Positions 1-64,000 of a stretch of DNA of 64,000 nucleotides are shown here, one piece after another. The first letter of the stretch is position 1. Each line of letters begins with the position of its first letter. The stretch covers positions 1 to 64,000 of the forward strand of contig ONIP01000014.1 in assembly GCA_900317955.1 (NCBI GenBank). The letters are read 5' to 3'. This DNA comes from an uncultured Bacteroidales bacterium. Lineage in GTDB: Bacteria > Bacteroidota > Bacteroidia > Bacteroidales > P3. The notes under the pieces are model-generated. The model was given only the letters and a program-made list of their open reading frames with translations, was not told the DNA's origin and searched no databases. The translations under genes and the position numbers were made by a program.

Positions 1-30
1 GGATGAATTATCGCAATGACAAATTCCAGT

Positions 31-60
31 TTGTAGGGGAGTTTTGAGGCTCCCCTACAA
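31..60. repeat. Perfect 11-bp inverted repeat (hairpin)
   Basis: Bases 31-41 pair perfectly with 50-60 around an 8-nt loop. Neither side is followed by a clear T-run in the direction of transcription, so it is not a typical terminator. It lies just upstream of the Y-RNA-like gene and could be a processing or boundary structure. Its role is unknown. Confidence 0.6.
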
Positions 61-64
61 AAAT

Positions 65-101
65 GGCTATTTATCAACTGTTTGTTGTGACATAGCCTTT
101 T
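65..101 (+). terminator. Hairpin followed by TTTT, weak terminator candidate
   Basis: Bases 65-70 (ggctat) pair with 92-97 (atagcc), with an inner caac/gttg helix, and TTTT follows at 98-101. It may end a transcript entering from left of the window before the Y-RNA-like gene. The T-tract is short, so this is tentative. Confidence 0.35.
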
Positions 102-107
102 GAAAAA

Positions 108-230
108 AAGCAAGTGCCTTAGAAAAGATTTACTTCGCCAAGTGTCGCTGGTTCGAGCCCAATCTTGGATTCATCCAAGTGGCTTGGATGGTAGAGCATT
201 GTGCAGTCTTTTCGCCTTTTCGCCTTGCTT
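108..230 (+). ncRNA. Candidate bacterial Y RNA with permuted tRNA-like module
   Basis: The ends pair: 108-114 (aagcaag) with 224-230 (cttgctt), and 122-128 (gaaaaga) with 207-213 (tcttttc). Inside, tRNA parts occur in permuted order. A T-arm has loop ttcgagc at 152-158 closed by 149-151/159-161. An acceptor-like helix pairs 164-168 with 175-179 and is closed by its own loop instead of having free ends. The two-base tg linker follows, then a D-arm with stem 182-185/194-197 and loop ggatggta. This is the layout known for YrlA-class bacterial Y RNAs, where the Ro-binding stem takes the place of the anticodon arm. The Ro60 gene starts 300 bp downstream, which supports the call. I could not locate the Ro-binding consensus or a promoter with confidence. 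The alternative is degenerate tRNA debris, but the ordered permutation and long-range stems argue against that. Confidence 0.7.
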
Positions 231-235
231 GATAT

Positions 236-309
236 TGCGGAGTGGAGCAGTTGGTCAGCTCGCGAGTTTCATAAGCTCAAGGTCGCAGGTTCGAGTCCTG
301 CCTCCGCTA
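236..309 (+). tRNA. tRNA with CAT anticodon, initiator-like but atypical
   Basis: A 74-nt cloverleaf can be drawn: acceptor tgcggag/ctccgct, D-stem gagc/gctc, anticodon loop ttcataa (CAT), and T-stem gcagg/cctgc with loop ttcgagt. Position 1-72 is a T-T mismatch and position 11-24 is A-T, both typical of bacterial initiator tRNAs. However, the anticodon stem (cgagt/gctca) has a C-A mismatch, a G-T wobble, and lacks the three G-C pairs that initiators need for P-site binding. No CCA is encoded. It lies 5 bp after the Y-RNA-like gene and before rsr. It may be a specialised or decaying initiator tRNA. Confidence 0.7.
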
Positions 310-313
310 CAAA

Positions 314-403
314 GAGCAGAATGCCGTAGGGAACGGATACTTCATCAACGTCTCTTAGGGGAACATTTTGACTGCCCCAGACCGTTTTCCGCTTGTCGCT
401 TCT
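314..403 (+). other. Possible structured RNA segment upstream of rsr
   Basis: Bases 315-320 (gcagaa) can pair with the ttctgc near 398-403. Inside, ggaacgg can pair with ccgttttcc with a small bulge, and gggg pairs with cccc in an inner hairpin. It could be a second small RNA or a folded 5' leader of rsr. No homology is recognised, and chance folding cannot be excluded. Confidence 0.25.
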
Positions 404-454
404 GCAGCTTAAGGCGGTTGCCGTAGTGAAGAGTTACTTCTATTTATTCAAAGT

Positions 455-475
455 ACAACTTATTTGTTGTTTTTT
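455..475 (+). terminator. Short hairpin with T-run between RNA genes and rsr
   Basis: acaac (455-459) pairs with gttgt (466-470) and is followed at once by five more T. It is a short AT-rich stem, so at best a weak terminator or attenuator separating the RNA genes from the rsr-rtcB unit. Confidence 0.3.
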
Positions 476-533
476 CTCTCCACGCCTGTCGCACCGTTTT
501 TTTGAAAACATACAACAATAAATATTTACGAAG

Positions 534-2072
534 ATGATGTACAATTCGATTTTGAAGGAAGAAAAATGCATAAAGAACCATGAGGGAGCCAAGGCATACG
601 CCATGAGTCCTGAACTGGAGCTTTATACTGCCGTAGTGACCGCATCGCTCAGCGACACAAACTACGAAAAGCAGGATGAGCGGGTAGAACGTATCGCCCG
701 GCTCATAGGCAAGGTTTCGCCAGAGTTTGTGGCACGTCTCGCTGTCTACACCCGCACCGAGATGCATCTTCGCAGTATCCCGTTGCTGCTTTTGGTTGAG
801 CTGGCGAAGGTTCACAACGGCGATGGCCTTGTGGCACGTGCTGTTGAAAAGACTGTCCTTCGTGCCGACGAGATTATGGAGTTGTTGATATGTTACCAAT
901 GGCGCAATCCGTCCTCTGACCCTCACAAGAAACTGGGCAAGCTTTCCCGACAAATTCAGAACGGTCTCCAAGGTGCCTTCAACCGATTTGATGAATACCA
1001 GTTTGCCAAGTACGACCGCGACAACCTCGAAGTAAAGCTCCGCGACGCACTGTTTCTGGTTCACCCCAAAGCAAAGGACGAGCAGCAACAGGCACTCTTC
1101 GACAAGATAGTGAATCGGCAACTGGAGACTCCCTATACTTGGGAGACCGAGCTCTCGGCTTTAGGTCAACAAAAATATGAGTCTGATGAGCAAAAGAGAC
1201 AAGCATTTGGCGAAAAATGGGAAGAGTTGATTGAGAGTGGCAAACTGGGTTATATGGCCTTGATGCGCAACCTGAGGAATATGCTCCAGTCGGATGTCTC
1301 GCTGCCACAGATGATGAATGTGGCCAGCCGTTTGTCCAACGCCGAGCAGGTGGAGAAGTCAAAGCAATTGCCATTCCGCTATCTGTCGGCCTACAGAGAG
1401 ATTGAGAAAGTGGATAATGTCCATACGGCAATGCTATTAACTGCATTGGAAAATGCGGTGAAAGCATCCGCACAGAATATAGAAGGCTTTGATGCCAACA
1501 CCAAGGTATTGGTTGCCGCCGATGTATCGGGTTCAATGCAACAACCCGTATCGAAGAAAAGCTCTGTTCAATATTACGATATAGCCATCCTGCTCTCCAT
1601 GCTTTTGAAAAGCAAGTGCAAGAGCGTTGTTAGCGGTATGTTCGGCGACACATGGAAAGTGATGAATCTCCCTCAAGACAACATCCTGGCCAACACCCTT
1701 GAGATGCATCGCCGCGAAGGAGAAGTAGGATATTGCACCAACGGATACAAGGTCATTGAATGGTTGATAAAGAAGAAGATGCCGATGGACAAGGTGATGA
1801 TTTTCACCGACTGCCAGATGTGGGACAGCGACCACTATTACTTAGGATACAACGAAAAGGAAATCAAGGATAGCTGGCATACCTACAAGTCGATATTCCC
1901 TGAGGCCAAACTCTACCTCTTCGACCTTGCAGGCTACGGACAAATGCCGTTGAGTCTTGCAGAGAAGGACGTCTATCTTATTGCCGGATGGAGCGACAGG
2001 ATATTTGAAGTCCTTTCTGCCATCGACAACGGAGAGGATGCACTGAGTGTGATTAACAAGATTGACGTTTAA
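534..2072 (+). CDS. rsr: Ro60/Rsr-like TROVE and vWA domain RNA-binding protein
   Basis: Ro60 orthologs form a ring of HEAT-like repeats that binds misfolded RNA ends in its cavity and Y RNA on its outer face. In bacteria they work with exonucleases or sit in RNA-repair operons. At 512 aa this one has the normal length. Residues about 15-310 look like the helical TROVE region. The C-terminal vWA domain has an intact MIDAS motif D330-V-S-G-S334 and a second acidic strand end (FTDCQ, D426). The start is the first of two adjacent ATGs, behind an acgaag ribosome-binding site. The stop is 5 nt before rtcB, so the two are co-transcribed and probably coupled. A Y-RNA-like gene lies upstream. Codon use is balanced, unlike the C-ending bias of the genes after 4.6 kb. 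Confidence 0.93.
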   Translation: MMYNSILKEEKCIKNHEGAKAYAMSPELELYTAVVTASLSDTNYEKQDERVERIARLIGKVSPEFVARLAVYTRTEMHLRSIPLLLLVELAKVHNGDGLVARAVEKTVLRADEIMELLICYQWRNPSSDPHKKLGKLSRQIQNGLQGAFNRFDEYQFAKYDRDNLEVKLRDALFLVHPKAKDEQQQALFDKIVNRQLETPYTWETELSALGQQKYESDEQKRQAFGEKWEELIESGKLGYMALMRNLRNMLQSDVSLPQMMNVASRLSNAEQVEKSKQLPFRYLSAYREIEKVDNVHTAMLLTALENAVKASAQNIEGFDANTKVLVAADVSGSMQQPVSKKSSVQYYDIAILLSMLLKSKCKSVVSGMFGDTWKVMNLPQDNILANTLEMHRREGEVGYCTNGYKVIEWLIKKKMPMDKVMIFTDCQMWDSDHYYLGYNEKEIKDSWHTYKSIFPEAKLYLFDLAGYGQMPLSLAEKDVYLIAGWSDRIFEVLSAIDNGEDALSVINKIDV

Positions 2073-2077
2073 AGAAG

Positions 2078-3253
2078 ATGGAAAAAGTAGAAAAGATAGG
2101 AACAACGGTGGTCAAAATGTGGCTTACCGACGTTGAAGAAAATGCATACAGGCAGGTTGCAAATCTGGCCTCACTGCCTTTCGTTTATCACCACATTGCC
2201 CTTATGCCCGACTGCCACGCTGGAATGGGTATGCCCATCGGGGGTGTGCTGCCCACAAAAGATGTGGTTATCCCCAATGCTGTGGGCGTTGACATCGGCT
2301 GCGGTATGCGTGCCGTGAAGACCAATGTACGTGCCGCCATGATTGAGGAGGAATTTCTTCGCAAAATCATCATGCGTGGCATTCGCGAGCGTATCCCGTT
2401 GGGCATGGACCACCACGAGGAAAAGCAGGATGAAAAATATCTACCCACAGGTTTTGATATTGACAGGCTGCCCGTGGTGAAAAGGCAATATGTGTCCATC
2501 CATCATCAGGTGGGCACTCTTGGCGGGGGAAACCACTTTATCGAACTCCAAAAGGACGAGGAGGGCTGGCTGTGGATTATGATTCATTCCGGCTCCCGCA
2601 ACCTTGGTAAGCAGGTGGGCGACCACTACAACGAACGGGCCAAATGGTTCAACGGACTCTATTATAGCAAAGTCGAACCGGAGTTGCAGCTCTCCTTTCT
2701 CCCTTTGAAGACACCTGAGTTCAATAGTTATTGGGATGAAATGACCTACTGCGTTGCCTTCGCCAAATGCAACCGAAGCCTGATGATGGAGCGTATCGAG
2801 GAGGTAATCTTCGACGCCCTGCCCGATGTGGAGTTCGAACCAGCCATCGACATTGCCCACAATTACGCCGCTTGGGAGAACCATTTTGGCCACAACTGCA
2901 TTGTGCACCGAAAGGGAGCCGTACGTGCAAGAGAAGGAGAAACCGGCATCATCCCCGGCTCGATGGGCACCAGTTCCTACATTGTCGAGGGTCTTGGCAA
3001 CCCCGACAGCTTCATGAGTTCCTCCCACGGTGCAGGTCGTGCGATGAGCCGCACCCAAGCCATAAATACACTCTGTCTGGACGACGAAATAAAGAAGATG
3101 GATGCCAAGGGCATCGTCCACGGACTACGCAACCAACGCGACCTCGACGAAGCCGCCAGTGCTTACAAAGACATTGACAAGGTGATTGCACTTGAAGCAG
3201 ACCTGGTGAAGATAAAGACCAAACTGGAGCCAATCGCCGTTATAAAAGGATAG
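2078..3253 (+). CDS. rtcB: RtcB-type 3'-phosphate RNA ligase
   Basis: RtcB joins RNA 2',3'-cyclic phosphate or 3'-phosphate ends to 5'-OH ends, using GTP and Mn2+. Conserved blocks are present in order: CHAGMG, VGVDIGCGM (metal ligands D72 and C75), GGGNHF (N152), HSGSR (H170), HNYAAWE, GIIPGSMGTSSYI, and SSHGAGRAMSR with H317 as the guanylylated histidine. At 391 aa it is one of the shorter bacterial forms. It begins 5 nt after rsr behind an aaagaag ribosome-binding site. No rtcA or archease gene is in the window. With Ro60 and a Y RNA next to it, it most likely re-ligates tRNA or rRNA cut by ribotoxins. Confidence 0.95.
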   Translation: MEKVEKIGTTVVKMWLTDVEENAYRQVANLASLPFVYHHIALMPDCHAGMGMPIGGVLPTKDVVIPNAVGVDIGCGMRAVKTNVRAAMIEEEFLRKIIMRGIRERIPLGMDHHEEKQDEKYLPTGFDIDRLPVVKRQYVSIHHQVGTLGGGNHFIELQKDEEGWLWIMIHSGSRNLGKQVGDHYNERAKWFNGLYYSKVEPELQLSFLPLKTPEFNSYWDEMTYCVAFAKCNRSLMMERIEEVIFDALPDVEFEPAIDIAHNYAAWENHFGHNCIVHRKGAVRAREGETGIIPGSMGTSSYIVEGLGNPDSFMSSSHGAGRAMSRTQAINTLCLDDEIKKMDAKGIVHGLRNQRDLDEAASAYKDIDKVIALEADLVKIKTKLEPIAVIKG

Positions 3254-3282
3254 TATATGAGCAGATAGTTTGACAGTTTACA

Positions 3283-3356
3283 AACACAACTCACCATTGA
3301 ATGAGGTGGATAAAAAAAGGAAATAACATATTCATTGTCCCCCAAAAAGTTGTGTT
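3283..3356 (+). repeat. 9-bp inverted repeat between rtcB and nucleotidyltransferase gene
   Basis: Bases 3283-3291 (aacacaact) are the perfect reverse complement of 3348-3356 (agttgtgtt), and a small cacc/ggtg hairpin lies inside the left part. The 139-nt gap could form an mRNA hairpin that separates expression of the ligase from the next gene. There is no T-run, so it is not a simple terminator. Confidence 0.45.
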
Positions 3357-3392
3357 AGAATAACGATGACCGTAATTAAGAGAAAATAGCCT

Positions 3393-4196
3393 ATGGATAT
3401 GGATAAAGAAATAATGGATAAACTCCACGGTATTGAGCAGGAAAACAACTTTACAATACTCTTAGCTGTAGAATCAGGCAGTCGCGCTTGGGGCTTTGAG
3501 TCAAAGAACAGCGACTGGGATGTGCGATTTATCTATGTTCACAAACCCGAGTGGTACTTCATGGTGGATCCGCAACGCGATGTAATTGAGTTGATGGAGG
3601 GAAATATCGACATAGTGGGTTGGGAACTGCGAAAGGCTTTGGCATTGCTCAAACGAAGCAATCCATCCCTGCTGGAATGGATTCACTCGCCGATTGTCTA
3701 TTATGCAGACGAGGAGTTCATGGGAAGGATGCAGTGTGCGGCCACCCAATTCAATAATCCTATTGCATCCATGTACCACTATAACCGTATGTTCAACAAA
3801 CACAATCAACATTATCTGCAACGAGAGAACTGCGACATGAAACGATTCTTATACTACCTGCGTGGAATACTGGCTTGCAAATGGATCGAAGCCAACAAGA
3901 CACTCCCGCCTGTGAAATTCGACGATTTGGTAAATGCCACCATAGAGTATGAGAATCTGCGGACAAGGATTGACGACTTGATACGAATGAAGAAAAAGGG
4001 AGAAGAACACGGCTTGAGCGTAGTGGATAGCGCGTTAATGGATTATGCCCGTAACCTTGCGGACTACTACAATGAGAAGATTGGAGACTTCCGTCCCGAG
4101 TTGAGAGACAGACCGTCCACTGTACTGGATGCCCTACTTTATGACATGGTATTCTCACATAACAAAGAAAATCAACGGCAAAAAGCATCGGATTAA
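3393..4196 (+). CDS. COG3541-type predicted nucleotidyltransferase
   Basis: The 267-aa protein opens with a polymerase-beta-like nucleotidyltransferase signature, G29-S30-R31-A-W-G, followed by S40-D41-W42-D43. The two aspartates are the expected metal ligands. The remainder is helical and matches the predicted nucleotidyltransferase family COG3541 (YcgL type), whose substrates are not established. It is the third protein gene of the block, 139 nt after rtcB. The context suggests a role in RNA end processing, for example adding or modifying nucleotides at damaged 3' ends before or after RtcB sealing. That role is inference. The start is the first ATG of two close in-frame methionines. Confidence 0.8.
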   Translation: MDMDKEIMDKLHGIEQENNFTILLAVESGSRAWGFESKNSDWDVRFIYVHKPEWYFMVDPQRDVIELMEGNIDIVGWELRKALALLKRSNPSLLEWIHSPIVYYADEEFMGRMQCAATQFNNPIASMYHYNRMFNKHNQHYLQRENCDMKRFLYYLRGILACKWIEANKTLPPVKFDDLVNATIEYENLRTRIDDLIRMKKKGEEHGLSVVDSALMDYARNLADYYNEKIGDFRPELRDRPSTVLDALLYDMVFSHNKENQRQKASD

Positions 4197-4370
4197 CCCA
4201 AATCGGTCATTAGTTTTTTCGTTAGATATATATCACATATATACTTATATATCCAATGAATATAGAAGTACAAGACAACAGATGACGAAACGATGCCCAA
4301 TAAGTGACCTTACAGATAACCTTAATCGGTTATTTGGGTTAATGTCGGGGTTGAACCCAAAACGGTTGTT
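4190..4370. repeat. Repeated and inverted TAACCCAAAtCGGT motif
   Basis: ttaacccaaat overlapping the end of the nucleotidyltransferase gene recurs inverted as atttgggttaa near 4331-4341. A second direct, imperfect copy (aacccaaaacggttgtta) follows near 4355-4372. Together they frame the 3' edge of the RNA-repair block and could be a remnant boundary of a transferred segment. No transposase is present. Confidence 0.4.
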
Positions 4371-4524
4371 ATGAAGCCGAATAATCTTGCGGAGTATTGT
4401 GCCACCCAATAGAGGTCGAATGGGTACAATCCATTGACCGATTTGGAATAAATGGGAAGTCTTCGAGTCGGAGAGTGAGTCATTTGCACACTCATGAATA
4501 ATTCCAAGTTGGGTCGGGAGTGCC

Positions 4525-4566
4525 GTTCCTCAATTTCTGTGAGAGAATTGGGAACCCTCTTTTTTT
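4525..4566 (+). terminator. Intrinsic terminator after the RNA-repair block
   Basis: gttcc-t-caatt (4525-4535) pairs with aattgggaac (4546-4555) with one bulged base, then cctctttttt follows. It probably ends transcription of the RNA-repair block. The 4197-4524 stretch before it holds only the CGGT repeats and no gene that I can support. Confidence 0.6.
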
Positions 4567-4660
4567 ACTTTGCATGCCGGTGGCTCGTTTTTTTTCTCGG
4601 GTCAGTGTCTTGCGATTCTGTTTATTACAACATAAACGGTGTGGTTCCAGTTTTTTTTTG

Positions 4661-4668
4661 TACTTTTG
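4661..4668 (+). promoter_or_regulatory. Bacteroidota -7 box TACTTTTG before the MBOAT gene
   Basis: TACTTTTG is a perfect TAnnTTTG match ending 11 nt before the ATG at 4680. The leader would be only a few nucleotides. A near match, TTACTTTG, occurs at about 4565. The -33 element is weak (tgtgg). Confidence 0.6.
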
Positions 4669-4679
4669 CAAACTGTTTT

Positions 4680-6131
4680 ATGCTTTTTAACTCGATAGAA
4701 TTCCTCGTTTTCCTGCCGATAGTTTTCGCCTTCTATTGGCTACTGCACAAGCAACTGCGTTGGCAGAACGCTTTTGTAGTCGCGGCTTCTTACCTCTTCT
4801 ATGGCTGGTGGGATTGGCGTTTTCTGTTGCTCATCGCCTTCACCACCCTGTGCAGTTACGGCTCTGGACTGGCTATCGGCAACAAACAAAACAACCCTTC
4901 CGCCAAAGGTCCCTCTCCTAAATTCTACCTATGGGCAAACATAGTACTCAACCTGCTCATCCTTGGTCTGTTTAAATACTACGACTTCTTCGCCCAGTCT
5001 TTTGCCAACGCTTTCCTTGGCGGCAACTCCGACCGTATCCTTCTGCATCTGGTTTTGCCCGTAGGCATCTCGTTCTACACCTTTCAGGCTCTCAGCTACA
5101 GCATCGACGTGTACCGTGGCAACATGAAGCCTACCCGCGACATCGTCGCCTTCTTTGCTTACGTCAGTTTCTTCCCCCAGCTGGTGGCTGGTCCTATCGA
5201 ACGTGCCACCAGCCTGTTGCCCCAGTTCGAACGGTCTCGTCGGTTTGATTACGCCACCGCTGTCGACGGTCTCAGGCAGATGCTTTGGGGCTTCTTCAAA
5301 AAGATGGTTGTGGCGGACAGTTGCGCCATCTATGTCGACATTATCTTCGAACATCCCGACTGGTTCAACGGCTCGTCGCTGCTGCTGGCAGCCCTCCTTT
5401 TCACCATCCAAATCTACGGCGACTTCTCCGGCTATAGCGACATCGCCATCGGCTGTGCCAAACTCTTCGGCATCCGCCTGCGCCGCAATTTCAACGTACC
5501 CTATTTCAGCCGCGACATTGCCGAGTTCTGGCGTCGCTGGCACATTTCCCTCACCACCTGGTTCCGTGACTACATCTACATTCCCATGGGTGGCAGCCGT
5601 GTATCCAAGTGGCGAGTACTGCTCAACACACTTGTCATCTTCCTTGTTAGCGGTCTGTGGCACGGTGCCAACTGGACTTTCGTGGCCTGGGGTGCCTACC
5701 ACGCCTTGCTTTTCCTTCCCCTCATCCTCTTGGGCAAAAACCGCAAATACCGCAACGTCGTGGCCGAAGGCCGCACACTCCCCTCCCTGCTCGAACTTGG
5801 CCAGATGCTGCTGACATTCCTCCTCGCAATGATGGGATGGATACTCTTCCGCGCCGACAGCATCGAACAGGCCGGACAATATTACACTCACATGTTCTCC
5901 ACCCTCTTCGACGGCTCCCCCACCCTCACCTCCAACATGGACGCATGGGTCGTGTTCGTAGCTGTCTCTGTCATGACCGTCGTGGAATGGCTCAACAGGG
6001 ACCGCGAACACGAATTTGCCCGCCAACCCCGCAACCGTTTCCTGCGTTGGTCCGGCTACATTGCCCTGCTTTTCATGATAGGCGCATTCATGGTCACCAA
6101 CGAAATGCCTTTCATCTATTTTCAATTCTGA
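4680..6131 (+). CDS. MBOAT family membrane O-acyltransferase
   Basis: Multi-pass membrane-bound O-acyltransferase of the AlgI/DltB type, moving acyl groups to an extracytoplasmic polymer or sugar. The frame is open from 4494, but the family N-terminus MLFNSIEFLVFLPIVF begins at the ATG at 4680, just after a strong promoter box, so I use that start (483 aa). About ten hydrophobic segments are visible, with the typical FFPQLVAGPIER and GLWHGANWTFVAWGAYH blocks; the last contains the catalytic-type histidine. The SGNH-like gene starts 3 nt downstream, the usual pairing for polymer acetylation. The substrate is unknown, possibly an exopolysaccharide or cell-wall glycan. Confidence 0.92.
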   Translation: MLFNSIEFLVFLPIVFAFYWLLHKQLRWQNAFVVAASYLFYGWWDWRFLLLIAFTTLCSYGSGLAIGNKQNNPSAKGPSPKFYLWANIVLNLLILGLFKYYDFFAQSFANAFLGGNSDRILLHLVLPVGISFYTFQALSYSIDVYRGNMKPTRDIVAFFAYVSFFPQLVAGPIERATSLLPQFERSRRFDYATAVDGLRQMLWGFFKKMVVADSCAIYVDIIFEHPDWFNGSSLLLAALLFTIQIYGDFSGYSDIAIGCAKLFGIRLRRNFNVPYFSRDIAEFWRRWHISLTTWFRDYIYIPMGGSRVSKWRVLLNTLVIFLVSGLWHGANWTFVAWGAYHALLFLPLILLGKNRKYRNVVAEGRTLPSLLELGQMLLTFLLAMMGWILFRADSIEQAGQYYTHMFSTLFDGSPTLTSNMDAWVVFVAVSVMTVVEWLNRDREHEFARQPRNRFLRWSGYIALLFMIGAFMVTNEMPFIYFQF

Positions 6132-6134
6132 AAC

Positions 6135-7076
6135 ATGAAACGACTGATACGCAACACGGTTCTTTTTGCTCTGGTGGCCATCCCCGCCTACCTCCTGCTA
6201 CTCTGTCTCTTGGGCGACTGGGGATGGGTGCGCACTGCACGAACCGACATGGGCAATCGCGGATTCCTAAACTCCCGCATCAAAGACATCCGCAACTACC
6301 ACAACGTCGACGTCCTCTTTCTTGGCTCATCCCATAGCTACCGCACCTTCGACACCCGTTTCTACCGTTCCAACAACATCAGCTGCTTCAACCTGGGTTC
6401 CTCCAACCAAACTCCCATCCAGACCCTCGTTCTCCTCAAAACCTATCTCGACAGCATCAACCCCCGCTTCATCGTCTTCGAAGTCCACCCCGACATCATG
6501 AAAAACGACGGCATAGAATGTGCCGTCGACCTCCTCATCAACGCCCCCATCAACTGGGAATCCACAAAAATGGCATTCCACACCGGCAACATGAAGGTCA
6601 TCAATACATGGCTCTACAGTTTCTACAACCAACGGATACAACACCGGCTCCAATCCTTCAAAGAGGACAGCGTGTTCGAGGGTGCCGAATACATCCCCGG
6701 CGGCTACGTCGAAATACAGACCAAAGAATTCGAACGCAAACACTACTCCCGCCACCATCTCCACATCCGCCCCGAACAGATGGACGCCCTAAAGCAATGC
6801 CTCTCTCTCATCAAAGAGCACAACATCCCCTACCTCTTGGTCGAAGTGCAGGACGCCTACCAACTTCGCTCGGCATTCATCAACCACGAATGGTTCGAAA
6901 ACAAGATGAAAGCCCTCGGCCCCTACCGCTACAAGGTTCTCCCCCTTGTCGACACCATCCATTTCTGCAACAGCAACCACCTCTTCATCCCCGGCATCGA
7001 ACTCTTCAACCAAGACTTTGTCGTCGACTTGAAACAAGCCCTCGACACCATCCCTCCCCGCAATGTACAACCATGA
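6135..7076 (+). CDS. SGNH-hydrolase-like partner of MBOAT acyltransferase
   Basis: 313-aa protein with one N-terminal membrane anchor (residues about 8-28) and an exported domain. It carries a block-I-like motif FLGSSHSYRTFD near residue 63, with the candidate nucleophile serine in GSSHS. It starts 3 nt after the MBOAT gene, so the two are translated together. In alginate and other polymer acetylation systems such partners complete acyl transfer outside the membrane. A clear C-terminal catalytic D-x-x-H was not assigned with certainty, so enzymatic activity is inferred. Confidence 0.7.
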   Translation: MKRLIRNTVLFALVAIPAYLLLLCLLGDWGWVRTARTDMGNRGFLNSRIKDIRNYHNVDVLFLGSSHSYRTFDTRFYRSNNISCFNLGSSNQTPIQTLVLLKTYLDSINPRFIVFEVHPDIMKNDGIECAVDLLINAPINWESTKMAFHTGNMKVINTWLYSFYNQRIQHRLQSFKEDSVFEGAEYIPGGYVEIQTKEFERKHYSRHHLHIRPEQMDALKQCLSLIKEHNIPYLLVEVQDAYQLRSAFINHEWFENKMKALGPYRYKVLPLVDTIHFCNSNHLFIPGIELFNQDFVVDLKQALDTIPPRNVQP

Positions 7077-7124
7077 AACCAGCCTATCCTGTCAATCCCT
7101 TTTTAATATAAAACAATCATAATT

Positions 7125-8183
7125 ATGCACATCATCGGACTAATGTCTGGCACCTCTCTCGACGGACTCGACATTGCTTACTGCCAAATCGACGAAGCTG
7201 GATTCAACCTCCTTGCCGCCGAGACCTACCCTTTCCCCCGCGAATGGGTACGCATCCTCTCTTCGCTCGAGAAAGCCTCCGCCTATGAATACGCCCTTGC
7301 CCACGTCAAACTTGGACATCTCTTCGGCCGCCTTGTCAACCGCTTCCGCAACGAACACCCCGGTCCCTGCGACGCCATAGCCTCACACGGACACACCATC
7401 TTCCACCAACCCAACCTCGCACTCACTGCCCAAATAGGCGACGGCAACGCCATCGCTGCCGAGACTGGCCTCCCTGTGGTTTACAATTTCCGCGCCCTCG
7501 ACGTCGCCCTCACCGGACAAGGCGCCCCACTTGTCCCCATCGGCGACCAAATCCTTTTCGGCGACTACGACGCCTGCCTCAACCTCGGCGGCTTCTCCAA
7601 CATTTCTTACAACAACGACAACCAAACCCGCGTGGCTTTTGACGTATGCCCTTGCAACATGGCGCTCAACCATGTAGCCAGGCTGGTGAACAAAGAATAT
7701 GACTCTGGTGGCGCAATCGCCCGCAGCGGCCACATCGACACCGCACTCCTTTCCGCCCTCGACGCCCTCCCCTACTACCGCCTCCCGCTGCCCAAATCGC
7801 TCGGCAAAGAATGGTTTGTATCCCATTTCCTGCCCCTCTTTTCCAATTCCGACATCACCCCGCCCAACCTGATGCGAACGCTCGTCGAACATATCGCCCA
7901 TCAAATATCCGGCTCCGTCAAAGGTCACGGCATTGGCACTATGCTCATCACTGGCGGCGGTGCAAAAAACCGCTACCTCATCGCCCGAATCCAGGCCATG
8001 ATTCCCAGCTGCAAAATAACCATACCTTCCGACGAAATCATCAACTACAAAGAAGCCATCATCTTCGCCCTACTCGGCTACTTGCGCCTAAATAACAAAA
8101 ACAACTGCCTCTCAAGCGTCACCGGCGCCCACCACGACAACTGCGGCGGCGACATCGCCGGCATTTCCTACATCAATCAATAA
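7125..8183 (+). CDS. anmK: Anhydro-N-acetylmuramic acid kinase
   Basis: AnmK phosphorylates and opens 1,6-anhydro-MurNAc recovered from peptidoglycan turnover, giving MurNAc-6-P. The N-terminus has the ATP-binding GLMSGTSLDG motif. GHTIFHQP, QIGDGNAIA, LTGQGAPLVP and LNLGGFSNISY follow in family order, and a second phosphate-binding stretch, TGGGAKN, lies near residue 275. The length of 352 aa is usual. It converges with hemW, overlapping its 3' end by 11 bp. Confidence 0.95.
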   Translation: MHIIGLMSGTSLDGLDIAYCQIDEAGFNLLAAETYPFPREWVRILSSLEKASAYEYALAHVKLGHLFGRLVNRFRNEHPGPCDAIASHGHTIFHQPNLALTAQIGDGNAIAAETGLPVVYNFRALDVALTGQGAPLVPIGDQILFGDYDACLNLGGFSNISYNNDNQTRVAFDVCPCNMALNHVARLVNKEYDSGGAIARSGHIDTALLSALDALPYYRLPLPKSLGKEWFVSHFLPLFSNSDITPPNLMRTLVEHIAHQISGSVKGHGIGTMLITGGGAKNRYLIARIQAMIPSCKITIPSDEIINYKEAIIFALLGYLRLNNKNNCLSSVTGAHHDNCGGDIAGISYINQ

Positions 8184-9282
8184 AAAGGTCTGACGCTATA
8201 CCATCTGCATGGAGCAGACCTTCGGCCGTAGGCCGATAATGCGTTGCGGTTTCTTCTATCAAACCTGCCACAACAAACCTCCCCACCTCTTTCGCCAACC
8301 GCGCGGCAAAGGGGGCAGCCACCTTGCTCTTATCTATCCCCTCAACGGTACGCAAGGCAGTCATAATATATTCATTATGTGCTTCTTTAAGCCCTAATTG
8401 CTCCTCGCCGTGGGCGATATGCCCAGTCGCAGCACTCTCTATATACTGTCCCACATCTGACACATTCCACCTCCTGTACTCCCCGTCAAACGAGTGCGCT
8501 GCCGCCCCCACGCCAAGATAAGGTGTCCGGTCCCAATAACGGCTGTTGTGCCGCGCCCTGAACCCTGGTCGGCAGAAATTCGAAATCTCGTACTGCTCAA
8601 AACCATTTTCTTTGGCCCACGACAGCATCGTCTTATAGTGACATAACGCCTCATCCTCGCTTGCCGGTTTCACCGCCCCACGCGCCACCTGCCCTGCCAA
8701 TATGGTACCGTCCTCTATTGTCAGGGAATAGGCGGAAAGGTGCGTTATCCCCATGCGGCCAGCCTGTTCTAAATTGTCCAGCCAATCGGCATCCGTCTGT
8801 CCCGGCAACCCATAAATCAAATCTAAACTGACATTATCAAACCCCGCCGTATGGGCGTTCTCCACCGCTTCAATGGCCTGGGCTGCACTGTGCCTGCGGT
8901 TCAACATCCGCAAATCATCATCATGAAAAGACTGCACCCCTATACTCAACCGATTGAAGAATCTCAATTCTTTCAACTCTTTCAAATATGGCAGGGAAAG
9001 GTCTTCGGGATTCGCTTCAAGGGTAACCTCTTCGGTATTGGACACGTCATAATATTCCCGCAAGGCATCTACAATCTTGCCCAACTGTCGTATGCTGAGC
9101 AACGACGGCGTTCCTCCTCCAAAATAAACTGTCCGCACCGGATGTTCCATGGAATGTCTCCGCAGCAACAACTCCTTGCACACTGCATCGACATACGGCT
9201 CTTTGTCCTGAGAGGTAACTACCGAATAGAACGCACAATAGGTGCACTTTCTATGGCAGTACGGAACATGCAAATAAATCAT
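8173..9282 (-). CDS. hemW: HemW-like radical SAM heme chaperone
   Basis: Related to coproporphyrinogen III oxidase HemN, but HemW acts as a heme-binding radical SAM protein that delivers heme. The radical SAM cluster motif is at the extreme N-terminus, C9-x3-C13-x2-C16 (YCHRKCTYC), followed by YFGGGTPSLL and the EANPEDL strand. The HemN-specific N-terminal extension is missing, which favours HemW. At 369 aa the length is usual. It follows meaB by 3 nt and is in the same operon. Confidence 0.9.
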   Translation of the reverse strand: MIYLHVPYCHRKCTYCAFYSVVTSQDKEPYVDAVCKELLLRRHSMEHPVRTVYFGGGTPSLLSIRQLGKIVDALREYYDVSNTEEVTLEANPEDLSLPYLKELKELRFFNRLSIGVQSFHDDDLRMLNRRHSAAQAIEAVENAHTAGFDNVSLDLIYGLPGQTDADWLDNLEQAGRMGITHLSAYSLTIEDGTILAGQVARGAVKPASEDEALCHYKTMLSWAKENGFEQYEISNFCRPGFRARHNSRYWDRTPYLGVGAAAHSFDGEYRRWNVSDVGQYIESAATGHIAHGEEQLGLKEAHNEYIMTALRTVEGIDKSKVAAPFAARLAKEVGRFVVAGLIEETATHYRPTAEGLLHADGIASDLFID

Positions 9283-9285
9283 CCC

Positions 9286-10386
9286 TTAATGAAAACTATC
9301 CAACAGCATGTCCGCAGCAGCGTATGCACTAATCTTGTTGTCAAGTATTTCCTGACTTACATGAGCCAAGCGTTCCTCCATACCAGGGGCATTATAGAAC
9401 CTGTCGCGCAATCCGTTTTCTATCGTCTCGCTGAGTATTCGCAGGCTCTGCTGCTGACGTTTATGGTAAAAGTAGCCATTCGATTTTGTGAATGTCACAT
9501 ACTCCATCACATTGTTCCATAACTCCTGAACACCCTGATGCGTATATGCCGAACAGAGCTGCACCTTCACCAACCATTGGGATTCGGGCATGGGAAACAG
9601 ATGCAAGGCATTGCGGAACTGCGTGGCTGCCAACTCCGCTTTCATCGGGTCGATGTCGCACTTGTTGATGGCTATCATGTCGGCCATCTCCATAATGCCG
9701 CGCTTAATTCCCTGTAACTCGTCGCCGGTATTGGCCAGCTGCAATAGCAAAAAGAAGTCGACCATCGAGTGCGCTGCCACTTCCGACTGGCCAACGCCCA
9801 CGGTCTCCACTATCACCACGTCGAATCCTGCTGCCTCACAAAGCACTATTATTTCTCTTGTCTTGCGCGCCACACCTCCCAACGACCCAGCCGAGGGGGA
9901 AGGCCGTATAAAAGCATTCGGGTCGACCGATAGCTCTTCCATTCGGGTCTTGTCGCCCAAGATACTTCCTTTGCTGCGCTCGCTGCTGGGGTCTATGGCC
10001 AACACTGCCACCTTGTGGTTATGACTCGTAAGGTACTTTCCCAAAGCTTCAATTATTGTACTTTTCCCAGCACCGGGAACGCCTGTAATTCCTAACCTTA
10101 CAGACTTGCCGGAATAAGGCAGGCAACGTTCTATCACTTCCTGTGCCTTCTGCTGATGGGCATGCAGTGAACTCTCTACCAACGTGATTGCACGGCTCAA
10201 CATCGACCGGTCGCCTCCAAGTATTCCCGACACCATCTCTTCCACCGTTACCTCTTTGCGTTTAAAGCTTCGCACCTTCTCCAAATAGCTGTTATTCACT
10301 TGCTCAGGCTGTTTCACACCCTGCTGCACACTCAACGCCGATTCGTAATCAAAATTACTATATAAATGCTTATCTTCTGTAGCCAT
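9286..10386 (-). CDS. meaB: MeaB/ArgK-type G3E GTPase, methylmalonyl-CoA mutase chaperone
   Basis: P-loop GTPase that protects and reloads B12-dependent methylmalonyl-CoA mutase. The P-loop GVPGAGKST is at residues 102-110; AIDPSSERSKGSILGDKTRM and ETVGVGQSE mark the switch regions, and NKCD is the guanine-specificity motif. The 366 aa include an N-terminal helical extension. It is the first gene of a two-gene operon with hemW. The mutase itself is not in the window; it supplies the succinate-propionate pathway common in Bacteroidales. Confidence 0.92.
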   Translation of the reverse strand: MATEDKHLYSNFDYESALSVQQGVKQPEQVNNSYLEKVRSFKRKEVTVEEMVSGILGGDRSMLSRAITLVESSLHAHQQKAQEVIERCLPYSGKSVRLGITGVPGAGKSTIIEALGKYLTSHNHKVAVLAIDPSSERSKGSILGDKTRMEELSVDPNAFIRPSPSAGSLGGVARKTREIIVLCEAAGFDVVIVETVGVGQSEVAAHSMVDFFLLLQLANTGDELQGIKRGIMEMADMIAINKCDIDPMKAELAATQFRNALHLFPMPESQWLVKVQLCSAYTHQGVQELWNNVMEYVTFTKSNGYFYHKRQQQSLRILSETIENGLRDRFYNAPGMEERLAHVSQEILDNKISAYAAADMLLDSFH

Positions 10387-10702
10387 ATTTAGTGTTTTAA
10401 GTTATAATATAACGCACAAAAGCCGTTCATAGTATTGAGGCAACCTTTTTTTATAGAAAAAAACCTACGCCCCCCCAGCCCCAACACCTCCGAACCATTT
10501 CCACTAACAGTTACATCTAAAAATCAAATATCTCTCTCCTATCCAATAAGTTAAAAGTAAATTCGCTTTTTCAGCACTAAAACACTTATAATTCCATAGT
10601 TTTTTCCCTCTTGACAACTGTTATTCACCTTAACATATAGTGTACTATCACTGTGTAAAAATCTCATTTATAATGTATACAAAAAATATTTTCAAAAAAA
10701 TT
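10387..10702. other. AT-rich spacer between meaB and tRNA
   Basis: About 320 nt of AT-rich DNA with no supported coding region. It must hold the meaB promoter on the minus strand, but I see no clear TAnnTTTG match there. The right end carries the tRNA promoter. Confidence 0.5.
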
Positions 10703-10732
10703 TTGCCATGTCGCAAAAAGTTAGTACTTTTG
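10703..10732 (+). promoter_or_regulatory. Promoter of the tRNA gene
   Basis: TTG at 10703-10705 and TACTTTTG at 10725-10732 are separated by 19 nt, the Bacteroidota spacing. The tRNA begins 33 nt after the -7 box. Confidence 0.75.
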
Positions 10733-10765
10733 CAACCGCTTTCCGAAAGAAAACACACCAATGAT

Positions 10766-10839
10766 GGCGGGATAGCTCAGCTGGTTAGAGCGCTGGATTC
10801 ATAACCCGGAGGTCATCAGTTCAAGTCTGATTCCCGCTA
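10766..10839 (+). tRNA. tRNA with CAT anticodon (Met, or Ile2)
   Basis: 74 nt. The acceptor ggcggga pairs with tcccgct (first pair G-T), the D-arm is gctcagctggttagagc, the anticodon loop is ttcataa, and the T-arm is atcag-ttcaagt-ctgat. No CCA is encoded. The anticodon stem has an A-C mismatch next to the loop. CAT could be elongator Met or lysidine-modified Ile; I cannot decide between them. Confidence 0.9.
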
Positions 10840-10846
10840 CATTTTT

Positions 10847-10882
10847 AAAGGTAGTCTTGATACAAATAAGACTACCTTTTTT
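10847..10882 (+). terminator. Intrinsic terminator of the tRNA transcript
   Basis: A 12-bp perfect stem (10847-10858 with 10868-10879), a 9-nt loop and a T-run. It lies 8 nt after the tRNA. Confidence 0.9.
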
Positions 10883-11005
10883 CATTTGGCCATATTTCAA
10901 GAACAAATCAAAATACACTCAACCTCAAAGAGGCTGAATAAAAACCATTATTATCAAACAAAACCTATTCGGTAACTGCCAAGAAGAGGTCTACGATTCT
11001 AAAAA

Positions 11006-11482
11006 TCAAATATCATCTTCGGTTTCGGGTATCATCTCATCCCAGTTGATTTGTGTGGGGTAGATGTTATCGCGGATTATGGTTCCTGGAAATTCATTTC
11101 TAATATGCTGTAAAAACACGAAAGCATCAAGCCGCGTTCTGAAATCCCCGACTTTCACCTTGAAATTCGGCTCATCAAACACTACATAAGCTTCCACCCC
11201 TGGATAAGCTTCGCGTATCCTCTCTTTCATGTCAAAAGCTCTGTTTTTAGACTCCGTGCCCGACAACGATGCTATCTGGATGCGGTACCCCGGTATGGTA
11301 CGCACACGTTCGTTGAGTTCAATATGTTTCTGAACCAATTGACTCACCGCAACATCACCTTTAATCTCAATATGACCTCTTGAACGGTTGCTTCCGTATG
11401 GCCGATAACTCTGGGCACTAATCGTCAACCCAAACATTACAAACACAGGCAACAGCAAAAAATATTTTTTCATATTGTGCAA
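11006..11482 (-). CDS. Secreted SPOR-domain protein
   Basis: 158 aa with a signal peptide (KKYFLLLPVFVMFGLTISAQS). The C-terminal half has the SPOR pattern: YRIQIASLSG...NRAFDMKERI, then FKVKVGDFRTRLDAFVFLQHI. SPOR domains bind peptidoglycan stripped of stem peptides, often at division sites. Translation may begin at the internal methionine at 11473 (MKKYF), which gives a cleaner signal peptide. It lies downstream of the Usp gene, behind a terminator. Confidence 0.8.
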   Translation of the reverse strand: MHNMKKYFLLLPVFVMFGLTISAQSYRPYGSNRSRGHIEIKGDVAVSQLVQKHIELNERVRTIPGYRIQIASLSGTESKNRAFDMKERIREAYPGVEAYVVFDEPNFKVKVGDFRTRLDAFVFLQHIRNEFPGTIIRDNIYPTQINWDEMIPETEDDI

Positions 11483-11495
11483 TCTAAAACATAAA

Positions 11496-11529
11496 GACTC
11501 TTGCTGGACGGTCTATGCCAGCAAGAGTC
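11496..11529 (-). terminator. Intrinsic terminator of the Usp gene
   Basis: A 12-bp perfect stem (11496-11507 with 11518-11529) with a 10-nt loop. On the minus strand it is followed by tttatgtttt, and on the plus strand by attctttttt, so it may act in both directions. Confidence 0.75.
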
Positions 11530-11558
11530 ATTCTTTTTTCTATCTTCAACAGCCTTTC

Positions 11559-12374
11559 TTACTTGGCAAAGGAGTTCACCTCCTCCGGCCGTATAGAAAG
11601 CACAGGCCTACTCGACATGGTCAACATCTGCTGGGCGTAGGTGCCAAGCAGAAAACTCGTAAGCGACGACTCTTGCTCAGTCATGATTACTATCATGTCG
11701 GCATCTATCTCGTCGGCATACTCCAACGTGGTAATCGTAAGGTTTTTGGGCACACTCACGCACTTGCAGGTGTGCGGAACTCCTGCCTTCTCAAGATAAT
11801 GGTCCACCTGGTTGACATAGCTGTCAACAATACCCATAATACTCTTGTTATCAGAAGTATACAGACCTAAAATATGTAATTCAGACCCGAATGCCTTGGC
11901 AAAATTTGCTGCAGCGGCAACCTTCTGGCGAGTGTCAGGCGAACTGTCGATGGGCACCACAATGCGCTCAAGCGACTTATGGAAATTGAACCCTTCACGG
12001 ATAGTGAGCACAGGAGCTTGTGACTCAGCAATGGTACGGTAGGTATTGCGGCCTATCCAGTTCTTCTCAAAACCAGACATACCGTGCGTTCCTACAACAA
12101 TCAGAAAAGCTTCGTCTTCTTTAGCTTGCTGGCACAATTCCTTCGATACCTTGCCTTCTCTTATCACATATTCCATCTTGATGCCTTTCAGCAAATGTGC
12201 CACACCTGCATTGCGGCGTTCAATTTCTTCACGAATAGGGCCTTCATCCTGACCCTTCTCTTTCACATACACCAAACGCAAATCCTGCTGAAAACGATTG
12301 GCAATGTCTATTGCCAAGTCAACCGCATTCGCAGAACCTGCAGAAAAATCAAATCCAACAAGAACTTTACCCAT
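11559..12374 (-). CDS. Tandem-domain universal stress protein
   Basis: 271 aa made of two Usp domains. The N-terminal domain begins KVLVGFDFSAGS and has the ATP-binding signature VVGTHGMSGF...GRNTYRTI, about residues 100-120. The second starts near residue 145 (RIVVPIDSSPDT) and ends with a weaker motif, VIMTEQESSLTSFLLGTYA. Usp proteins are cytosolic stress or survival factors. The gene stands alone between a strong minus-strand promoter and a terminator. A distant paralog sits at 25065-25895. Confidence 0.88.
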   Translation of the reverse strand: MGKVLVGFDFSAGSANAVDLAIDIANRFQQDLRLVYVKEKGQDEGPIREEIERRNAGVAHLLKGIKMEYVIREGKVSKELCQQAKEDEAFLIVVGTHGMSGFEKNWIGRNTYRTIAESQAPVLTIREGFNFHKSLERIVVPIDSSPDTRQKVAAAANFAKAFGSELHILGLYTSDNKSIMGIVDSYVNQVDHYLEKAGVPHTCKCVSVPKNLTITTLEYADEIDADMIVIMTEQESSLTSFLLGTYAQQMLTMSSRPVLSIRPEEVNSFAK

Positions 12375-12408
12375 ATCTTTTTTAGAATTTAATTATTATT
12401 TCACGGTA

Positions 12409-12439
12409 CAAAGATACACTTTTTTTTCCAATTATTCAA
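12409..12439 (-). promoter_or_regulatory. Minus-strand promoter of the Usp gene
   Basis: On the minus strand, TTG (12439-12437) and TATCTTTG (12416-12409) are 20 nt apart. The predicted start leaves a leader of about 25-30 nt before the ATG at 12374. Confidence 0.65.
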
Positions 12440-12954
12440 TATTTTTTCAACCTTGTCCAGAAAAAAGCAACTTCACACCTCTCCAAAGTTCCGTTCTTTC
12501 TTTTCCCTAACCCATAATTTCCAAGACATTAAAACATGGTGCCCCCACTTCGTTGATTATTTCCTTTCCCCTCCCCCATAGCAAGTTTTTGATGCACATT
12601 TTAGCACTTCTTTCGAACAAAAAAAATGAAAAAAAATCAAAAATTTCGCCCATTGATAACGTCATATCGGATACAAGCATTTTTGCAAAATGCTCTCATT
12701 TTTTATCACAGCATCACATTTCTTACGACGCTCGAAAAACGATTCGGCAAGTACGTTCAATTGCAACCATGGAAAACACAAAACAAGAATACATAATTTA
12801 CTGAGTATTAAAGCTTAAATAATAAACGGAGTTTTATCACGGACATATTTTTTCAACCAGAAAAAAAAGGCGTTTAACGTCCCAAATCAGGTTTCAATAT
12901 TCTTGCCAACAAGCATGGTTGAAATCTTTTTATAAAAAAATTACAAACAAACGT
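12440..12954. other. AT-rich spacer before the rnf operon
   Basis: About 515 nt of AT-rich DNA with no convincing gene, RNA or repeat. The short frame at 12553-12804 has no family features or ribosome-binding site. The right end runs into the rnf promoter. Confidence 0.5.
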
Positions 12955-12983
12955 TGTAAGTATAAAAAAAAACCGTAAATTTG
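12955..12983 (+). promoter_or_regulatory. Promoter of the rnf operon
   Basis: TTG (12955-12957), an 18-nt spacer and TAAATTTG (12976-12983). The leader before rnfB is about 40 nt and AT-rich. Confidence 0.7.
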
Positions 12984-13032
12984 CATTTTAAATATAATAA
13001 CAAAAGAAAACTAACAAAACACTAATAAAACA

Positions 13033-13917
13033 ATGACTAACATGATTTTGACTGCAGTACTGGTGTTAGGCCTGATAGGGGTTATCTTCGCCATTGTGCT
13101 GTATTTTGTCGCCCAAAAGTTCAAAGTTTTAGAAGATCCGCTGATCGATGAGATTGCCGAGGTTCTTCCCGGCGCCAACTGCGGAGGATGCGGTAAAGCC
13201 GGATGTCGCGCCATGGCCGAAGCTTTCGTAAAGCAAGGCAACATGGATGGCTTGAAATGCCCCGCCGGTGGCGAAGAAGTCGCTAAAAAGGTGGCCGCCC
13301 TTCTGGGGTGCACCCCCGAAGTGTCCGACCCCATGGTCGCCGTTGTTCGCTGCAATGGTTCCTGCGCCAACGCCACAGCCAAAAACAACTATGACGGCCT
13401 TGCTGACTGCGCCTTCGCCAATTCCGTCTACGCTGGCGAGAGCGGATGCGTATTCGGCTGCCTCGGTCTCGGAAACTGCGTTAACGCCTGCCAGTTCGGT
13501 GCCCTGAGCCTCGACCCCGAGACGGGTCTCCCCGTTGTTGACGACGAGAAATGCACCGCCTGCGGTGCCTGCGTCAAGGCTTGCCCCCGCGGCATTATCG
13601 AACTTAGAAAGAAAGGCGTTAAGAACCGTCGAGTTTTTGTCGCCTGCCGCAACAAAGAAAAAGGTGCTGTGGCACGCAAGGCTTGCACCGCCGCCTGCAT
13701 CGGCTGCGGCAAGTGCGAAAAGACATGCCCATTCGGAGCCATCAAGGTGGAAAATAACTTGGCTTACATCGACTTTAACCTCTGCCGTCTCTGCCGCAAA
13801 TGCGTGGCTGAATGTCCTACAGGAGCCATTCATGCCGTCAACTTCCCTCCCCTCCCTCCCAAGAAGGAAACCGTCGAACCAGCCCCTGTGACTCAACCCG
13901 AAGCCAAGACTGTGTAA
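13033..13917 (+). CDS. rnfB: Rnf complex iron-sulfur subunit RnfB
   Basis: Rnf is a membrane complex that couples ferredoxin:NAD+ electron transfer to pumping of Na+ or H+. RnfB is the ferredoxin-side subunit, with one N-terminal membrane helix (residues about 4-26). The clostridial-type cluster motif CGGCGKAGC is near residue 49. Then come several ferredoxin-like 4Fe-4S motifs (CTACGACVKACP, CIGCGKCEKTCP, CRLCRKCVAECP). 294 aa is typical of the longer RnfB. It is the first gene of the operon. Confidence 0.95.
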   Translation: MTNMILTAVLVLGLIGVIFAIVLYFVAQKFKVLEDPLIDEIAEVLPGANCGGCGKAGCRAMAEAFVKQGNMDGLKCPAGGEEVAKKVAALLGCTPEVSDPMVAVVRCNGSCANATAKNNYDGLADCAFANSVYAGESGCVFGCLGLGNCVNACQFGALSLDPETGLPVVDDEKCTACGACVKACPRGIIELRKKGVKNRRVFVACRNKEKGAVARKACTAACIGCGKCEKTCPFGAIKVENNLAYIDFNLCRLCRKCVAECPTGAIHAVNFPPLPPKKETVEPAPVTQPEAKTV

Positions 13918-13963
13918 CATACTTTAACCATCCGGAACAATCAACCAAAAGAACCTGGAAAAG

Positions 13964-15292
13964 ATGAAGACATTCAGAATGGGTGGTGTCCACCCCGAAG
14001 AAAACAAAATATCTACCAATGCCGCCATCGAGCAGATGCCTCTGCCAAAACAGGTGGCTGTGTTAATGAACCAGCATCTCGGTGCTCCCGCCACTCCCAT
14101 CGTCGCTAAAGGCGATAAAGTGAAAGTGGGTCAACTCATCGCCGAGGCTCAAGCCTTCATGTGCGCCAACATCCACTCCCCTGTCAGCGGTACTGTCAAC
14201 AAAATCGATGTTTGCAAGGACATGGTCGGCCTCCCAAAAACCGCCATCTATATTGATGTTGAAGGGGACGAATGGATGGAATCCATCGACCGCACTCCCG
14301 ACATCAAACGCGAATGCAACCTTGAACCCAAAGAGATTGTTGCCAAACTCAAAGAAATGGGCATCGTCGGACTCGGCGGAGCCACCTTCCCCGCACACAT
14401 CAAATACAGCGTCCCCGAAGGCAAGAAAGCAGAATACCTCATCATCAATGCCGCCGAATGTGAGCCTTACCTCACTTCCGACCACCGCGTCATGATGGAA
14501 CATGCCGAGGAAATCTGCATAGGTGTAAGCATACTCCGCAAAGCACTCGGCGTACCTAACGCCTACATCGGCATTGAAAGCAACAAACCCGAACCCATCC
14601 GCGTCATGACCGAGGCCGCCAAGCAATTTGAAGGCATCATCGTCGAACCGCTGGTGGTAAAATACCCGCAAGGAGCCGAAAAGCAACTCATCAACTCCAT
14701 CACGGGCCGCAAAGTTCCCAGTGGCAAACTGCCTATCGACGTAGGTTGCGTTGTGAGCAACATTGGTACCACCTTCGCAGTATACGAGGCCATACAGAAA
14801 AACAAACCTCTTATCGAGAACATCCTCACCGTTACGGGCAAGAAACTCCCCAGCCAGCACAACTACCAGTGCCGCATCGGCATCACTTACAATGATATCA
14901 TCAAACACGCTCTTGGCGAGCTCCCCGCCAACACCGGTAAAGTCATCAGCGGCGGCACTATGATGGGTAAAGCCATCAGCAACCTCGACGCCCCCACAAC
15001 CAAAGGCGCAAGCAGCGTCCTGGTCATGGACGAGTCCGAATCCCGCCGCGGTCCAGAAAGCAACTGCATCCGCTGCGGAAAATGTATCAATGCCTGCCCA
15101 ATGGGGCTGGAGCCCTATCTCTTCTCGGCTCTCGTCAAGAACAACCGCATCGAGGAGGCCAAAGAACACAACATCCTCGACTGTATCGAATGCGGATGCT
15201 GCTTCTTTAGCTGCCCCGCCAACAAACCCCTCACCGACGAGATTCGCCTGGGCAAAAACAAAGTCCGCGCCATGATGGCAGCTAAGAAATAA
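13964..15292 (+). CDS. rnfC: Rnf complex NADH-binding subunit RnfC
   Basis: RnfC carries the NADH/FMN site and two 4Fe-4S clusters. A biotinyl/lipoyl-like N-terminal fold (GQLIAEAQAFMCANIHSPVSG) is followed by the nucleotide-binding GIVGLGGATFPAH, and near the C-terminus by CIRCGKCINACPMGL and CIECGCCFFSCPANKP. 442 aa is usual. It lies 46 nt after rnfB. Confidence 0.95.
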   Translation: MKTFRMGGVHPEENKISTNAAIEQMPLPKQVAVLMNQHLGAPATPIVAKGDKVKVGQLIAEAQAFMCANIHSPVSGTVNKIDVCKDMVGLPKTAIYIDVEGDEWMESIDRTPDIKRECNLEPKEIVAKLKEMGIVGLGGATFPAHIKYSVPEGKKAEYLIINAAECEPYLTSDHRVMMEHAEEICIGVSILRKALGVPNAYIGIESNKPEPIRVMTEAAKQFEGIIVEPLVVKYPQGAEKQLINSITGRKVPSGKLPIDVGCVVSNIGTTFAVYEAIQKNKPLIENILTVTGKKLPSQHNYQCRIGITYNDIIKHALGELPANTGKVISGGTMMGKAISNLDAPTTKGASSVLVMDESESRRGPESNCIRCGKCINACPMGLEPYLFSALVKNNRIEEAKEHNILDCIECGCCFFSCPANKPLTDEIRLGKNKVRAMMAAKK

Positions 15293-15338
15293 TTGGTATT
15301 ATTAACCCTTTTGACAATCGTTCATAATATTATAAGGT

Positions 15339-16298
15339 ATGAATCTACTTAAAATATCCGGTTCTCCGCACGTCCACAGCGACGAATCGACCAAGAAAAT
15401 CATGTGGCGCGTCAATCTCGCCTTGGTGCCTATGCTCCTCACCGGCATCGCCTTCTTTGGACTCAACGCACTCCTTATTAGCATCGTCTCCGTGGCCTGC
15501 TGCTGCCTGTTCCAATGGCTGATTGAAAAATTCATTATGAAAGTGCCCTCAACGGTATGTGACGGCTCTGCCATCGTAACCGGCCTGCTGCTGGCTTTCA
15601 ACGTCCCTGCTACAGCCGACATGATATGGCTGGTTGCTATCGGTGCCTTAGTTGCCATCGGCGTGGGTAAAATGAGTTTCGGCGGTCTCGGCAAGAATCC
15701 CTTCAACCCCGCCCTCGTCGGTCGTGTATTCCTGCTCATCTCCTTCCCCGTACAGATGACCACATGGCCCACCGTCGGCAAATGGTTCCCCATGACTACC
15801 GATACCGTCAGCGGTCCTACTCCTCTGGGGCTCCTTAAAGAAGGCGGAAACATCGACCTCCCCTCTCTTGTCGACATGTTCCTCGGCCACATTGGAGGCT
15901 CCCTCGGCGAAGTGAGTGCCATCGCCATCCTGATTGGTGCCATCTACCTCCTTTGCCGCAAGGTTATCTCCTGGCATATCCCCGTCTCATTCATCGGCAC
16001 AGCTTTCATCTTCAGCGGTATACTCTGGCTGGTTGACCCCTCACAGTTTGTCGACCCCATTACTACTATCCTCACCGGTGGCATTATGCTCGGTGCCTGT
16101 TTCATGGCTACCGACATGGTAACCTCCCCCATGGCACGCAGTGGCCAGCTTGTTTTTGGTGTAGGCTGCGGCCTTCTCACCATCATCATCCGCAACTGGG
16201 GAGCCTACCCTGAAGGCGTTTCATTCGCCATCCTCCTCATGAACGCTGTCACTCCGCTCATCAATCGTTGGTGCAAACCCACACGCTTTGCTTGTTAA
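15339..16298 (+). CDS. rnfD: Rnf complex membrane subunit RnfD
   Basis: Multi-pass membrane flavoprotein subunit (319 aa, about nine hydrophobic segments). The periplasmic flavin-attachment motif is S158-G-P-T161, with T161 the expected residue for covalent FMN; the third position is P rather than the common A. FGGLGKNPFNPALVGRVFLL is a family block. It lies 46 nt after rnfC. Confidence 0.93.
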   Translation: MNLLKISGSPHVHSDESTKKIMWRVNLALVPMLLTGIAFFGLNALLISIVSVACCCLFQWLIEKFIMKVPSTVCDGSAIVTGLLLAFNVPATADMIWLVAIGALVAIGVGKMSFGGLGKNPFNPALVGRVFLLISFPVQMTTWPTVGKWFPMTTDTVSGPTPLGLLKEGGNIDLPSLVDMFLGHIGGSLGEVSAIAILIGAIYLLCRKVISWHIPVSFIGTAFIFSGILWLVDPSQFVDPITTILTGGIMLGACFMATDMVTSPMARSGQLVFGVGCGLLTIIIRNWGAYPEGVSFAILLMNAVTPLINRWCKPTRFAC

Positions 16299-16320
16299 AC
16301 CTATAAAAAGACAAATCATT

Positions 16321-16887
16321 ATGGCAAAGAAAGCTCAATCCACACTTATCAACATGCTGCTGTCACTGACCATCATCGCAGTGGTGGCAGCCGCCGCACT
16401 GGCCTTTGTCAACGCCGTGACGGCAGAGCCCATTGCTCAAGCTCAGAAAGCAAAGAAAGAAGCCGCTATTAAGGCCGTTCTGCCTGCTTTCGACCGCATA
16501 GAAGAAACCACTATCGACGGCACCGCCTGCACCAAAGCCTTCGACGCCCAAGGCAACCTCGTTGGCATGGCCATCGAGGCCAGCACCGAGAAAGGCTTTG
16601 GCGGACACCTCGCCGCTATGGTCGGATTCGACACTGAAGGCAATATCGCCGGCTACCAAATCCTCGAAACCGCCGAAACCCCTGGCCTCGGCGCCAAGGC
16701 TGGCGAATGGTTCCAGAAAGGTAACAAAGGCGACGTTATCGGCATGAACCCCTCGTCCGAACTTAAAGTCAAGAAAGACGGTGGCAATGTCGACGCCATA
16801 AGTGGCTCAACTATCACCTCTCGCGCATTCTGCGCCTTGATTAACAACGCATACCAAACATTCAAGAAAGGAGAAAACGTACAATGA
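16321..16887 (+). CDS. rnfG: Rnf complex FMN subunit RnfG
   Basis: Single-helix membrane subunit with a periplasmic FMN-binding domain. The frame is open from 16288, but the family N-terminus starts at MAKKAQS (16321), giving 188 aa. The covalent FMN site is S161-G-S-T164. GLGAKAGEWF is conserved. It overlaps the start of rnfE by 4 nt (atga). Confidence 0.92.
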   Translation: MAKKAQSTLINMLLSLTIIAVVAAAALAFVNAVTAEPIAQAQKAKKEAAIKAVLPAFDRIEETTIDGTACTKAFDAQGNLVGMAIEASTEKGFGGHLAAMVGFDTEGNIAGYQILETAETPGLGAKAGEWFQKGNKGDVIGMNPSSELKVKKDGGNVDAISGSTITSRAFCALINNAYQTFKKGENVQ

Positions 16888-17471
16888 AAGCCGGCGACAT
16901 TATTAAAAACGGTCTCATAAAAGAAAACCCCACCTGGGTTCTCGTTTTGGGCATGTGCCCCACCCTTGCCACCACAACCTCAGCCGTCAACGGCATGTGC
17001 ATGGGTCTGGCAACTGCATTCGTCCTCACGATGTCCAACATCGTCATTTCTTTACTCAAATCTCTTATTCCTGACAAGGTGCGCATTCCCGCTTTCATCG
17101 TCGTGATTGCAACTTTCGTCACCATCGTCCAGTTTGTCATGCAGGCCTACCTCCCCGACCTCTACGAAACACTCGGCCTCTTCATCCCCCTCATTGTCGT
17201 CAACTGCATCGTCCTCGGCCGCGCCGAAGCCTTCGCCTCCAAAAACAATGTTTGGCACTCACTCCTCGACGGTCTTTTCATGGGTCTGGGCTTTACTTGG
17301 GCGCTCACCCTCATCGGCCTTGTTCGTGAGTTGCTCGGTGCCGGTGCCGTTTTCGGACACAGCATCATTGGCGGCAACGATGGAATGCTCCTATTCATCT
17401 TGGCTCCAGGCGGTTTCCTTGTCCTTGGATACTTGATGGCTCTGGTCAAAAGACTACAAAAGAAATCATAA
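16884..17471 (+). CDS. rnfE: Rnf complex membrane subunit RnfE
   Basis: 195-aa, six-helix subunit. The ENPTWVLVLGMCPTLA start separates RnfE from its homolog RnfA, which instead begins with a VNNxVLxQFLG-type segment. Its start overlaps rnfG. In other Bacteroidota rnfA normally follows directly; here a 114-nt gap and an unrelated secreted-protein gene come next. Confidence 0.92.
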   Translation: MKAGDIIKNGLIKENPTWVLVLGMCPTLATTTSAVNGMCMGLATAFVLTMSNIVISLLKSLIPDKVRIPAFIVVIATFVTIVQFVMQAYLPDLYETLGLFIPLIVVNCIVLGRAEAFASKNNVWHSLLDGLFMGLGFTWALTLIGLVRELLGAGAVFGHSIIGGNDGMLLFILAPGGFLVLGYLMALVKRLQKKS

Positions 17472-17585
17472 AAAAAGTTAAATGTTGAATTTTAGGGGTA
17501 ACCAAAACGCACCTAACGACTCTATATAGCGAAAGCACCCCAAAAAATACAAAATATCAAGGTTGAATATTTAAAATTCCAAATC

Positions 17586-18023
17586 ATGAAAAAAACAGCT
17601 ATAATTACATTCGTATGCGTATTGTTCGGCATTTACGGCACTCTCAATGCCCAAAACTGTGACGAGATTCTGGCTCCCTACTACCAATTCAACAACATCG
17701 ACCCCGACATTTATCCCGCCGAAAAGGCAGATTACCGCTGTCAATTCTCACGCAACGCCTTTTACCTGTGCGATAACATCCCCGATGACGCAATCGTTCA
17801 CGAATTCTCCGACCTCATCCTTTATGCTACCGGCGAACACGCCAAAGCAAACACCGTGGTCGACCTCGAACATCTGAGCTACTATACCTACAACTTCGAA
17901 AGCTTCCTCGCCCCCAAGGCCACTGTCTATTTCAGACTTAAAAATGGCGAACACAAATATCTTGCTCTCCGAGGCTACATACCAATCAACAAACTGATTG
18001 AGGCTGCCGACAAAACTGAATAA
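17586..18023 (+). CDS. Small secreted protein of unknown function
   Basis: 145 aa with a clear signal peptide (KKTAIITFVCVLFGIYGTLNAQ). The mature part has four cysteines and no motif that I recognise. It sits between rnfE and a giant T9SS cargo gene, 51 nt before the latter, so it may be linked to that secreted protein. Not recognised as a known family. Confidence 0.65.
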   Translation: MKKTAIITFVCVLFGIYGTLNAQNCDEILAPYYQFNNIDPDIYPAEKADYRCQFSRNAFYLCDNIPDDAIVHEFSDLILYATGEHAKANTVVDLEHLSYYTYNFESFLAPKATVYFRLKNGEHKYLALRGYIPINKLIEAADKTE

Positions 18024-18074
18024 TAATTCTTCCTCACACCGAATTACGAGATAATAATTAAAAAAAATAATAAT

Positions 18075-21000
18075 ATGAAAAAGATTGCATTATTCGCGAC
18101 TTTGCTTTGCCTAATCGGCTGCATGAGTCTCTATGCGCAAGGAGGTACCGAAGATGTCATTCTGGATGCAACCAATCATGGTACCACGAGGTCTACAACA
18201 TCGGGCACCATCATCTACTTATACGATGAGGGCGGCCCCAACGGCCCCTACACTGGTGGCTCTGACTATTTCATGTCTTTTACGGGAGATTGTGAAGCAT
18301 TGGACTCTACCCACTCCACCCACCTCTCCATCATCATTCATGCCGGCTACGACATCGGATGCGAAGATACCTTATATGTCTACGACGGCCCCGACACCAA
18401 TTCCCCGGTCTTGGTCAAATTCAACAATTGCTTTACCAGTGCCGAAGGTTCCCTCTTCACTATCTCCCCCGACAATTACCTAACCCGCGGCGGTATCTTG
18501 ACTGTACGTTTCCGTACACACCTGAACGAACAGCACCACGCCGGTTTCTTCTGCGAATTTGAATGCCGCAAACCTTGCGAATCCATCGTGGCCTATATCG
18601 ACAAAGAATACGACCGTACCGACAAACACGGAACAATCCTCCGTACAGACACCACACGTTTGGTTCCACAATCATTCGATACCGTCTTCCTTAAAGACAC
18701 TATTGTTGTTAATGATACCGTATGGGAGGATAGCACCTCGTTTGTCTTGGTTCCACGCGATTCTATCTTCAATACAGATAGCGTCATCAGCATTGACACC
18801 GTCGGTTGGGTCGAAAGTGCTTTCCTTTGCCAAGGTCAAGGCATTATTCTCCACGGTCATGCTGAATACTCTAACCGCACAGGATGGTACACTCCCGCTG
18901 ACTCCACCTCTATGTTCCAATGGGACTTTACAATAGACTCGCTATATGAAATAGGAGCCACAGCACCTCTATATACAAAATTCCATACTGTTGACTGCTA
19001 TGAAATCACACTGAACGTTATCGATGAACACGGATGCAAATCAAACGTTGTTCCTTCAATTCAGGTCCGATTGGCACAAAATCCTATTAAAACTATCTAC
19101 GACCTTAACCCCATCTGCAGCTCCGACTCCCTCAGGGTTAACATCGGCTACGACGGCGACAACGGTACCCTGACACTAAAGAAAATCGAACAATCTACCA
19201 AAGCCCATAAGGTGAACGAGGTCCGAACCTTCATCCCCGACGGCCCCAATTGCCCCAAACTATGCTACTACGCACCCGTTACCTTCAACGAATTCCCGGC
19301 AGGCCGAAAAGTCAACTCAGCCAACGATATCTGCTCTATCTGCATCAATTACGAACACTCCTTTATGCAGGACTATTCCTTGGCCGTCTGCTGCCCCATT
19401 TGGGATGAAAATGACGACAATTCTCCCGGAAGAGCCTTCTTGAAGTACAAAGATCCAGGTGCAGGTGTATGGCCCGGCACCGGTGGCGGCAGCGGCACCT
19501 TTACTGGTATGCCATTTTTGATTGGTGGCTCAGACGGCGGTGCCGATGGCATGGGAAACGGTGACGTCTGCGACTCTGCCCGCAATCCCTATGGTACTGG
19601 CTTCAACTACTGCTTCTCACGCAACGGCAACTATAGACTCGTCAACAGCGACCCCGCCGACATCAGTCCTCTCCCCACTAATACTGGCATTGCTGCAATG
19701 GATTATATCTCCAGTGTAACGCTTAACCAACCTGCTATTCCTACTGGTTTTTACAATGCAGGGCAGCATGGTGGACCCGTAACCCATGCTACCAAAGACT
19801 CAAGCGACTACTTCAACCAAGATAAATACTATTCTCCCGCCTCCGACTTTAGTGAACTTATCGGATGTCCCTTGAATGGTAACTGGCAAGTAGAAATTTG
19901 TGACAAATGGGCTATCGACAATGGCTGGGTGTTCAACTGGTCTATGGACATCTGCGGTGTCAGCATGGGCGGTGGTTGCACCTATCAAGTCGGCATCGAC
20001 TCTGTCACCTGGGTCCCCGAAACTAACTATGTCACCGATTTCCGCAACGGCGTATACTGCGGTTTGAAAATCCACCAAAAAGTCAACGACCCCACCGTCT
20101 CCTATATTTCTTCCCCCGACACCTCTGGCGACTTCAATATCTGGATTCACATCTACGATGAATTCGGCTGTCGTTGGGATACCTTGACTCACATCTCTTC
20201 TGTCTACTCTCCCACTCCTAATCTTGGCAACGACACCGTCCTCTGTGGTGTAAATACCATCTTCCTCGACGGATCCGACAAGCACACAACACCTGGTATT
20301 TCCTCCTTCCTTTGGGAACCAACTGGCGACACCACCAAAAACATTGAAACCATCGGTGGCAGATACCAGACTACTACCTATGTCGTCCAGGCCATCAACC
20401 GAGACAAAGGCGCAACCTGCCGCGGTCGTGACACCATTGTTATCTCCGTCAACGAACAACCCATACCAAGCTTCGACCCCGGTATCTATCCCCTCGAAGG
20501 ATGCGAACCCTTCACCATCAATATCCAGAATACCACCAAATACGGTTATAAATACCGTTGGGTCTTCGGCGATGGCACCTACTCCACCCTTAGAGAACCC
20601 AGCCACTCCTACGGAGCCGGCGTCTACGACCTGAAATACTATGTCGAAAGCGACAAGGGCTGCAAAGACTCCCTCCTCTTCCCCAACCTCATCACCGTCT
20701 TCTCAAGCCCCGTGGCCTCCTTCAACTGGGAGCCCGTCTATCCCACCGTTCAGCACCCAAGCGTCACACTGCTCAACACCACCACTCCCGACAATGGCGA
20801 CAACAAATACTTTTGGGAAATACAGTACGGCGAGAACCCCTATTCCTTCCAAACCCTCACCGCTAAGAGCCCAACCTACCAATGGTCTGCCAGCAGCCCA
20901 GATGAAGACATCTCTGGCTCCTACGCAGTCCGCCTCATCGCACGTACCGACAACTATGGACCCAGCGGTCATCTGATTCAATGCACCGATACCGTCGAGT

Positions 21001-21305
21001 CCAAAGTCGTCATCATCAACGACCAACTTAAATTCCCCTCTGTGGTTACCCCCAACGGCGATGGCATCAACGATGTCTTCATCATCGCCAACCTTGTCGA
21101 AGGCATGGCCTTCCCAATCAACACCCTCGACATCTACGACAAATGGGGCTCGCGGGTTTTCCATGCCTCCAACATCTCGCAACACGACCAATTCTGGGAT
21201 CCCTCAAGAAACAACATCCCCGCAGGTACTTACTTCTATAGATTCTCAGGCAAAGGTTATCAAGGTAATATAGAACATAACGGTGTTGTCGAGGTCGTCA
21301 AATAA
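18075..21305 (+). CDS. Large multidomain surface protein with T9SS type B C-terminus
   Basis: 1076 aa with a signal peptide ending near LYAQG. In order, I see a CUB-like domain (about residues 60-170, DTLYVYDGPDTNSP), an aspartate/valine-rich linker (about 180-250), PKD/Ig-like segments, a proprotein-convertase P-domain-like block (LNGNWQVEICDKWAIDN, near residue 600), a PKD domain (RWVFGDGTYSTLREPSHSYG, near 830) and a C-terminal gliding-motility/type B sorting domain (VVTPNGDGINDVF, then YDKWGSRVF). T9SS cargo of this class is exported across the outer membrane and stays on the surface or is released. The function is probably adhesion or matrix binding; no catalytic domain was seen. Confidence 0.88.
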   Translation: MKKIALFATLLCLIGCMSLYAQGGTEDVILDATNHGTTRSTTSGTIIYLYDEGGPNGPYTGGSDYFMSFTGDCEALDSTHSTHLSIIIHAGYDIGCEDTLYVYDGPDTNSPVLVKFNNCFTSAEGSLFTISPDNYLTRGGILTVRFRTHLNEQHHAGFFCEFECRKPCESIVAYIDKEYDRTDKHGTILRTDTTRLVPQSFDTVFLKDTIVVNDTVWEDSTSFVLVPRDSIFNTDSVISIDTVGWVESAFLCQGQGIILHGHAEYSNRTGWYTPADSTSMFQWDFTIDSLYEIGATAPLYTKFHTVDCYEITLNVIDEHGCKSNVVPSIQVRLAQNPIKTIYDLNPICSSDSLRVNIGYDGDNGTLTLKKIEQSTKAHKVNEVRTFIPDGPNCPKLCYYAPVTFNEFPAGRKVNSANDICSICINYEHSFMQDYSLAVCCPIWDENDDNSPGRAFLKYKDPGAGVWPGTGGGSGTFTGMPFLIGGSDGGADGMGNGDVCDSARNPYGTGFNYCFSRNGNYRLVNSDPADISPLPTNTGIAAMDYISSVTLNQPAIPTGFYNAGQHGGPVTHATKDSSDYFNQDKYYSPASDFSELIGCPLNGNWQVEICDKWAIDNGWVFNWSMDICGVSMGGGCTYQVGIDSVTWVPETNYVTDFRNGVYCGLKIHQKVNDPTVSYISSPDTSGDFNIWIHIYDEFGCRWDTLTHISSVYSPTPNLGNDTVLCGVNTIFLDGSDKHTTPGISSFLWEPTGDTTKNIETIGGRYQTTTYVVQAINRDKGATCRGRDTIVISVNEQPIPSFDPGIYPLEGCEPFTINIQNTTKYGYKYRWVFGDGTYSTLREPSHSYGAGVYDLKYYVESDKGCKDSLLFPNLITVFSSPVASFNWEPVYPTVQHPSVTLLNTTTPDNGDNKYFWEIQYGENPYSFQTLTAKSPTYQWSASSPDEDISGSYAVRLIARTDNYGPSGHLIQCTDTVESKVVIINDQLKFPSVVTPNGDGINDVFIIANLVEGMAFPINTLDIYDKWGSRVFHASNISQHDQFWDPSRNNIPAGTYFYRFSGKGYQGNIEHNGVVEVVK

Positions 21306-24300
21306 GGTTTTCTTCCAATCTCTATACAAGGGTGCCTTCCAAGGCACCCTTTTGCTGCTTTTCTTTCTCCCGGTTTTCATTCCTTCTGCCTCGGCTCGGC
21401 AACGCGACACCCTCGGCACAGGCCATCGCACTCACTTCGTAGCCAACTTCGGTCAGTGGAAAAATCCTTCGCTATTCCAGGCTCAGATGCACAATGCCGC
21501 ACTCTTTGCCGAATCCGGTTGCCTCACCATTGCACTCCGCCAGTCAACTTCCCATAACCACACAATCGACCATTTCCACCACGAGGCCAACCATAACATG
21601 TTTGCCTATAAAATTCATTTCCTCAATTCCAACCCCTCAGTCCTCGTCACCGGCCACGACCCTGACCCCAACGGTGGCTACGACAATTATTACTATGGTC
21701 ACGACCCGCAAAAATGGGTATCCGGCCTTGTCCACTACCAGACTGTACTCTATCACAATCTATATCCGGGAGTTGACATGGACATCCAAGTTGCCCAACA
21801 TGCCCTCAAAACCAACTTCTACCTCGCTCCCCAAACCGACCCTTCAATCATCAAACTCCACTACGACGGTCCCGAAAAAATCATCCTTAGCAACGGCAAC
21901 CTCATTGTCCGCACCTCCATCGGCGACATTGTTGAAATCAAACCCTATGCTTTCCAAACCGTCGACACCGGAATCCGTGAAATCTTCGCTCAATACCGCT
22001 TACATGGAGACACAGTCCATTTCCTCCTTGGCGACTACGACGCTTCCCTCCCGCTCACCATCGACCCCGTCCTGCATTTCTCCACCTATACAGGTTCCTC
22101 CGCCGACAATTGGGGTACCACCGCCACCTACGACGCCTACAAAAACACCTACACCGCTGGCCTTGTCTTCGGCATCGGTTACCCCGCCTCAGTAGGTGCC
22201 TACGACAACTCTGCTAACGGCAACGCCGACGTTGGAATCTTCAAATTCGACACCTCCGGCACACAACGTCTATTCGCCACCTATCTCGGCGGAAGCCAAG
22301 CCGACATGCCCCATAGCATGTATGTCAACACCTTCGACGAACTGGTCATCTTCGGCACTACCGGTTCCGACGACTTTCCTGTCACTCCCAACGCCTACGA
22401 CACCTCCTTCAACGGAGGCTCAAACCTGCCCTTCGAAGGCACCACTGAGATTAATTTCCCCAACGGCAGCGACATCTTCGTCTGTCGTTTCAGCAGCGAT
22501 GGTTCTCAACTACAAGCCTCCACTTATGTGGGCGGCTCCGAAAACGACGGTCTCAACTACCGCACCCGCTACAACGCTTACAACATCTTAATGAACGGCA
22601 ACGATTCTCTCTATTTCAACTATGGCGACGGTGCCCGCGGCGAACTCATAACCGACGACCTCAACAACGTTTATATTGGCAGCACCACCTTCTCTACCAA
22701 CTTCCCCACTACCCCCTCCAGTGTCTTTCCATACCCCGCCCTGGGTCAAAATGGCATAGTCTTCAAAATCGACTACAACCTTCGCAACATGATTTGGAGT
22801 ACCTTTCTTGGTGGCAGCAGCGACGATGCCGTCTACTCCATCGATGTCGACTCATCCTACAATCTCTTGGTCTGCGGTGGCACCAACTCGCACGACTTCC
22901 CCACCACCACCGGTGCGGTCCAAACCATGTATGGCGGAGGCTCAGCCGACGGCTTCATCTCAAAAATTTCGTACAACGGCGACCGCCTCATGGCAAGCAC
23001 CCTTTACGGCTCTTCTGCCTACGACCAAATATACTTCGTCCGCTCTGGCAAACAGAACGAAGTCTTCATCTTTGGCCAAACCAAAGCACCTGCCAACACC
23101 TTCATATACAATGCCTCCTACAATGTCCCCGGCAGCGGAATGCTACTTGCCCGCCTCCACCCCAATCTCGATGGCCGCCAATGGTCTACTGTCTTTGGCA
23201 CCCCCATGGGCAGCCCTAATCTATCACCTACGGCCTTCGCCGCCGACATCTGCAACCGTATCTATGCCGCCGGTTGGGGCCGCGACTTTGTCGGCTCTGG
23301 TATAAACTGGAACCAAGCCGGCACCACGGGCATGGAAACAACCTCCGATGCCATACAGACCACTACCGACGGCCAAGATTTCTACATCATGAGCATGAGC
23401 GCCGATGCCTCTACCCTCGATTTTGCCACCTTCTTTGGCGAACTCCACAGCAGCGACAGCCACGGCGGCTACGACCACGTCGACGGTGGCACCAGCCGAT
23501 TTGACAAAATGGCCACTCTTTACCAAAGTGTCTGTGCAAGCTGCTACGGCAACGACAACTTCCCCACAACCCCCGGCGCTTGGTCTATCCACAATTGCAG
23601 CAACAACTGCAACAACGCCCTGTTCCGCATCAACATCCACAACGATTTTGCCGTAGCCGACTTTTTGCCCCCTCCCGTGGGTTGCGAACCCTACGATATC
23701 TCTTTCACCAATACCGGCCGCGGATCCTCCTACATCTGGGATTTCGGCGACGGTGCCACTTCCACTCTCCGTAACCCTCAGCACACCTATAACCAAGCAG
23801 GCACCTATCGTGTACGTCTCATCTCATCTTTCCCCGACGGATGCAAAACAAGCGACACCATCGAACATACCGTCCGCGTCCTCAGCAACCAAGGCCACAG
23901 CCACCACACCCAAGTGGCCTGCAACGGTGGCTCCTATCAAATCGGTCCTCACCCCATGCTGGGATGCTCATACCAATGGATTGAAGGTCAAGTCTCCGAC
24001 AGCAGCATCGCCAATCCCTACGTCTCCCAGAGTGGCTCTTACGTCCTGCAAATATCTGCCCTTGGCGGATGCACCGAAACCGACACCTTCCACGTTGAAT
24101 TCATCTCCCTGCTCGACTCCCTCATCGTCCAATCCCCCACATGTCCCGGTGGCAACAACGGCCGAGCCATTGCCATCCCGCTTCCCTCCATCGCCGACTC
24201 TGCCCGCTACTTCTGGGACGGCATCGAAGGCGACTCCATCCTCCTTAACCTCTCCGCCGACGGACGCACCCACACCTTTGCCATTGAAAGCCACGGTTGC

Positions 24301-25068
24301 CTCTACGAACAAACCTTCACCATCCAGGACCCTCCCACTATGCAAATCAAAAAACAGGCCAATACGCTCATCTGCAACCAAGGCTGCACCGGCTTCATTC
24401 ATCTCGACTATACACTTCCCTCCTACCATGTCGGCGACACCCTGCTCGACAGCCTCTGCCCCGGCACCTATATCACCACCGTCTACGACACCTCTGGCTG
24501 TCCCTACTACGACACTACCGTCATAGTCCTCGACACCAGTCTCCTGCATCTAAGCGTCTGGGCCGACGAAACCTTCCTCTACCTCAACGAGAGTACCCAC
24601 CTCCATGTCACCCCTGTCCCTGGGGCTCGCTATAGTTGGTCCAATTCCAACACTCTCGACCGCCCCTCCTCCCCCGACCCCCTCGCCACTCCAACCGATA
24701 CCCTCACTCGCTATCAAGTCACCGTCACCGACACCTTGGGCTGCACATGGACAGGCGACATCCTCCTCCACTGCACCGAAGTTATCTGCGGGCGTCCCAA
24801 CGTATTCATCCCTAACACCTTCTCTCCCAATGGCGACGGCATTAACGACCGACTCTGCTTCCATGGCGACTTCATCACCGACTTCTATCTGGCCATCTAC
24901 ACCCGTTGGGGCGAAAAAGTGTTCGAAACACACGACATAAACAGCTGCTGGGACGGTCGTTACAACGACAACTGGTGCATGCCGGGAGTCTACACTTATT
25001 CTTGCCGCATCCAATGCGAGGCAGGTCTCCAAAACCATCTTAAAGGCGACATCACTCTAATCCGATGA
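21283..25068 (+). CDS. Large SBBP beta-propeller surface protein with T9SS type B C-terminus
   Basis: 1261 aa. No ATG is available: the frame opens with GTG (21283), inside the last codons of the preceding gene. That start gives an n-region with K/R and a hydrophobic signal peptide ending SASA. The N-terminal FVANFGQWKNP domain is followed by SBBP-type repeats, each with a TYLGGS, TYVGGS or TFLGGS core (about residues 260-700). A PKD domain (IWDFGDGATSTLRNPQHTY, near 820), Ig-like stretches and the type B sorting domain (TFSPNGDGINDRL, IYTRWGEKVF) come after. A terminator-like hairpin lies within the signal-peptide codons. It is probably a surface adhesin partnered with the preceding protein. 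Confidence 0.85.
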   Translation: MLSRSSNKVFFQSLYKGAFQGTLLLLFFLPVFIPSASARQRDTLGTGHRTHFVANFGQWKNPSLFQAQMHNAALFAESGCLTIALRQSTSHNHTIDHFHHEANHNMFAYKIHFLNSNPSVLVTGHDPDPNGGYDNYYYGHDPQKWVSGLVHYQTVLYHNLYPGVDMDIQVAQHALKTNFYLAPQTDPSIIKLHYDGPEKIILSNGNLIVRTSIGDIVEIKPYAFQTVDTGIREIFAQYRLHGDTVHFLLGDYDASLPLTIDPVLHFSTYTGSSADNWGTTATYDAYKNTYTAGLVFGIGYPASVGAYDNSANGNADVGIFKFDTSGTQRLFATYLGGSQADMPHSMYVNTFDELVIFGTTGSDDFPVTPNAYDTSFNGGSNLPFEGTTEINFPNGSDIFVCRFSSDGSQLQASTYVGGSENDGLNYRTRYNAYNILMNGNDSLYFNYGDGARGELITDDLNNVYIGSTTFSTNFPTTPSSVFPYPALGQNGIVFKIDYNLRNMIWSTFLGGSSDDAVYSIDVDSSYNLLVCGGTNSHDFPTTTGAVQTMYGGGSADGFISKISYNGDRLMASTLYGSSAYDQIYFVRSGKQNEVFIFGQTKAPANTFIYNASYNVPGSGMLLARLHPNLDGRQWSTVFGTPMGSPNLSPTAFAADICNRIYAAGWGRDFVGSGINWNQAGTTGMETTSDAIQTTTDGQDFYIMSMSADASTLDFATFFGELHSSDSHGGYDHVDGGTSRFDKMATLYQSVCASCYGNDNFPTTPGAWSIHNCSNNCNNALFRINIHNDFAVADFLPPPVGCEPYDISFTNTGRGSSYIWDFGDGATSTLRNPQHTYNQAGTYRVRLISSFPDGCKTSDTIEHTVRVLSNQGHSHHTQVACNGGSYQIGPHPMLGCSYQWIEGQVSDSSIANPYVSQSGSYVLQISALGGCTETDTFHVEFISLLDSLIVQSPTCPGGNNGRAIAIPLPSIADSARYFWDGIEGDSILLNLSADGRTHTFAIESHGCLYEQTFTIQDPPTMQIKKQANTLICNQGCTGFIHLDYTLPSYHVGDTLLDSLCPGTYITTVYDTSGCPYYDTTVIVLDTSLLHLSVWADETFLYLNESTHLHVTPVPGARYSWSNSNTLDRPSSPDPLATPTDTLTRYQVTVTDTLGCTWTGDILLHCTEVICGRPNVFIPNTFSPNGDGINDRLCFHGDFITDFYLAIYTRWGEKVFETHDINSCWDGRYNDNWCMPGVYTYSCRIQCEAGLQNHLKGDITLIR
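21328..21351 (+). terminator. Terminator-like hairpin inside the second T9SS gene start
   Basis: aagggtgcctt (21328-21338) and aaggcaccctt (21341-21351) form a 10-bp stem with a short loop, followed by ttgctgcttttcttt. It probably ends part of the upstream transcript, so it may attenuate expression of the second surface protein. Confidence 0.6.
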
Positions 25069-25895
25069 AAGACCAATTTGTCATAGCTTACCTCTCCGAC
25101 CTTTCCATGAACCAGGCCGTCGTCTCTCATGCCTGCCATCTGGCTCGCATGCTCAACAAGGGACTTATCCTACTCTATATCGAAGACAAACGCTTCCATC
25201 TTCCCCCAGTCAACGAGGTTGAAAAAACACTCCTCCAAATCGAAGCCGCCCACCCCGACGTACACCCTGCACATGTCGCTATCAAAGCCGACTCCAAAGA
25301 AATCATCGATGCCCTCCCAACCCTTCTCAACGGTGTTATCGCCGTCGCAGGGGTAAACCCTCGCGCCCCGCTCGGCTCCCCCACCCGCCCACGCCAGGTT
25401 CTGAAACTCTTTTCTCAGTGCAAAATAGCTTACCTCACCGTCCAAGCCCCCCTCACCGACCCCGCTGCCTACAACAGCGTCGCCTTCAGCATCGACTTCA
25501 ACAAAGAAAGCAAAGAAAAACTCATCTGGGCTTCCTACTTTGCCCGCTTCAACCATAGCCAACTCTCCATGATCCACTTCCAGTACTCCGACTCCGGCCT
25601 GCACTACAAATGGCACAACAACATCCTCTTCATGGACAAATTCTTTGCCGGACTCAATGTCTCCTACAACGCCATACCCATCAACGGCAAATCCGTCTAC
25701 CCCGAAACTGCCGTTTGCCGCGCTGCTGCCGAATCAGGCTGCGGACTTCTCATCTCTGTCACCACCGACAGCCGCAACCGCGACGTCCTCGAATGGTTCG
25801 CCGGCGTCCAGGAAGACCGCACCATTCGCAACCCCCACCTCCTGCCCGTACTCTTCATCAATCCACGCAACGACATCTACGTCCTTTGCGACTAA
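25065..25895 (+). CDS. Usp-like (universal stress protein fold) protein
   Basis: 276 aa beginning FVIAYLSDLSMNQAVVSHACHLARML, which matches the first strand and helix of a Usp domain. A second half starts SVAFSIDFNKESKEKLIWA. The glycine-rich ATP-binding motif of the Usp at 11559-12374 is not present in either half, so nucleotide binding is doubtful. The start codon overlaps the stop of the giant T9SS gene (atga), implying coupled translation. Confidence 0.65.
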   Translation: MKDQFVIAYLSDLSMNQAVVSHACHLARMLNKGLILLYIEDKRFHLPPVNEVEKTLLQIEAAHPDVHPAHVAIKADSKEIIDALPTLLNGVIAVAGVNPRAPLGSPTRPRQVLKLFSQCKIAYLTVQAPLTDPAAYNSVAFSIDFNKESKEKLIWASYFARFNHSQLSMIHFQYSDSGLHYKWHNNILFMDKFFAGLNVSYNAIPINGKSVYPETAVCRAAAESGCGLLISVTTDSRNRDVLEWFAGVQEDRTIRNPHLLPVLFINPRNDIYVLCD

Positions 25896-26005
25896 CCCCT
25901 CCCTCCTTCGCCCATGAACAGCTAAAGGTTCTACTACCTCCCCCACTAACACACCCCGCCATAAAAGGCTACTCATCAAAAAAAACATATATCCAATTTT
26001 TTTCG

Positions 26006-26013
26006 TATCTTTG
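26006..26013 (+). promoter_or_regulatory. -7 box TATCTTTG upstream of dnaG
   Basis: Perfect TAnnTTTG match 65 nt before the dnaG ATG. No clear TTG at -33. It probably starts the dnaG-activator-aroA unit. Confidence 0.55.
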
Positions 26014-26077
26014 CAAATCAATTGACGGAACTCAACATCGGTCTCCGTCCTTTCTATTTCGCCCTGTTTCAAACGCT

Positions 26078-28102
26078 ATGATAAACAAAGAGACCATAGA
26101 CCGCATAATGGATGCCACCCGTATCGAGGAGGTCATCGGCGAATTTGTGTCTCTAAAAAAACGTGGTGCCAACCATATTGGCTGCTGCCCGTTCCACAAC
26201 GAAAAAACGCCCTCCTTCTACGTCTCCCCCTCCAAAGGTATTTACAAATGCTTCGGCTGCGGCAAAGCGGGCAACGCTGTTGGCTTCCTCATGGACCACG
26301 AGCATTATTCCTACCCAGAAGCACTCCGATGGCTCGCCAACAAATACCACATTCAAATCGAAGAGGAGGAAATGACCGATGAGCAAAAAGAAAAACAAAC
26401 CGAGCGCGACGGTCTTTTCCACGTCAGTGAATTCGCCCAGAAATACTTCTCCGACCTTCTCTACAACAACGAATTAGGCTCCGCCATTGGACTCTCCTAT
26501 TTCCACCAGCGAGGTCTCAGCGACGAAATCATCAAAACCTTCGGCCTCGGCTATTGTCTTGACGATTGGGACAACTTCACCAACCATGCCCGACGCAACG
26601 GCTACTCCGACGCTGTCCTCGAAAAAACTGGCCTCACCATCTTCAAAGACGGCAAATGCTACGACCGTTTCCGTGGCCGCGTCATGTTCCCAATCTTCAG
26701 TATCTCCGGCCGTGTTCTCGGTTTCAGCGGCCGCATCCTCTCCAAAGAAAAACAAGCCGCTAAATACGTCAACTCCCCCGACTCCGAAATCTACAACAAA
26801 AGCCATATCCTCTATGGCCTCTATCAAGCCCGAAACGCCATAAGCCGCGCAGATAAATGCTACCTCGTCGAGGGCAACGTCGACGTCGTCTCCATGCACC
26901 AGTCAGGCGTATGCAATACAGTGGCCTCCTGCGGCACCTCCCTCACCACCGAACAAATCCGCCTCATCAAGCGCTACACTCCCAACGTCACCGTCCTTTA
27001 CGATGGCGACTCCGCCGGCATCAAAGCCGCCCTCCGAGCTGTCAACCTCCTCTTCGAGGAAAGCATGCACGTCCGTGTCGTTCTCTTCCCCAACGGCGAA
27101 GACCCCGACAGCTACGCCCAGAAATACGGTTCCACTCAACTTCAGGAATACCTCCGCACCCACGAAGAAAACTTCGTCAAATTCAAAACCCGCGTACTCC
27201 TCGAAGACATCGAGAACGACCCCATCCGCAAAGCCGAAGTCCTCAAAGAAATCGTTCGCACCATTGCCATCGTTCCCGACATGATCGAACGGCAGGAATA
27301 CATCAAACAAACCTCCTTCAAACTCAACGTCTCCGAAAACATCCTTACCCAGGAACTGGCCAAAACCATGGCCAACAACGCCCAGAAAGCATGGAAAGAG
27401 GAACAACGCCGCAACAACCCTGATTCTGAACCGGCATCCGACTCCCCACAGCCCTCTCCCTCACCATCCGGCTCCGAGCCTCAACCCATCCCCGACTCCC
27501 CCCTTCCACAACACCAGCAGCCCACCTCCGACCTCGCCACCGACAACAACCAAATCTACGAACAGCAAATCATACGCCTCCTCATCAACTACGGTGCCAA
27601 AGAAGTCCTCCAGAACGCCGTCGACGACCAGGGCAACCCCTGCACCATCTCCCTCCCCATCGCTGAAATCATTGTCTCCGAAATAAACGACGACGATCTC
27701 TCCTTCAACAACGCCCTCTTCCAAAAAATCTTCAACCTCTACCGCGACGCCGTCCTCAACCACCAGCCCCTCCCCGACGCCAACTACTTCGCCATGAACC
27801 CCGACCCTACCCTCCGCAATACCGCTCTTACCCTCATGCTCAACCCTTACAACATCAGCCCCCTCTGGCTCGAACGCAAAAATATCGCTGTCCCCTCCAT
27901 CGAAACCCATCTCCGTTCCGAACTCGAAGAAACAATCCTTACCTTCAAACAGAAAAAAATCGAACAGTTGCTCGAAAAAAACGCCTTCGAACTTCGCTCC
28001 TGCTCCAATCCCGACGACACCATCATCCTCATGGCTCAACGCAAACAACTCACCGAAATCCGACAAACCATTTGTCAGCAACTCAACCGCGTAATAATCT
28101 AA
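26078..28102 (+). CDS. dnaG: DNA primase DnaG
   Basis: Makes RNA primers at the replication fork. The frame is open further upstream, but the family start MINKETIDRIMDATRIEEVIG is at the ATG at 26078 (674 aa). The zinc-binding CHC2 module has C37, H40, C58 and C61. The TOPRIM core follows with VEGNVDVVS and LYDGDSAGIKAA. A proline- and serine-rich linker (about residues 445-490) leads to a C-terminal helicase-interacting domain. A promoter box lies 65 nt upstream. Confidence 0.95.
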   Translation: MINKETIDRIMDATRIEEVIGEFVSLKKRGANHIGCCPFHNEKTPSFYVSPSKGIYKCFGCGKAGNAVGFLMDHEHYSYPEALRWLANKYHIQIEEEEMTDEQKEKQTERDGLFHVSEFAQKYFSDLLYNNELGSAIGLSYFHQRGLSDEIIKTFGLGYCLDDWDNFTNHARRNGYSDAVLEKTGLTIFKDGKCYDRFRGRVMFPIFSISGRVLGFSGRILSKEKQAAKYVNSPDSEIYNKSHILYGLYQARNAISRADKCYLVEGNVDVVSMHQSGVCNTVASCGTSLTTEQIRLIKRYTPNVTVLYDGDSAGIKAALRAVNLLFEESMHVRVVLFPNGEDPDSYAQKYGSTQLQEYLRTHEENFVKFKTRVLLEDIENDPIRKAEVLKEIVRTIAIVPDMIERQEYIKQTSFKLNVSENILTQELAKTMANNAQKAWKEEQRRNNPDSEPASDSPQPSPSPSGSEPQPIPDSPLPQHQQPTSDLATDNNQIYEQQIIRLLINYGAKEVLQNAVDDQGNPCTISLPIAEIIVSEINDDDLSFNNALFQKIFNLYRDAVLNHQPLPDANYFAMNPDPTLRNTALTLMLNPYNISPLWLERKNIAVPSIETHLRSELEETILTFKQKKIEQLLEKNAFELRSCSNPDDTIILMAQRKQLTEIRQTICQQLNRVII

Positions 28103-28155
28103 TTCACCTTCACCCCCTATTTCCAAGAACACCCTTCAAAAACCTCAACAATACA

Positions 28156-29421
28156 GTGGACATTCAAACAATAAAACAACGCTACGGCATCATCGGAAAC
28201 GATCCTAAGCTTCTCATGGCCATCAACAAAGCCATTCAAGTCGCCCCAACCGACCTCAGCATCCTCATTACCGGCGAAAGCGGCGTGGGCAAAGACGTCT
28301 TCTCTCGCATCATCCACGAAAACAGCCTTCGCAAACATACCAAACAAGGCCGTGGCCTTATTTCCGTCAACTGTGGTGCCATCCCCGAAGGAACCATCGA
28401 AAGCGAACTCTTCGGCCACGTCAAAGGTGCCTTTACAGGTGCCGACAAAAACCGCAAAGGCTACTTCGAAGAAGCCGACGGCGGCACCATCTTCCTCGAC
28501 GAAATCGGCGAACTCCCACTGGCCATGCAAGTCAAGTTGCTCCGCGTACTTGAAAATGGAGAAATCATCCCCGTAGGCTCCTCCACTCCTCTCAAAATCA
28601 ACGTCCGAATTGTAGCCGCCACCAATGTCGACCTCGTTGCCGCTGTCCGCAACGGCCATTTCCGCGAAGACCTCTACTACCGTCTGCAGCAAATCTCCAT
28701 CTACATCCCTCCTCTCCGCGAACGCATCGACGACATTCCCCTCCTCTTTCGCAAATTCTCCTCCGACGTGGCCGAGAAATACCACATGCCTCCCATCTTC
28801 CTTACCGAAGACGCCCGCCAATACCTCATGCACTACCCTTGGTACGGCAACATCCGCGAACTTAAAAACGTCACCGAACAAATTGCTGTCGTCGAAACTG
28901 AACGCACCATCACCCGCGAAATCCTCCAAAACTACCTCAACTACGTCCCCGAAGAAAAAATGCCCGCCATCATATCCTCCCCAGCCTCCGGCAGCCAGCA
29001 AATGATTTCCGACCGCGAGCTACTACTCAAAGCCCTCTCCATGGGTCAAATGATCAGCGAAATGCGCAACGAAATCAACGAGCTCCGCCACGCTGTCACC
29101 CAATTGGCCCAAGGCATTCCTCTCGCCAAAGAGTCCTCAGTCTCTACCAACACCTTCCCCATCATCGATTCCTCTGTCCCCACCAACGACAATACCCTCC
29201 ACGTTATCCCTGCCCACCAAACTATCAACCAACCCGAAGAAGAATTCCAAGAATCCGAGATGGTCGAGGATGAACCCCTTGCTCTTGAAGAACGCGAAAA
29301 ACGCGCCATTCGCCTCGCTCTCGAACGCCATGGCGGCAAACGCACACTCGCAGCCAAAGAACTTCACATCTCCGAACGTACCCTCTACCGCAAAATCAAA
29401 GAATACGGCATCGAAGTCTAA
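28156..29421 (+). CDS. Sigma-54 activator (AAA+ and FIS-type HTH, no receiver)
   Basis: AAA+ enhancer-binding protein that remodels sigma-54 RNA polymerase. Walker A GESGVGKD is at residues 40-47, the sigma-54 contact loop GAFTGA at 91-96, Walker B TIFLDEIGE at 111-119, and an HTH of FIS type (KRTLAAKELHISERTLYRK) at the C-terminus. I choose the GTG at 28156 because the family N-terminus is DIQTIKQRYGIIGN; a longer frame from 28072 would overlap dnaG. There is no receiver or sensor domain, so control is likely through expression or partners. Targets are unknown. It lies 3 nt before aroA. Confidence 0.9.
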   Translation: MDIQTIKQRYGIIGNDPKLLMAINKAIQVAPTDLSILITGESGVGKDVFSRIIHENSLRKHTKQGRGLISVNCGAIPEGTIESELFGHVKGAFTGADKNRKGYFEEADGGTIFLDEIGELPLAMQVKLLRVLENGEIIPVGSSTPLKINVRIVAATNVDLVAAVRNGHFREDLYYRLQQISIYIPPLRERIDDIPLLFRKFSSDVAEKYHMPPIFLTEDARQYLMHYPWYGNIRELKNVTEQIAVVETERTITREILQNYLNYVPEEKMPAIISSPASGSQQMISDRELLLKALSMGQMISEMRNEINELRHAVTQLAQGIPLAKESSVSTNTFPIIDSSVPTNDNTLHVIPAHQTINQPEEEFQESEMVEDEPLALEEREKRAIRLALERHGGKRTLAAKELHISERTLYRKIKEYGIEV

Positions 29422-29424
29422 CCC

Positions 29425-30678
29425 ATGAAGACCAACGACCTTCACATCGAACTGCCCACTTCCAAAAGCCTCAGCAACCGGTGGCTTATTCTCAACCACA
29501 TTGCAGGCTACCCCTTCGCACTTCGCAACCTCTCTACTGCCGACGACACTGTCCTCCTCCAAACCCTCCTTAGCCAACTGCGACGCGGCACCACCAACCA
29601 CTTCTACTGCCACAATGCTGGCACTGTCGCACGTTTCCTGCTCACACTCCTCGCCGTCACCCCCGGTCAATGGACCCTCAACGGCGACCAACGCCTTAAA
29701 CAACGCCCCTTCGCCCCGCTCATCAACACCCTCCGCAGTATGGGCTGCCGCATCACCTGCACCGAACAGGAAGGATGCCTCCCCGTTACCATCGAAGGCT
29801 ACATTCCTCAACACAAAATGGCCGACATAGACCCCTCTGCCTCCAGCCAATTCGTCTCTGCCATGCTCCTCATCGGTCCTCTCCTCCCTCAAGGCCTTAC
29901 CCTCACTCTCACCGACCGCGCCGCCTCACGTCCCTACATCGACATGACCTGTTCTGTCCTCAACCAAGCAGGCATAGAAACCTCCGTCAGCCCCAACCGC
30001 CGCGTCTACCGCGTGGCAACATTCCCCGCTTCTATTAAGAAAAACCTCGCAATCAACATCGAACGAGACTGGTCATCAGCCTCCTACATCTACGCTGCTG
30101 CCGCCCTCCTTCCTGGTCTCCGACTCCGAATGCCCGGACTTTCTCTCTCCTCTTCCACCCAAGGCGATAAGGTGACAGCCCAAATCTTCGAACACCTCGG
30201 CGTCTCTACTCGCGAAGTCCGCTCCCCATATCGTCCCCAGATTCGCTCTATCACCGTTCAATCTTCGAGCATCCATACCCCCACCCTCGAATACAATTTC
30301 CTCGACTGTCCCGACCTCCTTCCTACCGTTCTAGTCACCTGCGCCGCTCTCGGCGTCCGCGCCCATCTCAAAGGCATCAAAAACCTGCGCCTTAAAGAAT
30401 CCGACCGCATCAACGCCCTAAAAGAAGAACTCGAAAAAATGGGTGCCCACGTCTCCCAAACCGCCACCCAACTCCGTCTCGCCCCAGCCACCCTCAACCC
30501 CGTCGCTCCAGTCAATACCCATGGCGACCATCGCATCGCCATGGCCTTCGGAATCCTCACCCTTCGCTACCCCGACCTCGTCATCCAAGACCCCGATCAA
30601 GTAACCAAATCCTTCCCCGACTTCTGGAAACAACTCGACCTGATCCGCCGTGCCGCCAAAGAGCAAGTCGAATCATAA
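29425..30678 (+). CDS. aroA: 3-phosphoshikimate 1-carboxyvinyltransferase (EPSP synthase)
   Basis: Shikimate pathway step: shikimate-3-P plus PEP gives EPSP. Motifs SKSLSNR near residue 14, NAGTVARFLL near 71, SSASY, LRLKESDRINAL and DHRIAMAFGI are present in order. At 417 aa it is complete. It starts 3 nt after the sigma-54 activator gene. Confidence 0.95.
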   Translation: MKTNDLHIELPTSKSLSNRWLILNHIAGYPFALRNLSTADDTVLLQTLLSQLRRGTTNHFYCHNAGTVARFLLTLLAVTPGQWTLNGDQRLKQRPFAPLINTLRSMGCRITCTEQEGCLPVTIEGYIPQHKMADIDPSASSQFVSAMLLIGPLLPQGLTLTLTDRAASRPYIDMTCSVLNQAGIETSVSPNRRVYRVATFPASIKKNLAINIERDWSSASYIYAAAALLPGLRLRMPGLSLSSSTQGDKVTAQIFEHLGVSTREVRSPYRPQIRSITVQSSSIHTPTLEYNFLDCPDLLPTVLVTCAALGVRAHLKGIKNLRLKESDRINALKEELEKMGAHVSQTATQLRLAPATLNPVAPVNTHGDHRIAMAFGILTLRYPDLVIQDPDQVTKSFPDFWKQLDLIRRAAKEQVES

Positions 30679-30722
30679 AAACCAAGTAATATTATAGGCA
30701 AGATTCCCTCTACAATCCCTCC

Positions 30723-31295
30723 CTACAATCCATACACAACCAATCCTACCACTCCCGAGGCAAGAATAAGCAATATCGGGCTGACTTTCTTCATCGACAG
30801 GAAAAACACTGCACCAAATACTATCACACTAAGCACAAACTGCATCGACCACCCAGGTTCTCCAAAACTCTCCACTGTCAGCAACTGCAACGCAGCAGCA
30901 GCTATCAGTCCCACCACCACCTTCCTCAGCACCTTCAACACATTCTCCAAATCTTTGTTGCCACTCATACGCCTCAAAAAAACAACCGCCACTACCATCA
31001 GTGCCACCGGAAGCAAAATCACAGCCCCCGAAGCCACCAACGCCCCAACAACAGCCTGCCACGGCTCATATCCTGCATTCATCACAGCCGTATATCCTGT
31101 ATAAGTCGCCGTATTAATCCCCACCGGACCTGGTGTCATCTGGCTCACCGCCAATATATCTGTAAACTCCTGTGGTGTCAGCCATCTGTGGTTCACCGTC
31201 ACCTCGTTCTGTATCAAGGCTATCATGGCATAACCGCCACCAAAGGTAAACAACCCTATCTTCAAAAACGTCCAAAACAACTCTATAAAAACCAT
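30723..31295 (-). CDS. Chromate-transporter-family protein, half-size (second of pair)
   Basis: 190 aa, about five to six hydrophobic helices, with the ChrA signature FTFGGGYAMIALIQNEV and MTPGPVGINTATYTG. Half-size ChrA proteins work as pairs of opposite topology. The substrate in gut bacteria is uncertain; chromate or another anion. It follows the first half gene by 9 nt. Confidence 0.85.
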   Translation of the reverse strand: MVFIELFWTFLKIGLFTFGGGYAMIALIQNEVTVNHRWLTPQEFTDILAVSQMTPGPVGINTATYTGYTAVMNAGYEPWQAVVGALVASGAVILLPVALMVVAVVFLRRMSGNKDLENVLKVLRKVVVGLIAAAALQLLTVESFGEPGWSMQFVLSVIVFGAVFFLSMKKVSPILLILASGVVGLVVYGL

Positions 31296-31304
31296 AGCCT
31301 TAAC

Positions 31305-31844
31305 CTATTTCTTGTTCACAATCCTTCCGTATGCAAAACCCAGTGCCACAGCTGCCAAAATAATCAATATCGGACTCACATCAAAAAGCCATATCAACAA
31401 TGCGGCCACAATTGGTATCCAGCAATCCTTCCAGCCTATCTTCGCCGACTGTCCCAGCCTGAACACCGGTGCTGCTATCAATGCCACCACCGCTGGCCGC
31501 ACTCCCATAAAAAAACGCTCTACATAAATATTGTCCCGAAATTCTCTGAACAACAACGCCAATACCAAGATAAAAACAATCGGCATAATAATATTTCCGG
31601 CTATTGCTGACACCACACCCCACATTCCCCTAAGCCTGTAGCCCAACCCAGTGGCCATATTCACCGCCAACACCCCTGGCATTGACTGCGACAACGCCAA
31701 CTGATCCAGAAACTCTTCCCTGCTCATCCACTGCCTCTTATCCACAAGTTCCTCCTCCATCAACGGTATCATCGCATATCCCCCGCCCACAGTAAAAGTC
31801 CCTATTTTCAGAAAAGAATAAAAAAGTTCACAATATTTTACCAT
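31305..31844 (-). CDS. Chromate-transporter-family protein, half-size (first of pair)
   Basis: I start it at MVKYCELFYSF (31844), which has an agaag ribosome-binding site and matches its sister; the frame is open to 31886. This gives 179 aa. Signature FTVGGGYAMIPLMEEELV, SQSMPGVLAVNMA. Paired with the downstream half gene. Confidence 0.85.
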   Translation of the reverse strand: MVKYCELFYSFLKIGTFTVGGGYAMIPLMEEELVDKRQWMSREEFLDQLALSQSMPGVLAVNMATGLGYRLRGMWGVVSAIAGNIIMPIVFILVLALLFREFRDNIYVERFFMGVRPAVVALIAAPVFRLGQSAKIGWKDCWIPIVAALLIWLFDVSPILIILAAVALGFAYGRIVNKK

Positions 31845-31905
31845 CTTCTGCGTTACATTTTTACCAAGCCTTAACGGCATTAACAAAAAAAAATTGTATC
31901 TTAAT

Positions 31906-31913
31906 CAAAAATA
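31906..31913 (-). promoter_or_regulatory. Minus-strand -7 box before the chromate transporter pair
   Basis: TATTTTTG on the minus strand, a TAnnTTTG match 62 nt upstream of the start I chose. No strong -33 TTG. Confidence 0.4.
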
Positions 31914-31949
31914 GCGCGCTCCGTCGCCTCACAAAAAAACAAAAAAAAC

Positions 31950-32237
31950 ATGCTACTACTTGACATCTCCAATGGTTGGAAAACCGCCATCATGATGGTG
32001 GCACTCATCCTCGTTTTCTATTTCTTCCTTATCCGCCCTCAAAGCCAGGAAGCTAAAAAAGAAGCCGCCTACCGCGAAAGCCTTAAACCCGGCGACCGTA
32101 TCATGACCGCCGGAGGCCTCCACGCCACCATCGTCAGCACAGATGCTACCCAAGCCGTTCTCGAAATCGCACCCAACACTCGCATCAAAGTGGCCCTCTC
32201 CTCCGTCAAACCCATCCCCGAGCGCAAACGCAAATAA
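31950..32237 (+). CDS. yajC: Preprotein translocase subunit YajC
   Basis: 95 aa with one membrane helix (residues about 12-30) and the family block FYFFLIRPQSQEAKK, then LKPGDRIMTAGGLHATIV. Accessory subunit of the SecDF-YajC complex. It stands alone and ends in a strong terminator. Confidence 0.93.
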   Translation: MLLLDISNGWKTAIMMVALILVFYFFLIRPQSQEAKKEAAYRESLKPGDRIMTAGGLHATIVSTDATQAVLEIAPNTRIKVALSSVKPIPERKRK

Positions 32238-32259
32238 CATCAAAACGTTAATTATTAAT

Positions 32260-32294
32260 AAAACTTGGAAAACTTAATTGGTTTTCCAAGTTTT
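32260..32294 (+). terminator. Terminator after yajC
   Basis: A 14-bp perfect stem (32260-32273 with 32281-32294) with loop ttaattg. The right arm ends in gttttccaagtttt, so the U-tract is partly within the stem. Confidence 0.75.
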
Positions 32295-32299
32295 CTCTG

Positions 32300-32307
32300 T
32301 ATCTTTG
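32300..32307 (+). promoter_or_regulatory. -7 box TATCTTTG before the efflux operon
   Basis: Perfect TAnnTTTG match directly after the yajC terminator, 62 nt before the TetR start. The yajC hairpin occupies the -33 region, so autoregulation by the TetR protein here is plausible but not shown. Confidence 0.6.
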
Positions 32308-32369
32308 CATCCTGCATTTAGGGTTCACAATCACTCTATAATGCACTCATTTAACAGAGAACCATATAT

Positions 32370-32993
32370 ATGGCTTCAGACGAAAATAGAAAAAAAATTG
32401 TAGAAACCGCTGTAGAACTGTTCAGCAACAGCGGCATTCGAGGCGTCACCATGGACGACATTGCTGCTGCTATGCACATCTCAAAGCGTACCCTCTACGA
32501 AACCTTCGCCAACAAAGAAGAGCTTCTCGCCGAATGTCTCATGTTCGTCCACGACGCCATCAGACAACGCCATAAGCAAGTCTACGAAAAAGTTGACGAA
32601 CCCTTCTTGGTTACCCTCTTCATTCTTCGCGTCAACGCCATTTCCAACAACAACTACCGCCGCTTAATTGAAGAAGCCAAACGCTACTACCCCGAAATCC
32701 ACGACCGATTCTTCAAACTCTATACCAATTCATTCCGCGACATCCTCATGAAATCCATGCAATATGCCGCCGACAAAAACTACCTCCGTCCTCACGTCGA
32801 TATCAACACCACCGTCGATTTTCTCTGTGAAATGCTCCAACGCCACCGCCTCCCACAATCTTCCAGTCCCGAGGAATATTATCGCAAACTGAACGAAATC
32901 GGGTTCACCTTCCTCCGAGGCCTCATGTCCTCCGACACCATTCTTCGCTACGAAAAACGCGAAGACGAATTCCACAAAATCATGAACTCCTGA
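32370..32993 (+). CDS. TetR-family transcriptional regulator of the efflux operon
   Basis: 207 aa. The N-terminal HTH (KIVETAVELFSNSGIRGVTMDDIA, then MHISKRTLYETFANKEEL) is the TetR DNA-binding domain; the rest is a helical ligand-binding domain. It precedes tolC by 87 nt in the same direction, so it most likely represses the RND pump genes. Confidence 0.9.
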   Translation: MASDENRKKIVETAVELFSNSGIRGVTMDDIAAAMHISKRTLYETFANKEELLAECLMFVHDAIRQRHKQVYEKVDEPFLVTLFILRVNAISNNNYRRLIEEAKRYYPEIHDRFFKLYTNSFRDILMKSMQYAADKNYLRPHVDINTTVDFLCEMLQRHRLPQSSSPEEYYRKLNEIGFTFLRGLMSSDTILRYEKREDEFHKIMNS

Positions 32994-33080
32994 ACCCAAT
33001 TTCCTCCTCAGAAATCAAAAGTCCCATCAATATCAACTGCGGCTCTTCACCGCATTCCAAAACAAAAGAATCAACACACA

Positions 33081-34487
33081 ATGACATTTAAACAATTCGC
33101 TTTAACCATTGTTTTCGCTGCCACAAGCCTTGCTGCAGCAGCACAGAACGCCCCAACCTTGAAGCTTTCTCTGCAACAAGCCCAAGACTATGCTGTTCAG
33201 CACAACTACGCCCTCCAGAACGCCGCCCTCGATGTCCAGAAAGCCGAAGCTACCCGCTGGCAGACTCTTTCCACTATGCTGCCCCAAATCAAAGCCGGCT
33301 TCGACTATCAGAACATGTGCGGCTACGAAATGAACTTGGGTGCTCGTAATTCCATGTCTTCCATGATGCCCGACTCCATCACAATCGGCGGCACCACCCT
33401 CCCCATCTCGTTCCCCAGCAGCGGGTCTTCAAGCGGAACTACCACAGGCGGCATCCCAATGAACCCCAGCGGTACTTTCAGCATCACTGCTTCTTTGGCA
33501 CTCACTGGTGCCCAAATCGTTAGCACCATGCTCAACAATATCGCCATCGACATGGCTAACATTAACAACCGCAAGTCCGAACACACTACGCGCACCAACG
33601 TCAAAACAGCATACACCTCCATCCTCATCATGGAACAAACAGTTCAACTCCTCGACTCCAGTCTCCAAAACATGATGAAACTCCTCGCCACCACCCAGGC
33701 CAGCGTCGACGCCGGTGCCTCCGAACAAATCAACGTCGACAAACTCAAGGTTCAAGTGGCCTCCATGCGCAGCAGTATCAACACCAACCGTCGTACACTC
33801 AATATGCTCTACAACTCTCTGCTCCTGCTTCTCGGTGCTGACGTCGAATCACATCTTGAGCTCACCACTTCCCTCTCCGAAGTCCTCGACATCAACTATG
33901 CTGCCCAACTCACCATGGGTGGTTTCCGCATCGAAGACAACTACGATTACCAACTCCTTCTTCAAAACGAGAACCTGTCCCGCCGTCAGCTCAACCTCGC
34001 ATGGATGGACTTCACCCCAACCATCTCAGCCTACTATCAGTACAGCGACAAGACCTACTTTGGCAAGGATGCTGGCTTCAACATGACTCCCCCAAACATG
34101 ATTGGTGCAAATGTCAGCCTCCCGCTCTTCCAAAGTGGCACACGCGTAGCCAAAATCAAGGGTGCCAAAATCAGCCTTCAAGAAACCCTCAATAGCAAAC
34201 AACAAGCCATCGACGGCCTCAAAATTCAATACAACCAACTCTGCTACGACCTCATCTCCGCCATCGAAAACTACCAAATCCAGCGCGATAACCTCAGAGT
34301 CACACAACATCTTTTCCTAAACATTTCTGAAAAATACACCTATGGTCGTGCCAGCAACCTCGAAGTCACCAATGCCAGCACCGACATCATCACTGCCCAG
34401 AGCAACTACATCCAGGCCGTCATGAGTGTCGTCCAGGCTCAAGTGGCTCTCGAAAACCTCCTCGGCGAAGCCATCGACAAAAAATAA
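33081..34487 (+). CDS. TolC-family outer membrane efflux channel
   Basis: 468 aa with a signal peptide ending AAAAQN. Two long helical repeats typical of TolC barrels are visible (LSLQQAQDYAVQHNYALQNA, near residue 30, and a second half near residue 270). It forms the outer membrane exit duct for the adaptor and pump encoded downstream. Its last codons lie in a 65-bp tandem duplication. Confidence 0.92.
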   Translation: MTFKQFALTIVFAATSLAAAAQNAPTLKLSLQQAQDYAVQHNYALQNAALDVQKAEATRWQTLSTMLPQIKAGFDYQNMCGYEMNLGARNSMSSMMPDSITIGGTTLPISFPSSGSSSGTTTGGIPMNPSGTFSITASLALTGAQIVSTMLNNIAIDMANINNRKSEHTTRTNVKTAYTSILIMEQTVQLLDSSLQNMMKLLATTQASVDAGASEQINVDKLKVQVASMRSSINTNRRTLNMLYNSLLLLLGADVESHLELTTSLSEVLDINYAAQLTMGGFRIEDNYDYQLLLQNENLSRRQLNLAWMDFTPTISAYYQYSDKTYFGKDAGFNMTPPNMIGANVSLPLFQSGTRVAKIKGAKISLQETLNSKQQAIDGLKIQYNQLCYDLISAIENYQIQRDNLRVTQHLFLNISEKYTYGRASNLEVTNASTDIITAQSNYIQAVMSVVQAQVALENLLGEAIDKK

Positions 34488-34597
34488 TCCCATCAGTAAT
34501 CAATATTTCTTAACCCACATATCCCGATGAATAAGCCATCGACAAAAAATAATCCCATCAGTAATCAATATTTCTTAACCCACATATCCCGATGAAT
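34468..34597 (+). repeat. 65-bp perfect tandem duplication at the tolC/adaptor junction
   Basis: Bases 34468-34532 are repeated exactly at 34533-34597. The unit spans the end of tolC, the spacer and the first codons of the adaptor gene. The first copy therefore keeps a decoy ATG at 34527. Confidence 0.97.
34527..34595 (+). CDS. 22-codon upstream frame created by the duplication
   Basis: The decoy ATG (34527), a copy of the adaptor start with its own ribosome-binding context, opens a 22-aa frame. Its TGA (34593-34595) overlaps the ATG of the adaptor gene (34592-34594). If translated, it would couple translation into the adaptor. No product function is expected. Confidence 0.4.
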   Translation: MNKPSTKNNPISNQYFLTHISR

Positions 34598-35632
34598 ACA
34601 ACCGTACGTATCTCCGTCCTCGCCCTTGCCATAACCCTCTTGGCCGCTTGCGGCGGAAAAGGCGAAAACCGCCAAGCCACTACCACAAAAAAAGAAGCCG
34701 AAAAAGTCAAGGTGGAAACCCTCCAAAGCCAGCGTATCGCTAAGCAACTTGAACTCTCTTCCACCCTCGAAGGCTACGAGACCATGAACATCTCACCGAG
34801 CATCACCGGACACATCGAACACATCTACGTCCAGGTAGGTAGCCGTGTCCAAAAAGGTGCCATGCTTGTACGCATGGATCAAACCCAACTCAACACCACC
34901 CGCATCAACCTCAACAGCACCAAAACCGAACTCGACCGTGTCACTGCCCTCAAGGCCTCCGGTAGTGTCAGCGAACAAGTCTACGATCAAACCAAGGCCG
35001 GCTACGACCAACTCGTCGAAACCGAACGCTTCCAGAACGAAAATACCTTTGTCCGTGCTCAGTTCTCCGGCGTCATCAGTGCCAAGAACTATGAAGACGG
35101 CGAGATGTACACTGGTGCACCTATCCTCACCCTCACCCAAATCAGTCGCCTCAAAGCCATCATCAACATCCCTGAAACATACTATCCCCTCGTCAAACAA
35201 GGCATGAAAGTCGACATCCATAGCGACATCTACCCCGACAAGACCTTCCCCGCCACTATCGAGATTGTTTACCCAACCGTCGACCCCGCCAGCCACACTT
35301 TCCAGGCCAAACTCAACATCCCCAACGGCAGTGAAAAAATCCGCCCCGGTATGTTCGTCCGCACCACCCTGCCTCTTGGTCAAATCGACGCCATTGTCGT
35401 CCCTTACCAAAGTGTCCTCAAACTCACCGGTAGCAACGACCGCTACGTCTTCACCAACCAGAACGGCACCGCCCACCGTGTAGCCGTAACCCTCGGCCAA
35501 CGTTTCGACGACCGCATCGAAATCATCCCCGTCACTCCAGGCGACCTCAAAGAAGGCGACCAATTAGTAGTAACCGGCCAAGCCCGCCTCGTAGACGGAG
35601 CCAAACTCGAAATTGTGAACGGTGAAAAGTGA
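34592..35632 (+). CDS. RND efflux periplasmic adaptor lipoprotein
   Basis: 346-aa membrane-fusion protein. The signal peptide ends in a lipobox (LLAAC, cysteine near residue 20), so it is an inner-membrane lipoprotein. A barrel-sandwich (GHIEHIYVQVGSRVQKGAMLV), a helical hairpin, and beta-barrel regions (IRPGMFVRTTLPLG) follow. It links the RND pump to the TolC channel. Start codon 34592, at the end of the duplicated segment. Confidence 0.92.
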   Translation: MNTTVRISVLALAITLLAACGGKGENRQATTTKKEAEKVKVETLQSQRIAKQLELSSTLEGYETMNISPSITGHIEHIYVQVGSRVQKGAMLVRMDQTQLNTTRINLNSTKTELDRVTALKASGSVSEQVYDQTKAGYDQLVETERFQNENTFVRAQFSGVISAKNYEDGEMYTGAPILTLTQISRLKAIINIPETYYPLVKQGMKVDIHSDIYPDKTFPATIEIVYPTVDPASHTFQAKLNIPNGSEKIRPGMFVRTTLPLGQIDAIVVPYQSVLKLTGSNDRYVFTNQNGTAHRVAVTLGQRFDDRIEIIPVTPGDLKEGDQLVVTGQARLVDGAKLEIVNGEK

Positions 35633-35660
35633 AAAATGAATAGTGAAATCATTTGACACA

Positions 35661-36019
35661 ATGACAGGGAATGTTCTTCACGACAAAAGCCTGCTTTTTC
35701 AGTTCGTATAGTCAACTTTTACAAGCATCTAACCGAAAACAAAAAGGAATTTGTATTAAGCAAGCAGATTTTGCGGAGTGGAACCAGTATAGGAGCTAAC
35801 ATCCGTGAAAGCAAAAATGCTGAAAGCAACTCCGACTACCTACACAAACTATCAATCGCACTAAAAGAAGCAGACGAAACACAGTACTGGCTGGAAGTTT
35901 TATTACTGTCTAACATTATCACCAACAGCGAATTCAATTCGATGAATAATGATGTCAAAGAAATCATTGCACTTCTCACTTCAATTATCACCAAGATAAA
36001 AAACAAAGTAAACAATTAA
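35661..36019 (+). pseudogene. Frameshifted four-helix-bundle (IVS-type) gene
   Basis: The 82-aa open part (from the TTG at 35771) is the C-terminal two-thirds of the four-helix-bundle family first found as 23S rRNA intervening-sequence protein (RSGTSIGANIRESKNAES, LHKLSIALKEADETQYWLE). The missing N-terminal part is still readable upstream: an ATG at 35661 gives MTGNVLHDK, and the next frame continues PAFSVRIVNFYKHLTEN. The switch is at gacaaaagcc (near 35684), where one more A would restore the frame. It is either a real frameshift or an indel error in an A-run. It sits between adaptor and pump genes. Confidence 0.8.
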
Positions 36020-36082
36020 CCTGAACTGCGAAAGTTGAACCCTAATAATTTCAATTTTCATTTTTCAATTTTCAATTAAAAA

Positions 36083-39000
36083 ATGGCCATTTACAAAACA
36101 GCAATCAGCAAACCCATCACCACCGGCCTCATTTTTGTGGCCGTCATCGTGCTGGGCCTCTTCTCCCTCTCTCGCCTTCCTATTGACCAAATGCCTGAGA
36201 TGGACCCCCCATACGTCACCGTGATGACCACCTACGCCGGTGCCAACGCCAGCGAGATTGAGACCAACATCACCAAACTGGTCGAGAACTCGCTCAACTC
36301 AGTCGACGGCCTAAAGAACATCACCTCTACTTCCAAAGATAACATCTCCGTCGTCAGCCTCGAGTTCGAATGGGGCTCCGACATCGACGAAGCACTCAAC
36401 GACATCCGGTCCTTCGTCGACCTGCTCTACGACAACCTCCCCGATGGTGTCTCACGCCCCATGATTCTGAAACTCAACTCCAGTGCCATGCCTATCATGG
36501 TATACGGCTTCACTGCCAAGGAGAGCTACTCTGGCCTTGACCGCATTCTGGAGGACAACGTGGTTAACGAACTCAATCGTGTCGACGGCATCGGCAACAT
36601 CACCGTCAGCGGTGCCCCCGAACGCTATGTTTATATCGACCTCGACCCCAAACAGCTCGACGCCTACGGCCTCAGCCTCGAACAGGTGGGCTCTGCCATC
36701 AGCTCCAACAACCTCGACCTTGCCTCTGGCACCGTCAAAATGGGCAAGGAGCAATACCAGATGCGTGTCAAGGGTGAATACATCGAAAGCTCCGAAATCG
36801 CTGACATCGCCGTAGCCCTTACTCCCACAGGCAAACAGGTGTTTGTGCGCGACCTTGCCACCGTCCGCGACACCATCAAAGACCTCTCCCTCGACGAGAA
36901 AATCAACCGTCAGGACGGCGCACGACTTATCATCACCAAACAGACCGGCGCCAACACCGTGGCCATCGCACGTGCTGTAAAAGCCCAGATGCAGGAGATT
37001 CAGAAAACATTGCCTCCCGACATCCAAACCACCCTTATCCGCGATGCTTCTGAAGAAATCGTCAACGCCATCAACGGCCTTACCGAGAGTATTTTCTACG
37101 CACTCCTCTTCGTGGTTCTCGTCGTGCTTATTTTCCTTGGCAACTGGCGCAGCACCATCATCATCGCCCTCACCATCCCCATCTCTCTGGTCACCTCTTT
37201 CATCTACTTGCTTCTTGCCGACAGCTCGCTGAACATCATCTCACTGGCTTCGCTCACCGTTGCCATCGGTATGGTTGTGGACGACGCCATTGTGGTGTTG
37301 GAGAACATCACCAAACACATCGAACGCGGTGAATCGCCACGCGAAGCGGCTATCTGTGCCACCAACGAGGTATGGACCTCCGTTATCGCCACCACCCTTG
37401 TGCTTGTGGCCGTATTCGTCCCCCTCACCATGCTTCCCGGCATGATGGGTATCTTCATGAAGGAACTCGGCTGGATTGTTACCATCGTGGTATGCGTCTC
37501 CACTACCGCAGCTATCACCCTTATTCCCATGCTCTCCTCCAAGATGCTTAAGGAAAAGCCCTTCTTCCTCACCAAGCAAGCCCGCGAGGAAGCAGAAGCC
37601 AAGAAAGCTTCCAAGCGCATCACTTACGAGAACACTATCGGCAAAGCCTTCAATTCCATCGAGGCCGCTTACGCCAACCTCCTCCGTTGGTGCCTCAAGC
37701 ACAAACTGGCCACCCTCCTCTTCTTTGCAGCCCTCTTTATCGTGTCGCTCATCCCCATCATCACGGGTGCCATCGGCATGGACTTCATGAAAGAGCAGGA
37801 CAACGGCCGCATCAGCGTTACCGCCGAGTTGCAGCGCGGTACCCGCATCGAAGAAACCCTCAAGACTGCCCGCCACATGGAGGACGACATCTACCGCATC
37901 CTCGGCGACGACGTCATCGTTGTCTCCACTTCGGCTGGCTCCAACGACGACGCAGGTATGTCGGCACTCTTCAACAGCACCACCAACAACAAAATCAGCA
38001 TGACCATCCGCTGCACTAAGAAGTACGACCGTAAAAAGACCATCTTCGAAATGCAGGAACAGCTTCGCCAGTGCTTCGCTGAATATCCTGAGCTCATCAA
38101 CTACCAGGTGAACCAAGGCGGCGGTATGGGTGGCGGCAGCAACAACTCACTCAGTGTCGAAATTTACGGCTACGACTTCGACCAAACCACCACCTTCACT
38201 TCCCAGTTGCGACAACGCGTGATGGACAATGTGCCAGGTGCACGCGACACCAAGGTCAGCCGCGACGAAGACCGTGCCGAGCTCAAAATCACCTTCGACA
38301 AGCAGAAACTCGCCCTCCATGGTCTCAACGGCTCCACCGTCGCCATGTACGTCCGCAACCGGGTCAACGGCATGGCCGCCGGATTCCTCAAAGAGGACGG
38401 CGAGGAATACAACATCGTCGTACGACTCCAGGAGAAATACCGCTCCTCTATCACCGACATCGAGCAACTCTCCATCCCCACCCCCACGGGCAAAATCATC
38501 AAACTCGAAGAGTTGGCCAAAATCGAGGAATACTGGTGTCCTCCCACCATCGAGCGCAAAAACCGCCAGCGTTACCTCACCCTCACTGTCATGCCATACA
38601 AAACCTCCCTGCGCCAACTGGCCCAGAACGTTCAGAAAGAAATTGACAAAATGGGCGTACCTGCCGACATCCATGTGGCACTCGCCGGTAACTACAAAGA
38701 CCAGCAAGACTCCTCTCGCGACATGGGTCTCCTTGCCGCCCTCATCATCATGCTTGTCTACATCGTCATGGCATCCCAGTTCGAAAGCTTTGGCAAGCCC
38801 GCCATCATCATCACATCCATCCCCTTCGCTCTCACAGGTGTCATCTTCATACTTCTCCTCACTGGACAGAACCTCGACATGATCGGTATGCTCGGTCTGG
38901 TATTGCTCATTGGCATCGTGGTCAAGAACGGTATCGTGCTGGTCGACTACATCAACCTCCTCCGCGAACGCGACATCCCTCTCTACGAGGCCATCGCCCT

Positions 39001-39268
39001 CAGCGGACAGAGCCGTCTACGCCCCGTTCTCATGACTGCCTTCACCACCATCCTCGGAATGATCCCCATGGCAACCTCCCGCAGCGAAGGCTCCGAGATG
39101 TGGACTACTATGGGACTCGTTGTCATCGGTGGTCTTACCGTGTCCACCTTTGTCACCCTCCTTGTCGTCCCCGTCCTCTACGGTGCCTTCAACCGCCGTG
39201 GCGACCACGAACGCCAAGAAAAAATACGCAAGAAATTTGTATTCATGAACATCAACCTTGACGACTAA
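36083..39268 (+). CDS. RND-family multidrug efflux pump (AcrB-type)
   Basis: 1061 aa, the inner-membrane proton antiporter of a tripartite pump. Twelve helices in two repeats and two large periplasmic loops are visible. The proton-relay pair is in GMVVDDAIVVLEN near residue 400. Conserved blocks include PISLVTSFIYLL and GIVVKNGIVLVDY. The substrate may be a drug, bile salt or dye. It follows the broken four-helix-bundle gene, which is preceded by the adaptor. Confidence 0.95.
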   Translation: MAIYKTAISKPITTGLIFVAVIVLGLFSLSRLPIDQMPEMDPPYVTVMTTYAGANASEIETNITKLVENSLNSVDGLKNITSTSKDNISVVSLEFEWGSDIDEALNDIRSFVDLLYDNLPDGVSRPMILKLNSSAMPIMVYGFTAKESYSGLDRILEDNVVNELNRVDGIGNITVSGAPERYVYIDLDPKQLDAYGLSLEQVGSAISSNNLDLASGTVKMGKEQYQMRVKGEYIESSEIADIAVALTPTGKQVFVRDLATVRDTIKDLSLDEKINRQDGARLIITKQTGANTVAIARAVKAQMQEIQKTLPPDIQTTLIRDASEEIVNAINGLTESIFYALLFVVLVVLIFLGNWRSTIIIALTIPISLVTSFIYLLLADSSLNIISLASLTVAIGMVVDDAIVVLENITKHIERGESPREAAICATNEVWTSVIATTLVLVAVFVPLTMLPGMMGIFMKELGWIVTIVVCVSTTAAITLIPMLSSKMLKEKPFFLTKQAREEAEAKKASKRITYENTIGKAFNSIEAAYANLLRWCLKHKLATLLFFAALFIVSLIPIITGAIGMDFMKEQDNGRISVTAELQRGTRIEETLKTARHMEDDIYRILGDDVIVVSTSAGSNDDAGMSALFNSTTNNKISMTIRCTKKYDRKKTIFEMQEQLRQCFAEYPELINYQVNQGGGMGGGSNNSLSVEIYGYDFDQTTTFTSQLRQRVMDNVPGARDTKVSRDEDRAELKITFDKQKLALHGLNGSTVAMYVRNRVNGMAAGFLKEDGEEYNIVVRLQEKYRSSITDIEQLSIPTPTGKIIKLEELAKIEEYWCPPTIERKNRQRYLTLTVMPYKTSLRQLAQNVQKEIDKMGVPADIHVALAGNYKDQQDSSRDMGLLAALIIMLVYIVMASQFESFGKPAIIITSIPFALTGVIFILLLTGQNLDMIGMLGLVLLIGIVVKNGIVLVDYINLLRERDIPLYEAIALSGQSRLRPVLMTAFTTILGMIPMATSRSEGSEMWTTMGLVVIGGLTVSTFVTLLVVPVLYGAFNRRGDHERQEKIRKKFVFMNINLDD

Positions 39269-39373
39269 ACGTGCCCTCCGGAGAATGTGCCTGGCTTGCA
39301 TCACAACGTCGCAGCCAACCATATTCTCCCCAAGCACAATGTCATACATAACACAAAAACACAACATTGCCTT

Positions 39374-39667
39374 ATGAAAGCAGTCATGATTGTATATAAC
39401 CAAGCCAACAACGAACGCGTTGAATACATGCTCGACGTTCTCTCCATCCGCGGCTTCTCTTTCTGGGAAAACGTTCAAGGCCGTGGTCACATCAACGGCG
39501 ACCCTCATCGCGGCACACACACTTGGCCTGAAATGAACAACGCCATCCTAACCGTCATCGACGACGACAAAGTTGAAGACCTCCTCATCGCCGTCCGAAA
39601 ACTCGACAAACGCAACGAGGAAGTAGGAATCCGCGCCTTCGTCTGGAACATCGAACAAATGGTTTAA
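39374..39667 (+). CDS. PII-like (ferredoxin-fold) signalling protein
   Basis: 97 aa starting MKAVMIVYNQANNERVEYML; the frame is open upstream, but this ATG fits best. FWENVQGRGHINGDPHRGTHTWPEMN resembles the T-loop region and NAILTVIDDDKVEDLLIAVRKLD the closing strand and helix of PII-like proteins. PII proteins sense nucleotides and bind transporters. Its place as last gene of an RND operon suggests it senses a small molecule or regulates the pump. The ligand is unknown. Confidence 0.65.
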   Translation: MKAVMIVYNQANNERVEYMLDVLSIRGFSFWENVQGRGHINGDPHRGTHTWPEMNNAILTVIDDDKVEDLLIAVRKLDKRNEEVGIRAFVWNIEQMV

Positions 39668-39690
39668 TCCTTACCAAAAACCATCAATCC

Positions 39691-39731
39691 AATGCCTTCT
39701 GCCCACTATCGGGCAGAAGGCATTTTCTTTT
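39691..39731 (+). terminator. Terminator of the efflux operon
   Basis: A 14-bp perfect stem (39691-39704 with 39711-39724), loop actatc, then ttcttttatc. Confidence 0.92.
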
Positions 39732-39992
39732 ATCCGCTCTCCCGCAACCAAATAACCATCCGCCTCCGCTACAGTTATACTTCTTCCTAAATCAACACTC
39801 CAAGAAATATGGGATACTCATCCAAAAACATTCTTCGAAACGCTCCTAACCTCAAAATCCTCATTCGAAATATGATACACTCCCCCTTTCACTAATATTA
39901 GCTATCCCTCCACTCAAAAATCACTTGCTATCGTTACTACCCATTCTCCCGAAAACCTGTAATTTTGCAATCGAAATCAAAGAAGAAATAAG
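39732..39992. other. AT-rich spacer without a supported gene
   Basis: About 260 nt with no convincing coding region. The frame at 39925-40155 has no family features and runs through a promoter and terminator, so I do not call it. Confidence 0.5.
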
Positions 39993-40073
39993 TACTTTTG
40001 TCATATCGCCATCTCTTTGGTTTTTAGGATTAATAACTGTACAAGCCGTCCCTCCTTCCGGACGGCTTTTTCT
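39993..40073 (+). ncRNA. Putative ~65-nt small RNA or leader attenuator
   Basis: TACTTTTG at 39993-40000 is a perfect -7 box. A strong terminator with a 9-bp stem (40043-40051 with 40060-40068), loop ctccttcc and a T-run follows. A start about 7 nt after the box and an end in the T-run give a transcript of about 65 nt with no coding frame. It may be a stand-alone small RNA, or an attenuated leader for the TPR gene 140 nt on. Confidence 0.45.
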
Positions 40074-40215
40074 CTCCTCCTCAACCACCATCCACCTTTG
40101 CTCTACCTTCGCTCAAACATTCCTACCCCACCCTTCCAAAAAGCAAAAAAAGTAGCCCCGGACAATAAACACCCCATCTAAACGTTATAAGCAACAAACT
40201 ACGCGAATCACAACT

Positions 40216-41355
40216 ATGCAGAATAAAACCATCATCCTATTCCTAACCGCACTGCTGGCAATTGGCCCTCTCTCCGCCCAAAATGAGAGCGACACAACAA
40301 CTGCTTCGGGTCTGAGAGAAAAAGGCCGCAAAGCTGAGAAAATGGGTCTCACCGAACTGGCCGAAAACTACTACCGCCGTGCCTTACAGACCCCCGAAGG
40401 TGACCCCTCCGGCACCACCCAACAATGGCTCGGCATTCTCATGGAGCAAAAAGAATACTACCAAGAAGCCGTTGAACTCCTTAGCCAAAGCAACACCTCC
40501 GAAGCCTTGGCACACCAAGCCTATTGCTTGATTCAAATGAGACTGATCGACAGCGCTTCCCACTGCGCCGCACGCGCCATCGAACAGGACACCACCTCGT
40601 CATTGGCCATGACCATGATGGCCTACGTCGAGACCGAGCGCGACCACCATATTAACGCCATCTCCTGGGCCAACCGCGCCCTCAAAGCCGACCCCAAGTC
40701 CGCACAAGGCGAAAATGTCATGGGCTACATCCAATACCGAAAAGGCAACCATGCCGAAGCCATGCGCCATTTCAAAAAAGCCATACAACTCGACAGCACG
40801 ATGGCCAACGCCTATTACAACCTCGGCACCCTCTACTGCATCCGCAATAGCCAGGATATGGCCATAAAGTTGCTCAAACAAGGACTCCGCCGCAACCCCC
40901 GCAACATTCGTCTCTACACAGCCCTCGCCTATGCCTACCGCATGCGCGGCGACCAACCCAAAGCCCTGGAATGCTATAACCAGATATTGGAATACGACAG
41001 CCTCCACACCCCCACCATCAACCGCATCGGAACCCTCTATTGCGAACAAGGCCATTTCGAAAGAGCCATCGCCTACCACCGCCGTGCTCTGAACATCCGC
41101 CCCAACGATGCTGTAGCCTACAAATACATCGGCAAAGCCTACATCGACTGGGGCAAATACGACAAAGCCATCCAGAGCTTCATTCGCTCAACCAACATCT
41201 CCACCACCGACCCGGAAACCTACATGTACCTTGCCGAGTTGTACGGCAAACAGAAGAAAGGCGAACGCAAGCAACAGTCGGCTTACCGCAAAGCCGCCCG
41301 TCTGGGTCAGAAAGAAGCACAAGCATGGCTTGTAAAACGGGGACTGACCTGGTAG
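40216..41355 (+). CDS. Secreted TPR-repeat protein
   Basis: 379 aa with a signal peptide (IILFLTALLAIGPLSAQN). At least eight tetratricopeptide repeats are readable (for example GYIQYRKGNHAEAMRHFKKA and AYYNLGTLYCIRNSQDMAIK). It is a periplasmic protein-protein scaffold; the partner is unknown. It stands alone before topA. Confidence 0.85.
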   Translation: MQNKTIILFLTALLAIGPLSAQNESDTTTASGLREKGRKAEKMGLTELAENYYRRALQTPEGDPSGTTQQWLGILMEQKEYYQEAVELLSQSNTSEALAHQAYCLIQMRLIDSASHCAARAIEQDTTSSLAMTMMAYVETERDHHINAISWANRALKADPKSAQGENVMGYIQYRKGNHAEAMRHFKKAIQLDSTMANAYYNLGTLYCIRNSQDMAIKLLKQGLRRNPRNIRLYTALAYAYRMRGDQPKALECYNQILEYDSLHTPTINRIGTLYCEQGHFERAIAYHRRALNIRPNDAVAYKYIGKAYIDWGKYDKAIQSFIRSTNISTTDPETYMYLAELYGKQKKGERKQQSAYRKAARLGQKEAQAWLVKRGLTW

Positions 41356-41405
41356 CACACACACCCTCCCCCACAAAAAAAAGTGTGTATGTGAAAAAAA
41401 AAGTG

Positions 41406-41413
41406 TTACTTTG
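41406..41413 (+). promoter_or_regulatory. -7 box TTACTTTG upstream of topA
   Basis: One mismatch to TAnnTTTG. It lies 160 nt before the topA start, so the leader would be long. Confidence 0.4.
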
Positions 41414-41573
41414 CAAATCTGTTCAGCACAGACAATATATAATATATAATAACGGAATGACCAACCGCTAAGGAGGTTGCATAATTCTTACGCTGTCAAA
41501 GGAAACAACAAACATCCAACGGTTCGCCTACAACGAACCCGCAATGAAGAGAAAAACAAAGAAAAAAACATAA

Positions 41574-43931
41574 ATGAAAAACTTAGTAATAGTAGAGTCG
41601 CCAACAAAATCTAAAACGATTGAGAAGTTTTTAGGTAAGGACTATACCGTGCTGTCAAGCAACGGCCACATCAGAGACCTCGCCACGAAAGAGATGAGCA
41701 TCGACATAGAGAACCACTACGAGCCCGAGTACCACATAACAGAAGTGAAACACCGACTGGTAGCAGACCTGAAAAAAGCAGTCAAGGAGGCCGACATGGT
41801 TTGGCTGGCATCCGATGAAGACCGCGAAGGAGAAGCCATTGCATGGCATCTGCAAGAGACCCTGAACCTCAAGCCAGAAAAGACAAAGCGCATCGTGTTC
41901 AACGAAATCACCAAGAACGCCATCCTCCACGCCATCGAGAACCCCAGGGGAATAGACATGAACCTGGTTAATGCACAGCAGGCCCGCCGAGTCCTCGACC
42001 GTCTGGTAGGCTACGAGATTAGCCCTATCCTGTGGTCAAAAATTAAACCTGCACTGAGTGCTGGACGCGTACAGAGCGTCGCCGTCAGGCTGATTGTGGA
42101 ACGTGAGGAAGAAATAAAGAATTTCGTAAGCCAAAGTTATTTCCGTGTTACAGCTCAGATGCACCCCTCTGGGAGCCGCACAAAAGTCTCAGCCGAACTG
42201 AACAAGCGTTTTGATACCGTAGATGAAGCTGGTGTCTTCATGAACAGCCTGCCCGGCTCGACAATGAAAGTGCTCAGCATCGACACTCATCCAGCCCGCC
42301 GTACTCCCGCCCCACCATTCACCACCTCGACCCTCCAACAGGAAGCCAGCCGTAAGCTGGGCTTCAGCGTCGCCCGCACCATGCAGATAGCCCAACAGCT
42401 GTACGAAAGCGGTTTTATCACCTATATGCGTACCGACAGCGTCAACCTGAGCGAGACAGCCCTTCAAATGGCCAAAGACGAGATTCAATGGATGTATGGC
42501 GAAAACTACGTAAAAACCCGCCGCTACCAAACCAAGACAAAAGGCGCACAGGAGGCTCACGAAGCCATACGCCCCACCGATATGAGTCAACACGTAATCA
42601 CCGCCGACGCTGCCCAGAGAAGGCTCTACGAGCTCATCTGGAAACGTGCCATAGCCTCACAAATGGCCGACGCCGAACTGGAGCGCACCGTGGTGGAAAT
42701 TGACATCAGCAACCACGAGGAGAAATTTGTTTGCCAAGGTGAACAAGTGCGTTTCGACGGTTTCTTGAAAGTCTATCTCGAAGGCACCGACGATGAAGAT
42801 TCCGAAAGCGAAAAAGGTTCGCACACCCTGCCTAAACTCACCGAGGGCATGCCCTTGGAGCTGGAGGTCGCCGAAGCTGCCGAACACCACACGCAGCATC
42901 CCCCCCGCTATACAGAGGCAAGCTTAGTCAAAAAACTGGAAGAACTCGGTATCGGCCGCCCGTCAACCTACGCCCCCACCATCAGCACCATCCTGAAACG
43001 AGAATATGTGATGAAAGAGGATCGTGAGCCCAAGACTGTGGAGAACACCGTGCTCACATTGAAAGACGGTACCGTGACCACCAACACCCGCACAGAGAAG
43101 ACCGGTGCCGAGAAAGGCAAACTGTTCCCAACCGACATTGGAACTGTGGTAAACTCCTTCCTCATGGAACATTTCGCCGACATCATAGACTACAGTTTCA
43201 CTGCTACGGTTGAGAAAGATTTCGACGACATTGCTTCTGGCAAGAAAGAATGGCGCAAGGTGATTGACACATTCTATGTGCCTTTCCACAAGAACATACG
43301 CATCACCCAGCAGACCAGCCAACGCACCAGTGGCAGCAGACTGGTAGGCGTGGATCCCAAGACCGGCAAGAACGTCTACGCCAAAATCGGACGCTACGGT
43401 ACTCTGGTACAACTGGGCGACACCTCAAGCGACGAAAAACCCAAATTCGCCAGCATGAAACGTGGCCAGAGCATCGAGACTATCACGCTTGACGAAGCAC
43501 TCGCGCTCTTCAGCCTGCCGCGCACAGTCGGTCAGTTCGAAGGCAAAGACGTAGTGGTAAGTATCGGCAAATACGGCCCATACGTCCGCCACAACAACGA
43601 ATTCTTCTCCCTCTCCAAGAGCGACGACCCGTATGAGATTGGCATTGACCGCTGCATAGAAATCATCAAGATTAAACGCGAGATTGAACAGGAAAAAATC
43701 CGTCTGCAACAGAATTTCCCCCACGAAATCGGCTTGCACGATGGCCAGCCCGTAGTCTCAAACATGGGCCGCTACGGAGCCTATTTGTCCTATCGCAACG
43801 AGAATTTCCGCCTCCCAAAGGGTACCGACCCTCTTAATATTACTATCGAAGAGGCATGGAACATTATTGTGGAAGCCGGAACAAAGAAAACCCGTGGCAA
43901 AAAGAAAAAAAACACCGAGCCCGAAGCTTGA
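41574..43931 (+). CDS. topA: DNA topoisomerase I (type IA)
   Basis: 785 aa. The TOPRIM domain begins LVIVESPTKSKTIEKFLG and contains SDEDREGEAIAWH. The active-site Tyr is at about 284 in FITYMRTDSV. Instead of zinc fingers, the C-terminus has repeated FAxx-type modules (TGKNVYAKIGRYG, KDVVVSIGKYGPYV, VVSNMGRYGAYL), then a lysine-rich tail. Relaxes negative supercoils. Confidence 0.96.
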   Translation: MKNLVIVESPTKSKTIEKFLGKDYTVLSSNGHIRDLATKEMSIDIENHYEPEYHITEVKHRLVADLKKAVKEADMVWLASDEDREGEAIAWHLQETLNLKPEKTKRIVFNEITKNAILHAIENPRGIDMNLVNAQQARRVLDRLVGYEISPILWSKIKPALSAGRVQSVAVRLIVEREEEIKNFVSQSYFRVTAQMHPSGSRTKVSAELNKRFDTVDEAGVFMNSLPGSTMKVLSIDTHPARRTPAPPFTTSTLQQEASRKLGFSVARTMQIAQQLYESGFITYMRTDSVNLSETALQMAKDEIQWMYGENYVKTRRYQTKTKGAQEAHEAIRPTDMSQHVITADAAQRRLYELIWKRAIASQMADAELERTVVEIDISNHEEKFVCQGEQVRFDGFLKVYLEGTDDEDSESEKGSHTLPKLTEGMPLELEVAEAAEHHTQHPPRYTEASLVKKLEELGIGRPSTYAPTISTILKREYVMKEDREPKTVENTVLTLKDGTVTTNTRTEKTGAEKGKLFPTDIGTVVNSFLMEHFADIIDYSFTATVEKDFDDIASGKKEWRKVIDTFYVPFHKNIRITQQTSQRTSGSRLVGVDPKTGKNVYAKIGRYGTLVQLGDTSSDEKPKFASMKRGQSIETITLDEALALFSLPRTVGQFEGKDVVVSIGKYGPYVRHNNEFFSLSKSDDPYEIGIDRCIEIIKIKREIEQEKIRLQQNFPHEIGLHDGQPVVSNMGRYGAYLSYRNENFRLPKGTDPLNITIEEAWNIIVEAGTKKTRGKKKKNTEPEA

Positions 43932-43959
43932 TAGACTGTCATAACGAAAGCAATCAGGC

Positions 43960-45903
43960 ATGGGCGTGACACTGAGCATAATAATCGTCAACTACAACGT
44001 CAAGTATTTCCTTGACCAGTGTTTGGAATCGGTATTCCACTCACAGCGAACGCTTGAGGGGGATGCCGGAACGCTGGAACTTGAAGTGTTTGTAGTTGAC
44101 AACCACTCGGTGGACGGGTCTGTGGAAATGGTTCGTCAACGCTATCCCCAAGTTCACCTGATTGCAAACAAGGACAACTGCGGATTTGCCGCCGCCAACA
44201 ACCAAGCCTTGCGCCGATGCTGTGGCGATTTGGTGCTGCTGCTGAACCCCGACACGCTGGTGGAACGCGACACCCTTTGCCGTTGTGCCGACTTCTTTGC
44301 CCAACACAGCGACTGTGGAGGCTTGACAGTAAAGATGGTAAACGGCGAAGGAAAATTTCTGAAAGAGAGCAAAAGGGGCTTCCCAACTCCCGCTGCCTCT
44401 TTCTACAAAATGAGTGGCCTGACAAAATTGTTCCCCCACTCGCGCCGGTTTGCCGCTTACTATATGGGGCATCTCGACGATGACGAAACAAACCCAGTCG
44501 ACATCTTGCCCGGTGCATTCCTTATGCTGAGTCGTGAAGCTCTTGAGAAAGTAGGTCTCCTTGACGAAGCCTATTTCATGTACGGCGAGGACATTGACTT
44601 CTCTTGGCGCATAAGGCTGGCAGGTTACAAGAACTACTATTTCCCCGAGGTCCGCATAATCCACTACAAGGGCGAAAGTACCAAGCATAGCAGCATGAAC
44701 TATGTCTACACGTTCTACAATGCCATGTCAATATTTGTGAGCCACTACTACAGTGGTGGCAATGCCAAGCTGTTCAACGGATTGCTCCAAGTGGCAATTT
44801 GGCTTCGTGCCGGGATGGCATGGGCCAGGCGTGTACTTCAAGCCATCGCGTTGCCAACCGTCGATTTCGCGGTGGCATGTGCCGGTTTTATCGGCATTAA
44901 GCAACTCTGGGCTGCCTACTGGGCTTCCAACGTGAACTATTATCCCCCCGAATATACTTGGCTGGTAATACCCTGCTATGTCCTGTGGCTGATGCTTTTC
45001 AGCTGGCTGTATGGTAGCTACGAAAAACCAGTGCGTCTGTTGAGGATTATCAAGGGAATGGCGGTGGGCGGAATGCTGCTCCTGGTCTTCTATTCCCTTC
45101 TTAGCGAGAACCTGCGCTACTCGCGTATGCTTTTGATGCTGGGATGTGTTTGGACTCTTGCTTCAACACTGGGCATCAGGGGTGTACTGAGTCTGATGCG
45201 AGTCAACGGCTTCGACCTGAGAAACAAACGTCAACGCCGCTGCGTGGTCGTAGGTGGAAAGGAGGAGTCCGAGCGGGTAGGCGAGCTCTATCAACAACTT
45301 GCAGGCTCTTGTGTAGAAACACTAAGCGACAAAGACTTGGACAGCCGTCGTCTCAACGAGGCAATCCTCTACTACAAAGCCGACGAAGTGATATTCTGCA
45401 GCAAAGACCTGTCAATAAAACAAATCATCGACCTGATGACCGAACAGGGCAGGCTCCCTGGACGCAAGGGTCAGGCCGAATACAAGATTGTGCCTACAGC
45501 AAGCGACTTCATCATCGGAAGCAACAGCATCAACAGCACCGAGGATCTCTATACCGAGGAGCTGAGAACCATTGCACAACCTCTGAACCGCCGCAACAAA
45601 CGCCTGCTCGACCTTTCGGTTGCTTTGCTTCTGTTCATACTAAGTCCTGCACTGATTTGGTTCCAACGCCACAAAAAAAGATACTTGCGCGACTGCCGCG
45701 ACGTACTGATTGGAAAGAAGACCTGGGTAGGTACTTCCGACGGCGAAACGAAACCGGGCGTCTTCGGACCCGAGGATGCGTTGCCGGGAAGAGTGCCTGC
45801 ATTGAACACTGAGCTGAAAAACCGCCTGCAACTACGATACTTACGCAACTATAAACTGAGTACTGACTTGCTTATAATAACAAAGAACCTGCGAAGCATT
45901 TAA
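43960..45903 (+). CDS. Composite glycosyltransferase (GT2 fused to sugar-transferase-like part)
   Basis: 647 aa in three parts. Residues 1-260 are a GT2 glycosyltransferase (LSIIIVNYNVKYFLDQCLES, LLNPDT, MYGEDIDFSWRI). Then several membrane helices follow (about 310-420). The last third holds a Rossmann-like NAD-type stretch (RCVVVGGKEESERVGELY) and a short hydrophobic/basic region (KRLLDLSVALLLFILSPALI). This recalls polyprenyl-P sugar transferases but lacks their conserved KFRSM-like catalytic block. Probably a surface-glycan enzyme whose second module has lost its transferase site. Confidence 0.72.
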   Translation: MGVTLSIIIVNYNVKYFLDQCLESVFHSQRTLEGDAGTLELEVFVVDNHSVDGSVEMVRQRYPQVHLIANKDNCGFAAANNQALRRCCGDLVLLLNPDTLVERDTLCRCADFFAQHSDCGGLTVKMVNGEGKFLKESKRGFPTPAASFYKMSGLTKLFPHSRRFAAYYMGHLDDDETNPVDILPGAFLMLSREALEKVGLLDEAYFMYGEDIDFSWRIRLAGYKNYYFPEVRIIHYKGESTKHSSMNYVYTFYNAMSIFVSHYYSGGNAKLFNGLLQVAIWLRAGMAWARRVLQAIALPTVDFAVACAGFIGIKQLWAAYWASNVNYYPPEYTWLVIPCYVLWLMLFSWLYGSYEKPVRLLRIIKGMAVGGMLLLVFYSLLSENLRYSRMLLMLGCVWTLASTLGIRGVLSLMRVNGFDLRNKRQRRCVVVGGKEESERVGELYQQLAGSCVETLSDKDLDSRRLNEAILYYKADEVIFCSKDLSIKQIIDLMTEQGRLPGRKGQAEYKIVPTASDFIIGSNSINSTEDLYTEELRTIAQPLNRRNKRLLDLSVALLLFILSPALIWFQRHKKRYLRDCRDVLIGKKTWVGTSDGETKPGVFGPEDALPGRVPALNTELKNRLQLRYLRNYKLSTDLLIITKNLRSI

Positions 45904-45943
45904 CTAACCGAACAAAGCAGGCAAATAGCAATAAGATAGTGAG

Positions 45944-46627
45944 ATGAAGAAAATATTCTTGTATATAACTATTCTGCTGTTTTGTGCAGGAACGGCCAAC
46001 GCACAGCGCATACACGGCTATGTGTCGGCTGGAACCGCTACCTCTCAGGTGGAAGGGGATGAACTGAAAGGGTTTTCCCACTGGGGTCTGCACGGTGGTG
46101 TGGGGGCTGTCACTGCGCTCGACGACCGCGACAGATTCACCCTGACCGTGGAGGCCGACTACACTTGCCGGGGCATCTACAACAGAAAATACAACGCCGA
46201 GAACCTTTACAACATAAAACTGGACCTCCATTATGTCGACATCCCCGTAACCTTCTTTTTCCGCGACCCCTACGGTGGCCTTCGTATCGGTGCAGGACTG
46301 GTATACAGCAGGCTGGTATCGCAGCCTCATGGCATAATCGCTTACCGCCCTTCCTACTTTATACCCGACACCAACAACATGAAGTTCTTAAAAAACGACA
46401 TCTCCGCTGCCCTCGAAGCAAGGTTCACCATCTGGAAAGGACTCCAATTCAGCACCCGCTTCCAATATTCCATTTTCCCGGTAAAAAAAGACTGGGCATT
46501 CGACGACCACAACAGCCAATGGAAGAACAACTGCTACAACTCCTCGCTTACTTTTCGATTGATTTGGGAATTCGGTTATGACGAACGTCCGGGATACCAC
46601 CGAAAGTCCAAAGGTAGAGGCCGCTGA
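45944..46627 (+). CDS. Outer-membrane beta-barrel (porin/PorT-like) protein
   Basis: 227 aa with a signal peptide (KKIFLYITILLFCAGTANAQ). The mature part is alternating aromatic/polar beta strands (YTCRGIYNRKYNAENLYN, YVDIPVTFFFRD, GLRIGAGLVYSRLVS) of the PorT-like outer-membrane family. It lies 40 nt after the glycosyltransferase and 25 nt before coaD. Function not known. Confidence 0.72.
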   Translation: MKKIFLYITILLFCAGTANAQRIHGYVSAGTATSQVEGDELKGFSHWGLHGGVGAVTALDDRDRFTLTVEADYTCRGIYNRKYNAENLYNIKLDLHYVDIPVTFFFRDPYGGLRIGAGLVYSRLVSQPHGIIAYRPSYFIPDTNNMKFLKNDISAALEARFTIWKGLQFSTRFQYSIFPVKKDWAFDDHNSQWKNNCYNSSLTFRLIWEFGYDERPGYHRKSKGRGR

Positions 46628-46652
46628 TTCCTAACATAAAAAAACTACGAAA

Positions 46653-47075
46653 ATGAGAACAGCCCTTTTTCCAGGTTCATTCGACCCTTTCACTGCCGGA
46701 CACGAAGCCATCGTGCGCCGTGCCCTCGCCCTGTTCGACAAAATTTATATCGCCGTTGGCGTCAATACCGACAAAAAGTACATGTTCTCCATCGAGGAAA
46801 GATTAAAAATCATACGCAACTTTTTCCCCGACGACAAACGGATTGAACCAGTGTCCTACAGCGGCATGACAGTAGACCTCTGTCACCAGTTGAACACCCG
46901 GTTCATCATTCGCGGCATACGCAACGCCGCCGATCTGGACTATGAGCAGACCATTGCTGCCGTAAACCAAACCCTCGACCCCCAAATCGAAACCATCCTC
47001 CTGCTTGCCGACAGCCAACACCGCGACATCAGCAGCACACTCATTCGAGAGCAATTGTCACACCAATCAAATTAA
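46653..47075 (+). CDS. coaD: Phosphopantetheine adenylyltransferase
   Basis: 140 aa, a little short against the usual 155-165. N-terminal nucleotidyltransferase motif GSFDPFTAGHE, then IRGIRNAADLDYE and ISSTLIRE. Adenylylates 4'-phosphopantetheine in CoA synthesis. The C-terminal helix is shorter than usual. Confidence 0.93.
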   Translation: MRTALFPGSFDPFTAGHEAIVRRALALFDKIYIAVGVNTDKKYMFSIEERLKIIRNFFPDDKRIEPVSYSGMTVDLCHQLNTRFIIRGIRNAADLDYEQTIAAVNQTLDPQIETILLLADSQHRDISSTLIREQLSHQSN

Positions 47076-49170
47076 CTCAACTATCGATACGGAAATCATA
47101 TACCTCAAAGGTGTCGGTCCACAGAAAGCCGACATTTTAGCCAAAGAACTGGACATCCATACCTTTGGCGATTTGTTGCACTATTTTCCGTACCGCATGG
47201 TCGACCGCTCACACGTCAGCACGCTCTCCAACTTCAACCCCGAAGAACCCTATATTGTATTCCGTGGCCATGTAAGCGACATGCACACCGTCACTTCCGG
47301 ACGTTCCACAAGGATTGAAGCAACCTTCAGCGACGGCACTGGAAGCATGACCTTAGTGTGGTTCCAAGGACTTAAATGGATTCGGGAAAGTGTGCACAGC
47401 AACACGCTCTACAATGTAATGGGCAAGCCTACCCTCTATGGAAACACTTTGCAGATAGCCCACCCCGACATGGAACCTGCCGTGGTGGATGGCTCCCATC
47501 CCGCCCATCCCTTCCTGCCTGTCTACCGCACCACCGAAAAAGCCAAGAATAAAGGCATTACCTCGCGTGCCATCGCACGTATGACCGACACACTCATCCA
47601 GAAACTGCCCTCCTTCATGCCCGAAACCCTGCCCTCCTCCATGATAGAGAAATACCACCTGATGGACAGGCTGACCGCACTCCGCAATATGCACTACCCC
47701 GCAACCATGCAGGAATGGCAGCAGGCTCTGTTTCGTGAGAAGTTCGAAGAACTCTTTTTCCACCAACTCGACTACCAATACAGCCGCGTGTCCCGTCGCA
47801 ATCATTCGGTCGGACGTGTGTTCAACGTGGTTGGCGTCAACTTCAACAATTTCTACAACAAAAACTTACCATTCCCCCTTACCAACGCTCAAAAAAGAGT
47901 AGTCAAGGAGATTCGCGCCGACATGCGCACAGGCCGACAGATGAACCGTCTCCTGCAAGGCGATGTCGGAAGCGGCAAGACGCTCGTGGCGCTCCTTACC
48001 ATGCTCATCGCTCTCGACAACGGCTGCCAGGCATGCCTCATGGCGCCCACCGAGATACTGGCATCGCAACACTTCGCCAGCTTCAAAAAAATGCTCCACG
48101 GACTCGACATTCAGGTTGAACTACTTGTTGGTGCCATGAAAGCCAGCGAGAAAAAGAAGGTAAAACAACGCCTGTTGGAAGGCAAAATCGATTTTCTGAT
48201 TGGAACACATGCCTTGATTGAAGACGACGTGAAATTTGCCCAACTGGGCTACGTGGTCATCGACGAACAGCACCGGTTCGGTGTGGAGCAACGTGCTAAA
48301 TTATGGCGCAAAAGCTCCATTCCACCACACATACTCGTCATGACCGCAACCCCCATCCCCCGAACACTGGCCATGACCCTCTATGCCGACTTGGAATGCT
48401 CCGTCATCGACGAACTCCCCCCCGGCCGCCAACCTGTCATCACCCGCCACGGCACCGATGCCAAACGCGCCCTGCTCTTCAACTTCATGAAAAAACAGAT
48501 TGCCCAGGGTCGCCAAATCTATGTGGTCTACCCCCTGATTAACGAAAGCGAAAACCTTGACATGAAAGACCTCATGGACGGATACGAAAGCATCTCCCGC
48601 AGCTTCCCCCAGCCCCAATACCAACTCAGCATCGTCCACGGCCAAATGCCCGCCGACGCCAAAGCATACGAAATGGACCGTTTCAAACGAGGCGAAACCC
48701 ACATCATGGTCTCCACCACGGTGATTGAAGTCGGCGTCGATGTTCCCAACGCCACCGTCATGGTCATCGAAAATGCCGAACGGTTCGGTCTGAGCCAGCT
48801 GCACCAACTACGAGGCCGTGTAGGCCGTGGCGGCAACCAGTCTTACTGCATCCTCATGACCAAAGACGAACTAAGTCGCAACAGCCAGCAACGCATCCAA
48901 ACCATGTGCAGCACCACCGACGGCTTTGCCATCGCCGAAGCCGACTTGCGCCTACGCGGCCCCGGCGACCTCCAAGGCCTGCAACAAAGTGGCATGCTCG
49001 ACCTGAAAGTGGCCGACATTGTCGACGACGAACCCGTTGTCTGCGCCACTCGCGACGAAATCCACACAATCCTCGACAACGACCCCGACCTACAGAAACC
49101 CGAAAACAAAACCCTGCTACAATACATCCAACAACACTCCAGCACGCACCAATGGGGCAAAATAAGCTGA
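47005..49170 (+). CDS. recG: ATP-dependent DNA helicase RecG
   Basis: Fork-reversal and branch-migration helicase. The wedge OB-fold lies at about residues 75-180. The superfamily 2 core has LLQGDVGSGKTLVALL (Walker A), VVIDEQHRFGVEQR (DEQH), MTATPIPRTLAM, and VSTTVIEVGVDVPNATVMVIENAERFGLSQLHQLRGRVGRG. No ATG lies at the family start; the given start is a TTG (47005) inside coaD. Rare ATT (47071) or ATC (47083) starts just before DTEIIYLKGVGPQ would give a more normal N-terminus. Confidence 0.93.
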   Translation: MPTANTATSAAHSFESNCHTNQINSTIDTEIIYLKGVGPQKADILAKELDIHTFGDLLHYFPYRMVDRSHVSTLSNFNPEEPYIVFRGHVSDMHTVTSGRSTRIEATFSDGTGSMTLVWFQGLKWIRESVHSNTLYNVMGKPTLYGNTLQIAHPDMEPAVVDGSHPAHPFLPVYRTTEKAKNKGITSRAIARMTDTLIQKLPSFMPETLPSSMIEKYHLMDRLTALRNMHYPATMQEWQQALFREKFEELFFHQLDYQYSRVSRRNHSVGRVFNVVGVNFNNFYNKNLPFPLTNAQKRVVKEIRADMRTGRQMNRLLQGDVGSGKTLVALLTMLIALDNGCQACLMAPTEILASQHFASFKKMLHGLDIQVELLVGAMKASEKKKVKQRLLEGKIDFLIGTHALIEDDVKFAQLGYVVIDEQHRFGVEQRAKLWRKSSIPPHILVMTATPIPRTLAMTLYADLECSVIDELPPGRQPVITRHGTDAKRALLFNFMKKQIAQGRQIYVVYPLINESENLDMKDLMDGYESISRSFPQPQYQLSIVHGQMPADAKAYEMDRFKRGETHIMVSTTVIEVGVDVPNATVMVIENAERFGLSQLHQLRGRVGRGGNQSYCILMTKDELSRNSQQRIQTMCSTTDGFAIAEADLRLRGPGDLQGLQQSGMLDLKVADIVDDEPVVCATRDEIHTILDNDPDLQKPENKTLLQYIQQHSSTHQWGKIS

Positions 49171-49198
49171 TCGCCACACCTTCCAAAAACCAACACCC

Positions 49199-49591
49199 AT
49201 GATTCTGAAAGCACAACAAGGAGATTCCTTATCCTCTGGCAAACTAACCCTCTATGCCTTCGACGACACCGACCATCCTGTAGGTTGCGTCGAACTCTAC
49301 AACTACGACCCCATCAACCGCCGTGCCGCCGTCGGCATCGTCGTATCCAACGAGTATCGCCACAAAGGTCTTGGCACCGCCATGGTGCAGACCCTCACCT
49401 CCTTCTGCCAAAACAACACCTCTCTCCACCAAATCTATGCCGACATCGCGGCCACCAATACCCCAAGCCTCCATATCTTCCAAAAGGCCGGATACCGACA
49501 CTGCGCCACCCTGCGCGACTGGGTTCTTCGCTCCGACCGCTTCATCGACACCCTCCGTTATCAACTCATCCTCGAACCCTCTGCATTATGA
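49199..49591 (+). CDS. GNAT-family N-acetyltransferase
   Basis: 130 aa, one GNAT domain: AVGIVVSNEYRHKGLGTAMVQTL is the acetyl-CoA binding motif A (KGLGTA), and NTPSLHIFQKAGYRHCA is motif B. The substrate is not predictable. Its stop overlaps the mltG start (atga). Confidence 0.88.
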   Translation: MILKAQQGDSLSSGKLTLYAFDDTDHPVGCVELYNYDPINRRAAVGIVVSNEYRHKGLGTAMVQTLTSFCQNNTSLHQIYADIAATNTPSLHIFQKAGYRHCATLRDWVLRSDRFIDTLRYQLILEPSAL

Positions 49592-50604
49592 AAAAGAAAC
49601 ATATCATCCTCATCGTCATCGCTGCCGCCATACTCCTCATCATTGGCTCGGCACTCTTCTTGGTTCGCGAACAATACCTTGGCATCGACGAACCCCTGCG
49701 CATTAACGTCCCTCCCGGAACCGACTACACCGCATTGGTCGACACCCTTGACTCCCACCACTGCATCCCCAACCACACCACTTTCCACGCCATAGCCAGA
49801 CTGCGCCGTCTCCCCAGCCACATCAAACCCGGCAGCTACCTCCTCACGCCCAAGACCCATGTCATCCAGATGATACAAAAAATCTACTCCGGCAACCAAG
49901 ACCCCGTACGCATAACCATCAACAAACACCGCACGCTCCAACACCTGTGCCAATTCTTCAGCACCCGTCTCACCCTCAATCCCGACAGCCTCCTCCTCCT
50001 CTTGCAGTCAGATGAAATATGCAAAGAGTATGGCGAAACACCGCAAACCATCATCGGCCTCTTCCTCCAAAACACCTACGAAATGTACTGGACCACCTCC
50101 CCCACCGCACTCCTCGTCCGCATGAAACGCGAATCCGACTACTTCTGGGACAAACGTAAAAACCAACTCCAATCCCTCGGCCTCACCCGCCAGCAAGTAC
50201 TCACCATCGCCTCCATCGTCGAAGAAGAAACCAACGCCGACGACGAAAAAGAAGACATCGCCTCCGTCTACCTCAACCGGCTCCGCATCGGCATGCCCCT
50301 CCAAGCCGACCCCACCGTCAAATACGCCCTCGGCGACTTCTCCATCCGCCGCATCCGCGGCAACATGCTCGACTGCGACAGCCCCTACAACACCTACCGC
50401 TATGCCGGACTACCCCCGGGACCCATCTGCATCCCCTCTGTCTCCTCCATCGATGCCGTACTCAAAAACAAAAAAACCGACTATCTTTTCTTCTGCGCCA
50501 AAGAAGATTTCAGCGGAAAACACAATTTTGCCGCCACCTCCTCCGAACATTCCTCCAACGCCCAGCGCTTCCACAACGCTTTAAACAATAGAAACATACA
50601 TTAA
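49588..50604 (+). CDS. mltG: Endolytic murein transglycosylase MltG
   Basis: The frame is open earlier, but the coupled ATG at 49588 gives the normal product of 338 aa: an N-terminal membrane helix (KHIILIVIAAAILLIIGSALFL), then a LysM-like part and the catalytic region IASIVEEETNADDEKEDIASVYLNRL, where E of IVEEE is the active-site acid. QADPTVKYAL is also conserved. Cuts nascent glycan strands to end elongation. Confidence 0.93.
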   Translation: MKKKHIILIVIAAAILLIIGSALFLVREQYLGIDEPLRINVPPGTDYTALVDTLDSHHCIPNHTTFHAIARLRRLPSHIKPGSYLLTPKTHVIQMIQKIYSGNQDPVRITINKHRTLQHLCQFFSTRLTLNPDSLLLLLQSDEICKEYGETPQTIIGLFLQNTYEMYWTTSPTALLVRMKRESDYFWDKRKNQLQSLGLTRQQVLTIASIVEEETNADDEKEDIASVYLNRLRIGMPLQADPTVKYALGDFSIRRIRGNMLDCDSPYNTYRYAGLPPGPICIPSVSSIDAVLKNKKTDYLFFCAKEDFSGKHNFAATSSEHSSNAQRFHNALNNRNIH

Positions 50605-50653
50605 CCCCCCACACCCTCCATTCAAAAAAAACAGAAAATAATCGTCTATTTTC

Positions 50654-50683
50654 TTGATAATTTCAAAAAAAGTAGTACTTTTG
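50654..50683 (+). promoter_or_regulatory. Promoter of the SRP RNA gene
   Basis: TTG (50654-50656), 19 nt, TACTTTTG (50676-50683). The RNA starts about 5 nt after the -7 box. Confidence 0.8.
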
Positions 50684-50687
50684 CAAT

Positions 50688-50784
50688 TGGGTAAGTCTTA
50701 TACGACCAGCTCCCATTGAATCCCCCAGGGTAGGAATACAGCAAGGGTGTTTGGTTGTAGCGGTGCGATATAAACAGCTTACCC
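50688..50784 (+). ncRNA. ffs: Small signal recognition particle RNA (4.5S RNA)
   Basis: The ends pair (gggtaag 50689-50695 with cttaccc 50778-50784). The apical part has the SRP Ffh-binding core in its Bacteroidota form (cccccaggg-taggaa-tacagcaaggg). A T-run of 12 follows at 50785-50796, completing termination. About 97 nt, the normal bacterial size. Confidence 0.88.
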
Positions 50785-50804
50785 TTTTTTTTTTTTGTGT
50801 GTAT

Positions 50805-51635
50805 ATGTCAACAACAGTAATACTATCCTATCTCCTCATCATTGTCGGCATCGTGGCATGGGCCAGCCTCGTCCCCGGTAGCAGACACGTGGGTTCCAAA
50901 TTCACCTCCTGCATCACCATCTTCGGAGGTGCATTCCTTTTCGCCTCCTGTTTCATCAATCTTGTGCCCCACATCTTTCTTGGCGACGACCCCTATCGTT
51001 TTGTCACCCCCGGCATCCACTTCAAAATCGCCGCCTCCGTCATGGTCGGCTTCCTCATCCAGCTCCTGCTTGAGCAACTCACCCGCGGCATCGAACACGG
51101 CCACAACCACTGCCCCTGCTGCGAAGAAGAACAGGAATCCGTCGAGCATCACCACAGCCACCACCCCCACCCCGGCCACTGCCATACCGGCTCCGTCCAT
51201 CCCGTCACCGGACTCCTCATCGGGCTCTGCATCCACGCCTTCCTCGAAGGCATGCCTCTTGTCGACCTCGACGGCGACATCCACCAAGGACTACTCTATG
51301 GCATCGTGCTCCACAACATCCCCATCGCACTCGTCCTCGTCGGCCTTTTCATCAACAACCATTACAGCCTCTGGCGTTCCCTCGGCCTCCTCATGCTTTT
51401 CGCCGTCATGACCCCCCTCGGCTCCCTCTGCAACATCTACCTCCTCCCTGCCAACCCACTGCTCCAAAGCCTCATCATGGGCGTCGTCGTGGGCATCCTG
51501 CTCCACGTCTCGGTCAACATACTCTTCGACCACGACCACAACAACTTCACCATCACCAAACTCCTCCTCATCCTCATAGCCTTCACCGCAGCCTACTTCA
51601 CCCCCGGCTGCCCCGAAATCTACCCCATGTTCTGA
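50805..51635 (+). CDS. ZIP-family metal transporter
   Basis: 276 aa from the ATG at 50805; earlier codons would lie in the SRP RNA. Eight hydrophobic helices. A His-rich cytosolic loop (EHHHSHHPHPGHCHTG, near residue 125) and the metal-binding IGLCIHAFLEGMPLV and GIVLHNIPIALVL helices mark Zn/Fe transport. No separate promoter is clear; it may rely on read-through from the SRP RNA. Confidence 0.88.
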   Translation: MSTTVILSYLLIIVGIVAWASLVPGSRHVGSKFTSCITIFGGAFLFASCFINLVPHIFLGDDPYRFVTPGIHFKIAASVMVGFLIQLLLEQLTRGIEHGHNHCPCCEEEQESVEHHHSHHPHPGHCHTGSVHPVTGLLIGLCIHAFLEGMPLVDLDGDIHQGLLYGIVLHNIPIALVLVGLFINNHYSLWRSLGLLMLFAVMTPLGSLCNIYLLPANPLLQSLIMGVVVGILLHVSVNILFDHDHNNFTITKLLLILIAFTAAYFTPGCPEIYPMF

Positions 51636-51639
51636 ACTC

Positions 51640-51918
51640 GTAAATTCGTAAATTCGTAAATTCGTGAATCTTTTTGATGCGCCAAGGACTAACACATTAA
51701 CACATTCACACATTCAAAAAACGCATTAACACATTAACACATATGAACTCGTTAATTCGTAAATTCGTAAATCGATTTTGATGCGCCAAGGATTAACACA
51801 TTAGAATTCGTAAATTCGTTAATTCGTAAATTCGTGAATCTTTTTGATGCGCCAAGGACTAACACATTAACACATTAACGAATTAACACATTCAAAAACA
51901 CATTAACACATTCAAAAG
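51640..51918. repeat. Repeat-rich spacer with heptamer and octamer arrays
   Basis: The spacer is built of AATTCGT-type heptamers, AACACATT-type octamers, and a core (gaatctttttgatgcgcc, then aaggactaacacatta) in about three copies. Bases 51781-51892 recur at 62195-62306 with two mismatches in 112 nt. The left and right arms are partly complementary (gttaattcg and cgaattaac). No coding. Confidence 0.95.
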
Positions 51919-53028
51919 ATGACTCTCTCCGAAACCATAAAAGACCTACAAAGCCGCACCGAAGCCCTGCGTCGCTACCTCAATATCGACACCCTCATCG
52001 CCCAAGTGGCAGAAGAAGAAAAGCAAACCGAAGCCCCCGACTTCTGGAACGACCCCAAGCAAGCCCAGCGCATCATGAAAACCATCCAGTCCAAGAAAGC
52101 CTGGGTCAACGCATACAAAGAAGTTGAAAACTCCTGTGGCGACCTCACCGTCTTGGGTGAATTCTTTGAGAGCGGCGACGCCACCGAGCAGGAAGTCCTC
52201 GACCAGATAGCCATCACGCAACCCCTTGTCGAAGCCCTCGAACTCAAAAACATGCTCCAAGGCGAGAGCGACCACTTCGATGCCGTCCTCTCCATCAACG
52301 CAGGAGCCGGAGGAGTCGAAGCGCAGGACTGGGCCGAAATGCTCATGCGCATGTACATCCGCTATGCCGAAACCCACAACTACCATGTGGCCATCTCCAA
52401 CATCCTCGAAGGAGAAGGGGCAGGCATCAAAAGCGTCACCATGCAGATAGAAGGCGACTACGCTTTCGGCTACCTCAAAAGCGAGACCGGCGTCCACCGT
52501 CTCGTCCGCGTCAGTCCCTTCAACGCCCAAGGCAAACGCATGACCTCCTTCGCCTCCGTCAGCGTCACCCCCCTCGTCGACGACACCATCGAAGTGGTCG
52601 TCGACATGTCGCGCCTCAGCTGGGACACCTTCCGCAGCGGCGGCGCCGGTGGCCAGAACGTCAACAAAGTCGAAAGTGGTGTGCGTCTGCGCTACCAATA
52701 CAAAGACCCCTACACTGGCGAAGAAGAAGAAATCCTCATCGAAAACACCGAGACCCGCGACCAACCCAAAAACAAAGAAAATGCCATGCGACTCCTCCGC
52801 TCCCAACTCTACGAGCGCGAACTGCGCCACCGCATGGAAGAACAGGCAAAAATCAAAGCCTCTCAGAAAAAAATCGAATGGGGCAGCCAGATACGCAGCT
52901 ACGTCATGGACGACCGTCGAGTCAAAGACCACCGCACCAACTACCAAACCGGCGATGTCGCAGGCGTAATGGACGGCAAAATTGACAACTTCATAAAAGC
53001 CTACCTAATGCAATTCGGCGCAGAATAA
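51919..53028 (+). CDS. prfB: Peptide chain release factor 2
   Basis: 369 aa, reads UAA/UGA. The stop-recognition motif is S199-P200-F201 and the hydrolysis motif G244-G245-Q246. The gene is a single frame: the usual programmed +1 frameshift near codon 25 (after a YL) is absent, with RRYLNIDTL read through. It starts at the edge of the repeat spacer. Confidence 0.95.
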   Translation: MTLSETIKDLQSRTEALRRYLNIDTLIAQVAEEEKQTEAPDFWNDPKQAQRIMKTIQSKKAWVNAYKEVENSCGDLTVLGEFFESGDATEQEVLDQIAITQPLVEALELKNMLQGESDHFDAVLSINAGAGGVEAQDWAEMLMRMYIRYAETHNYHVAISNILEGEGAGIKSVTMQIEGDYAFGYLKSETGVHRLVRVSPFNAQGKRMTSFASVSVTPLVDDTIEVVVDMSRLSWDTFRSGGAGGQNVNKVESGVRLRYQYKDPYTGEEEEILIENTETRDQPKNKENAMRLLRSQLYERELRHRMEEQAKIKASQKKIEWGSQIRSYVMDDRRVKDHRTNYQTGDVAGVMDGKIDNFIKAYLMQFGAE

Positions 53029-53202
53029 AACCACGCCCCCCCTACATTCAAAATATCTTCATACCAAAGCATTTATACCTTTGTTCTGCAAGGGATTATC
53101 CTTTATTCCCATTCTATATGCTTCCTTGCCAGCTTAGTAATAAACTACTGACACAAAAGTAAATGCTTTTTATTGTTTTTTGCACTATCGCAACTAAAGG
53201 AC

Positions 53203-54201
53203 TTACCCCTTCAGGTTATTCCTACACGTCTGGATATACACATCCAATCCATCCATGCTGACTCCGTCCCTTTTCAGGCTCTCGAAAATCTCTAATGCAC
53301 GCTTGTATTGTCCTGCATTGAACAATTTCTTTGCCCTGTTAAATTCACGGTTTGCCTGCTGGTCTTTTTCACGGTTTGCCTCACACGCCACGATTTGTTC
53401 ATCTACGGGGGGGACAGCCACCTTCACACCGACAGCCTCTACCTTCGGTTCCTCTTTCTCAACCTTCACACTCTTCACTGCATCCTCCTTCACTCGTTCT
53501 TTCTTCTGTTTTTTCTGATTCGCTTCTACTACGCTCTTTTCCGGTTCCGGCTTCACAGTTTCTACGGGCTGGGGAGGAACCACCTGCGTTGTATCTTGTA
53601 CAATAGTATCAGCAATCCCTGCACCCGCATCAATCTCAGAGCCTTCCCTTGACAAAAAGAAAGCAAGCAATCCTCCAACCACTAAAGCTCCAGGTATACC
53701 CATCGACATAAGGTACTTCTTCACTGTCTTGCCCTTGTTACCTCCGCCCATCCGCAGGTCTATAAGCAATCCAATATCCGACTTGAAAGAAGAATCCGTG
53801 TGAATCGTAGTAACCTGCAAACCTCCATCTTCACCGGCAAGGGGCAACAAAGACTCTGGCAAATCTTCCGGCCATCCGGCAAATACGCCATCCGGCGACA
53901 CCGGTATAATCTTTCGCCCGCAACGGATAGCCTCTTCTATCTCCCTGCGAACCCAGTCACCCTTACTCGAACATCTCAGCAAAGCATCCTTAGTCAATAC
54001 CAAAAGGAAATAATTACAAGTCCTGATTGCAGGCAATATCTTGTTCGAGAAATAACCGTCCGTACACTCTTCAAAATCAAAGAACACACTATACCCTCGT
54101 GCTCTCAACTCATAATATATCGAACGCGCTTTATCGACATTGGACTGACCGTTCCCTTCTTTCCGTCTATAACTGATGAATATATCGTACTTCTCTTCCA
54201 T
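53203..54201 (-). CDS. Membrane-anchored TIR-domain protein with helical tail
   Basis: 332 aa. The N-terminal TIR domain (residues about 4-150) starts KYDIFISYRRKEG. W83-V-R-R-E87 gives the Trp/Glu arrangement expected around the catalytic Glu of bacterial NAD-cleaving TIRs, so E87 is the candidate. A transmembrane helix follows (about 164-184), then a Lys/Glu/Val-rich linker and a TPR-like C-terminus (REFNRAKKLFNAGQYKRALEIFESL). The TIR side is probably cytosolic and the TPR side outside. It follows the envelope protein by 34 nt. Codon use is unlike the C-rich genome bias. Possible roles are defence or signalling. Confidence 0.8.
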   Translation of the reverse strand: MEEKYDIFISYRRKEGNGQSNVDKARSIYYELRARGYSVFFDFEECTDGYFSNKILPAIRTCNYFLLVLTKDALLRCSSKGDWVRREIEEAIRCGRKIIPVSPDGVFAGWPEDLPESLLPLAGEDGGLQVTTIHTDSSFKSDIGLLIDLRMGGGNKGKTVKKYLMSMGIPGALVVGGLLAFFLSREGSEIDAGAGIADTIVQDTTQVVPPQPVETVKPEPEKSVVEANQKKQKKERVKEDAVKSVKVEKEEPKVEAVGVKVAVPPVDEQIVACEANREKDQQANREFNRAKKLFNAGQYKRALEIFESLKRDGVSMDGLDVYIQTCRNNLKG

Positions 54202-54235
54202 ATAATTGATTCTCGGTAAAACGTTTACAAATTGT

Positions 54236-56110
54236 TCAATGTAATATCACATCCTGCCGTTCTATCCAAATAGGCTCTTGGGCAAGCCGCTCTCTCAACT
54301 TACGCGAACGCTTGGCATTCTTAATACTGTTCCCTATGGCTTCGGACAACTCATTAATGTAAATGACCGCCGACAAGCCCAGGCCTCCATAGCCTAAAAA
54401 ATATCCTACATTCTTATAGTACAATGGATTCTGGACATAATCATTCGAAATCTCATATCGCTCATGGGTGCAGTATTTCTCCCACAGGAAACCAAATGCA
54501 GATATTCCGGCAAACAGAAAGAACGGTACCGCTCTTGCAGCCACACTGCTGGTAGCATCCTGACCATACGTGCCAAGTCCCGGCACAAACAGCGACGGCA
54601 TCCACGATGCGCCCCTTGCTGTCTTGAAATCAACCAACACTATGTCCTTAAAATGGCTCACGGTGTCCTCACCTGTCAACTCTTTGTTAATCCAACCAAA
54701 AGTATATTTACGCTTTGTCGGCAATCTGGGAATAAGTATCTCTTTCAACGAACCGTCGGCTTCCAACTCTGTCTTCGAAATCTTTGATTCATACATGTAT
54801 TGCCGCTCAATCGTGTTAATAATCTGATTCATCACACTGTCCTTTACTGTACTTCCGTCGAACTCACGCGTCTCGAAAAACCACGACACATTGGCTTCAA
54901 TATCGTCCTCGGTGCGGATATTGATACCATGTTCCACAACAGGCGTGATACATGACGCATGGGCAATGCTATCTATCGAACTCTGCAACAACTCGCCCCT
55001 GCTTCTTCCTGGAGCGGCCTTCCCCTCTGGCTTGGAAGGACTCAACACTATCTTGCCCGACGACTCGTTGCTTGTATCTGTTTGGATATGAAAATCAAGT
55101 TCTATCCGCTGCGTATTCTTGCTTAAATTCTGTCTAATTTCTTTATTGACAACATCCTGCAACTCCTTTAACAACAGCTTGTATGTCTCAGGACGCTGTT
55201 CCCTGTATAACTTTACCGTCCGGTTAAGCCTGTCCTTAAGCAAATCCCTCACCTCGGTAGTCTCTCTGTCGATAGGATCCAGTTGCAGTATTGTATCGCA
55301 GACACCCAATGCATCATACTCCTTTTTTTGCTCCAAGAGCTCGTTCAAACGGGTATGATAATAAGCTATCCGCTGCTTCATTACCTTGCCTGTCCAATAT
55401 CTAACTGTATCGTCTAATGGAGGATAATAACCAATCAGAGAATCCATTACTCTTAAAGACTTATCATATTGGCTTTCTGATGCCAACTGACGAGCCTTGA
55501 CCAACTCACCTGCGATATACTCAGACGCTTCTTTCTTTTTCCTGCCGATGTATTCTTCTATCTCCTCAACAAACTTGCACGTCACAAAAAAGCCATCGGA
55601 ATCCTGAACCACGGTAAACTCATACTTCTCTATGCTCGCACCGTGCACTACGGAACCGACATACACCGATGCACCCGTACCTTCTGATTTTATCTTGTCG
55701 TACGAATAGCCGTTTATTCTGAGCTCTTTACGCAAATCACATTTCCCGCCAATCTTTCGGGTGAACTGGACATAGTTGCTCAATCCATCCAACGACTCCA
55801 TCACCATCACCTCGGCCTCGTCGCCGAACCCGCCTTCATAATAGAAACCGGTACGCTTGTATTTCAACGGGAAATAATCCACTGTATCGACAATGGTATC
55901 ACTCCCCGAAGAACCGATACTGTAATTTTCGGTCTCTAAAATATCCCACGCCTCATCCTCTGCCGAGAGGTGAATCAAAGCCTGAAGTGTTGTTATTGAG
56001 AGACATCCATCTGTTCCTTTACGGTTGGCCTGCTGAGCCTCCGATGTCTTTACTACCATCAATACGAGAATCAATACTAAAGCCTTACTTATAATACTTT
56101 TTCCCATCAT
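54236..56110 (-). CDS. Secreted/envelope partner of TIR protein, unknown function
   Basis: 624 aa with a signal peptide (ISKALVLILVLMVVKTSEAQQ). Residues about 190-330 are helical, coiled-coil or TPR-like (KSLRVMDSLIGYYPPLDDTVRYWTGKVMKQRIAYYHTRLNELLEQK). A basic, low-complexity linker follows. The C-terminus has hydrophobic segments (AVPFFLFAGISAFGFLWEK, and VGYFLGYGGLGLSAVIYINEL) that could be membrane anchors. It is the first gene of the operon with TIR, under its own promoter. I do not recognise the family. Confidence 0.75.
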   Translation of the reverse strand: MMGKSIISKALVLILVLMVVKTSEAQQANRKGTDGCLSITTLQALIHLSAEDEAWDILETENYSIGSSGSDTIVDTVDYFPLKYKRTGFYYEGGFGDEAEVMVMESLDGLSNYVQFTRKIGGKCDLRKELRINGYSYDKIKSEGTGASVYVGSVVHGASIEKYEFTVVQDSDGFFVTCKFVEEIEEYIGRKKKEASEYIAGELVKARQLASESQYDKSLRVMDSLIGYYPPLDDTVRYWTGKVMKQRIAYYHTRLNELLEQKKEYDALGVCDTILQLDPIDRETTEVRDLLKDRLNRTVKLYREQRPETYKLLLKELQDVVNKEIRQNLSKNTQRIELDFHIQTDTSNESSGKIVLSPSKPEGKAAPGRSRGELLQSSIDSIAHASCITPVVEHGINIRTEDDIEANVSWFFETREFDGSTVKDSVMNQIINTIERQYMYESKISKTELEADGSLKEILIPRLPTKRKYTFGWINKELTGEDTVSHFKDIVLVDFKTARGASWMPSLFVPGLGTYGQDATSSVAARAVPFFLFAGISAFGFLWEKYCTHERYEISNDYVQNPLYYKNVGYFLGYGGLGLSAVIYINELSEAIGNSIKNAKRSRKLRERLAQEPIWIERQDVILH

Positions 56111-56662
56111 TTCTTAAGTTTTATTTACAGAGTTTTTTATGCCTTTGGAGCAATATTCTTCAATTAAAAAAAATTCTTAAATCACAATCGCAACAATACC
56201 ATCCTACCGCATATCAATAACAAACTAATTATCAAACACATTAACAAATCTATAACCAACTAACTATCTTTGCAAATATACAAAAAATATCGCATATCGC
56301 AAGCCTTTTTTAACCCAAAACGCCAAATTGCAGGATAAAATCCACCAATTTAGAGGAACAAACCTCTTAGGAAAGTGTCAAAAGACAGTCTGAAAAAAAC
56401 GATTCAACAGCACCCTAATCATATATCCTCCCCTACTCCACCGATGGTCAAGTCGAAGTACCTCGTTGCCGAGGTTGCGCTGATCTTGTAGCACCTAAGT
56501 TCAACCCCTTCCGGCCTTTTTGAATAAATACGGAAAAGAAACCTTAACACTACAGTTGATTCCCACATGTTTTGCAGTTTTAGCCTGCAAAACAATAGTG
56601 AAAGAACTGTTATTCTGCTGATTAAGAATTGAGGCTGGATTTTGCCTAGGGGATGAAGAGAG
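56111..56662. other. Intergenic region with TIR promoter and small hairpins
   Basis: About 550 nt. It contains the TIR-operon promoter (56273-56302), a 6-bp hairpin acctcg/cgaggt (56460-56475), and a 10-bp perfect hairpin (56568-56577 with 56585-56594) near the end of the LytR-type gene. No gene is supported. Confidence 0.6.
56273..56302 (-). promoter_or_regulatory. Minus-strand promoter of the TIR operon
   Basis: TTG (56302-56300), 19 nt, TATATTTG (56280-56273). Next to it on the plus strand is TATCTTTG (56265-56272), making a near-palindrome; the plus box lacks a -33 TTG. The leader to the envelope gene would be about 155 nt. Confidence 0.7.
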
Positions 56663-57427
56663 TTATTGTGTGTACCAGGTTTTGAATTCCGGGACGCGAG
56701 CTTTGCTTATGATAATGCGGTCGGGGGTGGGAACGGCGAGGGTGAGGGCAAGTTTGCCGATAGGCCAAACGGAGATTTCCTTGATGGCGCGATGGGCGAC
56801 AATATATTGGCGGTTGGCACGGAAGAAGAGCGCGGGGTCGAGCTGCTCCATGATGAGGTCGAGGGGTTTATCAATGGTATGCTGCTGTCCGCTCAAAAGG
56901 ATGGCGCGGGTGAGTTTGTCCTCGATATAGAGACAGGCTATCTGACTGATTTCGATGGGGACGAGTTTGTCGAGCACGGGAATGAGGAAGTGAGAGCGGT
57001 AATGCTTGAGCGAAGAGGCGAGAGCCGCCACGGGCACGGGAGGAGGGGGCGTGGTGAGGCTGTCGAGTTTGTTGAGGGCGCGGCGAAGGTCGTCTTGGCC
57101 AATGGGTTTGAGGAGGTAATCTATACTGTTGACTTTGAAGGCTTGGAGAGCGTATTGGTCGTAGGCTGTGGTAAAGATGATGGGGCAGGTAATTTCAACT
57201 TGGTCGAAGATATGGAAGGCGAGGCCGTCGGCAAGGTGGATGTCCATGAAGCAGAGGTCGGGATAGGGAGTGGTGGTGGGGGTGTCGAACTGCTTGAAAT
57301 ATTCTATGCTCTCCTCAATGCTTTGTATGATGGCAAGGACATGGAACTGGGGCGAGAGTTGAGCAAGGGTGCGCTGGAGATGCTGGGCGGCTACTATTTC
57401 GTCTTCGATAATGAGGATGTTTTTCAT
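56663..57427 (-). CDS. LytTR-type response regulator
   Basis: 254 aa. The receiver domain has acidic E8-D9 and the phospho-acceptor D62 (CFMDIHLADG); the K site is in SIDYLLKPIG. The C-terminal LytTR DNA-binding domain begins near residue 150 (LIPVLDKLVPIEISQIACLY), with ALFFRANRQYIVA. It forms a pair with the sensor gene 7 nt upstream. Confidence 0.92.
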   Translation of the reverse strand: MKNILIIEDEIVAAQHLQRTLAQLSPQFHVLAIIQSIEESIEYFKQFDTPTTTPYPDLCFMDIHLADGLAFHIFDQVEITCPIIFTTAYDQYALQAFKVNSIDYLLKPIGQDDLRRALNKLDSLTTPPPPVPVAALASSLKHYRSHFLIPVLDKLVPIEISQIACLYIEDKLTRAILLSGQQHTIDKPLDLIMEQLDPALFFRANRQYIVAHRAIKEISVWPIGKLALTLAVPTPDRIIISKARVPEFKTWYTQ

Positions 57428-57434
57428 GACGGGG

Positions 57435-58514
57435 TCAGATTAAGGGAATGTCGACGGTGAAATGGGTGTCGGTTTGGGTGATGGCGATAGAGGTATGGTA
57501 TAGGAGCTCATAGCGTAGAGAGAGGTTGCTGAGGCCGATGGTATTGCCCGATTCGCTGTCGGTTTTGGGCTGGAGGGGGTTGGTGACGCGCAGAAGGGGA
57601 TGCGGAGACTGGGGCGTGGGCTCGATGGTGTGGATAGTTACGGTGAGGGGATGGCGCTGGGAGATGACGTTGTGCTTAATGGCGTTTTCGACAAGGAGTT
57701 GGAGGCTGATGGGAGGCATGTGGAGAGGAAGGTATTGGGGCGAGATGTTTTCGTCGATGTGAAGGTTGTTGCCGTGGCGTATCTGCATCATGTAGATGTA
57801 GGAGTGGGTGAAGGCAAGTTCCTGTTCGAGAGTCACCTCCTTGGTGTCCTGCATCGAGTAGCGGAAGGTGGCAGCAAGTTGCTGGAGGTAGTTGTGGGCG
57901 TTGTTGTCGTCAGTGCCGATAAGGCCGTCGAGGGTGTTGAGGGAGTTGAAAAGGAAATGGGGGCTGATTTGCTGTTGAAGGGTTTGGTAGCGGGTGAGGA
58001 TGTTTTCGGACTGGAGGTGTTCGTTTTCGAGAACGAGTTGCTGTTGACGTGTGACGTTGTTGAGAAGTAGGGAGATAAGGGAGGAGACGAGCGCCGACGC
58101 GGCATTGGCTATAAGAGTTATGGCAAAGGTATTGGAGGTGTTGCCTGTGCCGTAGATGATTGTTTCGGTATAGAAAGAGAGGAGCGTGAAGAGTGCAGCG
58201 ATGGCAAGAGAGCCTGCCAGACAGGAGGCCATGAGGGCAGAGGATTTGAGTCCGCAACGAATTAGCCAGAAGTTGTAAAGATAGAGCGGAACGAACAGCA
58301 GGATATTGGCCAAGAGGATGAAGGGGATGTGGAAAGTGGGTTCGAGGGTGTGGGTAACGGGAGAGTAGGCACCGAGAACCATTACAACAGTTAGGATGAG
58401 GGCGGAAGCGAGGGCAAGCCAGAGAGCGCGAGTATTGCGGTAGAGTTGGATGGAATGGATGGTGGAAATCCATTCTCGGAGTGGTCGTGGCTTGATGTTG
58501 GCATGGTGTTTCAT
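57435..58514 (-). CDS. LytS-type sensor histidine kinase
   Basis: 359 aa starting at MKHHANIKPRPL (58514); an upstream TTG at 58544 lies in the promoter -7 box, so it is excluded. Four membrane helices are followed by a His_kinase domain with the phosphorylatable His in LQQQISPHFLFNSLN, and a short ATPase domain (LVENAIKHNV). Senses an envelope signal; it works with the downstream regulator. Confidence 0.92.
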   Translation of the reverse strand: MKHHANIKPRPLREWISTIHSIQLYRNTRALWLALASALILTVVMVLGAYSPVTHTLEPTFHIPFILLANILLFVPLYLYNFWLIRCGLKSSALMASCLAGSLAIAALFTLLSFYTETIIYGTGNTSNTFAITLIANAASALVSSLISLLLNNVTRQQQLVLENEHLQSENILTRYQTLQQQISPHFLFNSLNTLDGLIGTDDNNAHNYLQQLAATFRYSMQDTKEVTLEQELAFTHSYIYMMQIRHGNNLHIDENISPQYLPLHMPPISLQLLVENAIKHNVISQRHPLTVTIHTIEPTPQSPHPLLRVTNPLQPKTDSESGNTIGLSNLSLRYELLYHTSIAITQTDTHFTVDIPLI

Positions 58515-58541
58515 GGCGTGGCGGGCAGGGATTTGACGCTG

Positions 58542-58549
58542 CAAAGATA
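58542..58549 (-). promoter_or_regulatory. Minus-strand -7 box of the sensor-regulator pair
   Basis: TATCTTTG on the minus strand, 27 nt before the chosen start; it separates the two-component genes from the export genes upstream. Confidence 0.6.
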
Positions 58550-58568
58550 CATGATTATTTTTATATAA

Positions 58569-59792
58569 TCACAGCTTGCGGTATTTTTTTATGAAACGGA
58601 GGGAGGCACAGGCGGTGCAGAAGTAGACGAGCACCTGTATCCAGAGAGTTATGTATTCGTGACGCACTTCGGCAAGGGTGGCACCCATGGTGCTGAGGCG
58701 CACAAAGCCTTGAATGCCGGGAGTGGAAGGGAAGATATGGCTAAATGCATACCAGAAACGAGGCATATTGGATTGCGGCCACACCATGCCGGAGAGGAAG
58801 AAGAGGATGACGCTGAAGAACACGCAGCAAAGGACGCCAGACATTTTTTGACGGACAAAGAAATTGCCGAAACTCATGCCGAAGAGGGTAACGGAGAGGA
58901 TGAAGGGCAGCAGGAATAACAGAATGTAGCGTAGTGAGCCAAGCTGGGGCATGTTGAACCAGTGAGGGATGAGCCAGAGGTCGATGAGAGTGATAGGGAT
59001 GTAGAGGAGTACAAAGCAGAGGGTGCGTCCGATGGTGACACGGTGGATGCTGTGGTTGCGGAGATGGGGAGGAATGAGACGGAGGGCTTGGTGGTTTTCG
59101 TTGGCGTCGCCGCAGAGGATGAGGATGCCAATGAAGAGGGTTTGGTGGACGATGAGCATGAGCAGTGCAGGGAGGAAGAAACTGGAGAATCCGCCTGCCG
59201 GGTTGTAGAGTTTGACGTCGTCATAGACTACAGGCTGGACGAGATCGGTGGCTTGCTGGCCGGTGATGCCCGTTAGAGCGTAACGTTGAAGTTCGATGGT
59301 GTGCATCTCGTCGATAAGGACGTTGTTGCCACCAAGGAGGGCGTTTTTGTAGTAAAGGAAAGAGCTCATGTCGCACATAACGGCAACGCGGGCACTGCGG
59401 AGCGAAGCGAGACGGGTACCATAATCTTGCGGGAAATAGAAGATGGCATGGATACTGTGGTTGTTCATCAAATGCTTGGCTTCGGCAAGGTTGCAACAGT
59501 GGTAGGCCACTTCGATTTCGGGGGTGGCTTCGAGTTTGTGGATGAAACGGTGACTTGCTTCGCAGTCGGAATCGTCGACAACGGCCACGGGAAGGTTGAT
59601 GATAGTTTCCTTGTAATAGACAGAGCAGAAGATGAGGGGGTAGAGAATGGTGGCGATGAAGAAGACCAGCATGACCATGGGGTCGGAGAAGATGCGGCGC
59701 ACTTCGGCACTGAACACTTGCCAGATGTCGAGCAGCGCGGTTTTCACACTGAGTTTTTTGCGGTTGGGAGCTGGGCGGTCGGTGGTATTCAT
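58569..59792 (-). CDS. ABC-2-type permease of an export system (second)
   Basis: 407 aa, with an N-terminal helix, a large periplasmic domain (about residues 60-200) and five C-terminal helices (PALLMLIVHQTLFIGILIL, FVLLYIPITLIDLWLI, YILLFLLPFILSVTLFG), a YhhJ/YbhS-like layout. It overlaps the preceding permease by 4 nt. No ATPase gene is adjacent. The exported substrate is unknown. Confidence 0.82.
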   Translation of the reverse strand: MNTTDRPAPNRKKLSVKTALLDIWQVFSAEVRRIFSDPMVMLVFFIATILYPLIFCSVYYKETIINLPVAVVDDSDCEASHRFIHKLEATPEIEVAYHCCNLAEAKHLMNNHSIHAIFYFPQDYGTRLASLRSARVAVMCDMSSFLYYKNALLGGNNVLIDEMHTIELQRYALTGITGQQATDLVQPVVYDDVKLYNPAGGFSSFFLPALLMLIVHQTLFIGILILCGDANENHQALRLIPPHLRNHSIHRVTIGRTLCFVLLYIPITLIDLWLIPHWFNMPQLGSLRYILLFLLPFILSVTLFGMSFGNFFVRQKMSGVLCCVFFSVILFFLSGMVWPQSNMPRFWYAFSHIFPSTPGIQGFVRLSTMGATLAEVRHEYITLWIQVLVYFCTACASLRFIKKYRKL

Positions 59793-60961
59793 GACAGTTG
59801 TTTTTTATTGAGGTTTAAATCCAACATCTTGGCACCGATGAGGAAGACAAATCCGAAAAGGAGCAGGCAGACTATGGACGACCAGCACTGGTCGAGGCCG
59901 TTGCCGAAGATGGCAATGTCGCGGTAGGCAAGATAATAATGTCGGATGGGATAGAGCCAGCTGAGGCTGTCGAAGAAATGGGGCATGGCCTCGACGGGGA
60001 AAGAGAAGCCGCTGAGCGAGAAACTGAGAGCAGCATAGACGGCGCAGATGCCCATGGCAAGGGGAGGGTCAGGTATGCAGCCCGAGATGAGCACCCCGGC
60101 ACATTGGGCGGCAGGAATGAGCAGCAGGGAGACGAGCACCATGAGAAGCCAGTTGCCGTTCATGGGGAAGTGCATGAAGCCGAACATGACAAGGTTGGCC
60201 AACAGCACGAGGAAGGTATAGTGGACGGTATAAGGGAAGAGTTTGCCAATGAGAGCTTTGACGGTATTGTTGCCACTTTTCCTCATCAAGTTGCGGAGAG
60301 TACGTTCCTGACGTTCACGGCTGATGAGATAAACCGTATGGAGCTGGGAGATGAAGGCTATGATGGCAGGGATGAGAGTGGACATAAGATAGATGCGATA
60401 GTTGGTCCAGGGGTTGCCAATGGGATGGGTGTCGAGTTCGACGGGCATGATGAGTCCCATGATTTGCTCCTCGTCGTAGCCTTTTTTGCGGAGTATTTCA
60501 CGCTGGACGGCACCCGCTGCAAGCATGCCCATGGTAGCCAGTTGTTTGTAGCTGAGGGAGCCTGCGAGGAGGTAGGCGTTGTTGGAGTAGAGGCCGAAGT
60601 GGGGGGCGTGGAACTGGAGGAGTTGGTTGTAGGTGTCGGGGGGTATTTCGTAGAAGGCGAAAATCTCACCGCGCTGCATGGCTTTGCGGGCTTGGGCATG
60701 GTTGTCGTAGACGGCATGGACATGAACACCCTGGGTGGCGTTGAGTTCGTGGCAGAGACGGCGCGAGAGGTAGCTGTGGTCCATGTCAACCACTCCTATC
60801 GGCATCCGTTGTGGCAGCCCTTCCTGCATCATGGTGGCGAAGAAGAGGAAGGAGAAGATTATGCCGAGGGTGAGGATGATGAGGTAGCGGGGATTGAGCT
60901 GGATGCGCCGCAGTTCGCGGAGCATCACTCGAATAGTGGGGTTGACGTTTTTGTTCTGCAT
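59789..60961 (-). CDS. ABC-2-type permease of an export system (first)
   Basis: 390 aa, homologous layout to the following permease: RYLIILTLGIIFSFLFFATMM helix, a periplasmic domain starting IGVVDMDHSYLSRRL, then five helices. The two would form a heterodimer. It starts 27 nt after the HlyD gene. Confidence 0.82.
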   Translation of the reverse strand: MQNKNVNPTIRVMLRELRRIQLNPRYLIILTLGIIFSFLFFATMMQEGLPQRMPIGVVDMDHSYLSRRLCHELNATQGVHVHAVYDNHAQARKAMQRGEIFAFYEIPPDTYNQLLQFHAPHFGLYSNNAYLLAGSLSYKQLATMGMLAAGAVQREILRKKGYDEEQIMGLIMPVELDTHPIGNPWTNYRIYLMSTLIPAIIAFISQLHTVYLISRERQERTLRNLMRKSGNNTVKALIGKLFPYTVHYTFLVLLANLVMFGFMHFPMNGNWLLMVLVSLLLIPAAQCAGVLISGCIPDPPLAMGICAVYAALSFSLSGFSFPVEAMPHFFDSLSWLYPIRHYYLAYRDIAIFGNGLDQCWSSIVCLLLFGFVFLIGAKMLDLNLNKKQLS

Positions 60962-60988
60962 GGTGCCGAGGGTGTTGAAAGGAGGGAA

Positions 60989-61981
60989 TTATTGTTTGGA
61001 GTCGCTGATGATGGCCGTCATGCCGGGACGGAGGCCGTCGATTTTTTCTTGCGGGACGGCTTTGACATCGAAACTCTTGACATCGTACTGTCCGTTGGTT
61101 TTGGTGGCACGCCAGGTAGCGTAACTGGCCATGGCCTGCACTTTACGCACATTGCAAGTATAGGTCTGCTCGCCGAGGGCGGGGATGTTAACTTGGATGG
61201 TGGAGCCGCTGTGGATGTCTTTGAGAAGGTCTTCGCGCACGGCGAATGTCATCCATGTGTCGCTCATGTCGAGGATGGAGACCACAGGAGAGCCGGTGCC
61301 GATGAGGTCGCCCATTTTGGCGTAGACTTCGACAACCTCGCCGTCGCAGGGGGCGATGAGGTAGCTGTCGTTCTTGTAGCTCTGGACTTCGGCGACGGCA
61401 CCTCCGGCCTGGTTGACGAGTGCCGCGGCGGCATCGATGTCCTCACGCTGGGCACCTTCCTTGGCCATGAGGTACTGCTGTTCGGCGGCAGCGCAGTCGG
61501 CTTGCGACACCTTGTATTTGGCGTCGACTTCGTCGAATTTCTGTGCGGAGACGACTCCTTTTTCATAAAGTCCTTTCACCCTTTCGTAGGACTTGCCGTA
61601 GACTTCGACGGCTGCCTTGGCTTTTTGCCACACTTGGTAGGCCATTTGGATCTGCTGCTCGCGGGCACCGTGCTGCGCTTTCTGACTTTGGGCAGAGGCA
61701 GCACTGCGGACGGCAGTGGCTTGCATCATCTTGGCATCGATTTGGGGGCTGTAGATGTGGGCGAGGGTGTCGCCGGCTTTCACGATGTCGCCTTCGTGGA
61801 CATAGATCCGGTCGATACGGCCGGGGACTTTGTTGCTGACACGGTATTCGGAGGCGTCGACTTCACCCATGAGTATTTCTTGCTGAGGATGGATGGCCAC
61901 CAGACCTGCCAGGGCAACAATGACTACCAGCCCGATGATGACTGCAAGGCCGGAGAGAAGGGATTTGTTTGTTTCTTTCAT
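60989..61981 (-). CDS. HlyD-family membrane fusion protein
   Basis: 330 aa with one N-terminal membrane helix (LLSGLAVIIGLVVIVALAGLVAI), a lipoyl-like barrel (VPGRIDRIYVHEGDIVKAGDTLAH), a long coiled coil (about 85-180), and a closing barrel (LIAPCDGEVVEVYAKMGDLIG). It connects the permeases with the TolC-family channel. It follows the TolC gene across a repeat-rich spacer. Confidence 0.9.
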   Translation of the reverse strand: MKETNKSLLSGLAVIIGLVVIVALAGLVAIHPQQEILMGEVDASEYRVSNKVPGRIDRIYVHEGDIVKAGDTLAHIYSPQIDAKMMQATAVRSAASAQSQKAQHGAREQQIQMAYQVWQKAKAAVEVYGKSYERVKGLYEKGVVSAQKFDEVDAKYKVSQADCAAAEQQYLMAKEGAQREDIDAAAALVNQAGGAVAEVQSYKNDSYLIAPCDGEVVEVYAKMGDLIGTGSPVVSILDMSDTWMTFAVREDLLKDIHSGSTIQVNIPALGEQTYTCNVRKVQAMASYATWRATKTNGQYDVKSFDVKAVPQEKIDGLRPGMTAIISDSKQ

Positions 61982-61984
61982 AAT

Positions 61985-62319
61985 AGGAAGTGATTGTTTG
62001 ATTGTCTGATTGTTTGATTGCTTGATTGTCTGATTGTTTGATTGCTTAATCGCTTAGTAGCTTAATCGCTTAGTAGTTTAGTAGTTTAATCGGGAGATAA
62101 AGACTAACGAATTAACACATTAACGAATTAACACATTCAAAAAGGGACTAACACATTAACACGTTAACACATTCTCAATTCGTGAATCTTTTTGATGCGC
62201 CAAGGACTAACACATTAGAATTCGTAAATTCGTTAATTCGTAAATTCGTGAATCTTTTTTATGCGCCAAGGACTAACACATTAACACATTAACGAATTAA
62301 CACATTAAAATTGAATTAT
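61985..62319. repeat. Repeat-rich spacer between TolC and HlyD genes
   Basis: tgattgtt-type octamers fill about 61990-62045 and cttagtag-type units 62045-62090. AACACATT and AATTCGT arrays with the gatgcgccaagg core follow, including the copy at 62195-62306 shared with the prfB spacer. It lies inside an otherwise compact operon. No coding. Confidence 0.95.
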
Positions 62320-63789
62320 TTATTGGTTAATTCCTAAGGCTTGGCGGAGGTAGACACGGCTCATGGCTATCTCGATTTGGGCGTCGACAACTTCACTTTG
62401 GGCGGAGAGCCATGCGGTCTGGGCTGCCATGAGGTCGCTGCTGCTGCATACCCCGGCTTGAAAACTCTCGTCGGCAAGTTTGAGGTTTTCTTCGGCGTTG
62501 TCAAGGTTGCTCTGTGCCTGGGTCAGTTTCTTGTAGGCCAACGCCAGTTCGTAATTGAGCTTATTGACCTGAAGTTCTATCATCTCCTGGGCTTCTTCTA
62601 TCTGGCAGGCCACTTCACGACGTTTGGCTTTGGCGGCTTTGAGGGCATAGAAACTTCCCGGATGGGCTATGGGGATGTTAACCGCCACGCCTGCCATGAA
62701 GGAGCCGTTGAATTCGTTCTTGAATCCGTCGAAGATGTTGGGGTTGGAGAAGAGATAGCCAGCCGTCAAACCAATATTGGGCATGAGCGTAGAGCGGGCG
62801 ATGCGCACTCCCTGCTGCGCGATGCTGTCGCTTATGCGGAGCATCTTCATCTCACTGCGACGGCGGTAAATGTTGTCCATGTCGATGCTTTCGGGGACTT
62901 GATTGTCGAGGGTGGAAAGATTGAGGTCGGCAACCGTGAAGACGGTGTCGAGAGGCATGCCGCAGCGTTGGGCAAGCAACATCTTGGCAAGGAGCAATCC
63001 GTTGGTGGCTTTGGTAAGATTCATCTGCGCCTCGTTGAGTTTCACGCGGACACGGGTAAGGTCGCCTTGGGTGGCCACATCGGCCTTGACCATTTCGTCG
63101 ACGTTGTTGTAAAGCGTCTGCAGGAGGACGGCATATTTTTCGGCCACCTCTTTTTTATGCTGAACGGAGACGACCTGCCAGTAGGCTTCGTCGACGGCGA
63201 CAAGGGTTGCCTCGCGCTGCTGGTCGTAGGCGACACCCGAGAGGTTGTTGGCCAACCTTGCGGAACGATAGAGGGCCAACAGTTTGCCGCCCATGAAGAG
63301 GGGTTGGGTGACAGTTACGGTGCCGAGGGCGACAGAATGGGTGTTGAGTTCAAGGGCGTCGGTTATTTTTTGTCCGGCATTGTTCAGGGCATTCTCGATG
63401 CGGGTGTTGTGCAGGATGTTGTCGACGGCAGGCCCCACCACATCGCTGTTCAAGCCGAGGTTGGTGAGTTCATCGGTGATAGCCTGATTGATATTGCTTT
63501 GTACATGTGTGCCCAAAGAGTTGATTTCGTTGCGTTGTTCTTGGCTGAGAAGGTTGACCTCTTTCTGCATCCAGGAGTAGGCACCGTTGGCACTCACTTT
63601 GGGAAGCATCTGCCAGAGCGCCACCTTTTCAAGAGCCTCGGTTTCGGCACGTTTGATTTCGGCACGTTTGAGTCCTTTGTTGGCTTGGAGGGCACGTTGG
63701 CGACACGCTTCCAAAGTAACGCACTGTTGTGCCGTAAGAAGCAGCGGAACAAAGGTTAAGATTAATAATGTCAAGATTTTGCGTATCAT
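62320..63789 (-). CDS. TolC-family outer membrane channel of the export operon
   Basis: 489 aa with a signal peptide (RKILTLLILTFVPLLLTAQQ). Two TolC-type helical halves (LEACRQRALQANKGLKRAEIKRAE at the start, and AAKAKRREVACQIEEAQEMIELQVNKL near residue 390). First gene of the TolC-HlyD-permease operon. Confidence 0.9.
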   Translation of the reverse strand: MIRKILTLLILTFVPLLLTAQQCVTLEACRQRALQANKGLKRAEIKRAETEALEKVALWQMLPKVSANGAYSWMQKEVNLLSQEQRNEINSLGTHVQSNINQAITDELTNLGLNSDVVGPAVDNILHNTRIENALNNAGQKITDALELNTHSVALGTVTVTQPLFMGGKLLALYRSARLANNLSGVAYDQQREATLVAVDEAYWQVVSVQHKKEVAEKYAVLLQTLYNNVDEMVKADVATQGDLTRVRVKLNEAQMNLTKATNGLLLAKMLLAQRCGMPLDTVFTVADLNLSTLDNQVPESIDMDNIYRRRSEMKMLRISDSIAQQGVRIARSTLMPNIGLTAGYLFSNPNIFDGFKNEFNGSFMAGVAVNIPIAHPGSFYALKAAKAKRREVACQIEEAQEMIELQVNKLNYELALAYKKLTQAQSNLDNAEENLKLADESFQAGVCSSSDLMAAQTAWLSAQSEVVDAQIEIAMSRVYLRQALGINQ

Positions 63790-63811
63790 GTCGTGTTGTA
63801 TTTTGATGATG

Positions 63812-63819
63812 CAAAATTA
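63812..63819 (-). promoter_or_regulatory. Minus-strand -7 box of the export operon
   Basis: TAATTTTG on the minus strand, 22 nt before the TolC gene start. No clear TTG at -33. Confidence 0.45.
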
Positions 63820-63904
63820 CATACATTATTAATAGCGGGACGGGTCAGGTTGTCTCAACTGACCAAAATGAGGGTTGAAATGAACAAAAGGAAGGCGGAG
63901 ACGA

Positions 63905-64000
63905 AAGGTTGAAGATTGTTTGATTGTCTGATTGTTTGAGTGATTGAGTAAATCTGATTGCTTTATTGAGTATTTTCAATCAAACATTTACACAATCAAA
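63905..64000. repeat. Octamer repeats at the window edge
   Basis: gattgttt / gattgtct units recur here, then near-inverted caatcaaac copies (about 63976-64000), like the array at 61990-62045. No gene is visible in the last 170 nt. Confidence 0.8.

Follow-up and report, generated by a model that had tools for sequence, protein, structure and literature searches.

A predicted YrlA-type Y RNA built on a permuted tRNA, at the head of a putative RNA-repair operon in a Bacteroidales bacterium

The element at positions 108–230 of the window (the whole 64-kb stretch of DNA that was analysed), here called Y1, is almost certainly a Y RNA. Judged from its sequence, it belongs with the known YrlA-type Y RNAs, a previously known kind of RNA and no new class, and it is the first of three predicted Y RNAs heading the putative RNA-repair operon rsr-rtcB-rlaP (Table 1). 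The best explanation as a whole, to which we assign a probability of roughly 0.8, is that Y1 is a YrlA-type Y RNA heading an array, which would be bound by Rsr and would dock PNPase as a quality-control tether.

Table 1. Positions of the Y RNAs, their parts and neighbouring features in the window, and of D-loop-opened Y RNA copies in related rsr loci.
Feature	Position	Strand	Evidence or remark
Perfect hairpin (TTTGTAGGGGAG..CTCCCCTACAAA)	30–61		directly upstream of Y1; no T-run
Y1, YrlA-type Y RNA with permuted tRNA module	108–230	+	model R1 96.2 bits, E 5.5e-22; covariation
Y1 basal stem, 5′ strand	109–117	+	pairs with 222–229, U115 bulged; 6/8 pairs with compensatory changes
Conserved basal motif, UGCCUUAG in the window	115–122	+	the 30 remaining copies of the alignment have UGCCGUAG or UGUCGUAG; presumed site of Rsr contact
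Inner stem, 5′ strand 125–129 (with 206–210), then conserved UACUUCG 131–137	125–137	+	alignment, pair counts
Anticodon-stem stub, 3′ side, 3 bp	139–141	+	pairs with 199–201; covarying CAA/UUG, CAU/AUG, CGU/ACG
T-arm, loop UUCGAGC	147–163	+	one C·A mismatch, 148–162
Acceptor-type helix closed by 2-nt loop	164–179	+	6/6 counted pairs with compensatory changes among relatives
D-arm, GG in loop	182–197	+	pair counts, alignment
Inner and basal stems, 3′ strand	206–229	+	alignment, pair counts
Extra initiator-like tRNA(CAU) between Y1 and Y2	236–310	+	ARAGORN; Rfam tRNA 58.5 bits
Y2, second Y RNA, basal stem as Y1, GGGG/CCCC insert	315–406	+	R1 38.4 bits, E 1.2e-7; alignment A4
Y3, third Y RNA, basal stem as Y1, simple variable insert	412–499	+	R1 41 bits, E 2.7e-8
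rsr, Ro60 orthologue (TROVE + vWA_Ro60)	534–2072	+	PF05731 E 1.6e-27, PF25045 E 1.5e-8
rtcB, RNA ligase	2078–3253	+	PF01139 E 1.6e-111
rlaP, RNA-repair nucleotidyltransferase family	3393–4196	+	PF10127 E 6.9e-76
Ordinary CAU tRNA (Ile2-like)	10766–10840		
Bacteroidales small SRP RNA	50682–50788		
D-loop-opened copy, L010	2215–2347		
D-loop-opened copy, L016	821–953		
D-loop-opened copy, L018	245–378		
D-loop-opened copy, L019	3262–3395		
D-loop-opened copy, L020	3371–3503		
D-loop-opened copy, L022	3672–3804		
D-loop-opened copies, L033	3129–3264 and 3724–3856		
D-loop-opened copy, L034	988–1124		
D-loop-opened copy, L039	3850–3982		
D-loop-opened copy, L047	3333–3466		
D-loop-opened copy, L070	6261–6398		

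Structure of Y1

The preliminary description had proposed closing stems, a T-arm, a sealed acceptor helix, a two-base linker and a D-arm, with the tRNA 3′ half preceding the 5′ half as in YrlA. All of these parts are present, and the alignment confirmed the order of T-arm, sealed acceptor and D-arm; a 3-bp stub (139–141/199–201) can be added to them. The closing stem consists of 109–114/224–229 and, beyond the bulged U115, 116–117/222–223. The inner stem comprises 122–123/212–213 and 125–129/206–210. The acceptor hairpin (164–170/173–179) is closed by the loop UC and followed by the linker UG at 180–181. In tRNA terms, the element thus runs from the 3′ side of the stub through the variable loop (GUGUC), the T-arm, the acceptor 3′ strand and the loop to the acceptor 5′ strand, the linker (positions 8–9), the D-arm, position 26 and the 5′ side of the anticodon-stem stub. 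Read in this way, the predicted module corresponds to a tRNA that is cut open within the anticodon stem, with the basal stem of the Y RNA standing in for the anticodon loop. A small loop closes off the acceptor end, so that charging would be impossible. At 123 nt, Y1 lies inside the range of 90–150 nt of bacterial Y RNAs (PMC8394870). The folding energy of the single sequence is unimpressive (z = −1.4) and does not set the element apart.

A Ro-type basal motif (UGCCGUAG...UACUUCG / UUUUCGcc.uGUnGCC), which the preliminary description had been unable to place, is present in Y1 with one substitution. Its parts are UGCC(G)UAG at 115–122 and UACUUCG at 131–137, facing the opposite 3′ strand at 206–229, and the motif is common to the elements near Ro genes in Deinococcus and phages. 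In the bacterial Y RNAs that have been studied, Rsr binds at the basal stem (PMC4726728). From its location in the basal stem, we infer that the motif contacts Rsr in Y1 as well.

Covariation among relatives

A DNA BLAST of the Y1 element in 60 relatives matched only Y1 itself, because its sequence drifts too fast. We therefore rely on 80 rsr loci that were fetched by protein, with rsr as the anchor. With a structure descriptor, the combination of T-arm, acceptor hairpin, UA and D-arm was detected close to rsr in many of these loci. The preliminary description had staked its reading on covariation across relatives, and this is what the alignments contain. RNAalifold recovered the described structure from 31 aligned copies, with double changes that keep the pairing in 23 of 30 pairs. 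A fuller count of 33 pairs, which includes the 3-bp anticodon-stem stub, was made over 31 homologues from rsr (Ro60) loci, and 26 of the 33 pairs showed double (compensatory) changes. Overall, 96.6% of the cells were paired, against 78.3% with shuffled partners and ~44% when the partners were slid; none of 500 shuffles reached the observed value of paired cells or the number of double changes. In the basal stem, six of eight pairs covary and 98.4% of the cells are paired. The window copy itself forms 32 of the 33 consensus pairs, the sole failure being the C·A at 148–162 in the T-stem.

Distribution of the element

The covariance model R1 was built from 26 relatives; both the window and L030, the relative closest to it, were left out. 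In the 64-kb window this independent model gave no significant match beyond 108–230, 315–406 and 412–499. Its match to Y1, together with the covariation, supports the earlier proposal of a bacterial Y RNA built on a circularly permuted tRNA. In the 80 rsr loci R1 found 272 matches, every one on the rsr strand. A survey of 296 Bacteroidota genomes, in which a strong match was defined as an R1 hit at E 1e-9 or better and rsr was scored by TROVE, showed 20 genomes with both the RNA and rsr, 4 with rsr only and none with the RNA only (TROVE in 24). Among the matches listed, 28 of 29 share a contig with TROVE within ~3 kb, and the exception (G706:C216) is found at a different contig's end.

R1 also matched beside Ro genes on a Deinococcus gobiensis plasmid (82 bits), in Caulobacter phage CcrColossus (98 bits for the best of five strong copies), on a Rhodococcus plasmid, in an Arthrobacter phage and in a gut phage. 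A motif scan of viral contigs was not used, since by a rough estimate chance matches dominate. In the CcrColossus record, a tRNA-Gln at 2131–2198 lies inside a full Y RNA match at 2126–2292, and is probably a mis-annotation.

The preliminary description had called for a search with the YrlA covariance model. Rfam YrlA (RF02553) does match the window at 121–217, but with 27.1 bits (E 0.0011) it stays under the gathering score of 69. This model also matches ordinary tandem tRNAs in the source genome, with up to 41 bits (C20:10298–10413, C40:170442–170559), and is therefore weak evidence for Y1 by itself. It reaches gathering in only 2 of 395 Bacteroidota genomes. The R1 matches outside the window largely coincide with Rfam YrlA sites, including two Bacteroidota genomes above gathering. 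The Rfam vertebrate Y RNA was not among the matches up to E 10 for positions 1–540. The suggestion that Y1 might represent a divergent class of Y RNA finds no support, as the basal motif is present, and R1 matches the Ro loci of Deinococcus, Rhodococcus and phages and overlaps Rfam YrlA hits that reach gathering.

The Y RNA array and the RNA-repair operon

As the preliminary description had recognised, Ro60 is the next protein gene. Between Y1 and rsr lie a tRNA and the two further Y RNAs Y2 and Y3, which that description did not contain. Y2 carries no tRNA-like module in the window, and covariation is weak in its stem, which hardly varies among 11 sequences. Y3 shows compensatory changes in 8 of 14 basal-stem pairs over 24 sequences. 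Base 1 of the window is the first base of its contig, and hence the array may extend further upstream, as it does in L030.

The embedded tRNA retains U1·U72 and A11:U24, and is without the GGG/CCC anticodon stem and without an encoded CCA. Comparison with the other CAU tRNAs makes it the fourth in the genome, next to an elongator Met (L095), an initiator with GGG/CCC anticodon stem and encoded CCA (L113) and the Ile2-like tRNA at 10766. A tRNA of this type holds the same slot in L019, L020, L021, L023 and L030, with paired stem changes, and it thus looks maintained rather than debris. It may be speculated that a repair operon would be well served by an additional initiator whose anticodon arm is altered. 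In two further loci (L047, from 3620; L025, from 375), the T-stem of the embedded initiator-like tRNA is interrupted by ~78 nt, and the joined flanks restore GCAGGTTCGAGTCCTGC. This interruption is intron-like and adjoins an RNA ligase gene.

The locus can be compared with several known systems. In Salmonella YrlA and RF02553, a T-arm, a sealed acceptor helix and a D-arm likewise sit on a long basal stem, and the RNA adjoins rsr in an RNA-repair operon. However, RlaP instead of RtcA follows RtcB in the window, and the Y RNAs, accompanied by a tRNA, stand upstream of rsr. The Deinococcus Y RNA of RYPER (Rsr-Y RNA-PNPase) also neighbours a Ro60 orthologue, as does the 82-bit element of the D. 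gobiensis plasmid. It comes from another phylum and tethers PNPase, as Y1 may do. In the same phylum, Y RNAs have been recovered with Ro60 in particles of Bacteroides thetaiotaomicron (Greiling 2018, cited in the review PMC11277228); here the comparison is with their description in that review. Permuted tRNA genes and two-piece tmRNA share with Y1 the swapped order of the tRNA halves, but Y1 differs from them in having no CCA end, a loop-sealed acceptor, a Ro-type basal stem and no coding part.

Possible function of Y1 and alternative explanations

In RYPER, the basal stem of the Y RNA binds Rsr while the tRNA-like part binds PNPase (PMC8394870). By analogy with the cases of Deinococcus and Salmonella, the basal stem of Y1 would bind the Ro60 ring (Rsr), and the tRNA-like part would dock an effector, most likely the exoribonuclease PNPase, the gene for which is encoded in the source genome. 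The tRNA-like part may be recognised by tRNA-modifying enzymes, too: DusA and TruB both modify YrlA (PMC8394870), and their target loops are present in Y1. Acting in this way, Y1 would tether and gate a machine that controls the quality of damaged structured RNAs, cleaved tRNAs in particular, in parallel with repair by RtcB. The rsr-yrlBA-rtcBA operon of Salmonella responds to cleaved tRNAs (PMC7790460). Having lost its anticodon loop, Y1 itself should be immune to anticodon nucleases. We lean towards PNPase tethering as the mechanism, with the reservation due to a mechanism carried over from distant species.

A serious, if rather improbable, alternative is that the tRNA-like module acts as a decoy, either as a competitive inhibitor of anticodon nucleases or by keeping tRNA-processing enzymes occupied, while Rsr would do no more than stabilise the RNA. 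Such a role has been suggested for Salmonella YrlA (PMC7790460), and it would agree with the other mimics in relatives, one of which is a tRNA whose anticodon arm is intact. Y1, however, lacks the anticodon loop that such nucleases cut.

Somewhat less probable than the decoy is that Y1 is a decaying, non-functional copy in this genome. It departs from the other copies at four conserved places: a U for the near-invariant G of UGCCGUAG (UGCC-U-UAG), the linker UG for UA, a G for A at tRNA position 14, and the C·A pair in the T-stem. In the nearest relative, L030, all four have the usual form. The window copy may thus be relaxing, or the assembly may be wrong at these places. On the other hand, nearly all of its consensus pairs still form, its score is 96 bits, and Y2, Y3 and rsr are intact.

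We regard as slightly less probable again that the Y RNA-like elements act in cis, as leaders on the rsr-rtcB mRNA, and control the operon when Rsr or tRNA enzymes bind them, instead of being separate small RNAs. Their consistent location on the rsr strand would fit with this, as would the Y3 type, which in many loci stands ~120 nt ahead of the start of rsr. Yet some distant loci, Flavobacterium among them, have the elements downstream of rsr, every unit has a closing stem of its own, and related Y RNAs occur elsewhere as stable, free molecules.

Finally, that Y1 is the debris of two tandem tRNA genes, in which a 3′ half and the next 5′ half stand in permuted order by accident, can be rejected despite a genuine tRNA near Y1 and the 41-bit Rfam YrlA match to ordinary tandem tRNAs (C20:10298–10413), since halves of different tRNAs would share no covarying acceptor helix, whereas all six counted acceptor pairs and both basal stems covary, and the full-length matches in the loci and genomes surveyed occur only beside rsr.

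Other predicted mimics in related rsr loci

In relatives, a second class of Y RNA occurs in at least 13 places, where the insert resembles a tRNA opened in the D-loop with the anticodon arm intact. It has U at position 33, and the anticodon triplets vary. A ten-sequence alignment (A3) showed double changes in 12 pairs, including all 5 anticodon-stem pairs, and a strict cloverleaf descriptor found 13 copies on the rsr strand and none on the other strand. The D-stem varies as well (GAAC/GUUC, AAGC/GCUU, GAGC/GCUU). The class rests on A3 and the descriptor; a MAFFT alignment (A6) misplaced one subgroup. ARAGORN labels some of the copies tRNA-Leu or tRNA-Arg.

At two separate loci (L066, 3216–3238; L072, 2929–2947), the Y RNA insert carries the strand of 23S rRNA helix 69–71 (CCTAAGGTAGC). 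Identity to the E. coli 23S stretch (~1913–1935) is 21 of 23 bases in L066 and 17 of 19 in L072. The score of L066 exceeded 200 of 200 shuffles; that of L072 fell just below the best shuffle, but it concerns the same rRNA site. Large tRNA clusters mixed with Y RNAs were also observed inside rsr loci (L033, 5807–6968; L034, 3294–3867; L066, 6730–7149).

Possibly, at a little under even odds, the rsr loci of Bacteroidota are cassettes of several Y RNAs that combine one Ro-binding handle with differing mimics (an anticodon-stem-opened tRNA, a D-loop-opened tRNA and, in two loci, the 23S helix 69–71 strand) and that include an initiator-like tRNA dedicated to them. In that case, the Ro particle would act as a programmable machine, for quality control or as a decoy, in which each RNA module presents another class of substrate.

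Bacterial Y RNAs are poorly catalogued: the threshold of Rfam YrlA finds so few in Bacteroidota, while the model trained on Bacteroidota is strong in 20 of 296 genomes, all with rsr. The model and the motif make such RNAs findable, also in those bacteria of the gut that have Ro60 particles under discussion in lupus (PMC11277228). The arrays of the relatives make the rsr locus more interesting than Y1 alone, and more so if the mixed mimicry holds. With differing modules on one handle, it becomes testable what the upper part of a Y RNA chooses.
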